Below, piece after piece: positions 1-58,428 of a stretch of DNA of 58,428 nucleotides. How positions within the stretch are numbered: position 1 is the first letter of the stretch; the number at the start of each line of letters is the position of its first letter. The notes under the pieces are model-generated. The model made no database searches. It saw nothing but the letters and a program-made list of their open reading frames with translations, and was not told where the DNA came from. A program made the position numbers and the translations under genes. This DNA comes from Flavobacteriaceae bacterium (GTDB taxonomy: Bacteria > Bacteroidota > Bacteroidia > Flavobacteriales > Weeksellaceae), in NCBI GenBank assembly GCA_031277475.1, contig JAITMJ010000134.1, forward strand, positions 1 through 58,428. The letters run 5' to 3'.

Positions 1-496
1 CTTCCCATTGCTTTTGTTAAAAAAATACCCGAATCTGAGAAGCACGTTTTTTTAATCCGGATATTTCATTGCATTTAGTTATTTTGCACTTCAAGCGTTG
101 CAGACTGTTGTTTTAAAAAAGTTTTCTTTTCTTGCATTGCGCACTGCAAAATCCGAGAACTTTTTTTTGAACTTATTGTTCGGTGTAAAAGTAAAATGCT
201 ATTTTCTATTTATCACTACCAAAACCGATAAAAGATTGGTGAATTTTGACAAATTTTTGGTCGTTTTTGAAAGAATCTATACTCACGGGTTTGGAAAATT
301 TTAGATAACTTTGTTTAAATTCAACAGAACAAATGAAACACTCATGACAAAATATTGACACACAAACGAATGATTGTACAAAGTGTTCCATCTGACCGCT
401 GAAAAAAATAAAATATAAACAGATGAAATCCCCAATAATTAACACACAACAAACGATTATGTAATTTGACCATTGAAAAAAATAAAATATAAACAA
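1..496. other. Non-coding region upstream of the XRE regulator
   Basis: I see no convincing gene here. The first 75 bases read open in frame 1 and end in a stop, so they could be the tail of a gene lying to the left, but I do not recognise the residues. The region holds an inverted repeat with TTGCA/TGCAA arms at 132-149, a copy of a leader sequence also found near 3023 (333-367), and two copies of a translation-start sequence (401-428 and 475-502). It is best read as the long 5' leader of the regulator gene that starts at 497. Confidence 0.5.
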
Positions 497-502
497 ATGA
501 AA
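401..502 (+). repeat. Duplicated translation-start leader with a 13-codon upstream ORF
   Basis: Positions 401-428 and 475-502 are nearly identical 28-mers, each ending in an ATG-AAA start; I see one mismatch. The second copy supplies the start of the regulator gene at 497. The first copy opens a short ORF at 423-464 (13 codons, MKSPIINTQQTIM). The last part of the 28-mer occurs again at 3271-3291, at the start of the Wza-like gene. This looks like a tandem duplication of a 5' leader. Whether the upstream ORF is translated cannot be told from sequence. Confidence 0.6.
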
Positions 503-862
503 CTTGGTAACAAACTAAAAGGATTAAGAGTAGAAAAAGGACTTTCTACTATTCAAGTAGCTGATATGTTAGACGTTTCGGAATCTACTTATAGAAGATA
601 CGAAGCGGATAAAAGTTTTCCGGATGTGTTTATTTTGGATAAAATCGCCAAAATTTATGATAAAAATCTCATCGATTTGCTACCGGAAGGAATGACCATC
701 ATTAACAACAACAATGGCGAATATTCCAACAATGCGGGATATATTGTAAATCAATATCTTTCGGAAAAACTCACCGAACAATACGAAGTTCGGCTCGCGG
801 AAAAGGACAAACAAATAGAAGAACTTCGGGAAATGATAAACCGGTTGATGGCAAAAAAGTGA
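497..862 (+). CDS. XRE-family helix-turn-helix regulator with C-terminal coiled coil
   Basis: Small predicted DNA-binding protein of 121 residues. Residues 1-60 form a Cro/C1-type helix-turn-helix domain: GNKLKGLRVEKGLSTIQVADML, then SESTYRRYEADKSFPDVFILDKIAKIY. A short Asn-rich linker follows, then a charged C-terminal helix (SEKLTEQYEVRLAEKDKQIEELREMINRLM) that probably dimerises as a coiled coil. The ATG at 497 is preferred over the in-frame ATG at 473 because the domain begins there and because the same start context is repeated at 401-428 and 3271-3291. It stands alone, with the lyase gene and then the polysaccharide genes downstream. A role in controlling the polysaccharide locus is inferred only from the shared leader. 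Confidence 0.85.
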   Translation: MKLGNKLKGLRVEKGLSTIQVADMLDVSESTYRRYEADKSFPDVFILDKIAKIYDKNLIDLLPEGMTIINNNNGEYSNNAGYIVNQYLSEKLTEQYEVRLAEKDKQIEELREMINRLMAKK

Positions 863-924
863 GTTTTCAAAAAAAGATTTTCAACTTTGAAAAGTGTTAA
901 AACTCGAATCTCGAAACTCGCACC

Positions 925-1149
925 TCATTCGCTTAAAATAAAGACGGCAAAACGTTTGTTTCCTTCTGAAACTATGGGATATTTCCCTTGTTTTATGACG
1001 GCAGATTTCGGATTGATGTTCAGCAATTTCAAAATATTTTCATCCAAAATAAAATCTGCGTCTTGCACGAAATATTGATCAGTATTACTTAAAGACGAAA
1101 AATTTTTCTGCATGCGAAAGCATTTCATTTTTCTTGTTTTCAATTTCAT
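925..1149 (-). CDS. Small uncharacterised ORF, possibly the tail of a decayed gene
   Basis: An open frame of 74 residues whose C-terminal two thirds (QDADFILDENILKLLNINPK, then GKYPIVSEGNKRFAVFILSE) has the composition of a real globular protein, while the first 25 residues are Lys/Met-rich and look like chance. I do not recognise a family. No good ribosome-binding context is visible. It may be the 3' end of a gene that lost its front. The flanking AT-rich stretches (863-924 and 1150-1335) hold nothing I can identify. Confidence 0.25.
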   Translation of the reverse strand: MKLKTRKMKCFRMQKNFSSLSNTDQYFVQDADFILDENILKLLNINPKSAVIKQGKYPIVSEGNKRFAVFILSE

Positions 1150-1335
1150 TTACTCGTCTGAAAAGCGAAATTTAAAATATTTTTCAAACGTTTTTCCAAA
1201 AATTCTTTATCTCGTCTTTCAGATGCTAAAATTTAAATTATACTAATATAACTCGTAATTATTGAATATAATTAATTTAAATGTTATATGGCATTTTAAA
1301 TTTTAATATATTTGATATAGAATATTACTTTTATC

Positions 1336-2825
<1,490 letters not shown>

Positions 2826-3285
2826 TTTGATTTTTTGGATGATTCCAATCCTTGTTTTCTATAACAGAATGCAATCTTAAAAGTAAACTTTTTTTGTTAA
2901 GGAATGTGTGAATAACGAAAAACGGCTATTTCCCGTAAAAAAAATCGTAACTTCGCACCCGACTTTAAGGATGAACACACCGGTGATGTTCTATTGTAAA
3001 AAATTAATGATAAACTTATAGGATGAAACACGCATGACAAAAATTTGTCACACAAACAAAACCGAAGGTTTCGCCGACACCATTAAAAAAATAAAAATAC
3101 AGGAGGCAAATCCAAAGATTGGCTACGCCGAACCACTTCGTTAGGTTTCGCCGATTCCATTGAAAAAAAATAAAAATGTAGGAGGTAAAGCCGCTAAAAA
3201 AATAAATACGAACTCAAAGAAAAAAACAAAACTATAGCCATTTTTGCCCCCTTCGGGGGACAGGGGGCTTATAAAATATAAACAG
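2826..3285 (+). other. Long leader region of the polysaccharide operon, rich in repeats
   Basis: No gene is visible. TAACTTCG at 2948-2955 resembles a -7 box, so the operon may carry a leader of about 330 nt. Inside it lie: a 35-nt stretch (3023-3057) matching 333-367 with four mismatches; two copies of a dispersed repeat in reverse orientation (3061-3100 and 3142-3178); several short ATG-started frames, including MKHA overlapping the start of a 36-codon frame at 3033; and the GC-rich hairpin element at 3242-3276. Confidence 0.5.
3242..3276 (+). repeat. 35-nt GC-rich hairpin element 9 nt before a start codon (copy 1)
   Basis: The core is GCCCCC-TTC-GGGGG-ACA-GGGGG-CTT, flanked by TTTT and ATAAAA. 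The C-run can pair with the near G-run (closing a C(UUCG)G tetraloop) or with the far G-run (GCCCCC/GGGGGC), so two mutually exclusive hairpins are possible. An identical 35-nt copy lies at 48292-48326 on the minus strand, also 9 nt before an ATG. Function is unknown. Confidence 0.8.
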
Positions 3286-4077
3286 ATGAAACATTTCACA
3301 ATAATATTCATTTCCCTTTTGTTTTTGAACGCTTGTAAACCGAAACAAAATATGGTTTATTTGTCTAACGGCAATTTTGAAACCGAAATTTCTCAAGCCA
3401 GATACAGCGAACTCCACATTCAGGAAGGCGATGTTTTGGAAATCACGATTTCGGCTCTGGATGAACTCGCCGTGAAACCGTTCAACAAAATTACGATGTC
3501 CCAAACCGCAAACAATTCCGGAAATTCCAATGTAAATAACCGAATGGGCGACAATGAATACATCGTGAATGCAGAAGGTTTTATCAATTTTCCGGTGATT
3601 GGCGATATTTTTTGCAAAGGATTCACGAAACAGCAACTGCGCACGGATTTGGAAAATAAATTGAAAAGATACCTCACGGATCCAATGGTTTCCATAAAAC
3701 TCAACAATTTTAGCATCAATATTTTGGGCGATGTGAAAAATCCCGGACAAAAAACAAGCGCCACCGAAAAAATCAATATTTTTCAAGCCTTGGCATTAGC
3801 CGGAGATATGAACGATTCCGGAAACAGAACCAACGTGAAATTGGTGCGCTATTCCGAGGAAACTAAAAAAGACGAAATCGTTTCGCTGGATTTATCCGAT
3901 GCTTCCATCGTAAATTCGCCTTATTATTATCTCCAACAGAACGATATTTTGTATGTAGAGCCGGATAAAAACAGACAAATCGCAGCGAATGCCACCAATC
4001 CGAATCGGGGATTATTATTGCAAATCGGTGCCGCATTATTAGGTTTGGGAACATTCATCCTTGCCGTATCCAAATAA
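3286..4077 (+). CDS. Wza-like polysaccharide export lipoprotein
   Basis: Outer-membrane export protein of 263 residues. It starts with a lipoprotein signal (MKHFTIIFISLLFLNAC, lipobox LNAC, acylated Cys17). A polysaccharide export (poly-export) domain follows (EGDVLEITISALDELAVKPF, then NAEGFINFPVIGDI), then a SLBB-type segment (ISINILGDVKNPGQK, IFQALALAGDMNDSGNR). It ends in a hydrophobic helix (LLLQIGAALLGLGTFILAVS) of the type that in Wza homologues crosses the outer membrane. It is followed 11 nt later by the Wzc-like kinase, so the two form an operon. The in-frame upstream extension to 3244 reads through the GC hairpin and is rejected. Confidence 0.9.
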   Translation: MKHFTIIFISLLFLNACKPKQNMVYLSNGNFETEISQARYSELHIQEGDVLEITISALDELAVKPFNKITMSQTANNSGNSNVNNRMGDNEYIVNAEGFINFPVIGDIFCKGFTKQQLRTDLENKLKRYLTDPMVSIKLNNFSINILGDVKNPGQKTSATEKINIFQALALAGDMNDSGNRTNVKLVRYSEETKKDEIVSLDLSDASIVNSPYYYLQQNDILYVEPDKNRQIAANATNPNRGLLLQIGAALLGLGTFILAVSK

Positions 4078-4088
4078 AAAAAACCAAT

Positions 4089-6383
4089 ATGGAATTGCTC
4101 GAAAGTTTACCACAAAAACATAAAAATTTGGATTTAAAAAAAGAAATCCTGAAATATCTGAAAAATTGGTATTGGATTTTGGGATGCATGATATTGTGCT
4201 ACGCTACGGCAAAAATTTATTTGCGATATACAAACGTTCAATATCTTTCCAAAGCCACATTGAAATTTCCCGTATCGAGAACCGGTGGAAACGCAGCGAT
4301 GCTAAGCGATTTAAAAACTTTGGGCGCCGGAATTTACGACGGCTGGGAACTTCAGGGCGAAACCGCCGTCATCACAGCAAAACCTTTGCTCGAAAAAGTG
4401 GTGGAAAATCTCGATTTGAATGTGGGTTTCTACGGCATCGGAAACATAAAAAGTCCTGAAATCTATGATAAATCTCCATTAACCGCGAAAATTTTAAAAG
4501 TAGATTCCGCCACGTTTTCTCAAATTTCTTATGAAATTTCGCCGTCCGAAAGCCATTCATACAAACTGTCTGACGGCGAATTGAAAAACGGCAAAAATGT
4601 TTTTAAATTCGGTGTTCCGGTTCAACTTCCTTTCGGAACCGTGATTATTAATAAAAAGCCGGATTCAAAATTTTCAAAACCTCTAAAAATTGTTTTTCGA
4701 GATATGAAAACCTCGATTTCTTCTTTGGAAAATTCTATTACCGTTACTTTGCCCGAAGGCAAAGGTTCTATGATGGAACTTTCGATGACGGGCGCGATTC
4801 CGAAAAAATCCGAAGATATTTTGAATGAACTTGTAAATCAATACAATGCAGGAAGTGTGAAAGATAGAAATCGGGAATCGCAAAATTCTCAAGATTTTAT
4901 TGATGAAAGATTGGCAATTATTTCCAAAGATCTTTCCGGAATTGAAAATCAAAAAGAAGGATTCAAGAAAGAAAATAAAATCACGGATTTGGATTCGGAG
5001 GCATCGCTGGCTTTGGACAACAGCAACTCCAATATGAAACAACTCGTGGATCTTTCGATACAATTGGATTTGGTAAATTCTATTTTTGCCGCAAGTTCCG
5101 GCGATAAACTTTTACCCACGAATATGGGACTTTCTCCTGCTACGGAATCTTACATCTCGGAATACAACAAATTTCTGCTCAGCAAAAGCATTCTTTTAAA
5201 ACAAGCGACTGTGGAAAACCCGTCGGTCGTGAATCTCAACAAACAAATAGATGAGGCAAAAAGTTTGGTTCGCCAAAATTTGATAGAATCCAAAGAAGCG
5301 CTTCAACTGAAAATAGCGCAAATCCAAGGCAGTTTGAACGCAGACAGAGACAGAATCAACAAATATCCTACGCAAGAAAAAATATTTCGAGGCATTGAAA
5401 GACAGCAAACTTTGAAAGAGCAACTTTACCTTTATCTTTTGCAAAAACGCGAGGAAAATGCCATCGCTTTGGCGGTTACCACTCCGAAAGCGCAAGTTGT
5501 AAATCCGGCATATACTTCGGAAATCGTGAAACCAAAACGTCAACAAATTATTTTGGTGGCTTTGCTCGCAGGTCTTTTGTTGCCGATTTTATTTTTCTAC
5601 ACCAAATTTTCTTTAGACACCAAAGTTCATTCCAAAGGCAGCATCACATCGCGGATTCCGAACTCGTCTGTGATTGCGGAAATACCGCTTTCCAAAAATA
5701 AAAACGCTTGGGTTGAAGCCAATGATTTCTCGGTGTTTGCAGAATCTTTCAGGATTTTAACGTCTAATTTGAAATTCATACTGAAAACCAAAAAAGAATC
5801 CGGAACTTCGGGCGGCGTAATTCTCATCACTTCATCCGTGAAAGGCGAAGGCAAAACCACAATTTCTATGAATACGGCACTCACTTTGGCGGGAACTTCA
5901 AAAGTTTTAATCATCGGCGCAGATATGAGAAATCCGCAGTTGCAAAGATTTTTAGACCGCCAAAACACAGGACTCACAGACTATTTGATCTCCGATGAAA
6001 CTTCGCCGGAAGCCTATATTTTTCCTTCGGAAATCCATAAAAATTTAGATGTCATGTTCAGCGGAACCTCCGCTCCGAACCCGAACGATTTGCTGGATAT
6101 GCAAAAATTCGACGATATGATTACGGATTTAAAATCCAAATACCGATACCTCATCATTGATTCCGCACCTGTAATGTTGGTGAGCGATACGCTTCATCTC
6201 ACCGAAATTTCCGATGTGGTTTTGTATGTGGCGAAAGCCAATTTCACGGAAAAAAATATGCTGGATTTTGCGGAAGAATTCCGAAAAAGCAACGAAATCA
6301 AAAATATGTTTTTCGTGCTGAACAACGTAGAGCCGGAAAATTCCAGATACGGAAGAAAACACGGATACTACGGATATCATTAA
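4089..6383 (+). CDS. Wzc-like polysaccharide co-polymerase with tyrosine autokinase domain
   Basis: Inner-membrane protein of 764 residues that controls chain length and export of surface polysaccharide. The N-terminal Wzz-type domain begins after a membrane helix near residues 28-46. A long periplasmic helical region follows, with a second membrane helix near 485-505 (QQIILVALLAGLLLPILFFY). The C-terminal third is a bacterial tyrosine kinase: Walker A SSVKGEGKTT near 581-590, Walker A' VLIIGADMR near 606, and Walker B YLIIDSAPV near 687. The tail (RYGRKHGYYGYH) supplies the tyrosine cluster expected for autophosphorylation. Co-transcribed with the Wza-like gene. Confidence 0.92.
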   Translation: MELLESLPQKHKNLDLKKEILKYLKNWYWILGCMILCYATAKIYLRYTNVQYLSKATLKFPVSRTGGNAAMLSDLKTLGAGIYDGWELQGETAVITAKPLLEKVVENLDLNVGFYGIGNIKSPEIYDKSPLTAKILKVDSATFSQISYEISPSESHSYKLSDGELKNGKNVFKFGVPVQLPFGTVIINKKPDSKFSKPLKIVFRDMKTSISSLENSITVTLPEGKGSMMELSMTGAIPKKSEDILNELVNQYNAGSVKDRNRESQNSQDFIDERLAIISKDLSGIENQKEGFKKENKITDLDSEASLALDNSNSNMKQLVDLSIQLDLVNSIFAASSGDKLLPTNMGLSPATESYISEYNKFLLSKSILLKQATVENPSVVNLNKQIDEAKSLVRQNLIESKEALQLKIAQIQGSLNADRDRINKYPTQEKIFRGIERQQTLKEQLYLYLLQKREENAIALAVTTPKAQVVNPAYTSEIVKPKRQQIILVALLAGLLLPILFFYTKFSLDTKVHSKGSITSRIPNSSVIAEIPLSKNKNAWVEANDFSVFAESFRILTSNLKFILKTKKESGTSGGVILITSSVKGEGKTTISMNTALTLAGTSKVLIIGADMRNPQLQRFLDRQNTGLTDYLISDETSPEAYIFPSEIHKNLDVMFSGTSAPNPNDLLDMQKFDDMITDLKSKYRYLIIDSAPVMLVSDTLHLTEISDVVLYVAKANFTEKNMLDFAEEFRKSNEIKNMFFVLNNVEPENSRYGRKHGYYGYH

Positions 6384-6521
6384 CTAATATTTTTAAAAAA
6401 AACTAATATTTAAAGTCTAAAGACTAAAAAGCATCAACCTTAAACTTTAAACAAAAACTAATCGCTAACCACTAAAATATGGTATTATTTGCATAAAATT
6501 TTAATGCATTTGACCTAAAAA

Positions 6522-6538
6522 TTTCGCATTTTGCGAAA
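6522..6538. repeat. Perfect short hairpin TTTCGCA-TTT-TGCGAAA
   Basis: Seven-base perfect arms with a 3-nt loop, sitting just before the ATPase remnant in the decayed stretch after the kinase gene. It could be a terminator remnant or an operator; no U-run follows on the plus strand. Confidence 0.4.
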
Positions 6539-6540
6539 AA

Positions 6541-6681
6541 AGTTCGCCACACAAATTAAAAAATCCGAGCAGCATCAGCCGAGCATTGAATAAATTAATA
6601 GACAACGAACTGATTTACAAATCGGAAAAAGGCTATATGATTTACGACCGATTTTTGGGATTATGGCTGAGAAATAATTAA
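6541..6681 (+). pseudogene. C-terminal remnant of an archaeal-type (DUF234-like) AAA ATPase
   Basis: The frame ending at the TAA at 6679-6681 reads PSSISRALNKLIDNELIYKS, then EKGYMIYDRFLGLWLRNN. This closely resembles the winged-helix and C-terminal end of the AAA ATPase family typical of Bacteroidota mobile and accessory DNA (pattern SSVSRALK..LIY....YYVYDRFF..WL). Just upstream the neighbouring frame reads FATQIK, which continues the family pattern, so a frameshift is likely. The ATPase core is missing. It is a leftover of a deleted gene. Confidence 0.6.
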
Positions 6682-6735
6682 AAAAAAATTTAAATGATTA
6701 AAGATTAAAAACAAACACGCCCAATATTTTAACCA

Positions 6736-6831
6736 CATAAAAACATTGACAAATTTTATAGATTTAAACACGCTCGCTATCGCAACGTTTATAAACGGCG
6801 GGCGATGATGGAAGTGTTGGGGAAAGTTTAA
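6736..6831 (+). pseudogene. Possible C-terminal remnant of an unidentified protein
   Basis: The frame ending at the TAA at 6829-6831 reads DKFYRFKHARYRNVYKRRAM then MEVLGKV. It is strongly basic and protein-like but lacks a start and any upstream domain. It lies between the kinase and wecB, so it could be the tail of a lost polysaccharide-locus gene. I do not recognise the family. Confidence 0.3.
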
Positions 6832-6883
6832 AAAGATAAATGAATTGTAAAATTATTAGTGATATAACTAAATTATTTATTTA

Positions 6884-7969
6884 ATGAAAATAACTCTTAT
6901 AGCCGGTGCGCGCCCGAATTTCATGAAAATTGCACCCATTATTCACGCTGTTCAAAATGCGCAAAATACCGGAAAAAATATACAATATTGTTTAGTTCAT
7001 ACGGGTCAGCACTACGACCACACTATGAGTGAAACTTTTTTTAAGGAACTAAATATTCCACAGCCCGATGCTAATTTAGGTTGTGGCGGCGGAACACAGG
7101 CAGAGCAAACGGCAGCAATTATGATTGCTTTTGAAAAAGAATTGCTGGAAAATCCCGTTGATTTGGTAGTTGTGGTTGGCGATGTAACTTCCACGATGGC
7201 GTGCAGCATCGTTGCAAAAAAATTAAATACCAAAGTAGCCCACGTTGAAGCGGGAATTCGCAGTGGAGATATTACAATGCCCGAAGAAATCAATCGCATC
7301 GTTACGGATTCATTGACGGATTATTTTTTTACAACTTCGGAAGTTGCCAATCAAAACCTGCGCGATAATGGCGTGAACGAAGAACAAATTTTCTTTGTGG
7401 GAAATGTAATGATAGACACTTTGCTTGCCAACAAATCCAAGTTTTTGAAACCCGCTGTGTTTGAGCAACTTGAACTTCAAACAAAAGAATATATTGTTTT
7501 AACCATGCACCGTCCGGCTAATGTAGATGTGGCTGAAAAGTTAAAAGAAACGATATCCGAAATTGTAAATAATGTAAAAAAATTACCGGTAATATTTCCC
7601 ATACATCCGCGTACAGCAAAGATTTTCTCTGAATTGGGAATAGCAGCCGATAATCTCCATATCATAAATCCGACAGGATATTTGGAATTTAATTATTTGG
7701 TACAAAATGCAAAGGCTGTAATCACCGATTCGGGTGGAATTACGGAAGAAACCACCGTAATGGGAATTCCTTGCATCACTTTGCGCGATAATACCGAACG
7801 TCCCGAAACAATTACAATAGGCACAAACGAATTGATAGGAACCGACCCCAAAGCGATAAAACCTGCATTGGAAAAACTTTTTTCGGGACAATGGAAAAAA
7901 GGAGGAATACCGGAACTTTGGGACGGAAAAGCGGCGGAAAGAATTGTAGATATATTAGTTTCTATGTAA
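6884..7969 (+). CDS. wecB: UDP-N-acetylglucosamine 2-epimerase, non-hydrolysing
   Basis: Cytoplasmic enzyme of 361 residues that interconverts UDP-GlcNAc and UDP-ManNAc, supplying ManNAc-type sugars for surface polysaccharide. Family motifs are intact: GARPNFMK (8-15), HTGQHYD (39-45), GDVTST with catalytic Asp100, HVEAG with Glu122, PEEINR (133-138), an IHPRT His and DSGGITEE near the C-terminus. Length is normal. It is followed 11 nt later by the flippase gene. No wecC-like dehydrogenase is seen next to it, so the product sugar may be used directly, or the partner has been lost with the decayed part of the locus. Confidence 0.94.
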   Translation: MKITLIAGARPNFMKIAPIIHAVQNAQNTGKNIQYCLVHTGQHYDHTMSETFFKELNIPQPDANLGCGGGTQAEQTAAIMIAFEKELLENPVDLVVVVGDVTSTMACSIVAKKLNTKVAHVEAGIRSGDITMPEEINRIVTDSLTDYFFTTSEVANQNLRDNGVNEEQIFFVGNVMIDTLLANKSKFLKPAVFEQLELQTKEYIVLTMHRPANVDVAEKLKETISEIVNNVKKLPVIFPIHPRTAKIFSELGIAADNLHIINPTGYLEFNYLVQNAKAVITDSGGITEETTVMGIPCITLRDNTERPETITIGTNELIGTDPKAIKPALEKLFSGQWKKGGIPELWDGKAAERIVDILVSM

Positions 7970-7980
7970 CCACACTTTAA

Positions 7981-9321
7981 ATGAGCATAGCAGCACTGTA
8001 TAAAAAATATTCAAAAACTACTGTTTATCAGAGTTTTTTACTTGCTTTAACACAAAGCATCGTTGCATTATTTTTCATAGGAATTGATTTTTTCTTTTCA
8101 AAAGGGTTAAGCATAGAAGATTTTGGAATTTGGAAACGGCTGATATTTGTGGTAAATCTTGCAATACCCATTCTTTCATTTGGAATTGCAGAAGGATATA
8201 AATATTATTTAGCAAAAGAAGGAAAAAGAAATCAGATGTTTGCAAACACTTTTTCTTTTTATCTCTTAATTGCGGGAATATATTTCGCTGTTGTTTTGGC
8301 AGCAAACCTTATTGGTTATTTTGGCTGGGTCGATTTAAAGGAATATTATCTTTTAAGTTTTCTATTACCCGTTGCCTATTTTGCATTCGTAATAAACAAA
8401 ACTTTACGATATGCTTATATCAATGATTCTAAAGTAGAAACACATACGAAGATTACCCTAATCGCTTTTGCTATTACAAGTGCAATACTTCTATTATTCT
8501 ATTTTAATTTTAAATCATTGATATCGTATTATTTGTATATCGGTATTATATTATACATTTTAATTTATTTGCTTCCCATTTTCTCTCTTATTAAAAAAGA
8601 AAAATTTATCCTCACAAATCGGTGGATTAACAAAGACTTTTTTGTTAAAGTTTTAAAGCAAGGACTGCCACTTTATCTTGCTACTTTTATAGGTGCTTTA
8701 ACCTTAAATACGGGAATGTTAATTGTAAATACCTTTGAAGATACCCAAACGTTTGCTATTTTTTCGGTAGGAGCATTGGAAATTCCTGTTTTTGCGATGT
8801 TAAGCACCGCTTTTTCTCAGAAAATATATCCCGATCTTGTAAAATGGATGTCCGGCGGAGAGAAAGAAAAGGCAAAAAAACTTTGGATGAAAACCACAAT
8901 ACAGATTTCGTATATCACTTATCCATTAATCATTTTATTGATGTTTTTTGCAAAAGATATCATTTATCTGATTTACAGTCCGAAATACGAAGAATCTGTA
9001 TTTTTATTTAAAACTTATCTGTTAATCGGGATTTTTAGAAACAATTATTACGGAGCGTTGATTACGGCAGCGGGGCAAACCAAATATATTACTTATTATG
9101 CTTTAATGATGTTGGGTCTAAATGCCGTATTATCTTTGGGATTATATTACTTTTGGGAAATTTCCGGTGTGGTTTTTGGAACTTTATTTGCAACCATTAC
9201 GATGCAATTATTACAACTGAATCATGAAAAACTGCTTAAAGCGTATTTATATAATTTTTTATTGAATTTTAAAATATTCGTTTTAATAGTATTAATATTA
9301 CTGATTTATTTCACCAAATAA
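7981..9321 (+). CDS. Wzx-like polysaccharide flippase (MOP superfamily)
   Basis: Polytopic inner-membrane protein of 446 residues with about 12-14 hydrophobic segments spread over the whole length, and the charge pattern of O-antigen or teichoic-acid flippases. Early residues include SKGLSIEDFGIWKRL, the typical loop after helix 1. It probably flips undecaprenyl-linked repeat units. It follows wecB by 11 nt and is followed by a truncated glycosyltransferase. No Wzy polymerase or intact glycosyltransferase remains nearby, so the flippase may have no cognate substrate made at this locus. Confidence 0.85.
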   Translation: MSIAALYKKYSKTTVYQSFLLALTQSIVALFFIGIDFFFSKGLSIEDFGIWKRLIFVVNLAIPILSFGIAEGYKYYLAKEGKRNQMFANTFSFYLLIAGIYFAVVLAANLIGYFGWVDLKEYYLLSFLLPVAYFAFVINKTLRYAYINDSKVETHTKITLIAFAITSAILLLFYFNFKSLISYYLYIGIILYILIYLLPIFSLIKKEKFILTNRWINKDFFVKVLKQGLPLYLATFIGALTLNTGMLIVNTFEDTQTFAIFSVGALEIPVFAMLSTAFSQKIYPDLVKWMSGGEKEKAKKLWMKTTIQISYITYPLIILLMFFAKDIIYLIYSPKYEESVFLFKTYLLIGIFRNNYYGALITAAGQTKYITYYALMMLGLNAVLSLGLYYFWEISGVVFGTLFATITMQLLQLNHEKLLKAYLYNFLLNFKIFVLIVLILLIYFTK

Positions 9322-9375
9322 ATATTGTTTATTTTGCCAAAACTAATATTAAAATCTATATCAAAACTTAAATCC

Positions 9376-9504
9376 ATGAAAAAAAACGTTCTGATAATAA
9401 GTTACGCCTATCCTCCGAACAATGCTGCCGGAGCGCAACGTCCGTATGCTTTAGAAAAATATTTGGATAAAACAAAATATTACCTAACTAATGATGCTAA
9501 TTAA
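9376..9504 (+). pseudogene. 5' fragment of a glycosyltransferase gene
   Basis: A 42-codon frame begins MKKNVLIISYAYPPNNAAGA and continues QRPYALEKYLDKTKYY before meeting a TAA. The beginning is the classic N-terminus of GT4-type glycosyltransferases (LIISYxYPPxxxAGAxR). The catalytic part is absent. The break lies within AATTAACACACAACAA (9499-9514), a 16-mer also present at 437-452. This is a truncated remnant created by a deletion in the polysaccharide locus. Confidence 0.75.
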
Positions 9505-9555
9505 CACACAACAATCCTATTTTTTGGATAGAATTTGTGGTAATTTTTTTAATCT

Positions 9556-9589
9556 TTATCCTAATAAATTCAGGATAATTTTAAATTTG
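9556..9589 (+). promoter_or_regulatory. Inverted repeat abutting a -7 box before the ABC exporter
   Basis: TTATCCT (9556-9562) and AGGATAA (9572-9578) form a perfect 7-bp inverted repeat with 9-nt spacing. TAAATTTG (9582-9589), a good -7 box, starts 4 nt later. The arrangement looks like a repressor operator over the promoter of the transporter gene at 9625. The sites could also be chance in AT-rich DNA. Confidence 0.4.
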
Positions 9590-9624
9590 CCAATCTATTA
9601 ATCTCTGAATTTTTAAATACAAAA

Positions 9625-11376
9625 GTGAACAAAAAACAAAGCACTTGGAACATCATAAAACGGCTTTTCGTCATCGGGATGAAATTCCGAAAATGGTTCA
9701 TTTTTACACTCGTGATTTCCGTAGTTTTGGCGGCAGTTTCCACTTATCGTCCGTATCTTTCGATGGAAATCGTGGATAATGACATCATCAAACTGAAAGA
9801 CAAATCCCTGATGATGAAGCACATCTACATTTTTGTAGCATTGGTTTTTTCCGAAACTATCCTGAATTTTTTCCTCGTTTATTTTTCAAATTTCATCTCG
9901 CAAAACGCCATCAGGAATATTCGGGAAAAATTGTACCGCAAACTGATTTATTTCCGAACATCATTTTTTGATAAAACCCCGATTGGGCAACTCGTAACCC
10001 GCGCTGTCGGCGATGTAGAAACTATTGCAACCGTTTATACAGACGGATTTTTAATGATTTTCGGCGATGTTTTAAAAATTATTTTCGCATTGTTTGCGAT
10101 GTATCAAGTGAACGCCAATTTAACCTACATTTCATTCGCAATTTTACCGCTAATGGCGATTATCACAAGACTTTTTCAGAAAAAATTAAAAAAAGCATTC
10201 GGAGATGAAAGAACGTGGACTGCCAATCAAAATTCTTTCGTGCAAGAAAGATTGTCCGGAATGCCGATTATTCAAGTCTTTAACAGACAAAAATCCGAAT
10301 ACGACAAATTTGATAAAATCAATATCACCCTAAAATCCGCACTTTTACGGACGGTTTTTGTTTTCTCGCTTTTCTTTCCGGTAGTCGATTTGATTTCATC
10401 TTTGCTGATGGGTTTTATTTTATTTTACGGCGGCTACGTTACAATATCGGCAGGAGCGGTCATCGCTTTCGTTCAATATATTCCGATGTTGGTGCGTCCG
10501 CTTCGTCAAATTGCCGACAGATTCAACAATATTCAGCGCGGAATTGTAGGCGCAGAAAGAGTTTTCGGCGTGATGGACGAGGATTTTGCGATGCCGAACA
10601 ACGGAAACATTATTAAAAATAATTTTGAAGGTAAAATTGAATTTCGGGATGTTCATTTTGCTTATGACGAAAAACAAAAAGTTTTGCAAGGCATTGATTT
10701 TAAGGTAAATCCGGGAGAAAAAATTGCGATTGTGGGAGCAACCGGTGCCGGAAAAACCACGATTATCAGTTTGATTACGCGGTTGTACGACATCAATTCC
10801 GGAAAAATTTTAATTGACGATGTGGAACTGAAAAACTACGAACTTTACAATCTGAGAAGTCATATCGGTGTGGTTTTGCAAGATGTTTTTCTGTTTCACG
10901 GCAGCATTTACGAAAATCTTTCTTTCGGCGATGAAAACATTACATTAGACGAAATAAAACGCGCCGCCAAAGAAATCGGTGTGGACGATTTTATTGAAAA
11001 ACTTCCGGGCGAATATGATTTTGTCGTCAGCGAAAGAGGATCGTCTATTTCATTGGGACAGAGACAATTACTGTCTTTTTTGCGTGCCTATCTTTCCGAT
11101 CCGAAAATTCTGATTTTAGACGAAGCCACTTCATCCGTAGATTACGAAAGCGAAAAATTGATTCAGCGCGCCACCGAAAAAATCACGCAAAACCGAACTT
11201 CCATCATCATTGCGCATCGGCTTTCCACGATAGAAACCGCCGATAAAATCATTGTGATGGATCACGGAAAAATTGTGGAAACCGGAAAACATCTCGAACT
11301 TCTGAACCGAAACGGCTACTATTCAACGCTTTACAAAGCGCAGTTGAAACACGAAACAGAGGGAAGTAAAAATTAG
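9625..11376 (+). CDS. ABC exporter half-transporter (permease-ATPase fusion)
   Basis: 583-residue MsbA/YheH-type exporter of the inner membrane. Residues 1-310 form the six-helix membrane domain (helices near 20-45, 65-90, 140-185, 245-290). Residues 345-575 form the nucleotide-binding domain: Walker A GATGAGKTT near 370, Q-loop VVLQDVFLF, signature SLGQRQ in place of the common LSGGQ, Walker B ILILDEATSSVD, and the switch His in IIIAHRLS. The start is a GTG with no better ATG nearby. It probably works as a dimer. The substrate cannot be told from sequence; lipid, drug and peptide are all possible. Confidence 0.9.
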   Translation: MNKKQSTWNIIKRLFVIGMKFRKWFIFTLVISVVLAAVSTYRPYLSMEIVDNDIIKLKDKSLMMKHIYIFVALVFSETILNFFLVYFSNFISQNAIRNIREKLYRKLIYFRTSFFDKTPIGQLVTRAVGDVETIATVYTDGFLMIFGDVLKIIFALFAMYQVNANLTYISFAILPLMAIITRLFQKKLKKAFGDERTWTANQNSFVQERLSGMPIIQVFNRQKSEYDKFDKINITLKSALLRTVFVFSLFFPVVDLISSLLMGFILFYGGYVTISAGAVIAFVQYIPMLVRPLRQIADRFNNIQRGIVGAERVFGVMDEDFAMPNNGNIIKNNFEGKIEFRDVHFAYDEKQKVLQGIDFKVNPGEKIAIVGATGAGKTTIISLITRLYDINSGKILIDDVELKNYELYNLRSHIGVVLQDVFLFHGSIYENLSFGDENITLDEIKRAAKEIGVDDFIEKLPGEYDFVVSERGSSISLGQRQLLSFLRAYLSDPKILILDEATSSVDYESEKLIQRATEKITQNRTSIIIAHRLSTIETADKIIVMDHGKIVETGKHLELLNRNGYYSTLYKAQLKHETEGSKN

Positions 11377-11454
11377 ACAAAAAAAATCAATATTTATAAA
11401 CTTTCCTCTTGCATTCGGGATTTTTCAAATTTAAACATTCTTAGTTTTTTATAC

Positions 11455-12528
11455 TCAAAACCCAACCAAAGGTTCCTGCTGGCTCAAACAATGAAAACTT
11501 CCGAGTCCCCAAATAATTTCGGTGGAATCTATGCCGATTGCTTTTCTTTCCGGAAAACATTTTTGAATGATTTCCAACGCCAAAGAATCCTTTGAACATC
11601 GGTAAGTCGGGACGATAACGTGGTGATTGGAAATATAAAAATTGGCGTAAGAAGCCGGCAATCTTTGGTTTTCCCAAAACACGGGATCGGGCATCGGAAG
11701 TTCGATGATGTTTAGTGCCGAGCCGTCTAAAAGCCGCATTTCTTTTAATTGTTTCAAATTGTTTTTTAGGATTTCAAAATTTTCATCTTCGGGATTTTCT
11801 TCAACTGCCGTCAAAACTGTATTTTCGTTCACGAATCTCGCGGTATCGTCTATGTGTCCGTCTGTATCGTCTCCCGCAATTCCGTCTTCAATCCAAAGAA
11901 TTTGCTCTTGTCCGTAAAAATTTTTCAAATATTCTTCGATTTCTTTTTGCGAAAGATGTGGATTTCTGTTTTTATTTAAAAGGCAAGATTTGGAAGTGAG
12001 AATCGTTCCTTTTCCGTTAAATTCCACAGAACCGCCTTCCATCACAATTCCGGGATGAAAAACCGGAAGTCCGAATTTTTCCGCAATTTTTGTAGGAACC
12101 ACATCGTCCAAATCAAACGGCGGATATTTGTTTCCCCAAGCGTTGTAGCCCCAATCTACAATCGCTTTCGGGATTTCGGAATTTGGATTTATCAAAAAAG
12201 CAGGACCGTGATCTCTGCACCACGCATCGTTGGTAGGATTAAAATAAAACTCGATTTTTCCTAAATCTGCATCGGTTTTGCGAATGCAATTCACAGCAAA
12301 TTGCTTCATTTTTTCGTCGTTTACATTAATTCTCACCAATTCGTCTTGTGAAAGAATTTTTATAAACTCGCAGTAATACGGAAACATTTTCTCGATTTTT
12401 CGGGGCCATGAATCTTTGTTGTGAGGCCAACTCAACCAAGTGGCTTCGTGTGGTTCCCATTCTGCGGGAAATCTGTAGCCGAGTGATTTGGGAGTCCGAG
12501 TATTCAAAGTACAAAATTTAAGGTTCAA
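11455..12528 (-). CDS. aguA: Agmatine deiminase (peptidyl-arginine deiminase family)
   Basis: Cytoplasmic enzyme of about 350 residues converting agmatine to N-carbamoylputrescine and ammonia in putrescine synthesis. Family signatures are clear: PAEWEPHEATWLSWPHN near the start, NDAWCRDHGP, GDDTDGHIDD with substrate and catalytic Asp/His, and near the C-terminus GSFHCLSQQ with the nucleophilic Cys. No N-carbamoylputrescine amidase lies next to it, which flavobacteria usually encode elsewhere. No ATG precedes the conserved region; TTG codons at 12528 and about 12507 are the available starts, so the exact N-terminus is uncertain. Confidence 0.9.
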   Translation of the reverse strand: MNLKFCTLNTRTPKSLGYRFPAEWEPHEATWLSWPHNKDSWPRKIEKMFPYYCEFIKILSQDELVRINVNDEKMKQFAVNCIRKTDADLGKIEFYFNPTNDAWCRDHGPAFLINPNSEIPKAIVDWGYNAWGNKYPPFDLDDVVPTKIAEKFGLPVFHPGIVMEGGSVEFNGKGTILTSKSCLLNKNRNPHLSQKEIEEYLKNFYGQEQILWIEDGIAGDDTDGHIDDTARFVNENTVLTAVEENPEDENFEILKNNLKQLKEMRLLDGSALNIIELPMPDPVFWENQRLPASYANFYISNHHVIVPTYRCSKDSLALEIIQKCFPERKAIGIDSTEIIWGLGSFHCLSQQEPLVGF

Positions 12529-12645
12529 GACGCGAAATGTGAGTTCTGGGGTTTCAATTATCGCAAATTACGATTTTTTTTCATCTCAAAACATCGTTTC
12601 CGTTCAAAAAAACATCACTCGAAAATATTTTTGGAAATTCGGGTT

Positions 12646-13857
12646 TCATTTCCCCAACCATTGATCTCTCATTATCAGCATTTTATCCAAGTCCTCGTAG
12701 GGTTTTTCGGTTTGAACTTCGGAAACTTCTTGCACGGTTTCTATCGACATTGATGAGGTGTCTGCGCCCAAAGATTGATACACCAATACCTGTTTTTTGT
12801 AAACTTCCTCCTCGTAACCTTTCACGAGATCTTTCACACCGAAAGAATCCATATGTTTTTCGATGGGAAGATAAAACACAAAACCGGTGAAAATATCTTG
12901 ATAATTATACGGATTTTGGTTTACCCATTTATCAAAATCATCTTTTCCGAAAGGCGAATTTTGGAAATCGAATCCCAAGTTTTCTTTTCCGGCAACTTTA
13001 AATGCCGCATCCCATTTTCCGCCTTGCGCAAGACTTTCCTGCATTCCTTGAAAAGCTTTGGGTTTGTTTTCCTCGTTTTTTAAAACTTCGGGAAGAAGCA
13101 CGGAAGAATTGATTAAAACGTTGGCAAATCGTTCGCCGTAATATTGGGAGAGATAATCGCCGACATTCAGAATTTTGTCGCCGCCCAAAGTTTTTGAAAA
13201 AGCGTGTCTGTAATTCATAATTACCAATGCTTTTTTGCGGTCGGAACTGTGTTTCAAACTGTCGAAAGTTTTGATGACATTTTGCGCTATAATACTGTCT
13301 CTTTTTGCGGCAACTTCTATAAAATATTTATTAAGATTTTTCGCGGAACTCCACTCGTTTTCGTCGGGTTTCCGAATGTCCGTAACAAAAAGATTGATTT
13401 TTTTGCTTTTATTGAGTTTTGAATTTAATGTGTTTAATTTCCCAAAAAAATCATAGAAATTTGTTTTTTCCCAAATTCCGTACGGAAAAATATTTCTGTA
13501 CATATCCGTTTGTTGCCGCGTTTTTTCCTCGCCATTATTAAATTTGGTATGAATAAAATTCTGAACATTTTCGCGACTGCTGATGCTTCCAACTTCCGTA
13601 AAAATATTTCCGACATTTTTTTCAAAGTACGGCGAACTTGTGATGTCGTAAATCAAATCGTATTGCGTCATTTCGCCGTGATGTCTCTCGCACAAAACCA
13701 CGATGTCGTATTTTTGAAACAAACCCAAAACATAATCTTTCGCCGAAACGTTTTGCCGATCGAGAAAATCCACATATTTCGTCAGTTCGGGACTATGATT
13801 TTGCGCAAAAAACAAACCCGACAAAAACACCGATAACGCTAAAATTGTATTTTTCAT
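12646..13857 (-). CDS. Secreted protein resembling the erythromycin-esterase/ChaN fold group
   Basis: 403 residues with a signal peptide (MKNTILALSVFLSGLFFAQN). The mature part contains VVLCERHHGEMTQYDLIYDI at about 53-72, which recalls the GExxH-type motif of erythromycin-esterase-like and ChaN-like proteins, then IFTEVGSIS and NYRHAF segments typical of that fold. An acidic C-terminal tail carries a Thr/Ser/Glu-rich stretch. It is probably a periplasmic or exported hydrolase-like or ligand-binding protein; the substrate is unknown and the family assignment is by motif only. A -7-like box (TAAATTTG on the minus strand, 13880-13887) sits 22 nt upstream of the ATG. Confidence 0.55.
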   Translation of the reverse strand: MKNTILALSVFLSGLFFAQNHSPELTKYVDFLDRQNVSAKDYVLGLFQKYDIVVLCERHHGEMTQYDLIYDITSSPYFEKNVGNIFTEVGSISSRENVQNFIHTKFNNGEEKTRQQTDMYRNIFPYGIWEKTNFYDFFGKLNTLNSKLNKSKKINLFVTDIRKPDENEWSSAKNLNKYFIEVAAKRDSIIAQNVIKTFDSLKHSSDRKKALVIMNYRHAFSKTLGGDKILNVGDYLSQYYGERFANVLINSSVLLPEVLKNEENKPKAFQGMQESLAQGGKWDAAFKVAGKENLGFDFQNSPFGKDDFDKWVNQNPYNYQDIFTGFVFYLPIEKHMDSFGVKDLVKGYEEEVYKKQVLVYQSLGADTSSMSIETVQEVSEVQTEKPYEDLDKMLIMRDQWLGK

Positions 13858-14077
13858 TGTTTCATCAAATTTTATTTTGCAAATTTACGAAATGCGGTTT
13901 GCGGGATGTTTAATTCTAAACTGACATTTCTCAGAAAAAGGGATTGTGCGGTTTAAAAAAATAAAAATTCGCAAAAAATCGAAATATTATAAACCGATGA
14001 TTGAATGAGATTTTTTATCCGAAAAGTTCTTTCAAAGTTTTTTATGGTAATAAACATTTTTCCGCTGTTCGGAAGTT

Positions 14078-14220
14078 TTATAAATCGGAAAAACTGCTCA
14101 GCGGAATACTGCTGCTCGAAAGCATGTAATAGCCTTGAATATTTTCGCCTTCGGAATTTAAAGTTTTGATTCCGGATTTTTGTGTATAAAAAATTGTATC
14201 TTTACATAGATTATTAGCAA
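14078..14220 (-). pseudogene. Possible C-terminal gene remnant on the minus strand
   Basis: The minus-strand frame ending at the stop at 14078-14080 reads DTIFYTQKSGIKTLNSEGEN then IQGYYMLSSSSIPLSSFSDL, which looks like a genuine protein tail. It runs open toward the start of the next gene and has no start codon of its own. I do not recognise it. The rest of 13858-14232 holds only the promoter-like TATCTTTA at 14197-14204 for the downstream gene. Confidence 0.3.
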
Positions 14221-14232
14221 AATATTTTACGT

Positions 14233-15240
14233 ATGAAAACCTCAAAAAAAATTATTTGTTTGATGCTATGTTGCGTTTCTATGGGTCTGGTTCGGGCTCA
14301 ACGAAGTGCAGGTGAGATTATTGACCAAAATATTTCACCAATGAACAATAAAAACATTGAAGAATTACCGGCAACATTGCCTGTATTGACCGGAAAAATG
14401 GTTTATCACCATTACACAAGTTATGACGCGCTTGATTCCGAAATGTATCTCTATGATTTTGCAAGCAATCAACAGACTTGGCTTAGCGAAAATTGGAACA
14501 TAAAACATCCGATGAATGCCCATTTTTCGCCGGACGGAACGCAGATTACTTTTATGGGAATCAATGAACCGACCGATAGTTGGAGCATTTATCTTTATGA
14601 ATTTGGAAGTTTACAGCCCATCAGACTGTCAGTCGGCAATGCCCGAGATGAAGACCCGAAATTTTCGCCGGACGGAACAAAAATTGTCTTTAAACGCAAC
14701 GAACGAATCGGTGAAATGGATCTTAGCGGAAATATAATAGACTGGCTAACGCCGGAAAATTTAAGTTATTCAATGCCTTATTATAATTCTGACGGCACAA
14801 AATTAGTTTGCTCAAAAGACGGTCATGATATTTCATCCATTTGTTTGATTGACATTCAGACGAAAGTGATTAGTAAACTATATGACAAACCCAATGTTCA
14901 AGATTATTATCCAATCGGATTGGACGAAAATTCATTTTATTACACTGCCGGTTTTTTAGTTCCTGAAAACAATAATGCTATATATGATCAGGTTCACAGA
15001 GGTTTTTGGGACGGACAAACAAGTATCAGTTTACCGTTTAATCGTATAGATGGCGATTATTCGGACGCTTATCCGATTGACGACCACTTGTTGATTTTGT
15101 CAAGTACTCGTCCCGGTTCGAAAGGAGGGTATGATTTATATATTGCTGATACAAAAACGGGAGCAATTTATTCGTTATCAAATTATTCCAATGAGATTAA
15201 CACCAATCTGGAAGATTTAGGAGCGGCTTATCACGAATAA
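14233..15240 (+). CDS. Secreted TolB-like PD40 beta-propeller protein
   Basis: 335 residues with a signal peptide (MKTSKKIICLMLCCVSMGLV, cleavage near RAQ). The mature protein carries repeated PD40/TolB-type blades: HFSPDGTQITFMG, KFSPDGTKIVFKR, YYNSDGTKLVCSK, then SSTRPGSKGGYDLYIAD. Such periplasmic propellers bind proteins or peptides, and flavobacterial versions occur near OmpA-like proteins, which I do not see here. A promoter-like TATCTTTA lies 28 nt before the ATG and a strong terminator follows, so it is a single-gene transcript. Partner and function are unknown. Confidence 0.75.
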   Translation: MKTSKKIICLMLCCVSMGLVRAQRSAGEIIDQNISPMNNKNIEELPATLPVLTGKMVYHHYTSYDALDSEMYLYDFASNQQTWLSENWNIKHPMNAHFSPDGTQITFMGINEPTDSWSIYLYEFGSLQPIRLSVGNARDEDPKFSPDGTKIVFKRNERIGEMDLSGNIIDWLTPENLSYSMPYYNSDGTKLVCSKDGHDISSICLIDIQTKVISKLYDKPNVQDYYPIGLDENSFYYTAGFLVPENNNAIYDQVHRGFWDGQTSISLPFNRIDGDYSDAYPIDDHLLILSSTRPGSKGGYDLYIADTKTGAIYSLSNYSNEINTNLEDLGAAYHE

Positions 15241-15279
15241 GGATGACAACATCTTTTTACTCATTAAAACAGAAGAGAA

Positions 15280-15306
15280 AGCGGGAAATATTAGCCCGCT
15301 CTTTTT
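15280..15306 (+). terminator. Intrinsic terminator after the PD40 gene
   Basis: AGCGGG (15280-15285), a 9-nt loop, and CCCGCT (15295-15300) are followed by CTTTTTAA. This is a typical rho-independent stem and U-run, placed 40 nt after the stop codon. Confidence 0.85.
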
Positions 15307-15388
15307 AATTTTCTTCCCCCAAAATTTCGGCTTTTTCCTTTTCGTATCTAAAGAAAAAATTTAATTTTACCCAAATATTACGTGTTTT

Positions 15389-16009
15389 ATGCCTCAATTT
15401 ATTGAAAGTATTAAATTGGAAAATCAAGAAATTTTTCTCCTCGATTTGCACCAAAAACGGGTAAATGAAACTTTTTTGAATTTTGGAAAAAATGATTCCA
15501 TTGACCTTAAAATGATTTTTAAAAATCTGAATATAAATGAAAACGGATTGTTTAAACTGAGAATTGTTTATGACCTCAATAGAAATTTTCAAACGCAACT
15601 CATTCCTTATACGGCTTCAAAAATCACTGATTTTCAGTTGATTGAAAATGACAATTTTAATTATATGTTTAAATTTTCAGACCGAAAAGAATTTGAAAAT
15701 ATGAAAGCCAAATCTAATGCTGAGGAAATTATTATTGTAAAAAACAATCACATTACCGATACATCTTTTTCCAATCTCTTGTTTTTAAAAGGGAAAGAAT
15801 GGTTTACACCTACAACCTGCCTTCTGAACGGCGTTCAAAGGCAACATCTTTTGATGTGCAAAAAAATAAAAACAACAGAAATTACACTGAATAATTTGAA
15901 TGAATTCACGCATTTTCAAATCATTAACGCGATGAATGATTTTGATGAAATGTTTATTTATCCGATAGAAAAAATTGTAAATCTGCCGGAAAATAAGGTT
16001 TTTTTTTAA
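15389..16009 (+). CDS. Short aminotransferase class IV protein (PabC-like)
   Basis: 206 residues of the fold-type IV PLP enzyme family, to which 4-amino-4-deoxychorismate lyase belongs. Visible features are LRIVYDLN (first domain), a candidate PLP Lys in YMFKFSDR, EEIIIVKNNHITDTSFSNLL (the conserved TETSxxNLF-type loop) and LLNGVQRQHLL near the C-terminus. It is shorter than E. coli PabC (269 residues), as is usual for the Bacteroidota subgroup, which may act in folate synthesis with PabB. No pabB lies adjacent. It is followed 39 nt later by the acyl-CoA reductase gene, possibly in one transcript. Confidence 0.7.
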   Translation: MPQFIESIKLENQEIFLLDLHQKRVNETFLNFGKNDSIDLKMIFKNLNINENGLFKLRIVYDLNRNFQTQLIPYTASKITDFQLIENDNFNYMFKFSDRKEFENMKAKSNAEEIIIVKNNHITDTSFSNLLFLKGKEWFTPTTCLLNGVQRQHLLMCKKIKTTEITLNNLNEFTHFQIINAMNDFDEMFIYPIEKIVNLPENKVFF

Positions 16010-16048
16010 TTTTGTAAAGCACAAAAAATAAACGGAAAAGTATAGAAT

Positions 16049-17086
16049 ATGAATCAGGAAAAACAGATTTCAGGGCTTTGTAAATTAAGCGTTTACATTA
16101 AAACTTTTTTAGAAAAAAATCCTCGCAACTACGATGAAAACGACGAAGAATTTAGGACTATTCTGAAAAAATCCGAAATCGAAAATCCATGGTTTACGCA
16201 GGAATATCAAAAATCGGCATTAAAAAACTGGTCAAATTTGTTGAATGAAAATAATTTAAAAAATTGGCTCGAAAATTATGAAATTTCAAAAATCCCGAAA
16301 AATATCGGATTGGTTCTCGCCGGAAATATTCCGATGGTCGGTTTTCACGACGTGGTTTCCGTGATTTTAAGCGGCAATTTTCCCGTCATTAAACTCTCTT
16401 CAAAAGATCGTTTTTTGATCCCTTATCTTTTAAAAAAATGGCGAGAATTTTCAAACAATTCCATTGATTATCAAATGGTTGATAAATTAGAAAATTTTGA
16501 AGCCGTCATCGCAACCGGAAGCAACAACACCGCGCGGTATTTGGAATTTTATTTTAAGGATTATTTAAGCATCATTCGCAAAAACAGAACTTCCGCTGCC
16601 GTTCTAAAAGGCGATGAAACCGATGCCGAACTCCAATTTTTGGCAGAAGATATTTTCCAGTATTTCGGATTGGGATGCAGAAATGTAACCCGACTTTTCA
16701 TTCCGGAAAATTTTAAATTAGATCGACTTTTTGAGAATTTCGTAAATTTTAAAAACATCATCCATCATCATAAATATGCCAATAATTACGATTACAACCG
16801 CGCAATTTATCTTTTGAATCAAGAGCAATTTTGGGACAACAATTTTGTGATGTTGAAAGAAGATGATAAACTCTTTTCGCCTTTGGCAGTGGTGAATTTC
16901 AGCCGATACAAAAACTTGGACGATGTGAAAAATTTCCTTTCCGAACACGAAAAAAATATTCAAGCCGTCGTTTCAAAACCCGAATTGGAAATTGAAAATT
17001 CCATATATTTTGGCGAAACACAACGCCCAAATCTCGATACTTACGCGGATAATGTGGACACAATGAAATTTTTGGAAGTGATATAG
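16049..17086 (+). CDS. LuxC-like acyl-CoA reductase
   Basis: 345 residues of the acyl-CoA reductase family (aldehyde-dehydrogenase fold) common in Bacteroidota. Motifs are NIGLVLAGNIPMVGFHDVVS with the glycine-rich nucleotide-binding region, a GCRNVTRLFIP segment holding the candidate catalytic Cys, and EAVIATGSNNTARYLEFYF. It would reduce activated fatty acids to aldehydes. In relatives this gene often sits next to a 4Fe-4S ferredoxin gene; here the ferredoxin-like gene is 22 kb away at 39119-39355, suggesting rearrangement. Natural substrate unknown. Confidence 0.75.
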   Translation: MNQEKQISGLCKLSVYIKTFLEKNPRNYDENDEEFRTILKKSEIENPWFTQEYQKSALKNWSNLLNENNLKNWLENYEISKIPKNIGLVLAGNIPMVGFHDVVSVILSGNFPVIKLSSKDRFLIPYLLKKWREFSNNSIDYQMVDKLENFEAVIATGSNNTARYLEFYFKDYLSIIRKNRTSAAVLKGDETDAELQFLAEDIFQYFGLGCRNVTRLFIPENFKLDRLFENFVNFKNIIHHHKYANNYDYNRAIYLLNQEQFWDNNFVMLKEDDKLFSPLAVVNFSRYKNLDDVKNFLSEHEKNIQAVVSKPELEIENSIYFGETQRPNLDTYADNVDTMKFLEVI

Positions 17087-17130
17087 ATTTTACAGATTTT
17101 TTCCATGACAAACATAACTTATAATATTTG

Positions 17131-17156
17131 AGGTCATGTCATAAATTATATGACCT
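17131..17156. promoter_or_regulatory. Inverted repeat AGGTCAT-N12-ATGACCT
   Basis: Perfect 7-bp arms (17131-17137 and 17150-17156) lie in the 284-nt gap between the reductase and fbp. No T-run follows, so a terminator is unlikely; an operator for the fbp transcript is possible. A promoter-like TATCTTTTTTGCA occurs about 50 nt upstream of the fbp start. Confidence 0.35.
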
Positions 17157-17370
17157 GATATCCTAATATATTCATTATCAATAATTAACCCGTTCGCATC
17201 AGTTCATTTGAGACTCTGCCATTTTTTTTGAATTATAAAATTATTTTTTGATTTATTGAATTTTAGTTGGCGTGATTTGTTCGTAATCCGAGTAACCTTT
17301 TTTGTTTCGTATCTTTTTTGCACATTAACAATAATTTTCCGAAATTTGAAAGGAACTAATTTTAATTGAA

Positions 17371-18390
17371 ATGACGAACGATCCTTTACAAACGCTCGGA
17401 GAATTTATCATCAAAAAACAAGACGATTTTCGCTATTCTTCCGGTGAACTTTCCAGACTTTTAAGCGCGATTCGGCTGGCTTCCAAAGTGGTAAATCGCG
17501 AAGTGAACAAAGCCGGAATTGCAGACATTGTCGGGCAAGCCGGGAATACGAATATTCAAGGTGAAGACCAGCAAAAATTGGATGTTCTCGCCAACGAAAT
17601 TTTTATAGCCGCACTTTCGCAGCGTGAAGTGGTTTGCGGAATTGCTTCCGAAGAAAACGACGATTTCATCGAAATAAAACCCACCGAAAACGGACATCTC
17701 AGCAAATATGTGGTACTGATCGATCCTTTGGACGGCTCTTCAAATATTGACGTGAACGTTTCCGTAGGAACTATTTTTTCTATTTATCGCCGAATTACGG
17801 AACCCGGAACTCCGGTAGAATTGAAAGATTTTTTGCAAAAAGGAATCCATCAAATTGCCGCCGGTTATGTGGTTTACGGTTCTTCTACGATGATTGTTTA
17901 CACCACCGGAAACGGCGTGAACGGTTTTACGCTCGACCCGAGTTTGGGAACGTATTATCTTTCTCATCCGAATATGAAATTTCCGAAAAACGGAAAAATT
18001 TATTCCATAAATGAAGGCAATTACATCAAATTTCCGCAAGGCGTGAAAGATTATCTTAAATATTGCCAAATGGAAGAAGGCGACCGCCCGTACACTTCGC
18101 GATATATCGGAAGTTTGGTTTCGGATTTTCACAGAAATATGATCAAAGGCGGAATTTATATTTATCCGTCCACATCGCAATCGCCGAACGGAAAATTGCG
18201 TTTGCTCTACGAATGCAATCCGATGGCGCTTTTGGCGGAACAAGCCGGTGGAAAATGCAGTGACGGATTCCACAGAATCTTGGAAATAGAACCCGAAAAA
18301 CTTCATCAGCGCGTACCGTTTTTCTGCGGAAGCATGGAAATGGTGGAAAAAGCGGAGGAGTTTATGAATTCTAAATTAAATTCAAGGTAG
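17371..18390 (+). CDS. fbp: Fructose-1,6-bisphosphatase class I
   Basis: 339-residue cytoplasmic enzyme that hydrolyses fructose-1,6-bisphosphate in gluconeogenesis. The diagnostic metal site [12 protein letters not shown] is present (Asp residues and Glu from EEN upstream), as are [15 protein letters not shown] and the substrate loop [12 protein letters not shown]. Near the C-terminus [17 protein letters not shown] is the FBPase signature. Length is standard. It is transcribed alone and converges with glnS, only 11 nt separating the two stop codons. Confidence 0.96.
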
Positions 18391-18401
18391 GGATTCGTAA
18401 T

Positions 18402-20078
18402 TTAATCGGAAATTTTATAAGAATCCTTCAGCGTTACGGTTCGGTTGAACACCGGTTTTTCAGAAACGGAATCTATATCTTTTGTAAAATATCCAATCCT
18501 TTGAAACTGAAGCGGTTCGCCGATTTCAACCTCACGAATCGCAGGCTCGGCAAAAGCGGTAACGGTTTTCAGCGAATCCGGATTGATGAAATCCAAGAAA
18601 TCGGTTTCTTTTTCTGCGTCCGGCTGTTCCGTCGTGAAAAGTCTTTCGTAGATTCTCGCTTCCACAGCAACGGCGTGTTTGGCGGAAACCCAATGCAAAG
18701 TTCCTTTCACTTTTCTTAAAGATTCTTCGGTTCCGCTTCCGGATTTTGATTTTTCGTCGTAGGTTGCAAAAATAGTCGTGATATTTCCGTTTTCATCCTT
18801 TTCCACACGTTCCGCTTTGATGATGTAGCCGGATTTCAAACGCACTTCACCGCCCAATTTCAATCGGAAAAATTTTTTGTCGGCTTCTTCTTTAAAATCC
18901 TCTCTTTCAATGTAAAGTTCCCGCGAAAACGGAATGTTTCTGGTTCCGGCGTTTTCATCTTCGGGATTGTTTTCGGTTTCCAAAAATTCTTCTTTATTTT
19001 CGGGATAATTTTCGATAATGAGTTTCACGGGATCCATCACCACCATCATTCGTTTGGCGATTTTGTTTAAATCTTCGCGCACGAAAAATTCCAACAACTG
19101 AATGTCAATCAAGTTTTCGCGTTTCGCAACGCCCACTCTTTCTATAAAATTTCGGATGGACGCGGGCGTAAAACCTTTTCTCCGAAGTCCGGAAATGGTT
19201 GGCATTCGCGGGTCGTCCCAACCTGTTACTACGTTTTCGGCAACCAATCTTTGCAATTTTCTTTTAGAAGTAATCATATACGTTACGTTCATTCTTGCAA
19301 ATTCGCGTTGTTTCGGTTTCACTTTATTTTCGTCGTAAACTTGCTCCAAATACCAATTGTAAAGCGGTCGGTGATTTTCAAATTCCAAAGAACACAGCGA
19401 ATGTGAAATTTGTTCGATATAATCGCTTTCGCCGTGCGCCCAATCGTACATCGGATAGATTTTCCAATCGGTTCCGGTTCTGTGATGCGGTCGGTTTAAA
19501 ATTCTGTACATCACCGGATCTCGCATATTCATATTCGGAGAATTCATATCAATTTTTGCTCGGAGCGACATTGTTCCTTCTTCAAATTCGCCGTTTTTCA
19601 TCCGTTCAAACAGATTCAAAGATTCTTCAATCGGGCGATTTCTGTAAGGCGATTCTATTCCGGGTTCGGTCGGATTTTTGCGTTGTTCGGTGATGATTTC
19701 CGAGGATTGTTCGTCTATATAAGCCGTTCCGTTTTTTATCATTTGCACCGCCCATTCGTAAAGTTGCCCGAAATAATCAGACGCATACAATTCTTTATCC
19801 CATTTAAAACCGAGCCAAAGCACATCTTTTTTTATGGAATCCACAAATTCTTGTTCTTCTTTTTCGGGGTTGGTATCGTCAAACCGGAGATTTACGGGCG
19901 CGCCGTATTTTTCGCCCAAACCAAAATTGATGCAAATCGCTTTTGTGTGTCCGATGTGGAGATATCCGTTTGGTTCCGGCGGAAAACGAAAGCGAATTTG
20001 GTTGCGTTTCAGTCCGTTTTTTAAATCATCTTCAATGATTTGTTCGATGAAATTCAGGGATTTTTTTTCTTCTTCCAT
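18402..20078 (-). CDS. glnS: Glutaminyl-tRNA synthetase
   Basis: 558-residue class I synthetase charging tRNA-Gln. The HIGH-type motif is FPPEPNGYLHIGHTKAICIN near residues 31-50, and the KMSKS equivalent is MITSKRKLQRL. The eukaryote-type anticodon-binding beta barrels make up the last 200 residues. A full-length GlnRS implies direct charging of Gln rather than reliance on the amidotransferase route. It may be co-transcribed with nothing: the next minus-strand gene upstream, a small membrane protein, ends 48 nt earlier in its own direction, so read-through from it is possible. Confidence 0.97.
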   Translation of the reverse strand: MEEEKKSLNFIEQIIEDDLKNGLKRNQIRFRFPPEPNGYLHIGHTKAICINFGLGEKYGAPVNLRFDDTNPEKEEQEFVDSIKKDVLWLGFKWDKELYASDYFGQLYEWAVQMIKNGTAYIDEQSSEIITEQRKNPTEPGIESPYRNRPIEESLNLFERMKNGEFEEGTMSLRAKIDMNSPNMNMRDPVMYRILNRPHHRTGTDWKIYPMYDWAHGESDYIEQISHSLCSLEFENHRPLYNWYLEQVYDENKVKPKQREFARMNVTYMITSKRKLQRLVAENVVTGWDDPRMPTISGLRRKGFTPASIRNFIERVGVAKRENLIDIQLLEFFVREDLNKIAKRMMVVMDPVKLIIENYPENKEEFLETENNPEDENAGTRNIPFSRELYIEREDFKEEADKKFFRLKLGGEVRLKSGYIIKAERVEKDENGNITTIFATYDEKSKSGSGTEESLRKVKGTLHWVSAKHAVAVEARIYERLFTTEQPDAEKETDFLDFINPDSLKTVTAFAEPAIREVEIGEPLQFQRIGYFTKDIDSVSEKPVFNRTVTLKDSYKISD

Positions 20079-20094
20079 GTAGAGGTTCTAAAAA

Positions 20095-20122
20095 TTCAAA
20101 GTTCAAAGTTCAAAGTTCAAAA
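20095..20122. repeat. Four tandem copies of a 7-bp unit (TTCAAAG)
   Basis: TTCAAAG occurs at 20095, 20102 and 20109, with a fourth imperfect unit at 20116. It lies in the 48-nt spacer between the membrane-protein stop and the glnS start, so copy-number slippage could alter the glnS leader. Confidence 0.8.
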
Positions 20123-20126
20123 ATGT

Positions 20127-20570
20127 CTATCCAAAAAGTTTATCAAAAGGAATGGCGTAGAAAAACAGCACCAAAGCGAGGATTGCCAAAAAACGTATTC
20201 CTCCGGAAATGGTTTCGGCGGTTTTTACTTTTTTGTTGATAATCGTCATTAAAATTGCGGTTATCAGCATTGAAAACGGATGTTCGATGTAGGAAAATCG
20301 AGATTCCGGATTGCTCATCAGTCCGACCATTCCGATTTGATTAACGGCACTCATAAAACTCGAAGTGAAAAACAGCATCGTAAGTCCGACGAGCAACTGA
20401 ATGTGAAAAAAAATCATCACAAAAAATGTGGATTTTCTTAAAAGTTTGGAAATTTTTCCCGCTTGTGCCATCATCGAAACGAACAAAGCAACGATGAAAA
20501 CCGCTACCAATAAAAGTTCGAGATACGCAAAACCGCGATGAGCCTGAATAAAAATGTTGTGTAAATCCAT
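20127..20570 (-). CDS. Four-helix membrane protein of a conserved Bacteroidota family
   Basis: 147 residues with four predicted membrane helices (about 14-34, 47-68, 95-112 and 124-141). Histidines sit at membrane borders (AHRGFAYLELLL, FFHIQLLVGL, IEHPFSM), a layout that has led relatives to be labelled cytochrome-like; direct haem evidence is lacking. It resembles small flavobacterial proteins often mis-named ribosomal protein L27. It reads in the same direction as glnS downstream. Function unknown. Confidence 0.65.
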   Translation of the reverse strand: MDLHNIFIQAHRGFAYLELLLVAVFIVALFVSMMAQAGKISKLLRKSTFFVMIFFHIQLLVGLTMLFFTSSFMSAVNQIGMVGLMSNPESRFSYIEHPFSMLITAILMTIINKKVKTAETISGGIRFLAILALVLFFYAIPFDKLFG

Positions 20571-20669
20571 AATATAAAAATTTTAAGGACAAAGATAGAA
20601 AAAACTAAAATCTAAAGATTGAAAAACTAAAGGCTAAAAAAATTAGAAACCAAAAAAAAATAAAATCGT

Positions 20670-21644
20670 CTAATAATCTTTTACATCGTATTTTTTTTCA
20701 TCTGTCAACACGCCGTTTTTATAAAAATATTCGGCTGTTACTTCATTTTTGCGCCAATGATATCTTCTTGACAAAACACAATATGAACCTTCAAAAAAAT
20801 CTTCTTGAAACACGCTGTCATTGTTAGAGAATTGTGGAAATTCTTGTTTTTTGGATAATTTACCTTTGGTATAGAAAAAAACATTTTGTCCTTCGTAAAT
20901 GATGGGTTTGTTTGGAATACCTATGAATTGTCCTTTTATTTTAACTTGAATCGTGTCGTGAGAATTGTAATTAAAGATTAAATTCCGCTCAAATGCTCCC
21001 GTGTTGCCATAAATATTTTTGATTAATAATGTAACCAAAACCGTTTCATCAGGGTAATAATATGCGTCATACTTGTATTTTTCTTTGTATTCTTTTCCAA
21101 TGCTGTCTTTCGACTGAATTGTAACTCTCAACAAATCACTTTCGGGATAATGATAATCATTAAACCGAATGTATAATTTTTCATTTCCTGTGTTTTTTAT
21201 CGTAAATTGAACCGTATCGACATCGCCAAAATTTAATCGCCCGATATCTTTTTCCGCATTGTCAATTTCTATCGTTGTTTTGCGCCGAACAATTTCTCCT
21301 TTTACATGCAATGTTTGAGGCGAAGATTTTGCGTTTGAATAAACCATAATAGTTTTCGCAATTCGCCCGATTTGATGAGTATCATATATGAAAGTAATGC
21401 TACCTGTTTTGCCGGGAAGAACGGGATCTTTGGAAAATCTTGCGATAAGCGGTCCACCTGAAGTTTGTGCTCGATTAATAATCAATGGTTCTGTTCCTGT
21501 ATTTGTAAAATAAAATATTCCTTCTCTATTTGTGCCTTCAACTTTTTCTCCATAATCATAAATGGTTTCATCAAATTTTATCTCGGGCTGTGCGAAAAGA
21601 AAAGTGATTCCAAACAGAAAAGCGGTTGTGATTGTTTTTTTCAT
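20670..21644 (-). CDS. Secreted DUF1573-type protein
   Basis: 324 residues with a signal peptide (MKKTITTAFLFGITFLFAQ). Residues 25-120 match the DUF1573 immunoglobulin-like pattern: FDETIYDYGEKVEGT, FYFTNTGTEPLIIN, GKTGSITFIYDT, TLHVKGEIV. A second similar domain follows (IKNTGNEKLYIRF), and the C-terminal 70 residues carry MORN-like FFEGSY, AEYFYKNGVLTDEKKY motifs. Such ASH/HYDIN-like domains are common in Bacteroidota surface and periplasmic proteins; the role is unknown. It reads in the same direction as hisS, 58 nt upstream of it, and may be transcribed after it. Confidence 0.7.
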   Translation of the reverse strand: MKKTITTAFLFGITFLFAQPEIKFDETIYDYGEKVEGTNREGIFYFTNTGTEPLIINRAQTSGGPLIARFSKDPVLPGKTGSITFIYDTHQIGRIAKTIMVYSNAKSSPQTLHVKGEIVRRKTTIEIDNAEKDIGRLNFGDVDTVQFTIKNTGNEKLYIRFNDYHYPESDLLRVTIQSKDSIGKEYKEKYKYDAYYYPDETVLVTLLIKNIYGNTGAFERNLIFNYNSHDTIQVKIKGQFIGIPNKPIIYEGQNVFFYTKGKLSKKQEFPQFSNNDSVFQEDFFEGSYCVLSRRYHWRKNEVTAEYFYKNGVLTDEKKYDVKDY

Positions 21645-21702
21645 TTCAAAAGTTTTAATAAATCATTCAAATTATACATTCGATTCATAAATCCAAATCC
21701 GT

Positions 21703-23058
21703 TTACAAAAATTCATCAGTCGGAACCACGATTTGCTCGCCGGTTTCTTGATTTTTTATGGTTACGGTATCGTTTTTAATTTCTTCTTCGCCGATGAAAA
21801 CCAAATTTTTCACGCCTCGTTTTTCGGAGTAGGTAAAGAATTTTTTCATTTTTCCGGCTTCGGGATAAAGTTCCGCAGAAATGCCTTTCGCCCGCAATTT
21901 CGCGATGATTTCCAAAGATTTCAACGCTTCTTTTTCACCATAATTTGCAAACAAATATTCTATGGGATTTTCGGTGTTTTCGGGAAAAAGATTCAGTTCT
22001 TGCATCACGAGATAAATCCTGTCTAACCCAAAAGAAATCCCGATTCCGGGAACATTTTTCACGCCGAAAACTTCCGTCAAATTGTCGTATCTTCCGCCGC
22101 CGCCCACGCTTCCCATTTCCACATTTTCCGCCGTAACTTCAAAAATGGCTCCGGTGTAATAATCCAAACCTCTCGCTAATGTGATATTAAAAACGATATT
22201 TTTTTCATTAATTCCCTGTGTTTGAGTTAATTTTTTACAGTTTTCCAAAACAAATTCCAATTCTTCCACGCCGGTTTTCCCGATTTCGATGTTTTGAAAT
22301 TTTTGTTTTAATGCAGACAAAACTTCTTCCCAAGGTTTGTTTTCAAAGAGAAAATCGAGTTTGGCAATGGCTTCGCTCGGAATGTTTTTTTCTTGCAATT
22401 CTCGGACTACACCGTCTTTCCCGATTTTGTCCAATTTGTCCAAAGCCACCGTAAAATCTGTGATTTGTTCGGAAATTCCTGCAAATTCCGCCAATCCGGA
22501 AAGTATTTTTCTGTTGTTGATTTGAATTTTCACCGGAATTTTTAAATCCGAAAAAGATTTTAAATAAAGCAGCACGAGTTCCACTTCTTGCCAAAGACTT
22601 TCGCTGCCGACCACATCTGCATCGCATTGATAAAACTCTCGGAAACGCCCTTTTTGCGGTCGGTCTGCTCTCCAAACCGGCTGAATTTGGTAGCGTTTGA
22701 AAGGGAAAGCGAGCAATCCGCTGTTCATTGCCACGAATCTTGCAAAAGGAACGGTAAGGTCGTAGCGAAGGGCTTTATCTGCAATTCTCGGGGTTAAAGA
22801 TTTATAATTTTTCAAACCGAGTTCTTCGTCGGGAATTTTATCCAAATAATCTCCGGAGTTTAAAATCTTGAAAATCAGTCTGTCGCCTTCCTCGCCGTAT
22901 TTTCCGGTGAGTGTGGAAAGGTTTTCAAAACTCGGTGTTTCCAAAGGTTGAAATCCGAAAACTTCAAAATTTTTCTGCAAAATTTGAATGATGTATTTTC
23001 GTTTTGCCACTTCTGCTGCGGCAAAATCGCGGGTTCCTTTTGGTAGAGACGGCTTCAT
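21703..23058 (-). CDS. hisS: Histidyl-tRNA synthetase
   Basis: 451-residue class II synthetase charging tRNA-His. Motif 1 begins [11 protein letters not shown]. Motif 2 includes [23 protein letters not shown]. The His-binding signature [14 protein letters not shown] and motif 3 [14 protein letters not shown] ... [15 protein letters not shown] are all present. The C-terminal anticodon domain ends [20 protein letters not shown]. Length is typical. A hairpin terminator-like sequence at 23125-23148 lies upstream and probably serves the opposite neighbour region. Confidence 0.97.
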
Positions 23059-23124
23059 TTTTTATAATTGATAATTGATTTTACAAAAATAGGAAAATGA
23101 TTTTTTGGGGCAGGTGAAAGAAAA

Positions 23125-23148
23125 AAACCTCCGATTTTTCAGAGGTTT
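23125..23148. terminator. Hairpin AAACCTC-N10-GAGGTTT, copy 1
   Basis: Perfect 7-bp arms AAACCTC and GAGGTTT. It is almost identical to the hairpin at 23502-23525. The A-rich side means it would act for minus-strand transcripts (a U-run there). It lies upstream of hisS, so it may stop transcripts entering from the right. Confidence 0.5.
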
Positions 23149-23344
23149 AAAAACGTATTTTATTCTTTTGCCTTGAAGCAAAAGAACCAAAAGTTCAAGG
23201 CTTGGAAACTCGGCTAAAAATTAAAATTTAATCCTAAAATTTCCGAAACTCGGGCGGAAAGATAGATTTGATATCATAAGTTAAAGTTTTGCCGCCACTC
23301 GAACAGTGGAAATTTTTTAACGGATTAAACTTTAATTTTGCCTC

Positions 23345-23384
23345 ATTCATTTTTATTTTTTTTAAAGGAATCGGCGAATCTTCG
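23345..23384 (+). repeat. Dispersed intergenic repeat, copy C
   Basis: Resembles the stretches at 49541-49580, 49651-49693 and, in reverse, 3061-3100 and 3142-3178: a T-rich run, then AATCGGCGAA and TTCG. It is the most divergent copy I noticed. Confidence 0.5.
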
Positions 23385-23501
23385 ATTTTTTAACGCCTCC
23401 GTTTCCGAAGCCGTTTTGGGGCAGATATTTTAATGCATTTAGCTTGCTACAATCGTAGATTCCACAATCATAGCAATTTTTTAACATTAATTATAACAAA
23501 A

Positions 23502-23525
23502 AAACCTCCGAATTTTCAGAGGTTT
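23502..23525 (-). terminator. Intrinsic terminator for the first peptide symporter, hairpin copy 2
   Basis: AAACCTC (23502-23508) and GAGGTTT (23519-23525) form a stem. On the minus strand the stem is followed by a run of T. It begins 21 nt after the stop codon of the gene at 23546-25267. Confidence 0.8.
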
Positions 23526-23545
23526 GAGATTTTTTTGGAAACTTT

Positions 23546-25267
23546 TTAGTTTACGCCGTGCATCTTCTTTTGCAAGAGTTTTGACAATCCGAACAAAATA
23601 AGAGAGGCAATACCGCTCATCACGATAAATACTACAAAAAACTCGTAAAGATTTGTAATTTGATAACCTAAAATAGATTTGTATTCGGGTGCTTTTGCTA
23701 AGGCTTCTGTTTTTTCGCCGGCTCCGGGTGGAATCAAACTGCTCAAAGTTCCCGCAAATTTGTTTGCCAAAGCGTTTGCTAAAAACCAAGTTCCCATTAA
23801 TAAAGATGAAAATCTTATCGGAGAAAGTTTGGAAACCATTGAAAGTCCGATTGGCGACAAACACAATTCACCGATGGTATGAATGAAATAAAGACCAACC
23901 AGCCACATCATTCCGATTTTAATGCTTGCGTCCACACCTTTTACGCCAACTGCAATCAGAACGTAACCCAAACAAACCAACAACAATCCGAAAGCCATTT
24001 TGGTTGGAGATGAAGGTTGCTTTGAACCCAATTTTGTCCACAGCCAAGACATTATTGGCGCGAATAATACGATTACCATTGGATTTACGGATTGAAACCA
24101 ACTCGCCGGAATTTGGTCGTAATGCAAAGACGGAATTTTTCCAATCAACACTAAAATTAGCAATACGGCTATTCCCGCGGCTGAAATTATTCTGTGGGTA
24201 TTCTGTTTCCACTCAAAAAACCATTCTAAAAATTTGGATAGGTAAAAAAGCAAAACAGCAATAACCGCAAATATTATCCATTTATTGACTCCGAAAGGAA
24301 CATCTCTATTAACATTTTCTGCGGCAAATAAAGTTAATGAAGCGCCTGCTTGTTCAAATGCACTCCAAAAGAAAATCACAAAAAATGCTAAAATGAAGAT
24401 AATGATAATGCGGTCTCGTTCGATTTTCGTAATAGATTTATTTGTAAGAATAATAATGGGCATTGCGCAAAATGCAAGAATGATTAACCATAAAATAATA
24501 TCAAAATCTGTATTGAATATGTTTTTAAAATTCATAAGAAAGAAAATCAATCCTACGGTTCCGAGAACAAGCAACAGAACTTTCAAATCATCTTTTTTTA
24601 CGACGGTTCCTACAGCGTTGTTATCGGGTCCTTTCAAATGTTTTTTCTTTAATAATTCAAACGAAACAATGCTGATAATCATACCGATACACGCCGCGAG
24701 AAATCCCCATTTGAACGCTTCGGGAACAATGTTTCCATTGGCGTCGTACACCTCTCCCAAAGTTCCGCAAATAAAAGGAGAAAAAAATGCTCCGAGATTG
24801 ATACCCATATAAAAAATAGTAAATGCGGAATCTACGCGCGTGTCTTCTTTTGTATAAAGTTGCCCAACCATCGTGGAAATATTCGGTTTGAAAAATCCGT
24901 TTCCTACAATTAGAAAAGTAAGTCCTGCCCACATCAATGTTATGGCGAAAGATTTGTCGTCTATAAAACTTCCGCTCAAAAACATTAAAAACTGACCGAC
25001 AGCCATCAAAACACCGCCCAGAAAAATACTTTTTCTGTTTCCCCAATATCGGTCTGCCAAATATCCGCCCAAAAGCGGAGTGAGATAAACCAAACCGGTG
25101 TAACTTCCATAGATTAGAGAGGCTTCGTCTGCCGCCATCAATAAGGCTTTTGTTAAAAACAAAATAAAAATCGCCCGCATTCCGTAATACGAAAATCGTT
25201 CCCACATTTCCGTAAAAAATAGAAGGTAAAGCCCTCTCGGATGTCCTTTTTGTTGTACTGTATCCAT
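23546..25267 (-). CDS. POT-family peptide:proton symporter (MFS)
   Basis: 573-residue inner-membrane transporter with about 14 helices. The N-terminus carries the POT signature: GLYLLFFTEMWERFSYYGMR (ExxER-type motif with FYxxxY), and the second signature GNGFFKPNISTMVGQLY with TIFYMGINLGAFFSP. It imports di- and tripeptides driven by protons. A paralogue (25412-27121) lies directly upstream in the same orientation, 144 nt away. Having two tandem copies suggests different peptide preferences. Confidence 0.93.
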   Translation of the reverse strand: MDTVQQKGHPRGLYLLFFTEMWERFSYYGMRAIFILFLTKALLMAADEASLIYGSYTGLVYLTPLLGGYLADRYWGNRKSIFLGGVLMAVGQFLMFLSGSFIDDKSFAITLMWAGLTFLIVGNGFFKPNISTMVGQLYTKEDTRVDSAFTIFYMGINLGAFFSPFICGTLGEVYDANGNIVPEAFKWGFLAACIGMIISIVSFELLKKKHLKGPDNNAVGTVVKKDDLKVLLLVLGTVGLIFFLMNFKNIFNTDFDIILWLIILAFCAMPIIILTNKSITKIERDRIIIIFILAFFVIFFWSAFEQAGASLTLFAAENVNRDVPFGVNKWIIFAVIAVLLFYLSKFLEWFFEWKQNTHRIISAAGIAVLLILVLIGKIPSLHYDQIPASWFQSVNPMVIVLFAPIMSWLWTKLGSKQPSSPTKMAFGLLLVCLGYVLIAVGVKGVDASIKIGMMWLVGLYFIHTIGELCLSPIGLSMVSKLSPIRFSSLLMGTWFLANALANKFAGTLSSLIPPGAGEKTEALAKAPEYKSILGYQITNLYEFFVVFIVMSGIASLILFGLSKLLQKKMHGVN

Positions 25268-25411
25268 ATATAATTTGTTAAATTTTTGTTAAAGGCAAAT
25301 ATAGTTTTTTTTTGATTAGGTTGCTCTATGTTATTTTGTGCTTGATGCTGAATCTTTGATACTCTTTTCATGGGATTGCTGGTCGCTGCCCGCAATGACG
25401 ATTACCAAATT

Positions 25412-27121
25412 TCAATGTCCTGTTTCCCGCATAATTTTATTGATTCTTTTCAGCATGGAAAGCCCGAGCAAAGTGGCAAAAATCAGCAAGGCAAAATTCA
25501 CGAAAAAATAGTTTGTTTTGTTTTCATAATCGTACCAAGTGCTCGCCAAAATTCCGGAAAGTTTGTTGCCCACGGAATTGGCAAGAAAAAATCCACCCAT
25601 CATCAGTGCCGTAATTCTCGCCGGAGAAAGTTTAGAAACGAAAGACAATCCCATCGGCGAAAGACAAAGTTCGCCGACCGTAATCACGCCGTAGCCGGCA
25701 ACCAACCAAAGCGGCGAAACTTTTACGCTTCCGTTTTCGCCGGACATTACCGCCAAAACCATTACCAAACAAGACAATGCGGAAATGAACAAACCCAAAA
25801 CTATTTTTGTGGGCGTGAGTGGTTCTTTTCCTCTTTTTCTCAACATCGCCCAAAATCCTACGACTATCGGCGTGAGAACAATGACCCAAAACGGATTGAT
25901 GGATTGGAAAAGTTCGGTGTTGTACAGATAAACCTTTTTCGCGGGATTTTTCTCTAATTTTTCGCGCTGCTGCAAAGAAATATTTTTGAAATAAACATCC
26001 TTCCCGACTGCCAAAACGGTGGCTCCGGATTCATCTTTTTGAGATTGAAACTGATCGTCGTAAACCGGAACTTCCGCGTCTGCATAGTTTTTCACATCTA
26101 CCATATAAATTTTATCCAAAGGTTTTTCCGCAACGGCAGGCACGCTTCTATCGGTGTAATAATTTGCCCATCGCGTCAGTGCTGTTGCATTTTGTTTAAA
26201 AATCGCCCAGAAAAACATACTCACCAAAAATATGGAAAGCAAAGCACCGATGGCGGGTTTTTCTTTCGGATTCGATTTAAAATAAAGCGAAACATAAAAA
26301 TAAATCACCGGAATACAAGCGAAAATAAATGCATCCGTATTCTTACTTCCGAAAATTGTTGTATCAACGTCTTTTCCAATAAATGCACCTTCTGAACCAC
26401 TTCCGAAAAGCAAATCGGGAGCGAACCAACCGATGGTTCCGGCAGCGATGGCGGGCAAGAAAACTTTAACCAAAATTTCCGAGAGTTTCGTATCGCCGTC
26501 TTGTTTTGTTTTCATTTGTGCGGCGTGGGCGTAATGTTTTCTGCCGATGCTGAAAATCAGCAAACCGAGCAACATCCCGACTCCGGCTGTGATGAAGGCT
26601 TCGCCCCAACCGAAACGATTTCGCATAAAAGCAGCGATGATGTTGCAAATAAACGCACCGATATTGATGCCCATATAAAAAATGTTGTATCCCGCATCTT
26701 TATTGGTTTTGTAGGGTTCTTCGGAATAGAGATTTCCCAAAAGCGTGGAAATGGTGGGTTTAAAAAATCCGTTTCCGATGATGATGAGTGCCAAAGAAGT
26801 GTAGAACAAAGGGAGTTCCGTGAAAATTCCCATTCCGATGTAGCCGGCAGCCATCAAAATTCCGCCGAGATAAATGGATTTGATGTAGCCCAAAACGCGG
26901 TCTGCCAAAAATCCGCCGATGAACGGCGTGAGATACGTCAGCGCGATATAAGTTCCGAGAATGTCGTCTGCTCTTTTGTCGGGAATTCCCAAACCGCCTT
27001 TTGCGCCGGAAGGTTCAATCATATAAAGCACAAAAATTCCCAGAATTAAATAGTAGCCGAAACGTTCCCACATTTCAGTGAAAAAGAGAAAGGGCAGACC
27101 TTTAGGATGTTTATTTTTCAT
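25412..27121 (-). CDS. POT-family peptide:proton symporter (MFS), second copy
   Basis: 569 residues from the ATG at 27121; the in-frame ATG at 27157 lies outside the conserved region. POT signatures are HPKGLPFLFFTEMWERFGYY and GNGFFKPTISTLLGNLY, with NIFYMGINIGAF. Compared with the neighbour it has a longer hydrophilic insertion (about 345-410, rich in D, K and E) between helices, as in many Bacteroidota oligopeptide:H+ symporters. The insertion contains DQFQSQKDESG and could form a periplasmic domain. The tandem arrangement points to an old duplication. Confidence 0.93.
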   Translation of the reverse strand: MKNKHPKGLPFLFFTEMWERFGYYLILGIFVLYMIEPSGAKGGLGIPDKRADDILGTYIALTYLTPFIGGFLADRVLGYIKSIYLGGILMAAGYIGMGIFTELPLFYTSLALIIIGNGFFKPTISTLLGNLYSEEPYKTNKDAGYNIFYMGINIGAFICNIIAAFMRNRFGWGEAFITAGVGMLLGLLIFSIGRKHYAHAAQMKTKQDGDTKLSEILVKVFLPAIAAGTIGWFAPDLLFGSGSEGAFIGKDVDTTIFGSKNTDAFIFACIPVIYFYVSLYFKSNPKEKPAIGALLSIFLVSMFFWAIFKQNATALTRWANYYTDRSVPAVAEKPLDKIYMVDVKNYADAEVPVYDDQFQSQKDESGATVLAVGKDVYFKNISLQQREKLEKNPAKKVYLYNTELFQSINPFWVIVLTPIVVGFWAMLRKRGKEPLTPTKIVLGLFISALSCLVMVLAVMSGENGSVKVSPLWLVAGYGVITVGELCLSPMGLSFVSKLSPARITALMMGGFFLANSVGNKLSGILASTWYDYENKTNYFFVNFALLIFATLLGLSMLKRINKIMRETGH

Positions 27122-27378
27122 AAAAATAGACTCAATTAGAATAAAGACAATAGACAAAAGACTAATTTTTGCCTTAAAAATCAGTTTCTAAAAGTAGATA
27201 ATTTTTTTGATTTGGGGGAGAATTTTTTTTGAGGCCCAACATTCGGTTTGTGTTACGAGTTTCGGGGGGCGTAATTGACTCCGTAGTTTCGTTAAGGACA
27301 ATAAATTTTCGAAGCCTAAAATATCATATCTTAAAACTCGAAAGAAAAAAGTAAATTTGTTCCGTTATTTATAACAAG

Positions 27379-27969
27379 ATGAATATACCATCCCATATTC
27401 TTGATTTTTTAAAAAAGAACGAAAGTGTTTTCATTTCTGAGTTCGGAGAGTTTTTCGTACAAAATACGGCGGCAATTTTAAACCGAGAAGACAAAACTAT
27501 CCTTCCGCCCGGAAAAAGAATTTTCTTTCGTATAAACTATGAAATCCATGATTTTGAATTTGTTCGCTATGTTTCCGCAAAGGAAAATATTTCCGAATAT
27601 GAAGCCAAATTGGAAATAAAAAAACTCATTTATTTCTGGAAATACAAGTTGGAAAAAGAAGGCGAAGTTTCCGTTCCGGAATTGGGACACTTTACGGTGA
27701 ATGAAGAGAGTGTCAACTTTTCGGGAAATAGGATTACTACGCTTTCTTCGGATTTTTACGGCTTGGAAAAAATTAATTTTTCCCAAATCAAGAATAAAAC
27801 TTCAATTAAAAAAACATCGAAAAACAAAACCGGAAAATTCATCTTATGGTTTTTTCTGCTGATAATTCTTGCCGCTCTGCTGTATTTCGGCATCACAAAA
27901 AAAGACCGGATTTTCACTAAAGAATTTTGGGAAAATATTTCTACGGAAATTTCCGGTGTAATTAAATAA
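27379..27969 (+). CDS. HU-CCDC81-like domain protein with a membrane anchor
   Basis: 196 residues. The first 120 resemble the two HU/CCDC81-type domains found in Bacteroidota (MNIPSHILDFLKKNESVFIS, EFGEFFV then EVSVPELGHFTV), a relative of the HU DNA-binding fold. A basic linker (KNKTSIKKTSKNKTGK) follows, then one membrane helix (FILWFFLLIILAALLYFGI, about 156-174) and a short tail. The arrangement predicts a cytoplasmic HU-like domain held at the membrane. Bacteroidota homologues often carry a SPOR domain at the C-terminus, which is absent here. Followed by a thioesterase gene 66 nt later. Confidence 0.65.
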   Translation: MNIPSHILDFLKKNESVFISEFGEFFVQNTAAILNREDKTILPPGKRIFFRINYEIHDFEFVRYVSAKENISEYEAKLEIKKLIYFWKYKLEKEGEVSVPELGHFTVNEESVNFSGNRITTLSSDFYGLEKINFSQIKNKTSIKKTSKNKTGKFILWFFLLIILAALLYFGITKKDRIFTKEFWENISTEISGVIK

Positions 27970-28035
27970 GGAGAAATTCGGCAGATTCATTGAAGTAAAT
28001 CCGTTGAAAGAGCAGTATTCCATATTCAAATAATA

Positions 28036-28557
28036 ATGAAAACAAAAACCGCAAAAGATTCTTTAACGATAATGACGAATATCGTCCTTCCGAATGAAAC
28101 CAATTCTCTCAGAAATTTATTCGGCGGTGAACTCTTGGCAAAAATGGACAGATGCGCCTCCATTTCCGCAGTGCGACACAGCGAAAGACGGGCGGTAACT
28201 GCTTCCGTAAATCACGTTTCGTTCAATCACCCGATTCCCGAAGCCGGAATTGTGGTTTTGGAATCCAAAGTTTCGCGGGTATTTTCTACGTCAATGGAAA
28301 TTTATGTGGACGTTTGGTTGGACGATCCGATTGCAGGGACAAAAATTCATACCAACGAAGGAATTTACACTTTTGTAGCGGTGGACGAATTTAATAAACC
28401 CGTTCCCATTCCACAAATGATTCCCGAAACCGATTTGGAAAAAGAACGTTATGCAGCTGCATTCCGCAGAAAAGAACTTTCTCTGATTCTTTCCGGAAGA
28501 ATGAAACCTCAAGATTCTGTAGAACTGAAAAAACTGTTTGTGCAGACAGATTTATAG
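28036..28557 (+). CDS. Acyl-CoA thioesterase, hotdog fold (YciA/BFIT type)
   Basis: 173-residue cytoplasmic thioesterase hydrolysing acyl-CoA. The hotdog signature is NIVLPNETNSLRNLFGGELL with the catalytic Asn/Asp region, then MDRCASISAVRHSERRAVTA and VNHVSFNHPIPEAGIVVLES. The C-terminal IHTNEGIYTFVAVDE completes the fold. It matches the flavobacterial acyl-CoA thioesterase group; chain-length preference is unknown. The ATG at 28036 gives the expected length. Confidence 0.9.
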   Translation: MKTKTAKDSLTIMTNIVLPNETNSLRNLFGGELLAKMDRCASISAVRHSERRAVTASVNHVSFNHPIPEAGIVVLESKVSRVFSTSMEIYVDVWLDDPIAGTKIHTNEGIYTFVAVDEFNKPVPIPQMIPETDLEKERYAAAFRRKELSLILSGRMKPQDSVELKKLFVQTDL

Positions 28558-28672
28558 AAGTGAGATATGATGAAAAACAGAAAAGATGGCAGTAGTTTTA
28601 TTTAATGATTATTTAATATTTATTTTAGAACAAACCGTAAAAAAATATTTTTACATTTACAAAAATTAAAAA

Positions 28673-29365
28673 ATGAGAAAAATTTTTCTTCTTCTTTTAT
28701 TTGTTTCGAGCAGGTATTTACTTTCGCAATCCGGTGATAAAGAGCATCTTTCCGGTTTCGGCGTAACTTCTATCACTTATAAACATGACAAAAAATGGTC
28801 GGCTTATCTCGAACTTCAAATGCGCTCCATAGAAAATTTTTCGCTTCCGGATTATTACGAAATGAAAGGTGGAATCGGCTATAATGTTGCACAGGGAAAT
28901 CAAGTTTTTGTGGGAATTGGGAAATACGGAACTTACCGCAACAGCGATTTTTACCAGCGTGAATTTCGGCTTTGGCTTCAATACACGCTTTCGCACAATA
29001 TTCATCGCTTAAAAATCGATCACCGCATTCGTGCTGAAAAACGTTTTTATTATTTTCCGCAAACCGACACGAAATCTAACACCGAAAGATTTCGCTATCG
29101 CTTGTCTTTAACATTGCCGATAAATAAAGAAAAAGTAGAGTCCAACACATTTTTTGTCAATGGTTATGAAGAAATTTTCGTGGGTCCGGAAGATCCGTTT
29201 TTCAAAAGAAATCGCTTTTTTGCCGGCGGCGGATATCAATTTAATGATAATATTTCCGGAAGTTTGGGCTATATGTGGCAAAGAGATTTTTCCATAGACA
29301 GCGCAATAAACCTTCATTTTCTGTATTTCGGAATCAGTTTTACATTTAACAGATTGACAGATTGA
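28673..29365 (+). CDS. DUF2490 outer-membrane beta-barrel protein
   Basis: 230 residues with a signal peptide (MRKIFLLLLFVSSRYLLSQ). The mature part consists of alternating amphipathic strands (KKWSAYLELQMRS, FREFRLWLQYTL, HRLKIDHRIRAEKRFYY, RFRYRLSLTLPIN, YFGISFTFNR) ending in an aromatic residue region typical of outer-membrane barrels. This matches DUF2490. The role is unknown. Preceded by a 115-nt AT-rich spacer and followed by the response-regulator gene. Confidence 0.8.
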   Translation: MRKIFLLLLFVSSRYLLSQSGDKEHLSGFGVTSITYKHDKKWSAYLELQMRSIENFSLPDYYEMKGGIGYNVAQGNQVFVGIGKYGTYRNSDFYQREFRLWLQYTLSHNIHRLKIDHRIRAEKRFYYFPQTDTKSNTERFRYRLSLTLPINKEKVESNTFFVNGYEEIFVGPEDPFFKRNRFFAGGGYQFNDNISGSLGYMWQRDFSIDSAINLHFLYFGISFTFNRLTD

Positions 29366-29484
29366 AATAATGTATAGTTGATAAACTTCAAAACCCAAAC
29401 CTCGAATATTAAATTTTTGTAAACAATACGTTTAGCGTTGTTAAAATCGGTAAGATTTAATTAATTTTGGAAAATAACTCTGAA

Positions 29485-30162
29485 ATGAATTCAAAAAAAA
29501 TCCTGCTGATAGACGATGAACACGATATTCTCGAAATACTTTCCTACAATTTGGAAAAAGAAGGATACAAAGTTTATACGGCAGACAACGGAACAAGCGG
29601 CATCGCAAAAGCAAAAGAAATAATCCCGGATTTAATTCTGCTGGACGTGATGATGCCCGAAAAAGACGGCATCGAAACTTGCCAAGACCTGAGAAAAATC
29701 AAAGAACTTCAGCGAACACTCATCGTTTTTCTTTCCGCAAGAGGCGAAGAATTTTCGCAACTCGCAGGTTTTCAAGCCGGTGCAAATGATTATGCGGTGA
29801 AAATCATCAAACCGAAAATTCTGATTTCAAAAATCAATGCGCTGTTGCAATTGGCATCTTTAAGCGTTGAAAGCGCAAAAAGTTTGACGGTCGGAGATTT
29901 AATCATCGACAAAGACAATTTTCGAGTTTCCAAAAACGGACAACTTTTTCTGCTCCCGAAAAAAGAATTTGATTTGCTGTATCTTTTGGCTTCGCGCACC
30001 GACAAAGTTTTTCAGCGCGAGGAAATTCTCGAAAAAGTTTGGGGAAATGATGTGGTGGTCGGCGAAAGAACCATTGATGTTCACATCCGAAGATTGCGGG
30101 AAAAATTCGGAAATCATACCATACAAACTTTGAAAGGCATTGGTTATAAATTGGTTGTGTGA
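29485..30162 (+). CDS. OmpR/PhoB-family response regulator
   Basis: About 225 residues. The receiver domain has the acidic pair (LIDDEHD), the phospho-acceptor Asp in LILLDVMMPEKDG and the conserved Lys. The Lys is followed by Ile (VKIIKP) rather than the near-invariant Pro, which may alter the switch region. The C-terminal winged helix ends in HIRRLREKFGNHTIQTLKGIGYKLV. It belongs with the histidine kinase at 30636, but a DUF3791 gene lies between them. The ATG at 29485 is chosen over the TTG at 29467. The stop codon overlaps a GTG-started frame of 48 codons (30159-30305) that may be a broken start of the original kinase gene. Confidence 0.92.
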   Translation: MNSKKILLIDDEHDILEILSYNLEKEGYKVYTADNGTSGIAKAKEIIPDLILLDVMMPEKDGIETCQDLRKIKELQRTLIVFLSARGEEFSQLAGFQAGANDYAVKIIKPKILISKINALLQLASLSVESAKSLTVGDLIIDKDNFRVSKNGQLFLLPKKEFDLLYLLASRTDKVFQREEILEKVWGNDVVVGERTIDVHIRRLREKFGNHTIQTLKGIGYKLVV

Positions 30163-30262
30163 AAAAAGTTTGGTTAAAAATCGCGGCACGTCAAAAAGAA
30201 AACCTGATGTTTGAATCATTGAAAAAATGTAATTTTGTTTCTCGGTATAAAATAAAAAACCA

Positions 30263-30499
30263 ATGGAAAAAAAAGCAATCAGCAAAGCAACAAGCGATAA
30301 AATAAGTTTTATAACTTATATCGTTCCCGAATTTGCGGCAGCATACAAAATGAAAGTTCAAGACGCTTTTTTTTATCTGAAAAAATATGGTGCTTGGAGT
30401 TTTCTCAATCAGCACTGGAAAGCGTTGCACACAGCCAACCCATTTCATACGGTGGATTATCTGTATCGAATTTGTTATCAAAACGGAGGTTTACGCTAA
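30263..30499 (+). CDS. DUF3791 protein (toxin-antitoxin-associated family)
   Basis: 78 residues matching the small DUF3791 family of Bacteroidota: SFITYIVPEFAAAYKMKVQD, AFFYLKKYGAWSFLNQHW, LHTANPFHTVDYLYRICYQ and the family-type end NGGLR. DUF3791 genes normally precede a DUF3990 or similar partner gene and are thought to act as toxin-antitoxin modules. Here only a short in-frame remnant follows. It has inserted between a response regulator and its kinase. Confidence 0.65.
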   Translation: MEKKAISKATSDKISFITYIVPEFAAAYKMKVQDAFFYLKKYGAWSFLNQHWKALHTANPFHTVDYLYRICYQNGGLR

Positions 30500-30619
30500 T
30501 GCAAATTTTTCTCTTCCGATACTTTTGCAAAACTTTCAGATACAAAAAGTAAATTTTACCAAAAAGATTGGACGGAAATTTATAAATTATTGTTAACCGA
30601 ACTGAAATTATCCGTATAA
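30500..30619 (+). pseudogene. In-frame C-terminal remnant of a partner gene after DUF3791
   Basis: Directly after the DUF3791 stop codon, in the same frame, 39 codons read FFSSDTFAKLSDTKSKFYQK then DWTEIYKLLLTELKLSV and end at a TAA. This looks like the C-terminus of a DUF3990-like or related partner protein, but it lacks a start and the catalytic part. It is probably what remains after deletion of the partner. The family assignment is weak. Confidence 0.4.
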
Positions 30620-30635
30620 GGAACCGCTTGCTAAA

Positions 30636-31553
30636 ATGCTCAACTTTCAATCGCTTTCAATCGTGCTTTTTAAATTCGGCAATTTGCTGCTCGTATGTTG
30701 TGTTTTATTAATATTCATCGGTGTTTTCATCGGTGTTAAAATTTATTTAAAAAATAAAATCCAAAAAACTACGGACAATCTCCTCGACGAAATTCAGCGA
30801 AATAATCTGGAAGCGATGGAAGTTCAGAAAAAAAACGTCTCCGAACTCGATACGATGAAAGAAATGGAAATCTACCGAAAAGAATACATCGGAAATATTT
30901 CCCACGAACTGAAAACGCCGCTTTTTTTGATTCAAGGTTATCTGGAAACCCTCATAGACGGCGGCATCGAAAATCTGAATATCCGCGACAAATATTTGGA
31001 AAGAATCGGAAAATCCGTAGAGCGTTTGCTGGACATTGTGAAAGATTTGGATATGATTAATCAATACGAATCCGGAAAAATTACGCTTCAACTTTCGCGG
31101 TTTGACCTCAATCTTCTGATAAAAGAAATCTTTGATTTGCTGGAAATGGAAGCCCAAAAAACAGAAGCCGTTCTCAGTTTGCAAACCGGAAATTCTCAAC
31201 TTTTTGTTTTGGCAGACAAGCAAAAAATTTCGCAAGTGATCATCAATCTCGTTTCCAACGCCATTCATTACGCCAACCGCGAAAAACCGAAAATTCTCGT
31301 GAAAACCAATCCGTTGAAAAACAAAATATTAGTTCAAGTGGAAGACAACGGAATGGGCATAAAACCCGATATTCTTCCGCGAATTTTTGAAAGATTTTAC
31401 CGCGTGGAAAGCAGCAGAAACCGAAAAGACGGCGGTTCCGGTTTGGGATTGGCAATCGTGAAACACATTTTGGAAGCGCACAACGAAACCATTTCCGTAG
31501 AAAGCGTATATTTGGAAGGCACAAAATTCAGTTTTTTGTTGGATAGAGCGTAA
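30636..31553 (+). CDS. PhoR-like sensor histidine kinase
   Basis: 305-residue membrane kinase. One N-terminal hydrophobic segment (FKFGNLLLVCCVLLIFIGVF) is followed by a charged helix, the HisKA domain with the phospho-acceptor His in YIGNISHELKTPLF, and a HATPase domain: N-box INLVSNAIHYA, G1 VEDNGMGI, F-box FERFYRV, G2 GGSGLGLAIVKHI. There is no periplasmic sensor domain, so it probably senses membrane state or a partner. It is the likely partner of the regulator at 29485 even though 470 nt of inserted DNA separate them. Confidence 0.9.
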   Translation: MLNFQSLSIVLFKFGNLLLVCCVLLIFIGVFIGVKIYLKNKIQKTTDNLLDEIQRNNLEAMEVQKKNVSELDTMKEMEIYRKEYIGNISHELKTPLFLIQGYLETLIDGGIENLNIRDKYLERIGKSVERLLDIVKDLDMINQYESGKITLQLSRFDLNLLIKEIFDLLEMEAQKTEAVLSLQTGNSQLFVLADKQKISQVIINLVSNAIHYANREKPKILVKTNPLKNKILVQVEDNGMGIKPDILPRIFERFYRVESSRNRKDGGSGLGLAIVKHILEAHNETISVESVYLEGTKFSFLLDRA

Positions 31554-31597
31554 ACAGAATCAAACTTTGATAATTTTTATTAATAAAAAAAACAATA

Positions 31598-31661
31598 CAT
31601 TGATTATCAATGAATTAAATATAATCTATTTTGATTGAAATTTAAAAAAAACGTATCTTTC
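31598..31661 (+). promoter_or_regulatory. Palindrome and promoter upstream of sufS
   Basis: CATTGAT-T-ATCAATG (31598-31612) is a perfect 15-nt palindrome. A promoter follows: TTG at 31631-31633, 20 nt, TATCTTTC at 31654-31661. The palindrome is 18 nt upstream of the -33 element, a place where activators or repressors bind. Confidence 0.45.
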
Positions 31662-31694
31662 GGATTATTTTAAATTTTGAATTAAAATTTTCAA

Positions 31695-32915
31695 ATGCTT
31701 GACACTCACAACATCCGTAGCCAATTTCCGATTTTAATGCAAGAAATCAACGGCAAACCTTTGGTTTATTTGGATAATGCCGCAACTTCTCAAAAACCGA
31801 AATCCGTTTTGGAAGTTTACGAAAAATATTATACGGAAATCAATGCGAATGTTCATCGCGGCGTTCATACTTTGAGCCGATTGGCAACCGAAGCGATGGA
31901 AATCTCGCGAAAAAAAATTCAAAAATTCATCAACGCCGAAAAAGATTTTGAAATCATTTTCACCAAAGGAACTACGGAAAGCATTAATTTAATCGCTTAC
32001 GCCGTTACCCGCGAAATCAAAGAAAACGATGAAATCATCATTTCATATTTGGAACACCATTCCAATATTGTCCCTTGGCAAATGCTTTGCGAAAGAACCG
32101 GCGCGAAATTGAAAGTGATTCCGATGGACGAAAACGGAATTTTACAACTCGATTTTCTCGATAAAAATTTAAGCGAAAAAACCAAAATTGTTTCCGTCAA
32201 TCAAGTTTCCAACGCGCTGGGAATCATCAATCCGATTGAAGAAATCATCTCGAAAACGCGGAAAAATTCGGCGGCGATGATTGTGATTGACGGTGCGCAA
32301 TCTGCTCCGCATTTTAAAATTGACGTTCAAAAAACGGACTGCGATTTTTTCGTTTTTTCCGGACACAAAATGTATGCACCGATGGGAACGGGAATTTTGT
32401 ACGGCAAAGAAAAAATGTTGCGAAAACTGAATCCGTTTCACGGTGGCGGCGAAATGATTGCCGCTTGCAGTTTTGAAAAAACCACTTACGCCGATTTGCC
32501 TTTTAAATTCGAGGCGGGAACACCGAATGTCGGCGGAAATATTGCGCTCGGTTCGGCGGTGGATTTCATTGAAAACATTGGGCACGAGAATATTGCGCAT
32601 CACGAAAATCAACTTTTGAATTACGCACAGGAAAAACTTTTGGAAATCGAAAATTTAAAAATTTACGGAGAAAAAGCAAAAAAAGCAGGATCGATTTCTT
32701 TCAATCTCGAAAATGCGGGAATTGCGTCCGATGTCGGAATGATTTTGGATAAACTCGGAATTGCTGTGAGAACGGGGCATCATTGCACACATCCGATTAT
32801 GGATTTTTTTAATGTTGCCGGAACCGTTCGCGCGAGTTTTGCGATTTACAACACCTTTGAAGAAATTGATATTTTGGCGGAAGGCGTGAAAAAAGCACAG
32901 AAAATGCTGAGATGA
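31695..32915 (+). CDS. sufS: SufS-type cysteine desulfurase
   Basis: 406-residue PLP enzyme releasing sulfur from cysteine for iron-sulfur cluster assembly. The motifs are those of group II desulfurases: RGVHTLSRLAT, TKGTTESINLIAY, SYLEHHSNIVPWQ, the PLP Lys in FSGHKMYAP, and the active-site Cys in RTGHHCTHP. Length is normal. In many bacteria it sits in a sufBCDS operon; none of those partners is nearby here, so the operon is split or elsewhere. menC follows 48 nt later. Confidence 0.93.
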   Translation: MLDTHNIRSQFPILMQEINGKPLVYLDNAATSQKPKSVLEVYEKYYTEINANVHRGVHTLSRLATEAMEISRKKIQKFINAEKDFEIIFTKGTTESINLIAYAVTREIKENDEIIISYLEHHSNIVPWQMLCERTGAKLKVIPMDENGILQLDFLDKNLSEKTKIVSVNQVSNALGIINPIEEIISKTRKNSAAMIVIDGAQSAPHFKIDVQKTDCDFFVFSGHKMYAPMGTGILYGKEKMLRKLNPFHGGGEMIAACSFEKTTYADLPFKFEAGTPNVGGNIALGSAVDFIENIGHENIAHHENQLLNYAQEKLLEIENLKIYGEKAKKAGSISFNLENAGIASDVGMILDKLGIAVRTGHHCTHPIMDFFNVAGTVRASFAIYNTFEEIDILAEGVKKAQKMLR

Positions 32916-32963
32916 ACATTATCAAAAGGTTTTTTTTTCTGTTATTTTTATCTTTACTCAACA

Positions 32964-33983
32964 ATGCACGCAAAATATTTTAAACATATTCTCGAATTTA
33001 AGCAGGCAAGCGGAACTTCTCGCGGGATTCTTCATACCAAAGAAACCTATATTTTGGAAATTTTCGACGGCGATAAAAAAGGAATCGGCGAATGTGCCGT
33101 TTTTCGCGGATTGAGTTTTGACGACGTTCCCGAATATGAAGAAAAACTGAATTGGCTTTGCGAAAACATCAATGCGGATTTTGAGTTTTTAAAGGAAAAA
33201 TTAAAACCATTTCCTTCGATTTGGTTTGGTTGCGAACAGGCTTTTTTGAATTTAAAACACGGCTCCAATCTCTATTTCCCAAGCCGATTTACCGAAGGAA
33301 AAGATTCGATAAAAATCAACGGATTGATTTGGATGGGAAATTCGGATTTTATGGAAAAACAAATTTCGGAAAAATTGGATGCGGGTTTTGATTGCATTAA
33401 ACTGAAAATCGGCGTAGATTGGGATTCCGAAAGAGAAATTTTGAAAAAACTACGTCAAAAATTTCCGAAAGAAAAATTGGAACTGCGCGTGGATGCCAAC
33501 GGCGGTTTTGGTTTTGAAAAAGCGAAATCGGTTTTGCGGGAATTGGCAGATTTGCAGATACATTCCATCGAACAGCCGATAAAAGCGAGAAGTTTCGATG
33601 AAAATCATCAATCCGAAATGGCGAAACTTTGCGCAGAAACTCCCGTTCCGATTGCGTTGGACGAAGAATTAATCGGTGTTTTGAATTTCAATGAAAAACA
33701 AAAACTTTTGGAAAATATCAAACCCCAATACATTATTTTGAAACCCGCATTAATTGGCGGTTTTTCAGGTTCGGACGAATGGATTTCGATTGCCGAAAAA
33801 TTGAAAATCGGTTGGTGGATTACTTCCGCTTTGGAAAGCAACATCGGGCTGAATGCACTTGCACAATACACATTTCAAAAAAATCCGAAAATTCCGCAAG
33901 GTTTGGGTACCGGCGCACTTTTTACAAATAATTTTGAAACCAATTTGTTTTTGAAAAACGACAAATTGTACTACAAAAGATAA
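32964..33983 (+). CDS. menC: o-Succinylbenzoate synthase (enolase superfamily)
   Basis: 339-residue enzyme of menaquinone synthesis that dehydrates SHCHC to o-succinylbenzoate. Superfamily residues are present: the catalytic Lys in IKLKIGVDWD, metal ligands in LRVDANGGF, IHSIEQPIK and ALDEEL, and the second Lys in ILKPALIGG. The ending WWITSALESNIGLNALAQ is characteristic of the Bacteroidota MenC group and argues against a dipeptide epimerase. No other men gene is adjacent. Confidence 0.88.
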   Translation: MHAKYFKHILEFKQASGTSRGILHTKETYILEIFDGDKKGIGECAVFRGLSFDDVPEYEEKLNWLCENINADFEFLKEKLKPFPSIWFGCEQAFLNLKHGSNLYFPSRFTEGKDSIKINGLIWMGNSDFMEKQISEKLDAGFDCIKLKIGVDWDSEREILKKLRQKFPKEKLELRVDANGGFGFEKAKSVLRELADLQIHSIEQPIKARSFDENHQSEMAKLCAETPVPIALDEELIGVLNFNEKQKLLENIKPQYIILKPALIGGFSGSDEWISIAEKLKIGWWITSALESNIGLNALAQYTFQKNPKIPQGLGTGALFTNNFETNLFLKNDKLYYKR

Positions 33984-34081
33984 TTTGAAATTTGAAATTT
34001 GTCTGAAAATCGGCACGAGCATTTTCCAATAACAAAATACACCATCAATCCAACAGCAAAATAATTTCGTAATTTTGGAAA

Positions 34082-35443
34082 ATGGAATCCACGATTACTT
34101 TTATTCTCGGCGGAATTTTGGGGGCGGCGATTTTGTATTTTGCCCTAAAATCCGGCAGTGTTTCTCGGAAAAAATTTGAGGAAATCAATACCGATTTTAT
34201 TAAAACCAATGCGGAAAAAGATTTGCTCGATAAACAGATTGAAAATCAACTCGAAATTCAGGAAAAACAAAATGCGGAAATCAAAGATTTGCAAACCGAT
34301 AAACAAAACCTGATTGCTACAAGATCCGAACTCGCCGCACAAAATGAAAACTTGAAGCAACTGCTTGATAATCAGAAAGAAGAAATCGCGAAAATGCAAG
34401 AATTGGCAAAAAACGAATTTCAAAATCTCGCCAATAAAATTCTGGAAGAAAAAACCGAAAAGTTTACCAACCTCAACAAAGAAAACCTCGACAATATTTT
34501 GAAACCTTTTCAGGAAAAAATCGTTGAACTGAAAAACCGCGTAAACGAAGCCTACGAAAAGGAAAACAAGGAACGCTTTTCCCTTGCCGAAAAAGTGAAA
34601 GAACTGGCGGAACTGAACCAACAAATTTCCGAAGATGCTAAAAAATTGACCCGCGCTTTGAAAGGCGAAACCAAAACGCAGGGAAATTGGGGCGAAATGA
34701 TTTTGGAAAGTATTTTGGAAAAATCCGGATTGGTGAAAGGCAGAGAATATTTTTTGGAATATGAACTCCGAGATGAAAATAATAAATCGCTGTTTTCGGA
34801 ATTTTCGGGCAAAAAAATGCGTCCGGATGCGGTGATAAAATATCCCGACGAAAGAAATGTAATCGTAGATTCCAAAGTTTCGCTCACCGCTTTTACGGAA
34901 TTGGTGGACGAAACCGACCTCGATGTTTATCAGGTAAAACTCAACCAACATTTAAGTTCTGTGAAAAAACACATCGTGGAACTTTCCCAAAAAGCGTACG
35001 ACGACTACGGAAAATCTTTGGATTTTGTGATGATGTTCATCCCGAGCGAACCCGCTTATATTGCGGCAATGCAAGCCGACCAAAACCTGTGGAATTTTGC
35101 GTACGAAAGACGAATTTTATTGCTGAATCCGAGCAATCTCATCACCTCTCTGAAACTCGTTGCCGATCTTTGGAAACGCGATAAACAAAGCAAAAATGTG
35201 AGGGAAATCGCCGAAAAAGGCGGAAAACTATATGATAAATTTGTGTTGTTTTTGGAAAATTTAGAAAAAGTAGGCGAAAAAATAGAACAGGCGAAAACCA
35301 CGTATCAAGAGGCGCACAAACAACTTTACACCGGAAAAGACAATCTGATTTCGCAAACTCAAAAATTAAAAAAACTCGGTGCTTCTGCCAAGAAAAATAT
35401 TACACAAAATTTGATTGATATTGCGAATGATGAAGAACAATAA
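34082..35443 (+). CDS. rmuC: DNA recombination protein RmuC
   Basis: 453 residues. An N-terminal membrane helix (TITFILGGILGAAILYFAL) is followed by a long coiled coil (about 30-200) and the RmuC nuclease-like domain: KTQGNWGEMILESILEKSGL, RPDAVIKYPDERNVIVDSKV with PD-(D/E)xK-type acidic residues, and FMMFIPSEPAY. RmuC limits inversion events at short inverted repeats in E. coli, which is of interest in a window so rich in such repeats. The long minus-strand ORF over the coiled coil is a shadow. Confidence 0.93.
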   Translation: MESTITFILGGILGAAILYFALKSGSVSRKKFEEINTDFIKTNAEKDLLDKQIENQLEIQEKQNAEIKDLQTDKQNLIATRSELAAQNENLKQLLDNQKEEIAKMQELAKNEFQNLANKILEEKTEKFTNLNKENLDNILKPFQEKIVELKNRVNEAYEKENKERFSLAEKVKELAELNQQISEDAKKLTRALKGETKTQGNWGEMILESILEKSGLVKGREYFLEYELRDENNKSLFSEFSGKKMRPDAVIKYPDERNVIVDSKVSLTAFTELVDETDLDVYQVKLNQHLSSVKKHIVELSQKAYDDYGKSLDFVMMFIPSEPAYIAAMQADQNLWNFAYERRILLLNPSNLITSLKLVADLWKRDKQSKNVREIAEKGGKLYDKFVLFLENLEKVGEKIEQAKTTYQEAHKQLYTGKDNLISQTQKLKKLGASAKKNITQNLIDIANDEEQ

Positions 35444-35469
35444 GCAATAAGAAAACCACCGGCAACAAA

Positions 35470-36234
35470 ATGATTGAAAGCCCAAACAACGAAAAAATAA
35501 AACACTTGTCTCGCTTGATTTCCGATAATCGTTTTCGGAAAAAATCGGGAATTTTTGCTGTGGAAGGCAAACAGGAAAACGAAAGAGCGGCAAAATTCGG
35601 ATATGAAAACACGGAATATTTCATCTGCGAATCTGTTTTTAATGAAGATTTGCCGAAGGGAAAAATCAATTTTGTTTCGGAAAAGGTTTATGAAAAAATC
35701 GCTTATCGAGGGACTTCCGAAGGCATAATCGGGATTTTTAAAATTAAATATTTTGATTTAAAAAACTTCTGTCCGGCAAAAAATTCGGCAGTTGTGGTGG
35801 TTGAAAGCGTGGAAAAACCCGGAAATCTGGGTGCGATTTTAAGAAGTTGCGAAGCTTTTGGCATTGACGCTCTGATTGTTACCGATGCAAAAACCGATTT
35901 TTACAATCCGAATGTTATTCGTTCGAGCGTGGGTTGTTTGTTCGGGATGAATATTTTTCAATCTTCCAATGAAGACGTTTTTAAGTTTTTAGAACAAAAC
36001 AATTACCAAATTTTCACCACGTTTATGGATGAATCCGCAGTTTCCATCGCCGAAACAGATTTAAAAGGAAAATCGGCGTTGTTGTTCGGAACGGAACATT
36101 CCGGCTTGAGCGATTTCTGGAAAACAAAAGGAAAAAACATTCTGATTTCCACTTCCGGAACCATTGATTCCCTGAATTTAAGCAATGCCGTCGCGATTTG
36201 TTGCTACGAAATTTCGCGACAGAAGTTGCAATAA
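35470..36234 (+). CDS. TrmH/SpoU-family RNA 2'-O-methyltransferase
   Basis: 254 residues of the SPOUT superfamily. The N-terminal substrate-binding domain (IKHLSRLISDNRFRKKSGIF) is followed by the knotted methylase domain: motif 1 EKPGNLGAILRSCEAFG, motif 2 LLFGTEHSGLS, motif 3 SLNLSNAVAICCYE. It probably methylates a ribose in 23S rRNA or tRNA, but the position cannot be assigned. It follows rmuC by 26 nt and may be co-transcribed. Confidence 0.9.
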   Translation: MIESPNNEKIKHLSRLISDNRFRKKSGIFAVEGKQENERAAKFGYENTEYFICESVFNEDLPKGKINFVSEKVYEKIAYRGTSEGIIGIFKIKYFDLKNFCPAKNSAVVVVESVEKPGNLGAILRSCEAFGIDALIVTDAKTDFYNPNVIRSSVGCLFGMNIFQSSNEDVFKFLEQNNYQIFTTFMDESAVSIAETDLKGKSALLFGTEHSGLSDFWKTKGKNILISTSGTIDSLNLSNAVAICCYEISRQKLQ

Positions 36235-36305
36235 TCAACAAAATCACAATAATTTAAAGTCTTGATAATCCCAATATTTTGGTATAATTCTGTCGGTTCT
36301 CTCAA

Positions 36306-36355
36306 TTTTTATCGGCGGAATCTCACTAAAAAACACCACTTTTCGCCGATAAAAA
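36306..36355. repeat. Long-loop hairpin, copy 1 of a back-to-back pair
   Basis: Arms 36306-36320 and 36341-36355 (core ATCGGCGGAA / TTTCGCCGAT) pair over 15 positions with one G-U. The 20-nt loop (36321-36340) reads TCTCACTAAAAAACACCACT. Copy 2 follows after 4 nt with the same loop but compensating changes in the stem. It lies 3' of the methylase gene. Confidence 0.75.
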
Positions 36356-36359
36356 ATAT

Positions 36360-36407
36360 TTTACTTGGCGGAATCTCACTAAAAAATACCACTTTCCGCC
36401 GAGTAAA
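36360..36407. repeat. Long-loop hairpin, copy 2 of a back-to-back pair
   Basis: Arms 36360-36373 and 36394-36407 (core CTTGGCGGAA / TTCCGCCGAG) pair over 14 positions with one G-U. The 20-nt loop differs from copy 1 at one base (T for C). At the outermost core position copy 1 has A-T and copy 2 has C-G, a compensatory change that supports a conserved structure rather than conserved coding. Confidence 0.75.
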
Positions 36408-36415
36408 GAAAACAA

Positions 36416-36447
36416 AAAAAACCGCTTCTCTTGGAGAAACGGTTTTT
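36416..36447. terminator. Bidirectional intrinsic terminator
   Basis: AAAAACCG-C-TTCTC, loop TTG, GAGAA-A-CGGTTTTT: a stem with one mismatch and A/T tails on both sides. It lies between convergent genes (methylase on plus, lipoprotein on minus) and can serve both. Confidence 0.85.
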
Positions 36448-36469
36448 AGTTTTTACTGTTTCGCTAAAA

Positions 36470-36694
36470 TTATTTAGCTTCAGTAGCAGGAGCTTCAGCA
36501 GCCGGAGCAGCAGCGTCAGCAGCAGGAGCAGCAGTTGTGTCTGCAGGAGCAGGAGTAGTTGTGTCAACCGGAGTTTCAACAACAGTTGTGTCTACAGTTG
36601 CAGTGTCTTCACCTTGAACGGCGTCTCCTCCTTTACCTGTACAAGCTACCAATGAAATTGCAGCGATAGCAGCTACGAACAATGATTTTTTCAT
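36470..36694 (-). CDS. Small Ala/Pro/Thr-rich lipoprotein
   Basis: 74 residues. The lipoprotein signal is MKKSLFVAAIAAISLVAC with acylated Cys18. The rest is low complexity: TATVDTTVVETPVDTTTPAP followed by alternating Ala/Pro/Glu/Thr, with no folded domain. Such short acidic lipoproteins are abundant in flavobacterial envelopes; function is unknown. It has its own promoter (TACCTTTG on the minus strand, 36753-36760) and terminator. The repetitive GCAGCAGGAGCAGC-type DNA is prone to slippage. Confidence 0.8.
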   Translation of the reverse strand: MKKSLFVAAIAAISLVACTGKGGDAVQGEDTATVDTTVVETPVDTTTPAPADTTAAPAADAAAPAAEAPATEAK

Positions 36695-36752
36695 GTTAAT
36701 AAAAATTTTAAATTTGTTAAACTTATTTTCTGTTCTTTTATTTTGAACGGGA

Positions 36753-36760
36753 CAAAGGTA
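36753..36760 (-). promoter_or_regulatory. -7 box of the small lipoprotein gene
   Basis: TACCTTTG on the minus strand fits TAnnTTTG and is 58 nt upstream of the ATG, giving a leader of about 50 nt. A clear TTG element at the right distance was not seen. Confidence 0.5.
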
Positions 36761-36866
36761 ATGCGATAAGAAAAATTTGTCTATGAAAAATAATTGTAAT
36801 ATTTTTGTAAAATCGATTTTACAAAAATTGATATGTGAAAATCAATAATTTATGCTTTTTTAAGTT

Positions 36867-38027
36867 GTGTCGAATTTAGAAATTTTACATTTTGAGCAGT
36901 TAAAAAACAAGGTTCAGGCTCAATATTTGGAAAACCACGCTCCATCTTTCGAGGATATTTCGAAATGGAAAGGCATTGATATTATCTATTTTCAAGAAGA
37001 TTTAAGACAAAAAGCAAAAGGAAATATCTCCGAAAAATCGTTTTACACCTATTTTAGAACTTCGCCCGTTACCAAAGTTCCGAGAATTGATATGCTCAAT
37101 ATTCTCTCTGTTTATGTGGGTTATCAGTCTTGGTACGATTTTAAAAAACAAAATTTATTCAAAAATGAAGTCCTAAACGAGAGCGAAATTTTAAACGAAA
37201 ATGAAGATGTTAATCCAACTTCGGAAACTTTAACGGAAACTTTAGAAACAAAACCTCAGGAAGAAATCCAAAACGAAATTCCGGAAGCAAAAAAAGACGT
37301 TTTACAAATTAGTGCTACTGAAAATCAAAAAGATAGCGTTTCGGAAGCCTTAAATAAAAATTTGGAAAAACCCAAATCCGAAAAGAAAAAAAGCGGGAGA
37401 AAAAATTATTTTTGGATTGCCGCTTCTGCCGTTTTGCTGATTGCCGCCGGATTTTTTGGCTTTAAAGACAATATTTTTCAAAAGCAATATACTTACTGTT
37501 TTCGGGATGCCGACCGAAATTCGCCGATAAAATACGATTTGCTGATCACCGTGAAAAAAGAAAATGAATCTCCGCTGACGTACAGAATAAAATCCGGAGA
37601 ATGTTTTTCCTATTCCACGAAAGATAAAACGCTGAATATGAAGATTTCATCGCCGGTTTATCAAGATTTGGAAATGAGCAGAAACCTCGAAAATGCGCCG
37701 GAAGAAGAAACTATTTTGCTGAAACCGGACGATTATAAAATGGCGGTAGACTATTTTTCCAAAAAAAATAGTGCCGAAAATCCGGACGAACTCAACCAAA
37801 AAAGACAGCAATTAGAAAACAGAATTAGCAATAAAGCCACTATTTATCAGGTTTTTGAAAGCGATATCTACGGTATCGAAACGATGGACAAACAAAAATA
37901 CATCACCCTCGTAACCACGCCGACAACTTCCCTGAAAAATCTGAACGTGATCGAAATGAAAACCGACGGCAACGGGAAAATTGTACTCATTAAATTTAAA
38001 ATTACAGACGATGAAACCAATCATTAA
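36867..38027 (+). CDS. Possible membrane-tethered regulator (N-terminal HTH-like, one membrane helix)
   Basis: 386 residues starting at a GTG. The first 90 residues end in ISEKSFYTYFRTSPVTKVPR then IDMLNILSVYVGYQSWYDFK. This matches a pattern common at the N-terminus of Bacteroidota proteins (S-T-hydrophobic-R-F ... P...TL..L..YVGY..W.DF), probably a helix-turn-helix. An acidic Glu/Asn/Ser-rich linker (about 95-165) and a Lys-rich patch (EKKKSGRKN) precede one membrane helix (YFWIAASAVLLIAAGFFGF, about 179-197). The remaining 190 residues would be periplasmic and are unrecognised. Its 3' end overlaps the lipoprotein gene by 17 nt. A CadC/ToxR-like role is inference. Confidence 0.55.
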   Translation: MSNLEILHFEQLKNKVQAQYLENHAPSFEDISKWKGIDIIYFQEDLRQKAKGNISEKSFYTYFRTSPVTKVPRIDMLNILSVYVGYQSWYDFKKQNLFKNEVLNESEILNENEDVNPTSETLTETLETKPQEEIQNEIPEAKKDVLQISATENQKDSVSEALNKNLEKPKSEKKKSGRKNYFWIAASAVLLIAAGFFGFKDNIFQKQYTYCFRDADRNSPIKYDLLITVKKENESPLTYRIKSGECFSYSTKDKTLNMKISSPVYQDLEMSRNLENAPEEETILLKPDDYKMAVDYFSKKNSAENPDELNQKRQQLENRISNKATIYQVFESDIYGIETMDKQKYITLVTTPTTSLKNLNVIEMKTDGNGKIVLIKFKITDDETNH

Positions 38028-38598
38028 TCTCATATTTATCGCGCAAATATTGATATTCGCGATGATTTCCTGCAAAAAAAATCCGGAAATGCCCGTCAGC
38101 GATATTGAAAAATTGAGAAACAACAACAACAAAAACGGTTATCCCGAAAAACAGATGGACAGCGTGGAAGCAATCAATTTTATCACGAAACAAAAAGTTC
38201 AGGAAGTTCTGGATCTTTCGGCACTTTATCTTTCCGGAAACCGCGATACGAAGATAGATTCCGTGATTTTCAACCAAATGAAAAGTTATTTCTACGAGCC
38301 GGATTCCACCACTTTTCAACCGCTTTTTGAAGAAATGCAAAAACTGAACGTGAAAAATGCAAAGGTAAATCACCTCGAAGTTTACAAGGAAATTGTGGGA
38401 AAAGATACTTTGGATCGCGCAAAATTCAATGTGGAATATTTTGATTCAAAAAATAAATCTTTAGGAAATTTCGACAAAAATGCGGGATATATTTTGGTTT
38501 CGATGCCGATTCAATTTAAAAAAGAGTTTAAATTCTACTTTCTGGAATTTTATTCTAAACCTGTGAAAGACAGCGTTTCGGCGGGCGTAACGAGGTAA
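38011..38598 (+). CDS. Lipoprotein translationally coupled to the upstream membrane protein
   Basis: 195 residues from the ATG at 38011, inside the last codons of the preceding gene. The lipoprotein signal is MKPIINLIFIAQILIFAMISC with acylated Cys21. The mature part is charged and mostly helical (SVEAINFITKQKVQEVLDLS, LFEEMQKLNVKNAKVNHLEV), ending in strands (EFKFYFLEFYSKPVKDS). No family recognised. The 17-nt overlap suggests the two proteins are made in fixed ratio and act together. Its last 49 nt overlap the 3' end of the convergent gene at 38550-39122. Confidence 0.7.
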   Translation: MKPIINLIFIAQILIFAMISCKKNPEMPVSDIEKLRNNNNKNGYPEKQMDSVEAINFITKQKVQEVLDLSALYLSGNRDTKIDSVIFNQMKSYFYEPDSTTFQPLFEEMQKLNVKNAKVNHLEVYKEIVGKDTLDRAKFNVEYFDSKNKSLGNFDKNAGYILVSMPIQFKKEFKFYFLEFYSKPVKDSVSAGVTR

Positions 38599-39122
38599 TC
38601 CAAACGAACGTCGAAATCCGAAATGTCGTCTATTTTTTCCGAAGGATTAAAAAAATTGACCCCGATTTTTTTGGCGTTTGAATTTATTTCCGCGAAAAAT
38701 CTGTCGTAAAAACCTTTGCCGTAGCCGATTCTGTTTCCGAAATCATCACAATACAAAAGCGGCGCAATCACAAAATCAAAATTTTTCACGCCCGAATCCT
38801 CATCGGTTTCCGGCTCGGAAATTCCCCACGAATTGACTATGAATTTCGTTTCCGGCGTTAATTCTATGGAAATCAAAGTATTGCCGACTATTTTCGGGAC
38901 GAAAACTTTTATTTTATTTTCAAAAAAATAATCCATGAAAATTGGCGTATGGATTTCACGGCGTTTTTTGATGCTCAAAAAAATGTGAACATTCTGATTT
39001 TCGGTTGGTTGAAATTTAGAAATAAAATTCTCGAAAATTTTTTCGGACAGCCGCAAAATTTCGCTTTCCGACAAGTTTTTTCTTTTTTCCAAGTATATTT
39101 TTCGGAGTTCGGATTTCGTCAT
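38550..39122 (-). CDS. 5-formyltetrahydrofolate cyclo-ligase
   Basis: 190-residue cytoplasmic enzyme that converts 5-formyl-THF to 5,10-methenyl-THF with ATP. Motifs are ELRKIYLEKRKNLSESEI at the start, FLSIKKRREIHTP, and the ATP/substrate signature PLLYCDDFGNRIGYGKGFYDRFF. Length is standard. It overlaps the ferredoxin-like gene upstream by 4 nt (ATGA-type coupling), so they are co-transcribed. Its 3' end overlaps the convergent lipoprotein gene by 49 nt. Confidence 0.93.
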   Translation of the reverse strand: MTKSELRKIYLEKRKNLSESEILRLSEKIFENFISKFQPTENQNVHIFLSIKKRREIHTPIFMDYFFENKIKVFVPKIVGNTLISIELTPETKFIVNSWGISEPETDEDSGVKNFDFVIAPLLYCDDFGNRIGYGKGFYDRFFAEINSNAKKIGVNFFNPSEKIDDISDFDVRLDYLVTPAETLSFTGLE

Positions 39123-39355
39123 TTTTTTAAATTTTTCACCGAAATAATTTTTACGGGGCAGGCTTTTGCGGCTTTTTCACACGGTTCGAAAGCGTCCGGC
39201 TGCGGCGTTTTCAAGGTGAAAAACCCTTTTTTTTCCACAGATTTCAAAAGTACGGATTTTCCGTCTTTTTTCGAGATGCGAAAAAATTCCGGCGCAAATT
39301 CGGCGCAATAATTACAGCCGATGCATTTGTCTCTTTGAAGGGTGATGATGGTCAT
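39119..39355 (-). CDS. 4Fe-4S ferredoxin-like protein
   Basis: 78 residues from the ATG at 39355. One cluster motif C-x2-C-x2-C (CIGCNYC) pairs with a distant CP motif (AKACPVKI), giving four Cys ligands for a single 4Fe-4S cluster; a further Cys lies in FEPCEKAAK. The order and spacing match the small ferredoxins found beside acyl-CoA reductase genes in relatives, here separated by 22 kb. Its stop region overlaps the start of the folate ligase gene by 4 nt. Confidence 0.88.
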   Translation of the reverse strand: MTIITLQRDKCIGCNYCAEFAPEFFRISKKDGKSVLLKSVEKKGFFTLKTPQPDAFEPCEKAAKACPVKIISVKNLKK

Positions 39356-39435
39356 TTTGTTATGAACAGAATTAAAAAACCGCAAATTATCAATTTTTAT
39401 TTCAAACTTTTGTCAGGCTGAGCGAAGTCGAAGCC

Positions 39436-40584
39436 TCAAATTCCCAAATTTTCCACAATTTGATTTACCAAAAATTCCACTTGCGCGGGTCGTCCTTTAG
39501 AATCTTTCGGTTGGTTTTTAAAAGAGCCGGTTCGCACGATAACTAATTGCTTTTCAGGAACAATGATGATGTATTGCCCCAGAAATCCCCAAAAAAAATA
39601 GTGTTTGTATTTGGCATCATTGTTTATCCAAATTCCCAAACCGTAAACGCCGCCGGAATTTTTTGTGGGAGTCGTCATTTCCCGCACAAAATCGGGGTTT
39701 AGAATTTGTTGATTTTCAAATTTTCCGTCATTTAACATCAGTTGCCCGAGTTTCGCAAAATCCCGCGCATCGGAATGTATGCAGCAAAATGTTTTTTCCA
39801 TTTCGAAATCGTCTGTGCTCCAAAATGCGTTTTGTTCCATCCCGAGCGGAATCCAGATTTTTTGGGAAAGATATTCGGACAAAGGCATATTTACGGATTT
39901 CCGAATTGCAAAACCCAAAAGTTGATTTGCGCCGCTTTGATATTCGTATTTCGTTCCGGGATTTGATGAAAAATTTATTCTGAAAACCGCATCGTAAAGC
40001 GAATTTCCGTAGTAGGCTTTCGCTGCCGGAAGAAACGGATTGCTGTAATGTTCGTCCCAATCCAAACCGGCTTCCATTGAAGCGAGATTTTTCAGCGTGA
40101 GATTTTTTCCAAACTTGTCCGAATAAAAATCATCGAAAAAATCTGAAAATTTTTGGTTGATATTTTTAATTTTTCCGTCATCCATCGCTGTTCCCAAAAG
40201 CATTACGGTAACTGTTTTTGCCATTGAAAATGAATTGGTTCGGGAATTTTGATTAAATCCGTCCCAATATTCTTCGTGCAAAAGTTTTCCGTTTTTAATG
40301 ATGAGAAACGATGCGGTTTCGGATTTTTCCAAATCTTCGATTAAAGTTTTCGGCAAAGGATTTTTGTTATAAAGCGAATCTTTTTGCCAAGGTTTCGGTG
40401 CGGTTGCGAGAATTTCGTGTTTTGGAAAAAGTTTGCCGTCGTCTATCGTTGCGGATTTTTCGCCGCGCAAATAAGTTGTTGCAATTCCTTTAAAAAGATA
40501 ATCGTAGCCGAAAGCATACGTCAAAGCGATGATAACAGCAAGAGCAACAGCGAAATATTTAAAAAATGTTTTAAATCGTTTCAT
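39436..40584 (-). CDS. Serine hydrolase of the beta-lactamase/penicillin-binding (EstB) family
   Basis: 382 residues from the ATG at 40584. An N-terminal membrane anchor or signal (YFAVALAVIIALTYAFGYDY) is followed by the class C-like serine hydrolase fold: S-x-x-K motif SMAK, Y-x-S (YQS) in YEYQSGANQLLGFAI, and the later GLGIWINND and FFWGFLGQY segments where the third (KTG/HxG-type) motif normally lies. Such proteins include esterases and peptidases; true beta-lactamase activity is not implied. A single-gene transcript. Confidence 0.82.
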   Translation of the reverse strand: MKRFKTFFKYFAVALAVIIALTYAFGYDYLFKGIATTYLRGEKSATIDDGKLFPKHEILATAPKPWQKDSLYNKNPLPKTLIEDLEKSETASFLIIKNGKLLHEEYWDGFNQNSRTNSFSMAKTVTVMLLGTAMDDGKIKNINQKFSDFFDDFYSDKFGKNLTLKNLASMEAGLDWDEHYSNPFLPAAKAYYGNSLYDAVFRINFSSNPGTKYEYQSGANQLLGFAIRKSVNMPLSEYLSQKIWIPLGMEQNAFWSTDDFEMEKTFCCIHSDARDFAKLGQLMLNDGKFENQQILNPDFVREMTTPTKNSGGVYGLGIWINNDAKYKHYFFWGFLGQYIIIVPEKQLVIVRTGSFKNQPKDSKGRPAQVEFLVNQIVENLGI

Positions 40585-40621
40585 TTTTTTGATGTTCAAA
40601 ATTAAAACACAAATAATCAAT

Positions 40622-40806
40622 TTATTTCAAAACCCAAACTTCAACGGTGGAATTATTAAAAATTTTCAAAATGGAAGTGAAAAGTTTCACGCCGTCTCTC
40701 ATCGGAATGTAAATTTCTTTTTTGGTATAGTTTTTTTCGACTTCATTTTCTTGGGAAAACACCGTCAGGAAAACAAAAACCGACAGCAGCGACAGGTATT
40801 TTTCAT
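40622..40806 (-). pseudogene. N-terminal remnant of a CocE/NonD-family hydrolase, frameshifted
   Basis: On the minus strand, the frame starting at 40804 reads KYLSLLSVFVFLTVFSQ (signal peptide), then YTKKEIYIPMRDGVKLFTSI, the typical N-terminus of CocE/NonD X-Pro-peptidase-like hydrolases. It then becomes unrelated and stops at 40622-40624 after 60 codons. The ATG at 40806-40804 is out of frame with it: the start reads ATG followed by five A, and a sixth A would restore the frame. The alpha/beta hydrolase domain is missing. Confidence 0.6.
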
Positions 40807-40848
40807 TGTTTAAAATTTTTATAAAAGTAGGGATTTATAAATTAAAAA

Positions 40849-40872
40849 GATTGAAAGATTGAAAGATTGAAA
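40849..40872. repeat. Three tandem copies of GATTGAAA
   Basis: Perfect 8-bp units at 40849, 40857 and 40865, followed by AAAATTA units. It lies upstream of the toxin-antitoxin promoter (TATCTTTG, 40928-40935), so slippage could change promoter context. Confidence 0.8.
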
Positions 40873-40927
40873 AAATTAAAAAAATTAAAATCGAAATATT
40901 ATGAAAAATGTAAGTATTAAAAATGAT

Positions 40928-40935
40928 TATCTTTG
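40928..40935 (+). promoter_or_regulatory. -7 box of the toxin-antitoxin pair
   Basis: TATCTTTG fits TAnnTTTG and lies 19 nt before the ATG at 40955. It overlaps the earlier in-frame ATG region (40901), which supports the later start. Confidence 0.6.
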
Positions 40936-40954
40936 TTGTTTAATAAACGAAAAT

Positions 40955-41164
40955 ATGACTACCGTTTTAATTAATGAAAAATCAGAAGAAGGGAGCCGAT
41001 TTTTAGAATATATTAAACAAAATCCGCAGATTGCACAAGTGATGAACGAAATTGACAACACGCCATTGCCGTTACCTGAAAACGAGTTAGTTACACTCGA
41101 AGAATTTAAAACACAGATGGAAGAACTTGCGTACAAACGGCTCGGATTAAAATTGGTATTGTAA
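40955..41164 (+). CDS. Antitoxin of a ParE/RelE-type module
   Basis: 69 residues (MTTVLINEKSEEGSRFLEYI ... LEEFKTQMEELAYKRLGL). It is acidic and short, and lies directly before a ParE-like toxin gene, separated by 5 nt. The start at 40955 is preferred to 40901 because the promoter box sits between them. No clear DNA-binding fold is visible; the C-terminal helix probably wraps the toxin. Confidence 0.75.
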   Translation: MTTVLINEKSEEGSRFLEYIKQNPQIAQVMNEIDNTPLPLPENELVTLEEFKTQMEELAYKRLGLKLVL

Positions 41165-41169
41165 AATTA

Positions 41170-41478
41170 TTGATGATGTTTTACCGTGTTACATTGTCAA
41201 AACAGGCAAAATTTGACATTGAAAAAGTATATGATTATATCGAACAAATGTTGTTTGCACCGCTTGCCGCCGAAAATTTCTTACGCGACATTTATCATTG
41301 TATAGCCAATCTTGAAACCCACGCTTCTATTTATGCTATTTCTATGTATCAAGATGTTCTTCGTTACGGTATAAATGCGCGAACCGTCAACTACAATGGT
41401 TTTACGATTATTTACACGATTCATCGTCGTTACGTTCTTGTTCATCGCATTATACATGGATCACTTATAAAAAAATAA
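41170..41478 (+). CDS. ParE/RelE-superfamily toxin
   Basis: 102 residues with the family pattern: YRVTLSKQAKFDIEKVYDYI at the start, a central helix AENFLRDIYHCIANLE, then strands DVLRYGINARTVNYNGFTII and YVLVHRIIHG. It probably targets gyrase or ribosome-bound mRNA. It follows its antitoxin by 5 nt, in a standard antitoxin-first operon. Confidence 0.8.
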   Translation: MMMFYRVTLSKQAKFDIEKVYDYIEQMLFAPLAAENFLRDIYHCIANLETHASIYAISMYQDVLRYGINARTVNYNGFTIIYTIHRRYVLVHRIIHGSLIKK

Positions 41479-41527
41479 CCGTAAAAACATTACAAAATTC
41501 AGATTTAAAATCCCAAATATTCTAACC

Positions 41528-42559
41528 TCAAAAACATATTTTCAAAAAATTTTCCAAAGGTTTCGGGAAAGATTTCCGGTGAGACTCTTCAAAAGTGAGG
41601 GCTGAAAATCCGTGTTCTCGGGTAAATTTTTCAAATTCCGCCGATGAATTTATTTCTACTTTGTCGATTTGAATCGTGAGGTTTTTATGCGTGAGTTTGT
41701 GTTTCAATGTTTTGGAAGCGATGATGTTTTCCCTAAATTTTTCGGGAATTTCGGTGGGAAATTCATAGAGTTTTTTCCAAATGAAATCATCTTTTCTTTG
41801 CCGAACGAGAAACTTTTTTCCACAGATTACAAAGTAATATTGCAGAAATAAATCCGTGGGTTTCGTTTTTTTAATTTTAACGGGAAAACGGGTTGGCGTG
41901 CCGGTTTCAAAAGCGATGCAATCTTTATTTATCGGGCAATTTCCGCAATCCGGATTTTTCGGTTTGCAAATTTGTGAACCCAAATCCATCATCGCCTGAT
42001 TGAAATTTCCGGGCTGTTTTTCGGGCATAATTTTCAAAGCCGATTCAGAAAAATATTGAAACGCCGAAGATTGAGAAATATCAAAATCATCTGCAAAAAT
42101 TCGGGAGAGAACGCGGTAAAAATTGCCGTCGATTGCCGGAAGTTTTTCATCGAAACAAATGCTGCAAATCGCTGCTGCCGTATATTTTCCTACGCCTTTT
42201 AATTTTAATACATCCTCATATTTTCTTGGAAATTTTCCACGAAAATCATCGGTGATTTGTCGGCTCGCTTTGTGCAAATTCAGTGCCCGCGAATAGTATC
42301 CCAAACCTTTCCAATACAGAAGAACGTCATCGGTTTCTGCTCGGCTCAAAGATTCTGCGTTTGGAAAGCGTTTTATAAAATTTTGGTAATGCTCCAGACC
42401 TTGTTTCACTTGCGTTTGCTGTAAAATAATTTCGCAAATCCATATTTTGTAGGGATTTTTGGTTTTTCGCCAAGGCAATTCGCGCGAATTATTTTCATAC
42501 CATTTCAAAATTTTTTCGCCAATATGAAGAAAATCAGCGTTTTGTTTTTTTGTTTTCAA
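41528..42559 (-). CDS. mutY: A/G-specific adenine glycosylase
   Basis: About 343 residues. This DNA repair enzyme removes A mispaired with 8-oxoguanine. Features: SRELPWRKTKNPYKIWICEI, the EIILQQTQV helix with catalytic Glu, the HhH LKGVGKYTAAAI, the catalytic Asp in PAIDGNFYRVLSR, and the 4Fe-4S loop C-x6-C-x2-C-x5-C (CKPKNPDCGNCPINKDC). A C-terminal NUDIX-like domain follows. An ATG at 42607 would overlap the divergent HU promoter and gene, so a TTG near 42559 is more likely the start. Confidence 0.93.
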   Translation of the reverse strand: MKTKKQNADFLHIGEKILKWYENNSRELPWRKTKNPYKIWICEIILQQTQVKQGLEHYQNFIKRFPNAESLSRAETDDVLLYWKGLGYYSRALNLHKASRQITDDFRGKFPRKYEDVLKLKGVGKYTAAAICSICFDEKLPAIDGNFYRVLSRIFADDFDISQSSAFQYFSESALKIMPEKQPGNFNQAMMDLGSQICKPKNPDCGNCPINKDCIAFETGTPTRFPVKIKKTKPTDLFLQYYFVICGKKFLVRQRKDDFIWKKLYEFPTEIPEKFRENIIASKTLKHKLTHKNLTIQIDKVEINSSAEFEKFTREHGFSALTFEESHRKSFPKPLENFLKICF

Positions 42560-42578
42560 AAAATAAATATTATATTTG
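42549..42578 (+). promoter_or_regulatory. Promoter of the HU gene
   Basis: TTTG at 42549-42552, an 18-nt spacer, and TATATTTG at 42571-42578 make a strong Bacteroidota promoter 22 nt before the HU start. It overlaps the 5' end of the divergent mutY, so the two genes may compete for polymerase. Confidence 0.7.
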
Positions 42579-42600
42579 CAGTCCAAAAATATAAAGAAAA

Positions 42601-42891
42601 ATGACAAAAGCAGAACTTGTACACACGATTGCGAACAAATTGGGTACGGAAAAAAACGTAACTCAAAAGATTATCGAGGCTTTTATGCAGGAAATTAAAA
42701 CCACAATGTACGGCGGAGACAATGTATATCTGAGGAGTTTCGGCTCGTTTATCATCAAAACAAGAGCGGCGAAAACGGGTAGAAACATCACTAAAAACGT
42801 TGCTATTAAAATTCCGGCTCACAACATTCCGGCTTTCAAACCTTCCAAAACATTTGCGGACAAAGTGAAAGCAAAAGTGAAAGTGAAATAG
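42601..42891 (+). CDS. HU/IHF-family DNA-binding protein
   Basis: 96 residues, the usual size for HU. The helical base (MTKAELVHTIANKLGTEKNV, IIEAFMQEIKTTM) is followed by the arm region YLRSFGSFIIKTRAAKTGRN, IKIPAHNIPAFKPSKTF and a Lys-rich tail (KVKAKVKVK). It bends and compacts DNA. The next gene, 33 nt on, encodes a tiny basic ribosome-associated protein. Confidence 0.95.
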   Translation: MTKAELVHTIANKLGTEKNVTQKIIEAFMQEIKTTMYGGDNVYLRSFGSFIIKTRAAKTGRNITKNVAIKIPAHNIPAFKPSKTFADKVKAKVKVK

Positions 42892-42924
42892 TATAACACG
42901 TTAATTTTTAAATAGATATAAATT

Positions 42925-43014
42925 ATGCCAAGCGGAAAGAAAAGAAAAAGACATAAAGTAGCAACGCACAAAAGAAAGAAAAGAAGACGGGCAAACAGAC
43001 ACAAGAAAAAATAA
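42925..43014 (+). CDS. 29-residue AURKAIP1/COX24-like basic protein
   Basis: MPSGKKRKRHKVATHKRKKR followed by RRANRHKKK and a stop. Lys, Arg and His make up about two thirds of it. The KKRKRHK...HKRKKRRR pattern matches the AURKAIP1/COX24 (mS38-type) domain known in mitochondrial ribosomes and annotated in short Bacteroidota proteins. It is probably a ribosome-bound peptide. It lies 33 nt after HU, probably in the same transcript. The gene is easily missed because of its size. Confidence 0.75.
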   Translation: MPSGKKRKRHKVATHKRKKRRRANRHKKK

Positions 43015-43347
43015 TTTTTTTTGAAAATATATTACAGAATATAGTTGATGATGTTTCATATTCGTTGGCTATATTTTTTATTTAGATGCGGAATAAAATT
43101 CAAGGTTTAAGGCTTTAGGTTTTAAAAAGTACAAAGAAATGAACCGGAAGAAAATTCACTTGTTCGGAATTTCTGAACAACTGCCGCAGACGGAAAAACC
43201 ATGAAACAATCCTCTATAATCTTGATTTAATCATTTCGATCGGAATAAATCAAATCATATTTATTGTTAAATTCTAAAATTTAATCGGCTTTTTCAACTT
43301 CAAGAAAAAAGTGTATCTTTGCCGCTTGAAATTTTAAATATTTTATA
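43015..43347. other. Intergenic region before rplY with a near-perfect palindrome
   Basis: No convincing gene; a 21-codon frame at 43139-43204 (MNRKKIHLFGISEQLPQTEK) is probably chance. A 21-nt near-palindrome lies at 43160-43180 (arms TTGTTC and GAACAA, inner GAA/TTC). The rplY promoter TATCTTTG is at 43314-43321. Confidence 0.5.
43314..43321 (+). promoter_or_regulatory. -7 box of rplY
   Basis: TATCTTTG, a perfect TAnnTTTG, 26 nt before the ATG. The -33 region (TTTTTCAAC) has no exact TTG. Confidence 0.6.
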
Positions 43348-43989
43348 ATGAAATCTATTACAATTCAAGGTACAAAAAGAGAAAGCGTGGGTAAAAAATC
43401 TACAAAGGCTCTACGTGATGCTGAATTAGTTCCTTGTGTTGTTTATGGAGAAAAAACTTCTTTGAGTTTTTCCGCGCAGGAAAAATCTTTCAAAAATTTG
43501 GTTTATACTCCGGACGCACACACAGTAGAACTTGTAATCGGCGGCGAAACGATTCCGGCTGTTCTTCAAGACATCCAATTTCACCCGATTACCGACAGAA
43601 TTCTTCACGCAGATTTTTATCGACTTTCCGCAGATAAAGCGGTAATCATGGAAGTTCCGGTGAAAATTATCGGTCGAGCAAAAGGCGTAGTTGCGGGCGG
43701 TGTTCTTCGTCAATCTTACAGAAAATTGAAAATCAAAGCGATTCCTGCAAATTTACCGGACGAAATCGAAATTGATGTTACTCCGCTGATTGTCGGGAAC
43801 AAACTTTATGTCGGTGACATCAAAACTTCTACTTACACATTTATGCACCCCGACAATACGGTAATTGTTGCCGTGAAGACATCCAGAACAGCAATGAAAG
43901 GTGGTAGCGAAATTGAAGAAGAAGAAACGGGAACCACTGAAACTCCGGAGCAAACTACTGAAACTCCGACTGAATCATCAGTAGAATAA
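43348..43989 (+). CDS. rplY: Ribosomal protein bL25, CTC-type long form
   Basis: 213 residues: the N-terminal L25 domain ([30 protein letters not shown]) binding 5S rRNA, plus the C-terminal CTC domain ([40 protein letters not shown]). An acidic Thr/Glu tail ([19 protein letters not shown]) closes the protein. The long form is usual in Bacteroidota. It is a single gene with its own promoter and terminator. Confidence 0.95.
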
Positions 43990-44006
43990 AATTAATTTAG
44001 CAACAA

Positions 44007-44042
44007 AAAAAATCGGAAATAGTTTTTATTTTCGATTTTTTT
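44007..44042 (+). terminator. Intrinsic terminator after rplY
   Basis: AAAAAATCG (44007-44015) pairs with CGATTTTTT (44033-44041), and inner A/T bases extend the stem. A T-run follows. It also serves the convergent dgkA-type gene from the other side. Confidence 0.75.
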
Positions 44043-44070
44043 ATTTTTTGAAGTATGGAAAAGTTAACCG

Positions 44071-44421
44071 TTAAAAATATTTAGAATACACCAATCCACC
44101 GATAGTAACGGCACAAACTACGCTCAAAACCACGGCTGCTGCGGAAATATCTTTAATGATTTTTATTCTTTCGTCATAATTCGGTTGAACAACATCGCAG
44201 ATTTTTTCGATGGCAGTATTGATAATTTCTGTAATTAAAACACCGAAACAAACCACAAAAATCAACATAGAATCTACAATCGAAAGTTTCAAAAAAACGA
44301 TTAAAAAAAGATTGATGATAAACGCAAAAACTTCAATCTGAAAATTACGCTCGTTTTTCAAAATCCAAATTAATCCTTTTATAGCATTGAAAACACTTTT
44401 ATGAAACGGCATTTTTTTCAT
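44071..44421 (-). CDS. dgkA: DgkA-type diacylglycerol/undecaprenol kinase
   Basis: 116 residues from the ATG at 44421. Three membrane helices and the family motifs are present: SVFNAIKGLIWILKNERNFQ, IEVFAFIINLFLIVFL, the active-site signature FGVLITEIINTAIEKICD and the end AAAVVLSVVCAVTIGGLVY. The Gram-positive-like version phosphorylates undecaprenol. The upstream in-frame residues to 44469 are not conserved in character. Gene symbol by family; the lipid substrate is not proven. Confidence 0.85.
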   Translation of the reverse strand: MKKMPFHKSVFNAIKGLIWILKNERNFQIEVFAFIINLFLIVFLKLSIVDSMLIFVVCFGVLITEIINTAIEKICDVVQPNYDERIKIIKDISAAAVVLSVVCAVTIGGLVYSKYF

Positions 44422-44616
44422 TTGTCTATAAGAGTTTATCGAAAATTTATTAAATCTAATAAACAGCAAAGTTATAATAAATTTCGTACTATCGCCATCC
44501 GAAATCTTATCGCAAAATGCAGAATATAGAATTTTAAAGGGTTATTTAACCTTTCAAAGTTTCGAAAAATTGAGGTTTTTAAACGTCGCATCCTCAATAA
44601 AGTCTGCAAAAAAAAC

Positions 44617-44624
44617 TATATTTG
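44617..44624 (+). promoter_or_regulatory. -7 box of the dicarboxylate symporter gene
   Basis: TATATTTG lies 20 nt before the ATG at 44644 and fits TAnnTTTG exactly. Confidence 0.55.
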
Positions 44625-44643
44625 AAAGCGAAACGAAAAATTT

Positions 44644-45897
44644 ATGAAAGGCAAAAACAAACTTTTTATCGCGATTCTTATCGCGTTGGTTTTGGGCGCA
44701 GTTTTGGGGCTGATTATCTACACCCAATACGATAAAGAATCTGCGGAAAATTTTTCCAAAAAGATAGAACTTCTCGGAACGGTTTTTATCCGTTTGGTTC
44801 AAATGATTATCGCACCTTTGGTTTTTTCTACTTTGGTGGTCGGAATTGCGAAAATGAGCGACATCAAAATGATTGGCAGAGTCGGGACAAAAGCCATGCT
44901 TTGGTTCATCACCGCATCTTTGGTTTCGCTGATGATTGGTCTTGTTTTTGTGAATTGGCTTGAGCCGGGGCGCGTTGTAAACTTTCCGATTCCTGCCGCC
45001 GATTCTGCTTCGGAACTTGTAAAATCTTCCGACGGATTTTCGTTAAAAGATTTTGTAGAACATGTGATTCCGAAAAGTTTGTTTGAAGCATTTGCCAAGA
45101 ACGAAATCCTGCAAATCGTAGTATTTTCCATAATGTTCGGAATTGCGCTGGCAAATATGGGCGAAAACTACACCAAACCGATTCTTAAAATTTTCGATAT
45201 TGTGGCACATGCCGTTTTGAAAATGGTCGGCTACATTATGTGGCTGGCGCCGATTGGCGTTTTTGGAGCGATTGCGGCTGTGGTTGCGCGTTACGGACTT
45301 GATCCTTTCAGAATGTATTGGTATTATTTCCTGTCTTTTCTCATTGCTCTGGGCGTTCTTTGGCTGGTGTTGTGCATTGTCGGATATTTGATATTGGGAA
45401 ATCGACTTTTTGAATTGCTCAGAAGAATAAAAGAACCGCTTTTAATCGCATTTTCCACCACGAGTTCCGAAGCCGTTTTCCCGAAATTAATCGAAGAATT
45501 GGAACGTTTCGGGTGCAACAACAAAATTGTTTCTTTCATTTTGCCGCTCGGATATTCTTTCAATTTAGACGGAAGTATGATGTATATGACGTTTGCCTCG
45601 ATTTTCATCGCACAGATTTACGGCGTTGAAATGTCAGTCGGGCAGCAAATCATTATGCTTTTGGTTTTAATGCTCACTTCCAAAGGAATTGCCGGAGTTC
45701 CGAGAGCGAGTTTGGTCATCATCGTTGCCACTTGTTCCATGTTCGGGATTCCGGCAATAGGCATCGCTTTGATTTTACCGATTGACCATTTTTGCGATAT
45801 GGGAAGAAGTATGACGAACGTTTTGGGCAATGCACTCGCCACTTCCGCCGTTTCCAAATGGGAAGGAGAGTTAGACAAACACGGCGGGGAATTGTGA
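44644..45897 (+). CDS. Dicarboxylate/amino acid:cation symporter (DAACS family)
   Basis: 417-residue inner-membrane transporter of the GltP/DctA family, importing glutamate, aspartate or C4-dicarboxylates with Na+ or H+. Family features: RLVQMIIAPLVFSTLVVGIA, the serine-rich loop STTSSEAVFP, the binding motif YSFNLDGSMMYM and the end DHFCDMGRSMTNVLGNALAT. Length is typical. It converges with the TonB receptor gene, with 21 nt between the stops. Confidence 0.93.
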   Translation: MKGKNKLFIAILIALVLGAVLGLIIYTQYDKESAENFSKKIELLGTVFIRLVQMIIAPLVFSTLVVGIAKMSDIKMIGRVGTKAMLWFITASLVSLMIGLVFVNWLEPGRVVNFPIPAADSASELVKSSDGFSLKDFVEHVIPKSLFEAFAKNEILQIVVFSIMFGIALANMGENYTKPILKIFDIVAHAVLKMVGYIMWLAPIGVFGAIAAVVARYGLDPFRMYWYYFLSFLIALGVLWLVLCIVGYLILGNRLFELLRRIKEPLLIAFSTTSSEAVFPKLIEELERFGCNNKIVSFILPLGYSFNLDGSMMYMTFASIFIAQIYGVEMSVGQQIIMLLVLMLTSKGIAGVPRASLVIIVATCSMFGIPAIGIALILPIDHFCDMGRSMTNVLGNALATSAVSKWEGELDKHGGEL

Positions 45898-45918
45898 AAT
45901 GAATTGATTTAAAACTTT

Positions 45919-48282
45919 TCAAAACACGAAATCCAAACCCAAATAATACGTTCCGGACATTGTGGGCGCGTAAATCATTCCGGCATCAAAATAATTTCCG
46001 AAAGGATTTTTTGCATCAAGAATCGGGTTTTCTTGGCGAACGTTCGTCAAATTTTCGCCGCCGACATACACCCGAATTTTATCGTTGAAATTTTTGGAAA
46101 TCTGTGCATTCAGCGTGGCGTAAGTTTTGGAATAATCGGGCAAACGAAAGTCTGCGGGATTTTCCGAAGTATCCGGAATCCGCTGTTTTCCGATGATGTT
46201 TAAAGTGCCGTCAAAACTCCAAAATCCGCCTTTTTCGGTTTTGTTTGTGGCGAAAGAAACGTTTGCAAAACCACGATGTTTCGGCATAAACGGAACTTTT
46301 TTAAACCCATCGAGATAATCCGTATTCACATCGTAGAATTTGTAGGCAATGCGAAAATCGAGGTTTTTTGCAGGCGAAAAATCCCATTGCGTTTGGAAAG
46401 AATTGGCGTAAGATTTTCCGTTCAGGTTGTAAAACAGAATTTTACGAGCAGAAAAATCCAAATCCGCAACCACCATATTTTGAAAATCTGTCCTAAAAAA
46501 ATCTGCCAAAAACGTAGATTTTCGCCCGAAAATTTTAAACTCTTGTTGAAGGCTTGCGCCGTAATTCCATGCGATTTCGGGTTTTAAACCATAAATTTTT
46601 CCACCGTTTGCAGCGATTTCAATGTCGCGATTGGAAGCAAAATATTGCTGATTTTCGGCAAAAATATTCGCCGTTCGGAAACCTTTTCCTGCGGACAATC
46701 GGAGAACGGTTTTCGGAAAAATATCGTATTTAAAATTCACTCTCGGCGTAAATTGCGTTCCCGCCAAATTGTGAAAATCTGTTCTTGCACCGGCTACCAG
46801 CGTGTATTTTGCACCCGAAAAAGTATATTCCGCAAAAATTCCCGGAACGTTTTCCGTGCGTTTGAATTTTTGGTTTAAATAATCTTCATCGAAATCATCG
46901 TGCAAAAAACTCGCCCCGATTTTGTATTTATGATTGGTATTTCCCAAAATATCTTCGTATATCAAATTGGAATACAGCGTGTTCTGCTTTCCGTTGTAAT
47001 TTCTGAATCCGAAAAAAGATTGTTGTTCGTGATGCGTAAATTGGTTCATCCAGCCCAAACTTCGATACGGTTTTCCTTTAAAAATATATCCGGTTTTATT
47101 CCAAATTTGGATTCTGCCGATGTCAATTCCAACGCCGTAAGCCGTTTGTTCGCTTTGAGGTTTGCTTTTAATAAAATCGGTTTGTCCGGCGTTTCGTTCA
47201 TCTTTTAAAAAATTAATTCCAAAATGCGAAGCCCAGCCTTTATGTTCTAAATCATTGTAATTCAACAAGTAAGCGAAATTAATTTGATTTCCGGTCGGTT
47301 GGTCGAGGAATCCGTCTTCGTTGCCGTCGGTTTTTGCAAAAGTTCCGTCTGCGTGCAGCAAAATACTTTGGTTCCAATGTTCGGAAATTTTGGAAACTTG
47401 CGTGATGTTGGTTTCCAAACGGGCGTTGTTGTCGGCAAAAAAATTGACGGCAGTTTCATTTTTATCGTTAAATTTTAAAAATTCGGTGTTGATTTGTCCG
47501 GTAATGCTTTCGTAGCCGTTGGTTACAGTGCTTCCGCCTTTGGTGAGTTGGATTCCGGAAATCCATCGTCCCGGAATAAAATTCAATCCGTAAGCCGAGG
47601 AAATCCCGCGAATTTCGGGGAGAAGTTCTTTCGTGAGGCTAGTATATTTTTGGTCTAATCCCAACATTTTCAGTTGTTTACTTCCGGTAACCGCATTGCT
47701 GAACGAAACATCTACGGTGGCGTTAGTTTCAAAACTTTCGGAGAGATTGCAGCACGCCGCTTTCAGCAATTCTTTGGAATTGATATTAAAAACCAATCCC
47801 GCATTTTTTTTGTCGATTGCCGTTTCATCTTGCAAATTTGTGATTTTAACTTCCTGAATTTCAGAAGTTTGATTTGAATCGTGGTGTTGATGATTTTCAT
47901 CCGAATTGTTTTTTTCCACTTCCTCCGATTGATGAGAATCTTCGGAGATTTTTCTGTCGTAATGGCAACATTCGGGAAGGTTTTCATAAACTTCGTCCGA
48001 GGCGCGAAAAAGTTCGTTGTCGTGTCCGGCTTCAGCGATTTTTTTTAAAATTTCTTCCTTTGAAGTTTTGGCGGAATTGTATTCTACTTCCAGAATTTTG
48101 GTTTCGGAATCCCAATTTGCAGTTTTAGTTCCGGATTTTTTTGCAGTAGTTTCGATGCGGGTTTTGCACATTCCGCAGTTTCCGTTTACGAAATATTTTT
48201 CGGTTTGGGTTTGCGAAAAAAGTGATGTATTTCCCAAAAATAGGGAAATCATCAGGGTTAATATTATTTTGAAATTGTTCAT
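45919..48282 (-). CDS. TonB-dependent receptor with an N-terminal heavy-metal-associated domain
   Basis: 787-residue outer-membrane receptor. A signal peptide (1-23) is followed by an HMA domain (about 24-95) with the metal site NGNCGMC (Cys36, Cys39) and an extra ENLPECCHYDR Cys-Cys-His motif. A His/Glu/Asp-rich linker (HQHH) comes next, then the plug (KMLGLDQKYTSLTKELLPEI, TVTNGYESITGQINTEF) and a 22-strand-type barrel ending YYLGLDFVF. The HMA domain is nearly identical to the stand-alone protein upstream. It probably captures copper or a related ion for TonB-driven uptake, or as part of metal sensing. The ATG at 48282 is chosen because the longer frame reads through the GC hairpin. Confidence 0.88.
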   Translation of the reverse strand: MNNFKIILTLMISLFLGNTSLFSQTQTEKYFVNGNCGMCKTRIETTAKKSGTKTANWDSETKILEVEYNSAKTSKEEILKKIAEAGHDNELFRASDEVYENLPECCHYDRKISEDSHQSEEVEKNNSDENHQHHDSNQTSEIQEVKITNLQDETAIDKKNAGLVFNINSKELLKAACCNLSESFETNATVDVSFSNAVTGSKQLKMLGLDQKYTSLTKELLPEIRGISSAYGLNFIPGRWISGIQLTKGGSTVTNGYESITGQINTEFLKFNDKNETAVNFFADNNARLETNITQVSKISEHWNQSILLHADGTFAKTDGNEDGFLDQPTGNQINFAYLLNYNDLEHKGWASHFGINFLKDERNAGQTDFIKSKPQSEQTAYGVGIDIGRIQIWNKTGYIFKGKPYRSLGWMNQFTHHEQQSFFGFRNYNGKQNTLYSNLIYEDILGNTNHKYKIGASFLHDDFDEDYLNQKFKRTENVPGIFAEYTFSGAKYTLVAGARTDFHNLAGTQFTPRVNFKYDIFPKTVLRLSAGKGFRTANIFAENQQYFASNRDIEIAANGGKIYGLKPEIAWNYGASLQQEFKIFGRKSTFLADFFRTDFQNMVVADLDFSARKILFYNLNGKSYANSFQTQWDFSPAKNLDFRIAYKFYDVNTDYLDGFKKVPFMPKHRGFANVSFATNKTEKGGFWSFDGTLNIIGKQRIPDTSENPADFRLPDYSKTYATLNAQISKNFNDKIRVYVGGENLTNVRQENPILDAKNPFGNYFDAGMIYAPTMSGTYYLGLDFVF
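47941..48220 (-). repeat. 280-bp HMA-coding direct repeat, copy in the receptor gene
   Basis: Matches 49055-49334 without gaps at a constant offset of 1,114 bp; I count about 15 mismatches by eye (about 95% identity), most of them in one 40-bp patch. It encodes the HMA domain in both genes. Confidence 0.9.
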
Positions 48283-48291
48283 TTTTAATTT

Positions 48292-48326
48292 TTTTATAAG
48301 CCCCCTGTCCCCCGAAGGGGGCAAAA
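48292..48326 (-). repeat. 35-nt GC-rich hairpin element 9 nt before a start codon (copy 2)
   Basis: Identical over 35 nt to 3242-3276 when read on the minus strand, and again exactly 9 nt before an ATG (48282). See copy 1 for the two alternative hairpins. Confidence 0.85.
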
Positions 48327-48398
48327 GCCCTAATAATTATACTTTTTTTTAATTCAAACTTTGACAAAGTGTAAAGTGTTAAATATCAATTTTTTGTG

Positions 48399-48621
48399 TC
48401 GCCCTACGGGCGAAATAAGGTGAAGTTTTGTTTTTCCGTAGGCTACGCTTCGCTTACCTGCGGTTATGAAAATCCGGCTCTTCGAGCCGTCTCACGTTTT
48501 TTCTCAAATTTTCTCAAAGATTTTAAACTTTGTTAGAGGGTTTTAAGGTTCGGCTCCGAAGGGGTTCCGAACAAACTTTACGCTCATTCTTTTTCTACAA
48601 AGGTCTGACCTCTACGAGGTC
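48399..48621. repeat. Cluster of short perfect palindromes with 3-nt loops
   Basis: TCGCCC-TAC-GGGCGA (48399-48413), CGGCTC-TTC-GAGCCG (48475-48489), TTCGG-CT-CCGAA (48549-48560, inside a wider GTTCGG...CCGAAC) and GACCTC-TAC-GAGGTC (48607-48621). With the GC element at 48292 they fill the 385-nt gap between the Cys-rich gene and the receptor. No gene is visible in the gap. Confidence 0.75.
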
Positions 48622-48667
48622 GGTTCGGAAATTTTGTCAAAGTAAAGAAACGATTGGGAAAAAATCG

Positions 48668-49021
48668 CTAACACCCAAAAATTTTCGGCGGCTGCCAAAT
48701 TTCTTTGAAAAGAGAGGAGAAATACGGGTTAGCGTAAATGAAATTTTGTTTTTTTGAAACCGGATTTTCGCAAGTAAGTTCTTGATTTTCAGATTTTAAA
48801 ACAAAAATATTGGGGGAATTATTAACCTTGTGGCAGGTAGAATTGCAATCGCTTTTGCAATCTTTTTTCGGATTTTCTTTGCGGCTGTCGCAGCAATTTT
48901 TTTTAGAATTTTTGCAGCAACATTGTTCCGGTTCAAAAGTTTGAACATAAAAATTTTGCTTTGGAAATAGGATTAAACCAAGGCAAAAAATCATTATCAC
49001 AAATTGAAACCGATTTTTCAT
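48668..49021 (-). CDS. Cys-rich exported protein of the metal cluster
   Basis: 117 residues with a signal peptide (MKNRFQFVIMIFCLGLILFP). The mature part has a dense Cys block at about 33-64 (EQCCCKNSKKNCCDSRKENP, then KKDCKSDCNSTCHK) and isolated Cys later (LTCENPVS, final GC). Ten or more Cys with Lys spacing suggest a soft-metal (copper-type) binder or store. No known family recognised. It sits between the HMA protein and the HMA-TonB receptor on the same strand. A -7 box overlaps the stop of the upstream gene. Confidence 0.7.
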   Translation of the reverse strand: MKNRFQFVIMIFCLGLILFPKQNFYVQTFEPEQCCCKNSKKNCCDSRKENPKKDCKSDCNSTCHKVNNSPNIFVLKSENQELTCENPVSKKQNFIYANPYFSSLFKEIWQPPKIFGC

Positions 49022-49025
49022 ACCG

Positions 49026-49033
49026 CAAATTTA
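49026..49033 (-). promoter_or_regulatory. -7 box 4 nt before the Cys-rich gene start
   Basis: TAAATTTG on the minus strand, its TAA being the stop codon of the HMA gene. Only four bases separate it from the ATG at 49021, so a transcript from here would be nearly leaderless. Confidence 0.45.
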
Positions 49034-49405
49034 ATCATTTTTATTTATTGATTTTTCGGAGATTTTTCTGTCGTAATGGCAACATCCGGGAAGGTTTTCA
49101 TAAACTTCGTCCGAGGCGCGAAAAAGTTCGTTGTCGTGTCCGGCTTCGGCAATTTTTTTTAAAATTTCTTCTTTTGAAGTTTTGGCAGAATTGTATTCTA
49201 CTTCCAGAATTTTGGTTTCGGAATCCCAATTTGCTGCGTCTGCTCCGGATTTTTTTGCAGTGGTTTCGATGCGGTTTTTACACATTCCGCAGTTTCCGCT
49301 TACGAAATATTTTTCGGTTTGGGTTTGCGAAAAAGCAAAACTCGACATCAATAAAAATGCTCCGAAAAATAGTTTTGCGATTGATTTTAAAACGTGATTT
49401 TTCAT
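49031..49405 (-). CDS. Periplasmic heavy-metal-associated (HMA) domain protein
   Basis: 124 residues with a signal peptide ending near FAFSQ. The single ferredoxin-like HMA domain has the metal site SGNCGMCKNRIE; the fold continues KKSGADAANWDSETKILEV and SKEEILKKIAEAGHDNELFR. It closes with ENLPGCCHYDRKIS, an extra Cys-Cys-His motif. It would bind and hand over Cu(I) or a similar ion. It is the first gene of the metal cluster and close to identical with the N-terminal domain of the receptor two genes downstream. Confidence 0.88.
   Translation of the reverse strand: MKNHVLKSIAKLFFGAFLLMSSFAFSQTQTEKYFVSGNCGMCKNRIETTAKKSGADAANWDSETKILEVEYNSAKTSKEEILKKIAEAGHDNELFRASDEVYENLPGCCHYDRKISEKSINKND
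49055..49334 (-). repeat. 280-bp HMA-coding direct repeat, copy in the stand-alone gene
   Basis: Partner of 47941-48220; see there. Confidence 0.9.
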
Positions 49406-49540
49406 ACGGCAAATTTAAGGATTTTATCTTTTAAAAATGAGATTGAGAAAATTCTGCAGGCTAAACGTATTTTAAAAAAGAGTTTTATCGTCTTTTTTTT
49501 CTACGCAAAGAGATGTTCGCAAAGATTGTTTGACTCATTG

Positions 49541-49693
49541 CTTTTTCTATTATTTTCAATGAAATCGGTGAATCCTTCGGATTTGCCGCAGATTTTCGCT
49601 AATTTTTCCCCACAGATTGCACGGATTTTCACGGATTTGCCTCATTGCCCCATTCATTTTTATTGTTTTCAATGGAATCGACGAAACCTTCGG
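49541..49693 (+). repeat. Dispersed intergenic repeat, copies D and E
   Basis: 49541-49580 and 49651-49693 share the order: T-rich run, TTTTCAATG, AATCG-GA/TGAA, CCTTCGG. Reverse copies occur at 3061-3100 and 3142-3178, and a weaker one at 23345-23384. Each lies in a long intergenic gap. Confidence 0.6.
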
Positions 49694-49699
49694 TTTTCC

Positions 49700-49735
49700 C
49701 ACAGATTTCACAGATTTCACAGATTTCACAGATTG
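49700..49735. repeat. Four tandem 9-bp units (CACAGATTT)
   Basis: Three perfect units and a fourth with one change, followed by AAATTTCACAG. A short tandem repeat, not a CRISPR. Confidence 0.85.
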
Positions 49736-49795
49736 AAATTTCACAGGTTTTCAGATTTGTTTCGGTTGCAAAAATTTGTTTTGGCTACCGGTTTT

Positions 49796-49915
49796 GCGTG
49801 AGGGATGGAAGTGGAAATCCTTTTTTTGGTTGGGATTTTTGCGAAGGGCAAAAAAAAGATTGCAACGGACAGCCCGACCCGAGCGGTGGCAATGCTTTGG
49901 CGAGGGACACGCCCA
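49796..49915 (+). ncRNA. Candidate structured RNA (possibly of the Flavo-1 type)
   Basis: GCGTG (49796-49800) can pair with CACGC (49908-49912) to close the element. Inside, AGGGATGGAAGTGG is followed by ATCC-TTTTTTT, which pairs with AAAAAAA-GAT (49851-49860); then comes ACGGACAGCCCGACCCGAG and GCGAGGGACACGCCC. The AGGGATGGAAG ... CAGCCCGACCC pattern recurs in flavobacterial intergenic regions as I remember them and is not explained by coding. The link to the Flavo-1 motif is from memory and unverified. No clear promoter or terminator was assigned. Confidence 0.45.
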
Positions 49916-50002
49916 AGAAATAGAAATTTGAAACTAAATTTTTAATGTGTTTGGACTGAAAATTCTGTAAGTTTTTTATCTGAAAATTTTAAAATTTATT
50001 CC

Positions 50003-50010
50003 TATTTTTG
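50003..50010 (+). promoter_or_regulatory. -7 box of efp
   Basis: TATTTTTG, a perfect TAnnTTTG, 61 nt before the efp start codon. Confidence 0.5.
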
Positions 50011-50070
50011 CCTGCTCAAATTTCATAATGAAAACCTTGAATTTTGAATTTTAAACCTTGAATTTTTTAT

Positions 50071-50634
50071 ATGGCAACAAGCAACGACATCAGAAAAGGG
50101 CTGTGCATAGAATACAGCAACGACATTTTTAAAGTCATAGAATTCCTGCATGTGAAACCGGGAAAAGGTCCGGCTTTCGTGCGGACAAAATTGAAATCCG
50201 TAACCAACGGAAAAGTGATTGACAATACCTTTTCTGCCGGTCATAAAATCGAAGAAGTAAAAGTAATCACCAGAAAATATCAGTATCTTTATAAAGACGA
50301 CAACGGTTTTCATTTTATGAACAACGACGATTTCTCGCAAATCTACATCAATAAAGATATGATTGAAAACGCCCAATTTATGAAAGCCGGCGAAGAAGTA
50401 ACCATTATTTTAAGAGAAGCCGACGAATCTCCGCTTTCCGCCGAACTTCCGCAGACGGTTTATCTCGAAATTACAGAAGCCGATCCGGGCGTAAAAGGAA
50501 ACACCGCAACCAACGCGATGAAAAACGCTGTGGTAGAAACCGGAGCCAGAGTTCTGGTGCCGCTTTTCATCGAAGCCGGCGACAAAATCAAAATAAATAC
50601 CGAAGACGGAAGCTATTTGGAACGCGTGAAATAA
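50071..50634 (+). CDS. efp: Translation elongation factor P
   Basis: 187 residues, the standard size. EF-P enters stalled ribosomes and helps form Pro-Pro bonds. Domain I carries the loop KPGKGPAFVRTKLKS with Lys32 at the tip, so the residue to be modified is Lys rather than Arg. Domains II and III follow (FMNNDDFSQIYINKDMIENA, PLFIEAGDKIKINTEDGSYL). No EpmA/EpmB modification genes are nearby. It converges with the guanylyltransferase gene. Confidence 0.96.
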   Translation: MATSNDIRKGLCIEYSNDIFKVIEFLHVKPGKGPAFVRTKLKSVTNGKVIDNTFSAGHKIEEVKVITRKYQYLYKDDNGFHFMNNDDFSQIYINKDMIENAQFMKAGEEVTIILREADESPLSAELPQTVYLEITEADPGVKGNTATNAMKNAVVETGARVLVPLFIEAGDKIKINTEDGSYLERVK

Positions 50635-50656
50635 TCTCTTTTCCAAACCAAAATTC

Positions 50657-51736
50657 TCACATAAATTTATCTCCTTTTTTTTCGGTTTTCAGATTGTTGA
50701 TGTAGTTTTTTATCAGTTGGTCGTTGTTTTTCGGGCAGATTAGCAGGGCTTTGTCGGTATCTACGATGATGTAGTTTTCCAATCCGTCAATAATTGCGGC
50801 TTTGTTATTTTTAATGCGAATGATGTTTCCTTTGGAATTGTAGGTGAGAATATATTTCGATTTCACGGCATTTTTGTCGGCATCTTTTTCGGTGTTTTCG
50901 TAAACGGAAGTCCACGTTCCCAAATCGCTCCAGCCGAGGTCTGCGGGAATCACATAAACGTTTTGTGCTTTTTCGAGAATGCCGTTGTCGATAGAAATTT
51001 TGGTTACGGTCGGATAAATTTTTTCAATGCAATGTTCCTCGTTTCCGCTGTTGTATTCGCAAGAGCCGAATTGGTTCAGCATTTCGGGAAGGTATTTTTC
51101 AAACGCTTTGTAAATGGATTTCACACTCCATATAAAAATTCCGGCGTTCCAAAGGAAATCGCCGCTTTCTATGAAACTTTTGGCGATGTCTGCATTGGGT
51201 TTTTCGGTAAAAGTTTTCACTTTGTGGTAGGCGTTTCCATTTTCTTCGATGAATTGAATATAGCCGTAGCCGGTGTCCGGGCGAGTCGGCGTGATTCCGA
51301 GCGTGATGAGAACATCGTGTTTTGAAGCCAAATCCAGACCCAAATTTATTTTTTCTAAAAATCGGTCTTCCTTTAAAATCAAGTGGTCTGCGGGCAGGAT
51401 GACGAGATTTGCGTCGGGATTTTTCGCCATAATTTTATACGCCATATAAATATTGCAAGCGGCGGTATTTTTCATCACCGGTTCGCCTACGATGTTTTCT
51501 TCGGGAATTTCCGGAAGTTGTGTTTTGGTGAGGTTTGCGTATTCTTTGTTGGTGATTACAAAAATATTTTCCGGCGGAATGGTTTTGGAAATTCTGTCGA
51601 AAGTTTGCTGCACCATTGTTCTTCCGGTTCCCAGAATATCTTGAAATTGTTTCGGGAATTTTTGTGTACTCATTGGCCAGAATCTGCTTCCGATTCCGCC
51701 TGCCATAATCACGCAATAGTTGTTGGATTTGTTCAT
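50657..51736 (-). CDS. manC: Mannose-1-phosphate guanylyltransferase
   Basis: 359-residue enzyme making GDP-mannose from mannose-1-phosphate and GTP. The nucleotidyl-transferase signature is MAGGIGSRFWPMSTQKFPKQ, followed by VILPADHLILKE, TPTRPDTGYGYIQF, FTEKPNADIAKSF and the sugar-binding WNAGIFIW. Only the transferase domain and its short C-terminal helix are present, without the isomerase domain of long GMPs. It feeds polysaccharide or glycoprotein synthesis and may once have served the locus at 3.3-9.5 kb. Confidence 0.93.
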   Translation of the reverse strand: MNKSNNYCVIMAGGIGSRFWPMSTQKFPKQFQDILGTGRTMVQQTFDRISKTIPPENIFVITNKEYANLTKTQLPEIPEENIVGEPVMKNTAACNIYMAYKIMAKNPDANLVILPADHLILKEDRFLEKINLGLDLASKHDVLITLGITPTRPDTGYGYIQFIEENGNAYHKVKTFTEKPNADIAKSFIESGDFLWNAGIFIWSVKSIYKAFEKYLPEMLNQFGSCEYNSGNEEHCIEKIYPTVTKISIDNGILEKAQNVYVIPADLGWSDLGTWTSVYENTEKDADKNAVKSKYILTYNSKGNIIRIKNNKAAIIDGLENYIIVDTDKALLICPKNNDQLIKNYINNLKTEKKGDKFM

Positions 51737-51742
51737 AAAAGA

Positions 51743-52027
51743 TTATAAAGGTCTTTGTCTGTTGCTTCTAAAATGGATGATACGAACAATATTATTCGCT
51801 ATTCTATAATAAAGAGAGAACTTTCCTTTAAAAAAGATTCTTTGGTAAAGTCCGATGTTTTCGTGGTATCGGGTTAAGAAATATGGATTTTCTGAAATTG
51901 ATTTTTCAATTTTTCTTGTCTCTGAAATTATTTTCTCGGAATATGCGTTAGAAAAATTATGTTCCGCCCAATATACGATAGTTTCATTGTAACTGATGTC
52001 TGCATCTTTAGACCATTCTATTTTCAT
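51743..52027 (-). CDS. ParE/RelE-superfamily toxin
   Basis: 94 residues from the ATG at 52027 (MKIEWSKDADISYNETIVYW). The pattern continues RKIEKSISENPYFLTRY, YQRIFFKGKFSLYYRIANNI, VRIIHFRSNRQRPL, as in RelE/ParE toxins. The start overlaps the 3' end of the antitoxin gene by 20 nt, so translation is coupled. A longer frame to 52087 only reads back through the antitoxin gene. Confidence 0.8.
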   Translation of the reverse strand: MKIEWSKDADISYNETIVYWAEHNFSNAYSEKIISETRKIEKSISENPYFLTRYHENIGLYQRIFFKGKFSLYYRIANNIVRIIHFRSNRQRPL

Positions 52028-52262
52028 ATTTTTTGAGGTTTTCAAGGGCTTTTCTATGAACTTCTTCACTTGGTATGGTTCTGCCATTTTTAATATCGTC
52101 CAATCCTTTGGCGATGTGTATCAAATCTTCTTCCGTCAAAGTGTATGGATCGTATTCTAAATCTTCTTCTTCCACATCTATTTCAAGGCTTTCTATATAA
52201 TTTTTGATTTTAGAAAGAATATCCGGTTCGGCGGTGCCGATTCTTAAAATAGTTTCTGTCAT
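52008..52262 (-). CDS. Antitoxin of the ParE/RelE-type pair
   Basis: 84 residues, strongly acidic (SLEIDVEEEDLEYDPYTLTE, EDLIHIAKGLDDIKNG), ending in a basic helix (RKALENLKKYENR). It lies before and overlaps the toxin gene. Its promoter region (52267-52311) is an exact copy of that of the YoeB pair upstream. Confidence 0.75.
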   Translation of the reverse strand: MTETILRIGTAEPDILSKIKNYIESLEIDVEEEDLEYDPYTLTEEDLIHIAKGLDDIKNGRTIPSEEVHRKALENLKKYENRMV

Positions 52263-52266
52263 AATA

Positions 52267-52311
52267 TTTTATTTTCTACAAAGTTATATAATTTTGGTTG
52301 AGGAGAAATTG
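52267..52311 (-). repeat. 45-bp duplicated promoter region, copy 1
   Basis: Identical over 45 bp to 52830-52874. On the minus strand it contains TAACTTTG (a -7 box) about 20 nt upstream of the antitoxin ATG. Both antitoxin genes therefore share the same promoter and probably the same operator. Confidence 0.85.
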
Positions 52312-52337
52312 CGAGTATTCACTGAAAATATTGAAAA

Positions 52338-52613
52338 TTATTTATCGTTGTAATGTCCGTATGTGGAATGGATAATCACGATAATTTGCTGTTCGTCCAC
52401 TTCATAAATCAATCTGTGTTTGTTGGTTATTCTGCGAGACCATAATCCGGATTTGTCTCCTCTTAAAGGTTCGGGATGTCCTGTTCCGATGTAAGGATGT
52501 TCAGACAATTCTCTTGTGAGTTTCGCGAGTTTTTTATAAGATTGCGGCTCGCTTTTTTTTAATTTTTTATTGTCTTCATTGGCTTTATCTGAAAAAATTA
52601 TTTCGAAAATCAT
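52338..52613 (-). CDS. yoeB: YoeB/Txe-family toxin
   Basis: 91 residues, a ribosome-dependent mRNA endonuclease. Signature: IGTGHPEPLRGDKSGLWSRR, ITNKHRLIYEVDEQQIIVII and the end HSTYGHYND with the His/Tyr expected in the YoeB active site. The start overlaps the antitoxin stop by 4 nt. Confidence 0.9.
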   Translation of the reverse strand: MIFEIIFSDKANEDNKKLKKSEPQSYKKLAKLTRELSEHPYIGTGHPEPLRGDKSGLWSRRITNKHRLIYEVDEQQIIVIIHSTYGHYNDK

Positions 52614-52825
52614 AGTTCTTCAAAGTATTTTTCCAATTCTTCTTCATTGGAAATTCTTGTAAATTTTCCTTCTTTGTATTGTTTTCTGGATTGTTCTATT
52701 TTGGTAAAAAATTCCTCTTTACTCATCAGCGTATCGTCTTTTTTTATAGGAATATTCATCGCTTTCGCAATGGCTTTCAAAGCATTTTCTTCCCTTTTTG
52801 TACGCGGTTGAAGTGTGATTTCCAT
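52610..52825 (-). CDS. Antitoxin paired with YoeB
   Basis: 71 residues. The N-terminal part (MEITLQPRTKREENALKAIA, KAMNIPIKKDD) is followed by a helix KEEFFTKIEQSRKQYKEGKF and an acidic end EEELEKYFEEL. The sequence differs from classical YefM; it resembles small Bacteroidota antitoxins of the type annotated beside YoeB. Promoter copy 2 lies at 52830-52874. Confidence 0.8.
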   Translation of the reverse strand: MEITLQPRTKREENALKAIAKAMNIPIKKDDTLMSKEEFFTKIEQSRKQYKEGKFTRISNEEELEKYFEEL

Positions 52826-52829
52826 AACG

Positions 52830-52874
52830 TTTTATTTTCTACAAAGTTATATAATTTTGGTTGAGGAGAAATTG
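52830..52874 (-). repeat. 45-bp duplicated promoter region, copy 2
   Basis: Identical to 52267-52311; see there. It begins 5 nt upstream of the YoeB antitoxin start. Confidence 0.85.
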
Positions 52875-52957
52875 TAGGCGATTTTTTTAATTCAAGACAA
52901 AGCATCCGCGAAAGACGAAAAAAAATGATAATCCACTGTTTTTTCATGCAAAACAAA

Positions 52958-53941
52958 CTACTCCTCAAACTCTGGTTTATATCTCGCCTGATTGAAAAGT
53001 TCCTGCGCATCCATTTTCAAAAAATCCTGAATTTTAGTGTCCGATTTTTCTTGGAAAAATTTTTTGCAAATTTGCCAACCCGTGAAAATCCCGATTTGCG
53101 GCGAAGATTCATTGTCGATTTCTGTATAAAATTTTGAAAACGGCGCGGGAGCGATAAATCTTTCGGTCAAATCTGCATCATCGCTGTAAAGCAAATCGTT
53201 TTCCACGAAAAAATCCCAAATATTCACTTCATTTGCCAGTGCCCAATCGTATTGTTTTTGCGTGTAGTTTATTTTTAAAAAATCAGGTTCATCAGGAAGA
53301 AAAGCATCTTGCAAAATCATCAATTTTCCTTGATAAACCAACTGATATAGGAATTTCTGCTGGTCCGGATTCACCTCAACAAAATGTTCGGCAAAAATTT
53401 CGGAAACTTTCGGAATGATGTTCGCAGGATTCATGGATTTTTGAAAATAAAGTTCCAAACCTTTGTAATTCGGATGGTTTTCACCCATAAATGCGGAAAT
53501 ATCAATAAAAAGAAAACCATCTTCCGAATGATAAAAAATCGGGTTCAAAATTCCTTGTAAAGCCGATGAATACAAAAAAACTTTCGGAGTTTTAAATTCC
53601 GGAAAATAATATCGAATGTGCGAAAACAGATTCTCCAGATTTTTTTTCAATTTGTTTTGGTCGATTTTTGCGGCGGCATCTTTATAAATCTTGATTTCAT
53701 CGGCATCTTTTCTGCGCTCCTCGAAAACATCATCGGGAATCGTTCCTTGAAACCAAGGATATTTTTGTTTAAAACTTTCCAAAGAAATATTCGGATTGTA
53801 GAGTTCGGCGGAAATGTCCGTCAGTTCTATGTTTTGAGGGTTTTCAATTTTTATGTTCCAATTTTTTCCAACTTCTTTTTTGCAGGAATTAAATCCGAAA
53901 ATCACTGCAAAAGCGATAACCGCAATTCTAAAAAACTTCAT
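52958..53941 (-). CDS. gldB: Gliding motility lipoprotein GldB
   Basis: 327 residues from the ATG at 53941. Lipoprotein signal MKFFRIAVIAFAVIFGFNSC with acylated Cys20. The mature part matches GldB: KQKYPWFQGTIPDDVFEERR, NLFSHIRYYFPEFKTPKVFL, LFIDISAFMGENHPNYKGLE, ENDLLYSDDADLTERFIAPA and GIFTGWQICKKFF. GldB is required for gliding in Flavobacterium and is kept in non-gliding relatives, where it may serve type IX secretion or another envelope role. The start is taken at the lipoprotein signal, not at the ATG at 53968. Confidence 0.9.
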   Translation of the reverse strand: MKFFRIAVIAFAVIFGFNSCKKEVGKNWNIKIENPQNIELTDISAELYNPNISLESFKQKYPWFQGTIPDDVFEERRKDADEIKIYKDAAAKIDQNKLKKNLENLFSHIRYYFPEFKTPKVFLYSSALQGILNPIFYHSEDGFLFIDISAFMGENHPNYKGLELYFQKSMNPANIIPKVSEIFAEHFVEVNPDQQKFLYQLVYQGKLMILQDAFLPDEPDFLKINYTQKQYDWALANEVNIWDFFVENDLLYSDDADLTERFIAPAPFSKFYTEIDNESSPQIGIFTGWQICKKFFQEKSDTKIQDFLKMDAQELFNQARYKPEFEE

Positions 53942-54035
53942 TATTTTTACATAATTTTTGATTTGCAAAAGTATTAAATTTAATTAAAATTGAAACACAA
54001 AATCAGGGTTTTGATTACACGAAAATATAGTACAC

Positions 54036-54320
54036 ATCAAGCGTTTGGGATTTTTCTTTCCGTTTCCGGCGCCGCCCGATTCTGTGCTTTGCGCTATGAA
54101 AATTTCGGCATTGCTCAATCGGGCAAAAGGTCGGGATTTTTATGATGTGCTGTTTCTTTTGCCGCAAACCGAGCCGGATTATCAATATCTTTCCGAAAAG
54201 TGCCATATCAAAAACAAATCGGAATTAAAAACCGCCCTGCTCGTCAAAACCGAAAAAACAAATTTAAAATTGAAGTCGCAGGATTTTGAACATTTGCTTT
54301 TTAATAAAAAGAAATCGTAA
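54036..54320 (+). pseudogene. C-terminal remnant of an AbiEii-type nucleotidyltransferase
   Basis: The frame reads PFPAPPDSVLCAMKISALLN then RAKGRDFYDVLFLLPQTEPD, the conserved C-terminal region of the AbiEii/AbiGii nucleotidyltransferase toxins. The catalytic GxS...DxD domain is missing and no start codon with context is present. It marks a lost abortive-infection or toxin-antitoxin locus. Confidence 0.7.
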
Positions 54321-54324
54321 AAAA

Positions 54325-54332
54325 TACTTTTG
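54325..54332 (+). promoter_or_regulatory. -7 box of the methyltransferase gene
   Basis: TACTTTTG fits TAnnTTTG, 45 nt before the ATG at 54378. An out-of-frame ATG at 54357 opens a 15-codon frame that overlaps the true start. Confidence 0.5.
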
Positions 54333-54377
54333 TTTAAAGATTTTGTAGAAAGTTTATGAAAAATGAAATAATTAAAA

Positions 54378-55103
54378 ATGACCACAAAAGAACATTACGA
54401 TAATCATTTGGGGAATTTTTATTCGTGGATGATTGGAGATTTGGAGGCGAAACAAACGGAGTTTCAGGATTTTCTGATTGAACAAAATTTGTTGCCGCAA
54501 TCAAGCAAAATCGCGATTGATTTGGGAGCGGGAAACGGCGTTCAAACCGTTCCGCTTGCAAAAATGGGTTATGCGGTGAAGGCGATTGATTTTAATAAAC
54601 AATTATTGGATGAATTGGCGGAAAACACAAAAAATTTAAACGTAGAAATCATTAACGCCGACATAAAAAATTTCAACAAATTTTCCGGTCAAAACCCCGA
54701 ATTAATTGTTTGTTGCGGCGATACGATTGCACATCTCGACAGCGAAGGAGAAATAGTTCAACTGCTCAAAAACATTTCCGGCACACTCACAAACGGCGGA
54801 AAATTATTGCTCACTTTTCGTGATTATTCGGCAGAATTGACAGGAGAAAACAGATTTATTCCCGTAAAAAGCGATGAAAACAAAATCCTCACCTGCGTTC
54901 TCGATTATCAGCCGAAATATGTGATGGTAACGGATTTGCTTCACGAAAAAATTGAGAATAGTTGGAAACAAAAAATAAGTTCCTACAAAAAAGTTCGGGT
55001 AACAACAGAGATGATTGTGAAAATGATAGAACAAATCGGAATGATTATTCAATTCAACGAAACGATTAATCGAATGATTACTATTATTGCATATAAAAAA
55101 TGA
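54378..55103 (+). CDS. Class I SAM-dependent methyltransferase
   Basis: 241 residues. The Rossmann motif I is IAIDLGAGNGVQTVPLAKMG, then AIDFNKQLLDEL (motif II acidic residue), NADIKNFNKF, and LIVCCGDTIAHL (motif IV). The rest is a variable substrate-binding part. The substrate is unknown, probably a small molecule. The last 46 nt of the gene are duplicated 2.6 kb downstream (57679-57724). Confidence 0.85.
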   Translation: MTTKEHYDNHLGNFYSWMIGDLEAKQTEFQDFLIEQNLLPQSSKIAIDLGAGNGVQTVPLAKMGYAVKAIDFNKQLLDELAENTKNLNVEIINADIKNFNKFSGQNPELIVCCGDTIAHLDSEGEIVQLLKNISGTLTNGGKLLLTFRDYSAELTGENRFIPVKSDENKILTCVLDYQPKYVMVTDLLHEKIENSWKQKISSYKKVRVTTEMIVKMIEQIGMIIQFNETINRMITIIAYKK

Positions 55104-55172
55104 ATTAATGAAAAATAAGATAAATGCACAAGCCGATCAATTTTTTCACAAAACATAGAATACAAATAGGAA

Positions 55173-55946
55173 ATGAAAAAGTTACAAGTAAAACATCGCG
55201 CAAAATATCAACAGCAAATAAAAATACTTCTATGGGTATTTGGTATATTGTCATTGGTAATCGTGCCTGCATTAACAATCTATTTGGGTGCTCACGGAAA
55301 TCCGTTTAAATTATCGCTGTCAGCCATTGGCAATCGCCCCGAAGTACGACCGCTATTTTTGGTATGGACAATTTCCATGTGTGCCTATTTTTCAAGTATT
55401 GTATTTGCTATCATTGTATTAACAAAAAATTCGCGAGCACGCACCTTTCGAATATTGATTTTGGTAAGTACATGGTTGTTGCTTATCACGAATTTAATTC
55501 CGTTTTTACCCGATAGATTTCCATTGTTGGCAAACATACATACCAATGTCGCCGTAATTTCGACAGTTTTGTTTGCTTTTACATTGTTGATGCTGACCTA
55601 TTCATTTCAGAATTATTATCCTAAACTTTTTTTGAAATCGCATATTGCGGTATTGTGTCTATTGGCTGTAATGATCATTCTTTTCATCTTTTTTGAGGCA
55701 AAATGGATTACCGAAGGAACCTGCATTATCGGTGGCAGTATATTCCTGTTTTCAGTAATGTATTGGCTTTATAAGGAAAATGATTTTGATGCTGATGATG
55801 TTCTCGCCTCTTATGATTTGGAGTTAGCTCGACAAGAAGTGCAACGATTAGAAAACCGCACAAAAGAGGCGTATGAAGAATATCTGAAATTAAATGCTCG
55901 ATTGCGTATTGCACAAGTAGAACTACAGGAAATGAAAAAAGTTTAG
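55173..55946 (+). CDS. Six-helix membrane protein with C-terminal coiled coil
   Basis: 257 residues. About six membrane helices (residues 16-38, 65-88, 95-115, 123-145, 150-172, 178-196) are followed by a 55-residue charged coiled coil (LARQEVQRLENRTKEAYEEY ... VELQEMKKV). The loop GNPFKLSLSAIGNRPEVRPL recalls DUF998-type proteins, a weak resemblance. The topology suggests a membrane anchor with a cytoplasmic oligomerising tail. Function unknown. It lies 69 nt after the methyltransferase gene. Confidence 0.7.
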   Translation: MKKLQVKHRAKYQQQIKILLWVFGILSLVIVPALTIYLGAHGNPFKLSLSAIGNRPEVRPLFLVWTISMCAYFSSIVFAIIVLTKNSRARTFRILILVSTWLLLITNLIPFLPDRFPLLANIHTNVAVISTVLFAFTLLMLTYSFQNYYPKLFLKSHIAVLCLLAVMIILFIFFEAKWITEGTCIIGGSIFLFSVMYWLYKENDFDADDVLASYDLELARQEVQRLENRTKEAYEEYLKLNARLRIAQVELQEMKKV

Positions 55947-56012
55947 CATCGAATGAAAATCATTTTTTATGTAATTCATAACAACATAATTTGCTCATAA
56001 AAACACATATTT

Positions 56013-56062
56013 TTGCATAAATAAAATGCAATATTCGGGTAAATTGCATTTTTTTCGTGCAA
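56013..56062. promoter_or_regulatory. Two tandem inverted repeats with TTGCA arms
   Basis: TTGCAT-N7-ATGCAA (56013-56031) and TTGCA-N9-TGCAA (56044-56062), in the 253-nt gap before the secreted zincin gene. The same arms occur at 132-149. They may be operator sites. Further down, two TACCTTTA sequences (near 56169 and 56188) resemble weak -7 boxes. Confidence 0.4.
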
Positions 56063-56199
56063 TTTTAATAGCGTGGCAAAATCAAACTAAACGGTGCGAA
56101 TATAAAAATTCTACATGCCTGCCGCTCACCGTCGGCTAAAAATCAAGGAAAATTACATACAAAACATTACCTTTAACAAAAATTTTTACCTTTAAAACT

Positions 56200-57591
56200 A
56201 TGAAATTAAAAACCACTTTTTTAGCCTTATTTCTGTTTAATTCGGTTTTCGCACAGCAGAAACCGACCATCAATTTGTCTTATTCTAAATGGCTGGCAAC
56301 GTATGATTTTGTAAAAAATCTGTCGGACAATTATCCGGACAATGGTTTTAAACAAGTATTCCGGGCTTCAAAGTTTTACAATCCGCATTATACCGATTTG
56401 ATTAAACGGTTTGACACTTTAAAACTCGATGAATCCTATAATTTTCAAGATTTTCCGGAGGGATTAAAAACGCCGTTTCAATCCATAGATTTTATCAAAA
56501 AAAACTTAATCACCGCAACATCAATCGAGCAATTTAAAACCGAAACTTTCGGAGTGGTTCCAAATTCCGAACTTTTTGCCTTTTCAGAAATCCTTTCCGA
56601 ATTTAAACCGATTTATGATGAATTAATTTATTTTCCTCACCAAAATGAATTTGAAAATCAATTGGTTGAACTGAAAGATTATGTTCAAAAATCCAATCTC
56701 GAAAAATTTTTCGAACAAGGTTTGATTTTCTACGGTTCGGCGTGGGACAATTCTGTTCCGATGGATATTGCCATCATTCCCTCGATTGAAAAAGACCGAT
56801 TTAATGCAGGAGCATTTTTAAACACCGCTTTCGGCAAAATTCCCTTGAACATAAAAGAGATAGGAAATGATGATTTGTTCAGCGTTTTGATGCACGAAAT
56901 TTATCATATTTTGTACGATGCACAGCCGTTGGAATTCAAGTTGAAAATTCAATCGTGGTTCAATAAAAATCCGTCAAAAAACAGCCAATATGCGTATTTG
57001 CTTTTGAATGAAGTGCTGGCAACAGCCACAGGAAACGGCTATGTTTACGAACATCTGAACGGAAAACCGTACGAAGGCGATTGGTATAATTTCAAATATT
57101 TCAACCTGCTGGCGAAACAAATATATCCGATGGTTAAAGATTACATCAATCAACAAAAAACGATAGATCAAGACTTTGTGAATCAATACATTGCTTTTTA
57201 TGATGCTTTTCCGGATTGGTCGAACGAGTTGGACAATTTATTCAGAAATCGCTATGTATTATCGGACAATCCAAAAGATATTGATTATTTCCGTAAAAAT
57301 TATGTTGCCTCGCACGGTATTGATGAGGATGTGTTCAGCCAAAGCAATTTGGAGAAACTAAAAGAGGCGCGGCTCACAAAAGTAATCATCATTTCATCCG
57401 ACCATAAAGATAAATTGAGCCGAGTAAAATCCATATTTCCCGAACTGAAAAACCTGAAATACAATGCCCGAAAAGAATTTGTTTATACAGCAGATTTGCA
57501 GGATAAAACCAAACTCATCATCATTAATAAACATTCCACAAGCCTCGAAAAATTATTTGACGACAATTTTAAAAACAGGAAAATCGAATGA
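56200..57591 (+). CDS. Secreted putative zinc metallopeptidase (HExxH)
   Basis: 463 residues with a signal peptide (MKLKTTFLALFLFNSVFAQQ). The zinc motif HEIYH lies in LFSVLMHEIYHILYDAQ near residue 232; about 40 residues later LLNEVLATATGNGYVYE supplies a Glu in the NExxA context typical of a third gluzincin ligand. The C-terminal 80 residues (VIIISSDHKDKLSRVKSIFP, YTADLQDKTKLIIINK) form a separate alpha/beta domain. No named family recognised. It is probably a periplasmic or exported peptidase. Confidence 0.65.
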   Translation: MKLKTTFLALFLFNSVFAQQKPTINLSYSKWLATYDFVKNLSDNYPDNGFKQVFRASKFYNPHYTDLIKRFDTLKLDESYNFQDFPEGLKTPFQSIDFIKKNLITATSIEQFKTETFGVVPNSELFAFSEILSEFKPIYDELIYFPHQNEFENQLVELKDYVQKSNLEKFFEQGLIFYGSAWDNSVPMDIAIIPSIEKDRFNAGAFLNTAFGKIPLNIKEIGNDDLFSVLMHEIYHILYDAQPLEFKLKIQSWFNKNPSKNSQYAYLLLNEVLATATGNGYVYEHLNGKPYEGDWYNFKYFNLLAKQIYPMVKDYINQQKTIDQDFVNQYIAFYDAFPDWSNELDNLFRNRYVLSDNPKDIDYFRKNYVASHGIDEDVFSQSNLEKLKEARLTKVIIISSDHKDKLSRVKSIFPELKNLKYNARKEFVYTADLQDKTKLIIINKHSTSLEKLFDDNFKNRKIE

Positions 57592-57649
57592 ATAATTCCT
57601 GTCAGTTTGTTTGAAATTTCATTAAAGATTAATTTCATTAAAAATAAAA

Positions 57650-57724
57650 ATGATAAAACCAAGAATTGAAATATCAAGCGAAACGATTAACCGAATGATT
57701 ACTATTATTGCATATAAAAAATAA
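57650..57724 (+). pseudogene. Duplicated tail of the methyltransferase gene
   Basis: Positions 57679-57724 match 55058-55103 (the last 46 nt of the methyltransferase gene) with two mismatches, one in the stop codon. The fragment reads ETINRMITIIAYKK and ends in TAA. An ATG at 57650 makes a 24-codon frame, but nothing else of the gene is there. Confidence 0.75.
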
Positions 57725-57727
57725 ATA

Positions 57728-57773
57728 CAATAGAACTTTCAAACGGTGAGATTCAAATTGAAATGGAAGAACA
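57728..57773 (+). pseudogene. Degenerate copy of the RhuM gene start
   Basis: CAATAGAACTTT ... AAACGGTGAGATTCAAATTG resembles 57963-58009, the first codons of the RhuM gene (AIELYKSSNGEIQIE), with about 10 nt deleted. It continues in a different frame and decays. With the methyltransferase tail just before it, this marks a duplication junction. Confidence 0.55.
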
Positions 57774-57847
57774 AACAACTATTCGGAATTTGCGAATAGT
57801 TCGAATGGAAGAGAGAAATTTAGTTGTTGCAAAAAATGGTTAAAACG

Positions 57848-57876
57848 AGCATACGTTCCATTTTGGAACGTATGCT
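57848..57876. promoter_or_regulatory. Perfect 13-bp hairpin with a 3-nt loop
   Basis: AGCATACGTTCCA (57848-57860), TTT, TGGAACGTATGCT (57864-57876). No T-run follows, so it is not a standard terminator. It is 79 nt before the RhuM start. A weaker hairpin with related core (TTTCC-AAAAT-GGAAA, 57898-57912) follows. Confidence 0.6.
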
Positions 57877-57955
57877 AAAGACCGATTGATGCGACTGTTT
57901 CCAAAATGGAAATAATCAGTAACGCAAAAAAAATTAATAAAAACGTATATCAAAT

Positions 57956-58363
57956 ATGAACGCAATAGAACTTTATAAATCCTCAAACGGTGAAATTCAA
58001 ATTGAAGTAAGATTTGAAAATGAAACCATTTGGCTGACACAAAAACTGATGGCTACATTATTTGATTGTAGTTCTGACAACGTTTCATTACACTTAAAAA
58101 ATATTTTTAAGTCGAAGGAACTTGATGAAAATTCAGTTGTCGAGGAATTCTCGGTAACTGCTTCTGATGGTAAAAAATACAAGACAAAGCATTACAATCT
58201 TGATGCAATTATTTCTGTCGGTTACAGAGTAAACACCTTACGCGGCACCCAATTCCGCATTTGGGCAACGCAAAAACTGAAAGATTATCTCACAAAAGGT
58301 TATGCCATCAATCAAAAGCGATGTCTGAACTATGATTTTTATGATTTTTATGATAGAGTATGA
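57956..58363 (+). CDS. Truncated RhuM-family protein
   Basis: 135 residues. The first 120 match the N-terminus of the RhuM (virulence protein, Fic/DOC-associated) family: NGEIQIEVRFENETIWLTQK, MATLFDCSSDNVSLHLKNIF, VEEFSVTASDGKKYKTKHYN, LDAIISVGYRVNTLRGTQFR and IWATQKLKDYLTKGYAINQK. Full-length members have over 300 residues. After INQKR the sequence turns into an unrelated CLNYDFYDFYDRV and stops, the stop overlapping the start of the next gene. It is a disrupted gene and probably non-functional. Confidence 0.8.
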   Translation: MNAIELYKSSNGEIQIEVRFENETIWLTQKLMATLFDCSSDNVSLHLKNIFKSKELDENSVVEEFSVTASDGKKYKTKHYNLDAIISVGYRVNTLRGTQFRIWATQKLKDYLTKGYAINQKRCLNYDFYDFYDRV

Positions 58364-58428
58364 TTAAGGAACAATACAAATATTCGGAGTTGACTGCTAA
58401 AATAATAAGATGCGCAATGACGGTGCAT
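58360..58428 (+). CDS. GxxExxY-family protein, 5' part only
   Basis: 23 codons to the window end, beginning MIKEQYKYSELTAKIIRCAM then TVH. This matches the start of the small GxxExxY family (pattern ELTYKIIGAAMEVHRxLGPG), PD-(D/E)xK-nuclease-like proteins of unknown role. The ATG overlaps the stop of the truncated RhuM frame. The rest lies outside the window. Confidence 0.6.
   Translation, partial: MIKEQYKYSELTAKIIRCAMTVH

Follow-up and report, generated by a model that had tools for sequence, protein, structure and literature searches.

An HMA domain is fused to the mature N-terminus of a TonB-dependent receptor at the locus studied here; the fusion is conserved in the host family, has taken place repeatedly, and shares an operon-like organisation with a small Cys-rich exported protein. 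The window, that is, the whole stretch of 58,428 nt that was analysed, carries three minus-strand genes at 45919-49417, all of them open reading frames lying where a sequence-only reading had placed them. The fused receptor P0001 (45919..48282, 787 aa, starting from an ATG and not from the TTG farther upstream) was identified from its ORF and Pfam domains, and near-full-length orthologues were found in about 24 genera. The Cys-rich protein P0002 (48668..49021, 117 aa) has 11 Cys, in agreement with the ten or more first noted, and ends in IWQPPK. The standalone exported HMA-CC protein P0003 (49031..49405, 124 aa) was recognised by its Pfam HMA match. All features described below are on the minus strand.

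The receptor begins with a signal peptide read from the sequence (residues 1-23, 48214..48282), with cleavage before Gln24, which fits the Bacteroidetes Q-rule of a Gln following the signal peptidase I site (PMC5837995). The HMA domain with its CC extension occupies residues 24-107 (47962..48213). The PF00403 score was 24.3 for the whole of P0001, i.e., just below the Pfam cut-off of 24.8, and 29.2 for this domain in the genome search against the same cut-off, while P0003 reached 30.6 bits by Pfam and 31.4 in the genome search. Modelling of the receptor N-terminus, as had been proposed, predicted an HMA-type beta-alpha-beta-beta-alpha fold with a pLDDT mostly of 85-95 and the last strand unassigned (model mdc475d86a8cc), and the CopA and CopZ structures were the first matches of the HMA profile, CopZ models also matching 20 of 29 receptor relatives. 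The domain thus has both the profile score and fold of an HMA domain and its CxxC site, the putative metal-binding motif Cys36-Gly-Met-Cys39 (48166..48177), in which the canonical Met two residues ahead is absent. The CCH at residues 105-107, which had also been noticed at the outset, contains the pair Cys105-Cys106 (47965..47970) past the HMA fold, and both this pair and the two Cys of CxxC were invariant in 100/100 fused receptors. The linker that follows (residues 108-150, 47833..47961) is of low confidence, pLDDT being <50 for residues 112-167. It had been described as His-rich; it does contain His (H117, H131, H133 and H134, of which H117 and H131 are mostly retained among fused receptors), although the richness is modest in the window copy and stronger in relatives. 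A candidate TonB box stretch lies between linker and plug.

Both parts of a TonB-dependent transporter, a C-terminal beta-barrel and an N-terminal plug, were found in P0001, the plug through orthologues and profile. The plug domain (about residues 151-265, 47488..47832) gave a match at residues 164-262 scoring 14.1 against a cut-off of 23.9, whereas the same region aligned in an orthologue (L162) scored 35.6, above the cut-off, and the plug profile aligned to PDB 9gbc_A. In the predicted model the plug is of low confidence, with a pLDDT mostly <50. The barrel (about residues 266-787, 45922..47487), delimited by the Pfam match, predicted strands and conservation, scored 87.7 bits for PF00593 against a cut-off of 27, is devoid of Cys and retains His310, His418 and His504. 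The plug also contains a pair, Cys177-Cys178 (47749..47754), which was missed by the sequence-only reading and was invariant in 120/120 receptors, fused and unfused.

In Foldseek comparisons, the solved folds nearest to the receptor included BtuB, FepA, PfeA and OprC, with E-values of about 1e-20 to 1e-17 for BtuB, FepA and OprC. Such folds could be taken to indicate that the receptor imports another ligand, such as a ferric siderophore, haem, zinc or mercury, and that the HMA domain is merely accessory, for instance by stripping contaminating copper or through thiol/redox chemistry. The best NCBIfam receptor matches of P0001 were likewise FepA-type, though weak and all far below cut-off, and 2 of 29 relatives weakly matched the haem model TIGR01785. 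However, these FepA-type, haem and fold matches are generic, TIGR01785 did not match P0001 even with E-values up to 1 allowed, and a soft metal is favoured by the invariant Cys pairs of HMA domain and plug, by the HMA neighbour and by the location of relatives in metal islands. Another ligand is therefore considered unlikely. The candidate identification with BfpR of Flavobacterium psychrophilum, reported as TIGR01785 (PMC9331221), was set aside in a comparison by description, given the lack of a TIGR01785 match in P0001.

The host family comprises soil and water bacteria, Chryseobacterium and its kin. A search for the architecture in Bacteroidota, which had been suggested together with the question of whether the Cys-rich gene always lies in between, revealed that the fusion is widespread in this family, being found in 112 of the 137 receptor-bearing genomes and in 24 of 27 genera, and in a profile search the immediate upstream neighbour of the receptor was the Cys-rich gene at 100/100 fused loci examined. 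The fused frame shares about 50-71% identity (most 59-71%) across about 24 genera; since it is conserved over this range and the four Cys of the HMA region are invariant, chance is excluded as the origin of the fusion. The family distribution also rules out a fusion new and peculiar to the window genome. Because the fusion and the Cys-rich neighbour form a conserved unit, homologues lacking either, which the sequence-only reading had named as evidence against its proposal, are not the rule within the family, where three genera have an unfused receptor, one of them without an HMA gene nearby. Outside the family, 16 of the 20 unfused loci have a separate HMA gene adjoining the receptor, an arrangement likewise compatible with a shared pathway, and the CC pair was present in 27/27 standalone HMA neighbours. 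In the receptor tree the fusion occurs at three separate positions, and fused receptors carry 1-3 HMA copies. In comparison with Bacteroidota receptors bearing an N-terminal CarboxypepD_reg, the plug and barrel are orthologous and the unfused orthologues carry that extension, whereas in the host family it is absent and its position is taken by one or more HMA domains; other receptors, outside the family, have HMA ahead of CarboxypepD (L061, L152, L155 and L156).

The Cys-rich relatives are small, exported proteins with 5-11 Cys and a conserved C-terminal IWQPPK. P0002 reached no curated Pfam or NCBIfam family. It resembles HYC_CC_PP (NF047658) and DUF6660 (PF20365), which are small exported Cys-rich proteins beside the same or similar receptors, but differs from them in reaching neither model, while three unfused-locus neighbours score 46-150 for HYC_CC_PP. 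Profile-profile comparison of P0002 with HYC_CC_PP relatives gave 32% probability over 15 columns, a value at which homology is not established. Four nucleotides before the ATG of the Cys-rich gene lies TAAATTTG (49026..49033), which probably serves the Cys-rich/receptor operon as its -7 promoter element. The corresponding motif TAnnTTTG precedes 73/80 Cys-rich genes (shuffled sequences gave 6.2) but just 2/100 receptors. The first position in the operon, always directly upstream of the receptor, together with the small size, export, Cys content and conserved end, would suit a secreted copper carrier (metallophore) that is re-imported by the receptor and stripped by the HMA domain. This role is very unlikely, since release of the Cys-rich protein from the cell is an assumption, its N-terminus may be a membrane anchor, and the Pfam/NCBIfam libraries contain no known metallophore of similar sequence.

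Copper is the likely ligand, given that copper/heavy-metal islands on plasmids harbour close HMA relatives as well as one relative of the receptor. HMA-CC relatives adjoin RND (CusA-type), P-type ATPase, SCO and copper-binding-protein genes on such islands, further ones adjoin P-ATPase and multicopper oxidase genes, and a receptor relative on pHALHY01 is located 5′ to CusA and P-ATPase genes. The earlier choice of copper as the most likely metal is therefore upheld by the gene context of relatives and by nothing beyond it: no NCBIfam copper-receptor model matched P0001 (E up to 1) or 29 relatives (E up to 0.001), and the OprC-type CxxxM-HxM site was not found in P0001, which has no Cys with Met at +4. 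Heme-copper oxidase (PF00115) occurs in 235/247 phylum genomes, so that its co-occurrence is non-discriminating. The presence of HMA and receptor relatives in efflux and resistance islands could also mean that the system serves detoxification or sensing, in which the HMA domain and the Cys-rich protein sequester excess copper at the outer membrane and the receptor exports a copper complex or signals metal status; the rise of HMA copy number by duplication would be expected of buffer capacity. Nevertheless, the TonB-dependent transporters with metal ligands known to us are importers, and no efflux pump was recognised by eye among the neighbours of host-family chromosomal loci, so that this explanation is quite unlikely.

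The location of the HMA domains on the inner-facing end of the receptor, with the Cys-rich gene always just upstream, suggests that the metal is handed to the receptor's own domain. The chances are judged about even that a soft metal, most likely copper, is imported by the receptor in a TonB-dependent manner, either as such or in a complex, and that one or more tethered HMA domains serve as periplasmic acceptors, with the Cys-rich protein as buffer or carrier. In such an importer, the soft metal or complex would be bound in the barrel and pass to the invariant plug pair Cys177-Cys178; the HMA CxxC, the nearby His87 and the CC pair, held on the periplasmic side by the flexible linker, would then take the metal leaving the plug, before a last transfer to another periplasmic acceptor. 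The Cys-rich protein, from the same operon, would buffer or carry metal in the envelope, and in related bacteria the equivalent acceptor may be the separate exported HMA protein encoded beside the receptor. More tentatively, import might end by thiol ligand exchange from the plug Cys-Cys to the tethered HMA domain without free periplasmic metal, the number of HMA copies (1-3) and the Cys-rich protein setting the capacity, a possibility that is somewhat doubtful.

To our knowledge, the periplasmic reception of ionic soft metals after TonB-dependent import is poorly known, and the open literature searched yielded neither a paper on the HMA-TonB receptor fusion nor experimental work on this receptor family. 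Here, a candidate acceptor is covalently joined to its receptor, so that the reception step could be examined directly through mutation of two Cys pairs within a single protein, and attention is drawn to the handling of copper at the outer membrane of Bacteroidota. P0001 resembles OprC of Pseudomonas aeruginosa in its TonB-dependent fold, plug Cys and proposed import of an ionic soft metal. However, OprC combines a plug CxxxM with a barrel HxM, whereas the P0001 plug has a CC pair, and the part of the OprC account consulted describes no HMA domain (PMC8610252). CrtA, the copper-chelate transporter of Bordetella pertussis, likewise belongs to the TonB-dependent superfamily and is a candidate for copper import; it consists of plug and barrel only, occurs mostly in beta- and gamma-Proteobacteria, and is described with HMA unmentioned (PMC12914433).

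The HMA fold and CxxC are shared with the HMA domains of MerP, CopZ and CopA, but the window receptor has GNCxxC instead of MxCxxC, an extra invariant CC pair and a tether to an outer-membrane receptor. P0003 scored 18.8 against 92.55 bits for MerP (TIGR02052), and the window HMA domains are far below the MerP and CopZ cut-offs. The view that an HMA domain outside the cytoplasm is exceptional did not hold, MerP being a periplasmic HMA protein and exported HMA-CC proteins being common in Bacteroidota. Nor is the standalone HMA gene an essential part of the cluster, as 94 of the 100 fused loci are without one; the order HMA, Cys-rich, receptor is correct for the window but not general, the order elsewhere being Cys-rich, HMA, receptor. 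In fact, the standalone gene of the window recently arose as a copy of the HMA domain in the receptor itself and is unusually placed: its tract 49055..49330 is 94.6% identical in nucleotides to 47941..48216 of the receptor over 276 nt, and the two domains group together as sisters in the HMA tree (99/94). Despite these near-identical tracts, the signal peptides of P0003 and P0001 are unlike. TAAATTTG recurs at 49410..49417 with the same spacing, as read at the window locus, and probably acts there as the -7 promoter element for the standalone gene. Additionally, the gap between the Cys-rich gene and the receptor, about 70 nt in most relatives, measures about 385 nt in the window, where it consists of dispersed-repeat sequence (48283..48667) that gave 56 matches within the genome, counting the window copy.

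The sequence-only reading had described a metal cluster of three genes on the minus strand, and all three were confirmed there as open reading frames. First in transcription order comes an exported HMA protein of 124 aa (49031-49405), next a Cys-rich protein of 117 aa with 11 Cys (48668-49021), and last a 787-aa TonB-dependent receptor (45919-48282). The receptor signal peptide ends just before Gln24, in agreement with the Bacteroidetes Q-rule (PMC5837995). As had been claimed, the mature N-terminus is an HMA domain, which matched Pfam HMA at 24.3 bits with the whole protein and at 29.2 bits in the genome search, and which was predicted to fold as beta-alpha-beta-beta-alpha with pLDDT mostly 85-95. 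According to sequence, Pfam and model, a CC pair follows, after which come a linker containing a few His residues, the plug and the barrel, and no CarboxypepD domain was found in this receptor. Cys36, Cys39, Cys105 and Cys106 were invariant among 100 fused receptors, and the plug pair Cys177-Cys178 was invariant among 120 receptors, including orthologues without the HMA domain (unfused); CxxC and CC were also kept in all 27 standalone HMA neighbours. In the HMA alignment with CopA, His87 stands where the GY motif has Tyr, a position near the metal in HMA proteins. In alignments of the plug, the CC pair falls between the first two plug helices. In known receptors these helices face the periplasm, and the plug CC would probably lie at this face; the model gave the plug itself mostly pLDDT values under 50. 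The barrel lacks Cys, and His310, His418 and His504 were nearly invariant in the receptor conservation analysis.

Judged from these comparisons, the HMA-receptor architecture is real and conserved; its components are members of known superfamilies, and no earlier description of it was found in the open literature searched. In a survey of 148 Weeksellaceae genomes, the receptor was present in 137, being fused in 112 of these (24 of 27 genera, including Chryseobacterium, Kaistella, Soonwooa, Halpernia and Cloacibacterium) and unfused in 25, confined to three genera, as called from alignment start and frame length with checks in loci. Two tandem HMA domains were the majority state among the 100 fused receptors examined, with a single domain in 22 and three in one. 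In a draw across Bacteroidota, 64 of 247 genomes carried the receptor, and nearly all receptors outside the family matched from the plug onward only. HMA together with CarboxypepD was observed in L155 and L156 from this draw and in L061 and L152 from other searches. In plug and barrel trees, HMA-bearing receptors formed three groups, namely the family clade (24 rows, support 100/99), L152-L155-L156 (100/99) and L061, and the three changes may represent three fusions, or fewer accompanied by losses. Additionally, one relative has an apparently broken receptor gene (G013:C7:24210-25303), with two adjacent frames and an internal stop in one.

The likeliest mechanism, given an even chance of being right, is that the receptor is a TonB-dependent soft-metal importer with a tethered periplasmic acceptor. 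CopA and CopZ were the first matches of HMA profiles, and HMA-CC relatives were found in plasmid metal islands. In Haliscomenobacter such a relative is accompanied by RND pumps and a P-type ATPase; in Pontibacter its company is RND, SCO, a P-ATPase and a copper-binding protein of the four-helix kind; and in Ornithobacterium it is fused to DUF3347 beside a P-ATPase and a multicopper oxidase. On pHALHY01, a receptor relative is followed by another receptor gene and by genes for CusA and a P-ATPase. The CopA/CopZ matches and the plasmid islands therefore point to copper as the likeliest metal. The receptor lacks the CxxxM site of OprC, and it matched none of the copper-receptor models.

In all 100 fused loci, a match to the profile of the Cys-rich protein (CC..., C..C... 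and a C-terminal IWQPPK) lies immediately upstream of the receptor in the same orientation. At unfused orthologues its place is taken by a small Cys-rich protein, several of these matching HYC_CC_PP. A separate HMA gene adjoins 16 of 20 unfused receptors and, rarely, fused ones (6/100, the window among them). The order HMA, Cys-rich, receptor stands in the window but not elsewhere, where loci with a separate HMA gene read Cys-rich, HMA, receptor. TAnnTTTG, in most cases no more than 10 nt from the start codon, precedes 73 of 80 Cys-rich genes versus 6.2 expected from shuffles, but only 2 of 100 receptors, which suggests a single operon read from the Cys-rich gene. In the window, these putative promoter boxes (49026-49033 and 49410-49417) lie 4-8 nt before the start codon, as also in relatives, and this spacing suggests leaderless mRNAs. 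The start regions of the HMA gene (49406-49420) and the Cys-rich gene (49021-49036) are almost alike, TTAAATTTGC[CG]GTATGAAAAATC, perhaps as part of a rearrangement. In L038 (4476-5156) and 47 other loci, mostly Chryseobacterium, the gene next upstream of the Cys-rich gene encodes a lipoprotein-like protein without a Pfam family and with repeated MNPxHGxPGHRCDIxVGAPL motifs, perhaps a metal-binding candidate. HMA-like exported proteins precede the most distant receptors (L177:11212-11571 and a 115-aa ORF in L070), in a variant without CxxC that shows GVCCNGD or GVTCSTD at its expected place. The Cys-rich and receptor pairing is repeated on a copper-type Ornithobacterium plasmid, where a small Cys-rich protein (L180:1555-1866) ending in IWHPPQIA, with a weak DUF6660 match, lies before a different TonB receptor.

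The standalone and fused HMA tracts of the window share 94.6% identity over 276 nt, their signal peptides being unlike. In the HMA tree the two pair as sisters (99/94), at a distance from the standalone HMA genes that Soonwooa-type loci carry. This identity and placement indicate a recent copy, made by duplication or gene conversion. The same process is evident in L044, whose receptor ORF (1002 aa) has three HMA domains in tandem; over the domain, the last two do not differ in protein and share 97.5% identity in DNA. The 385-bp gap from the Cys-rich gene to the receptor (48283-48667), which is about 70 nt in most relatives, consists of composite dispersed repeats, for which the genome gave 56 matches when the window's own copy is counted. 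A short piece of this repeat also occurs at 3242-3276, and the repeat piece gives ORFs spurious N-terminal extensions, 'MPPSGDRGLIK'.
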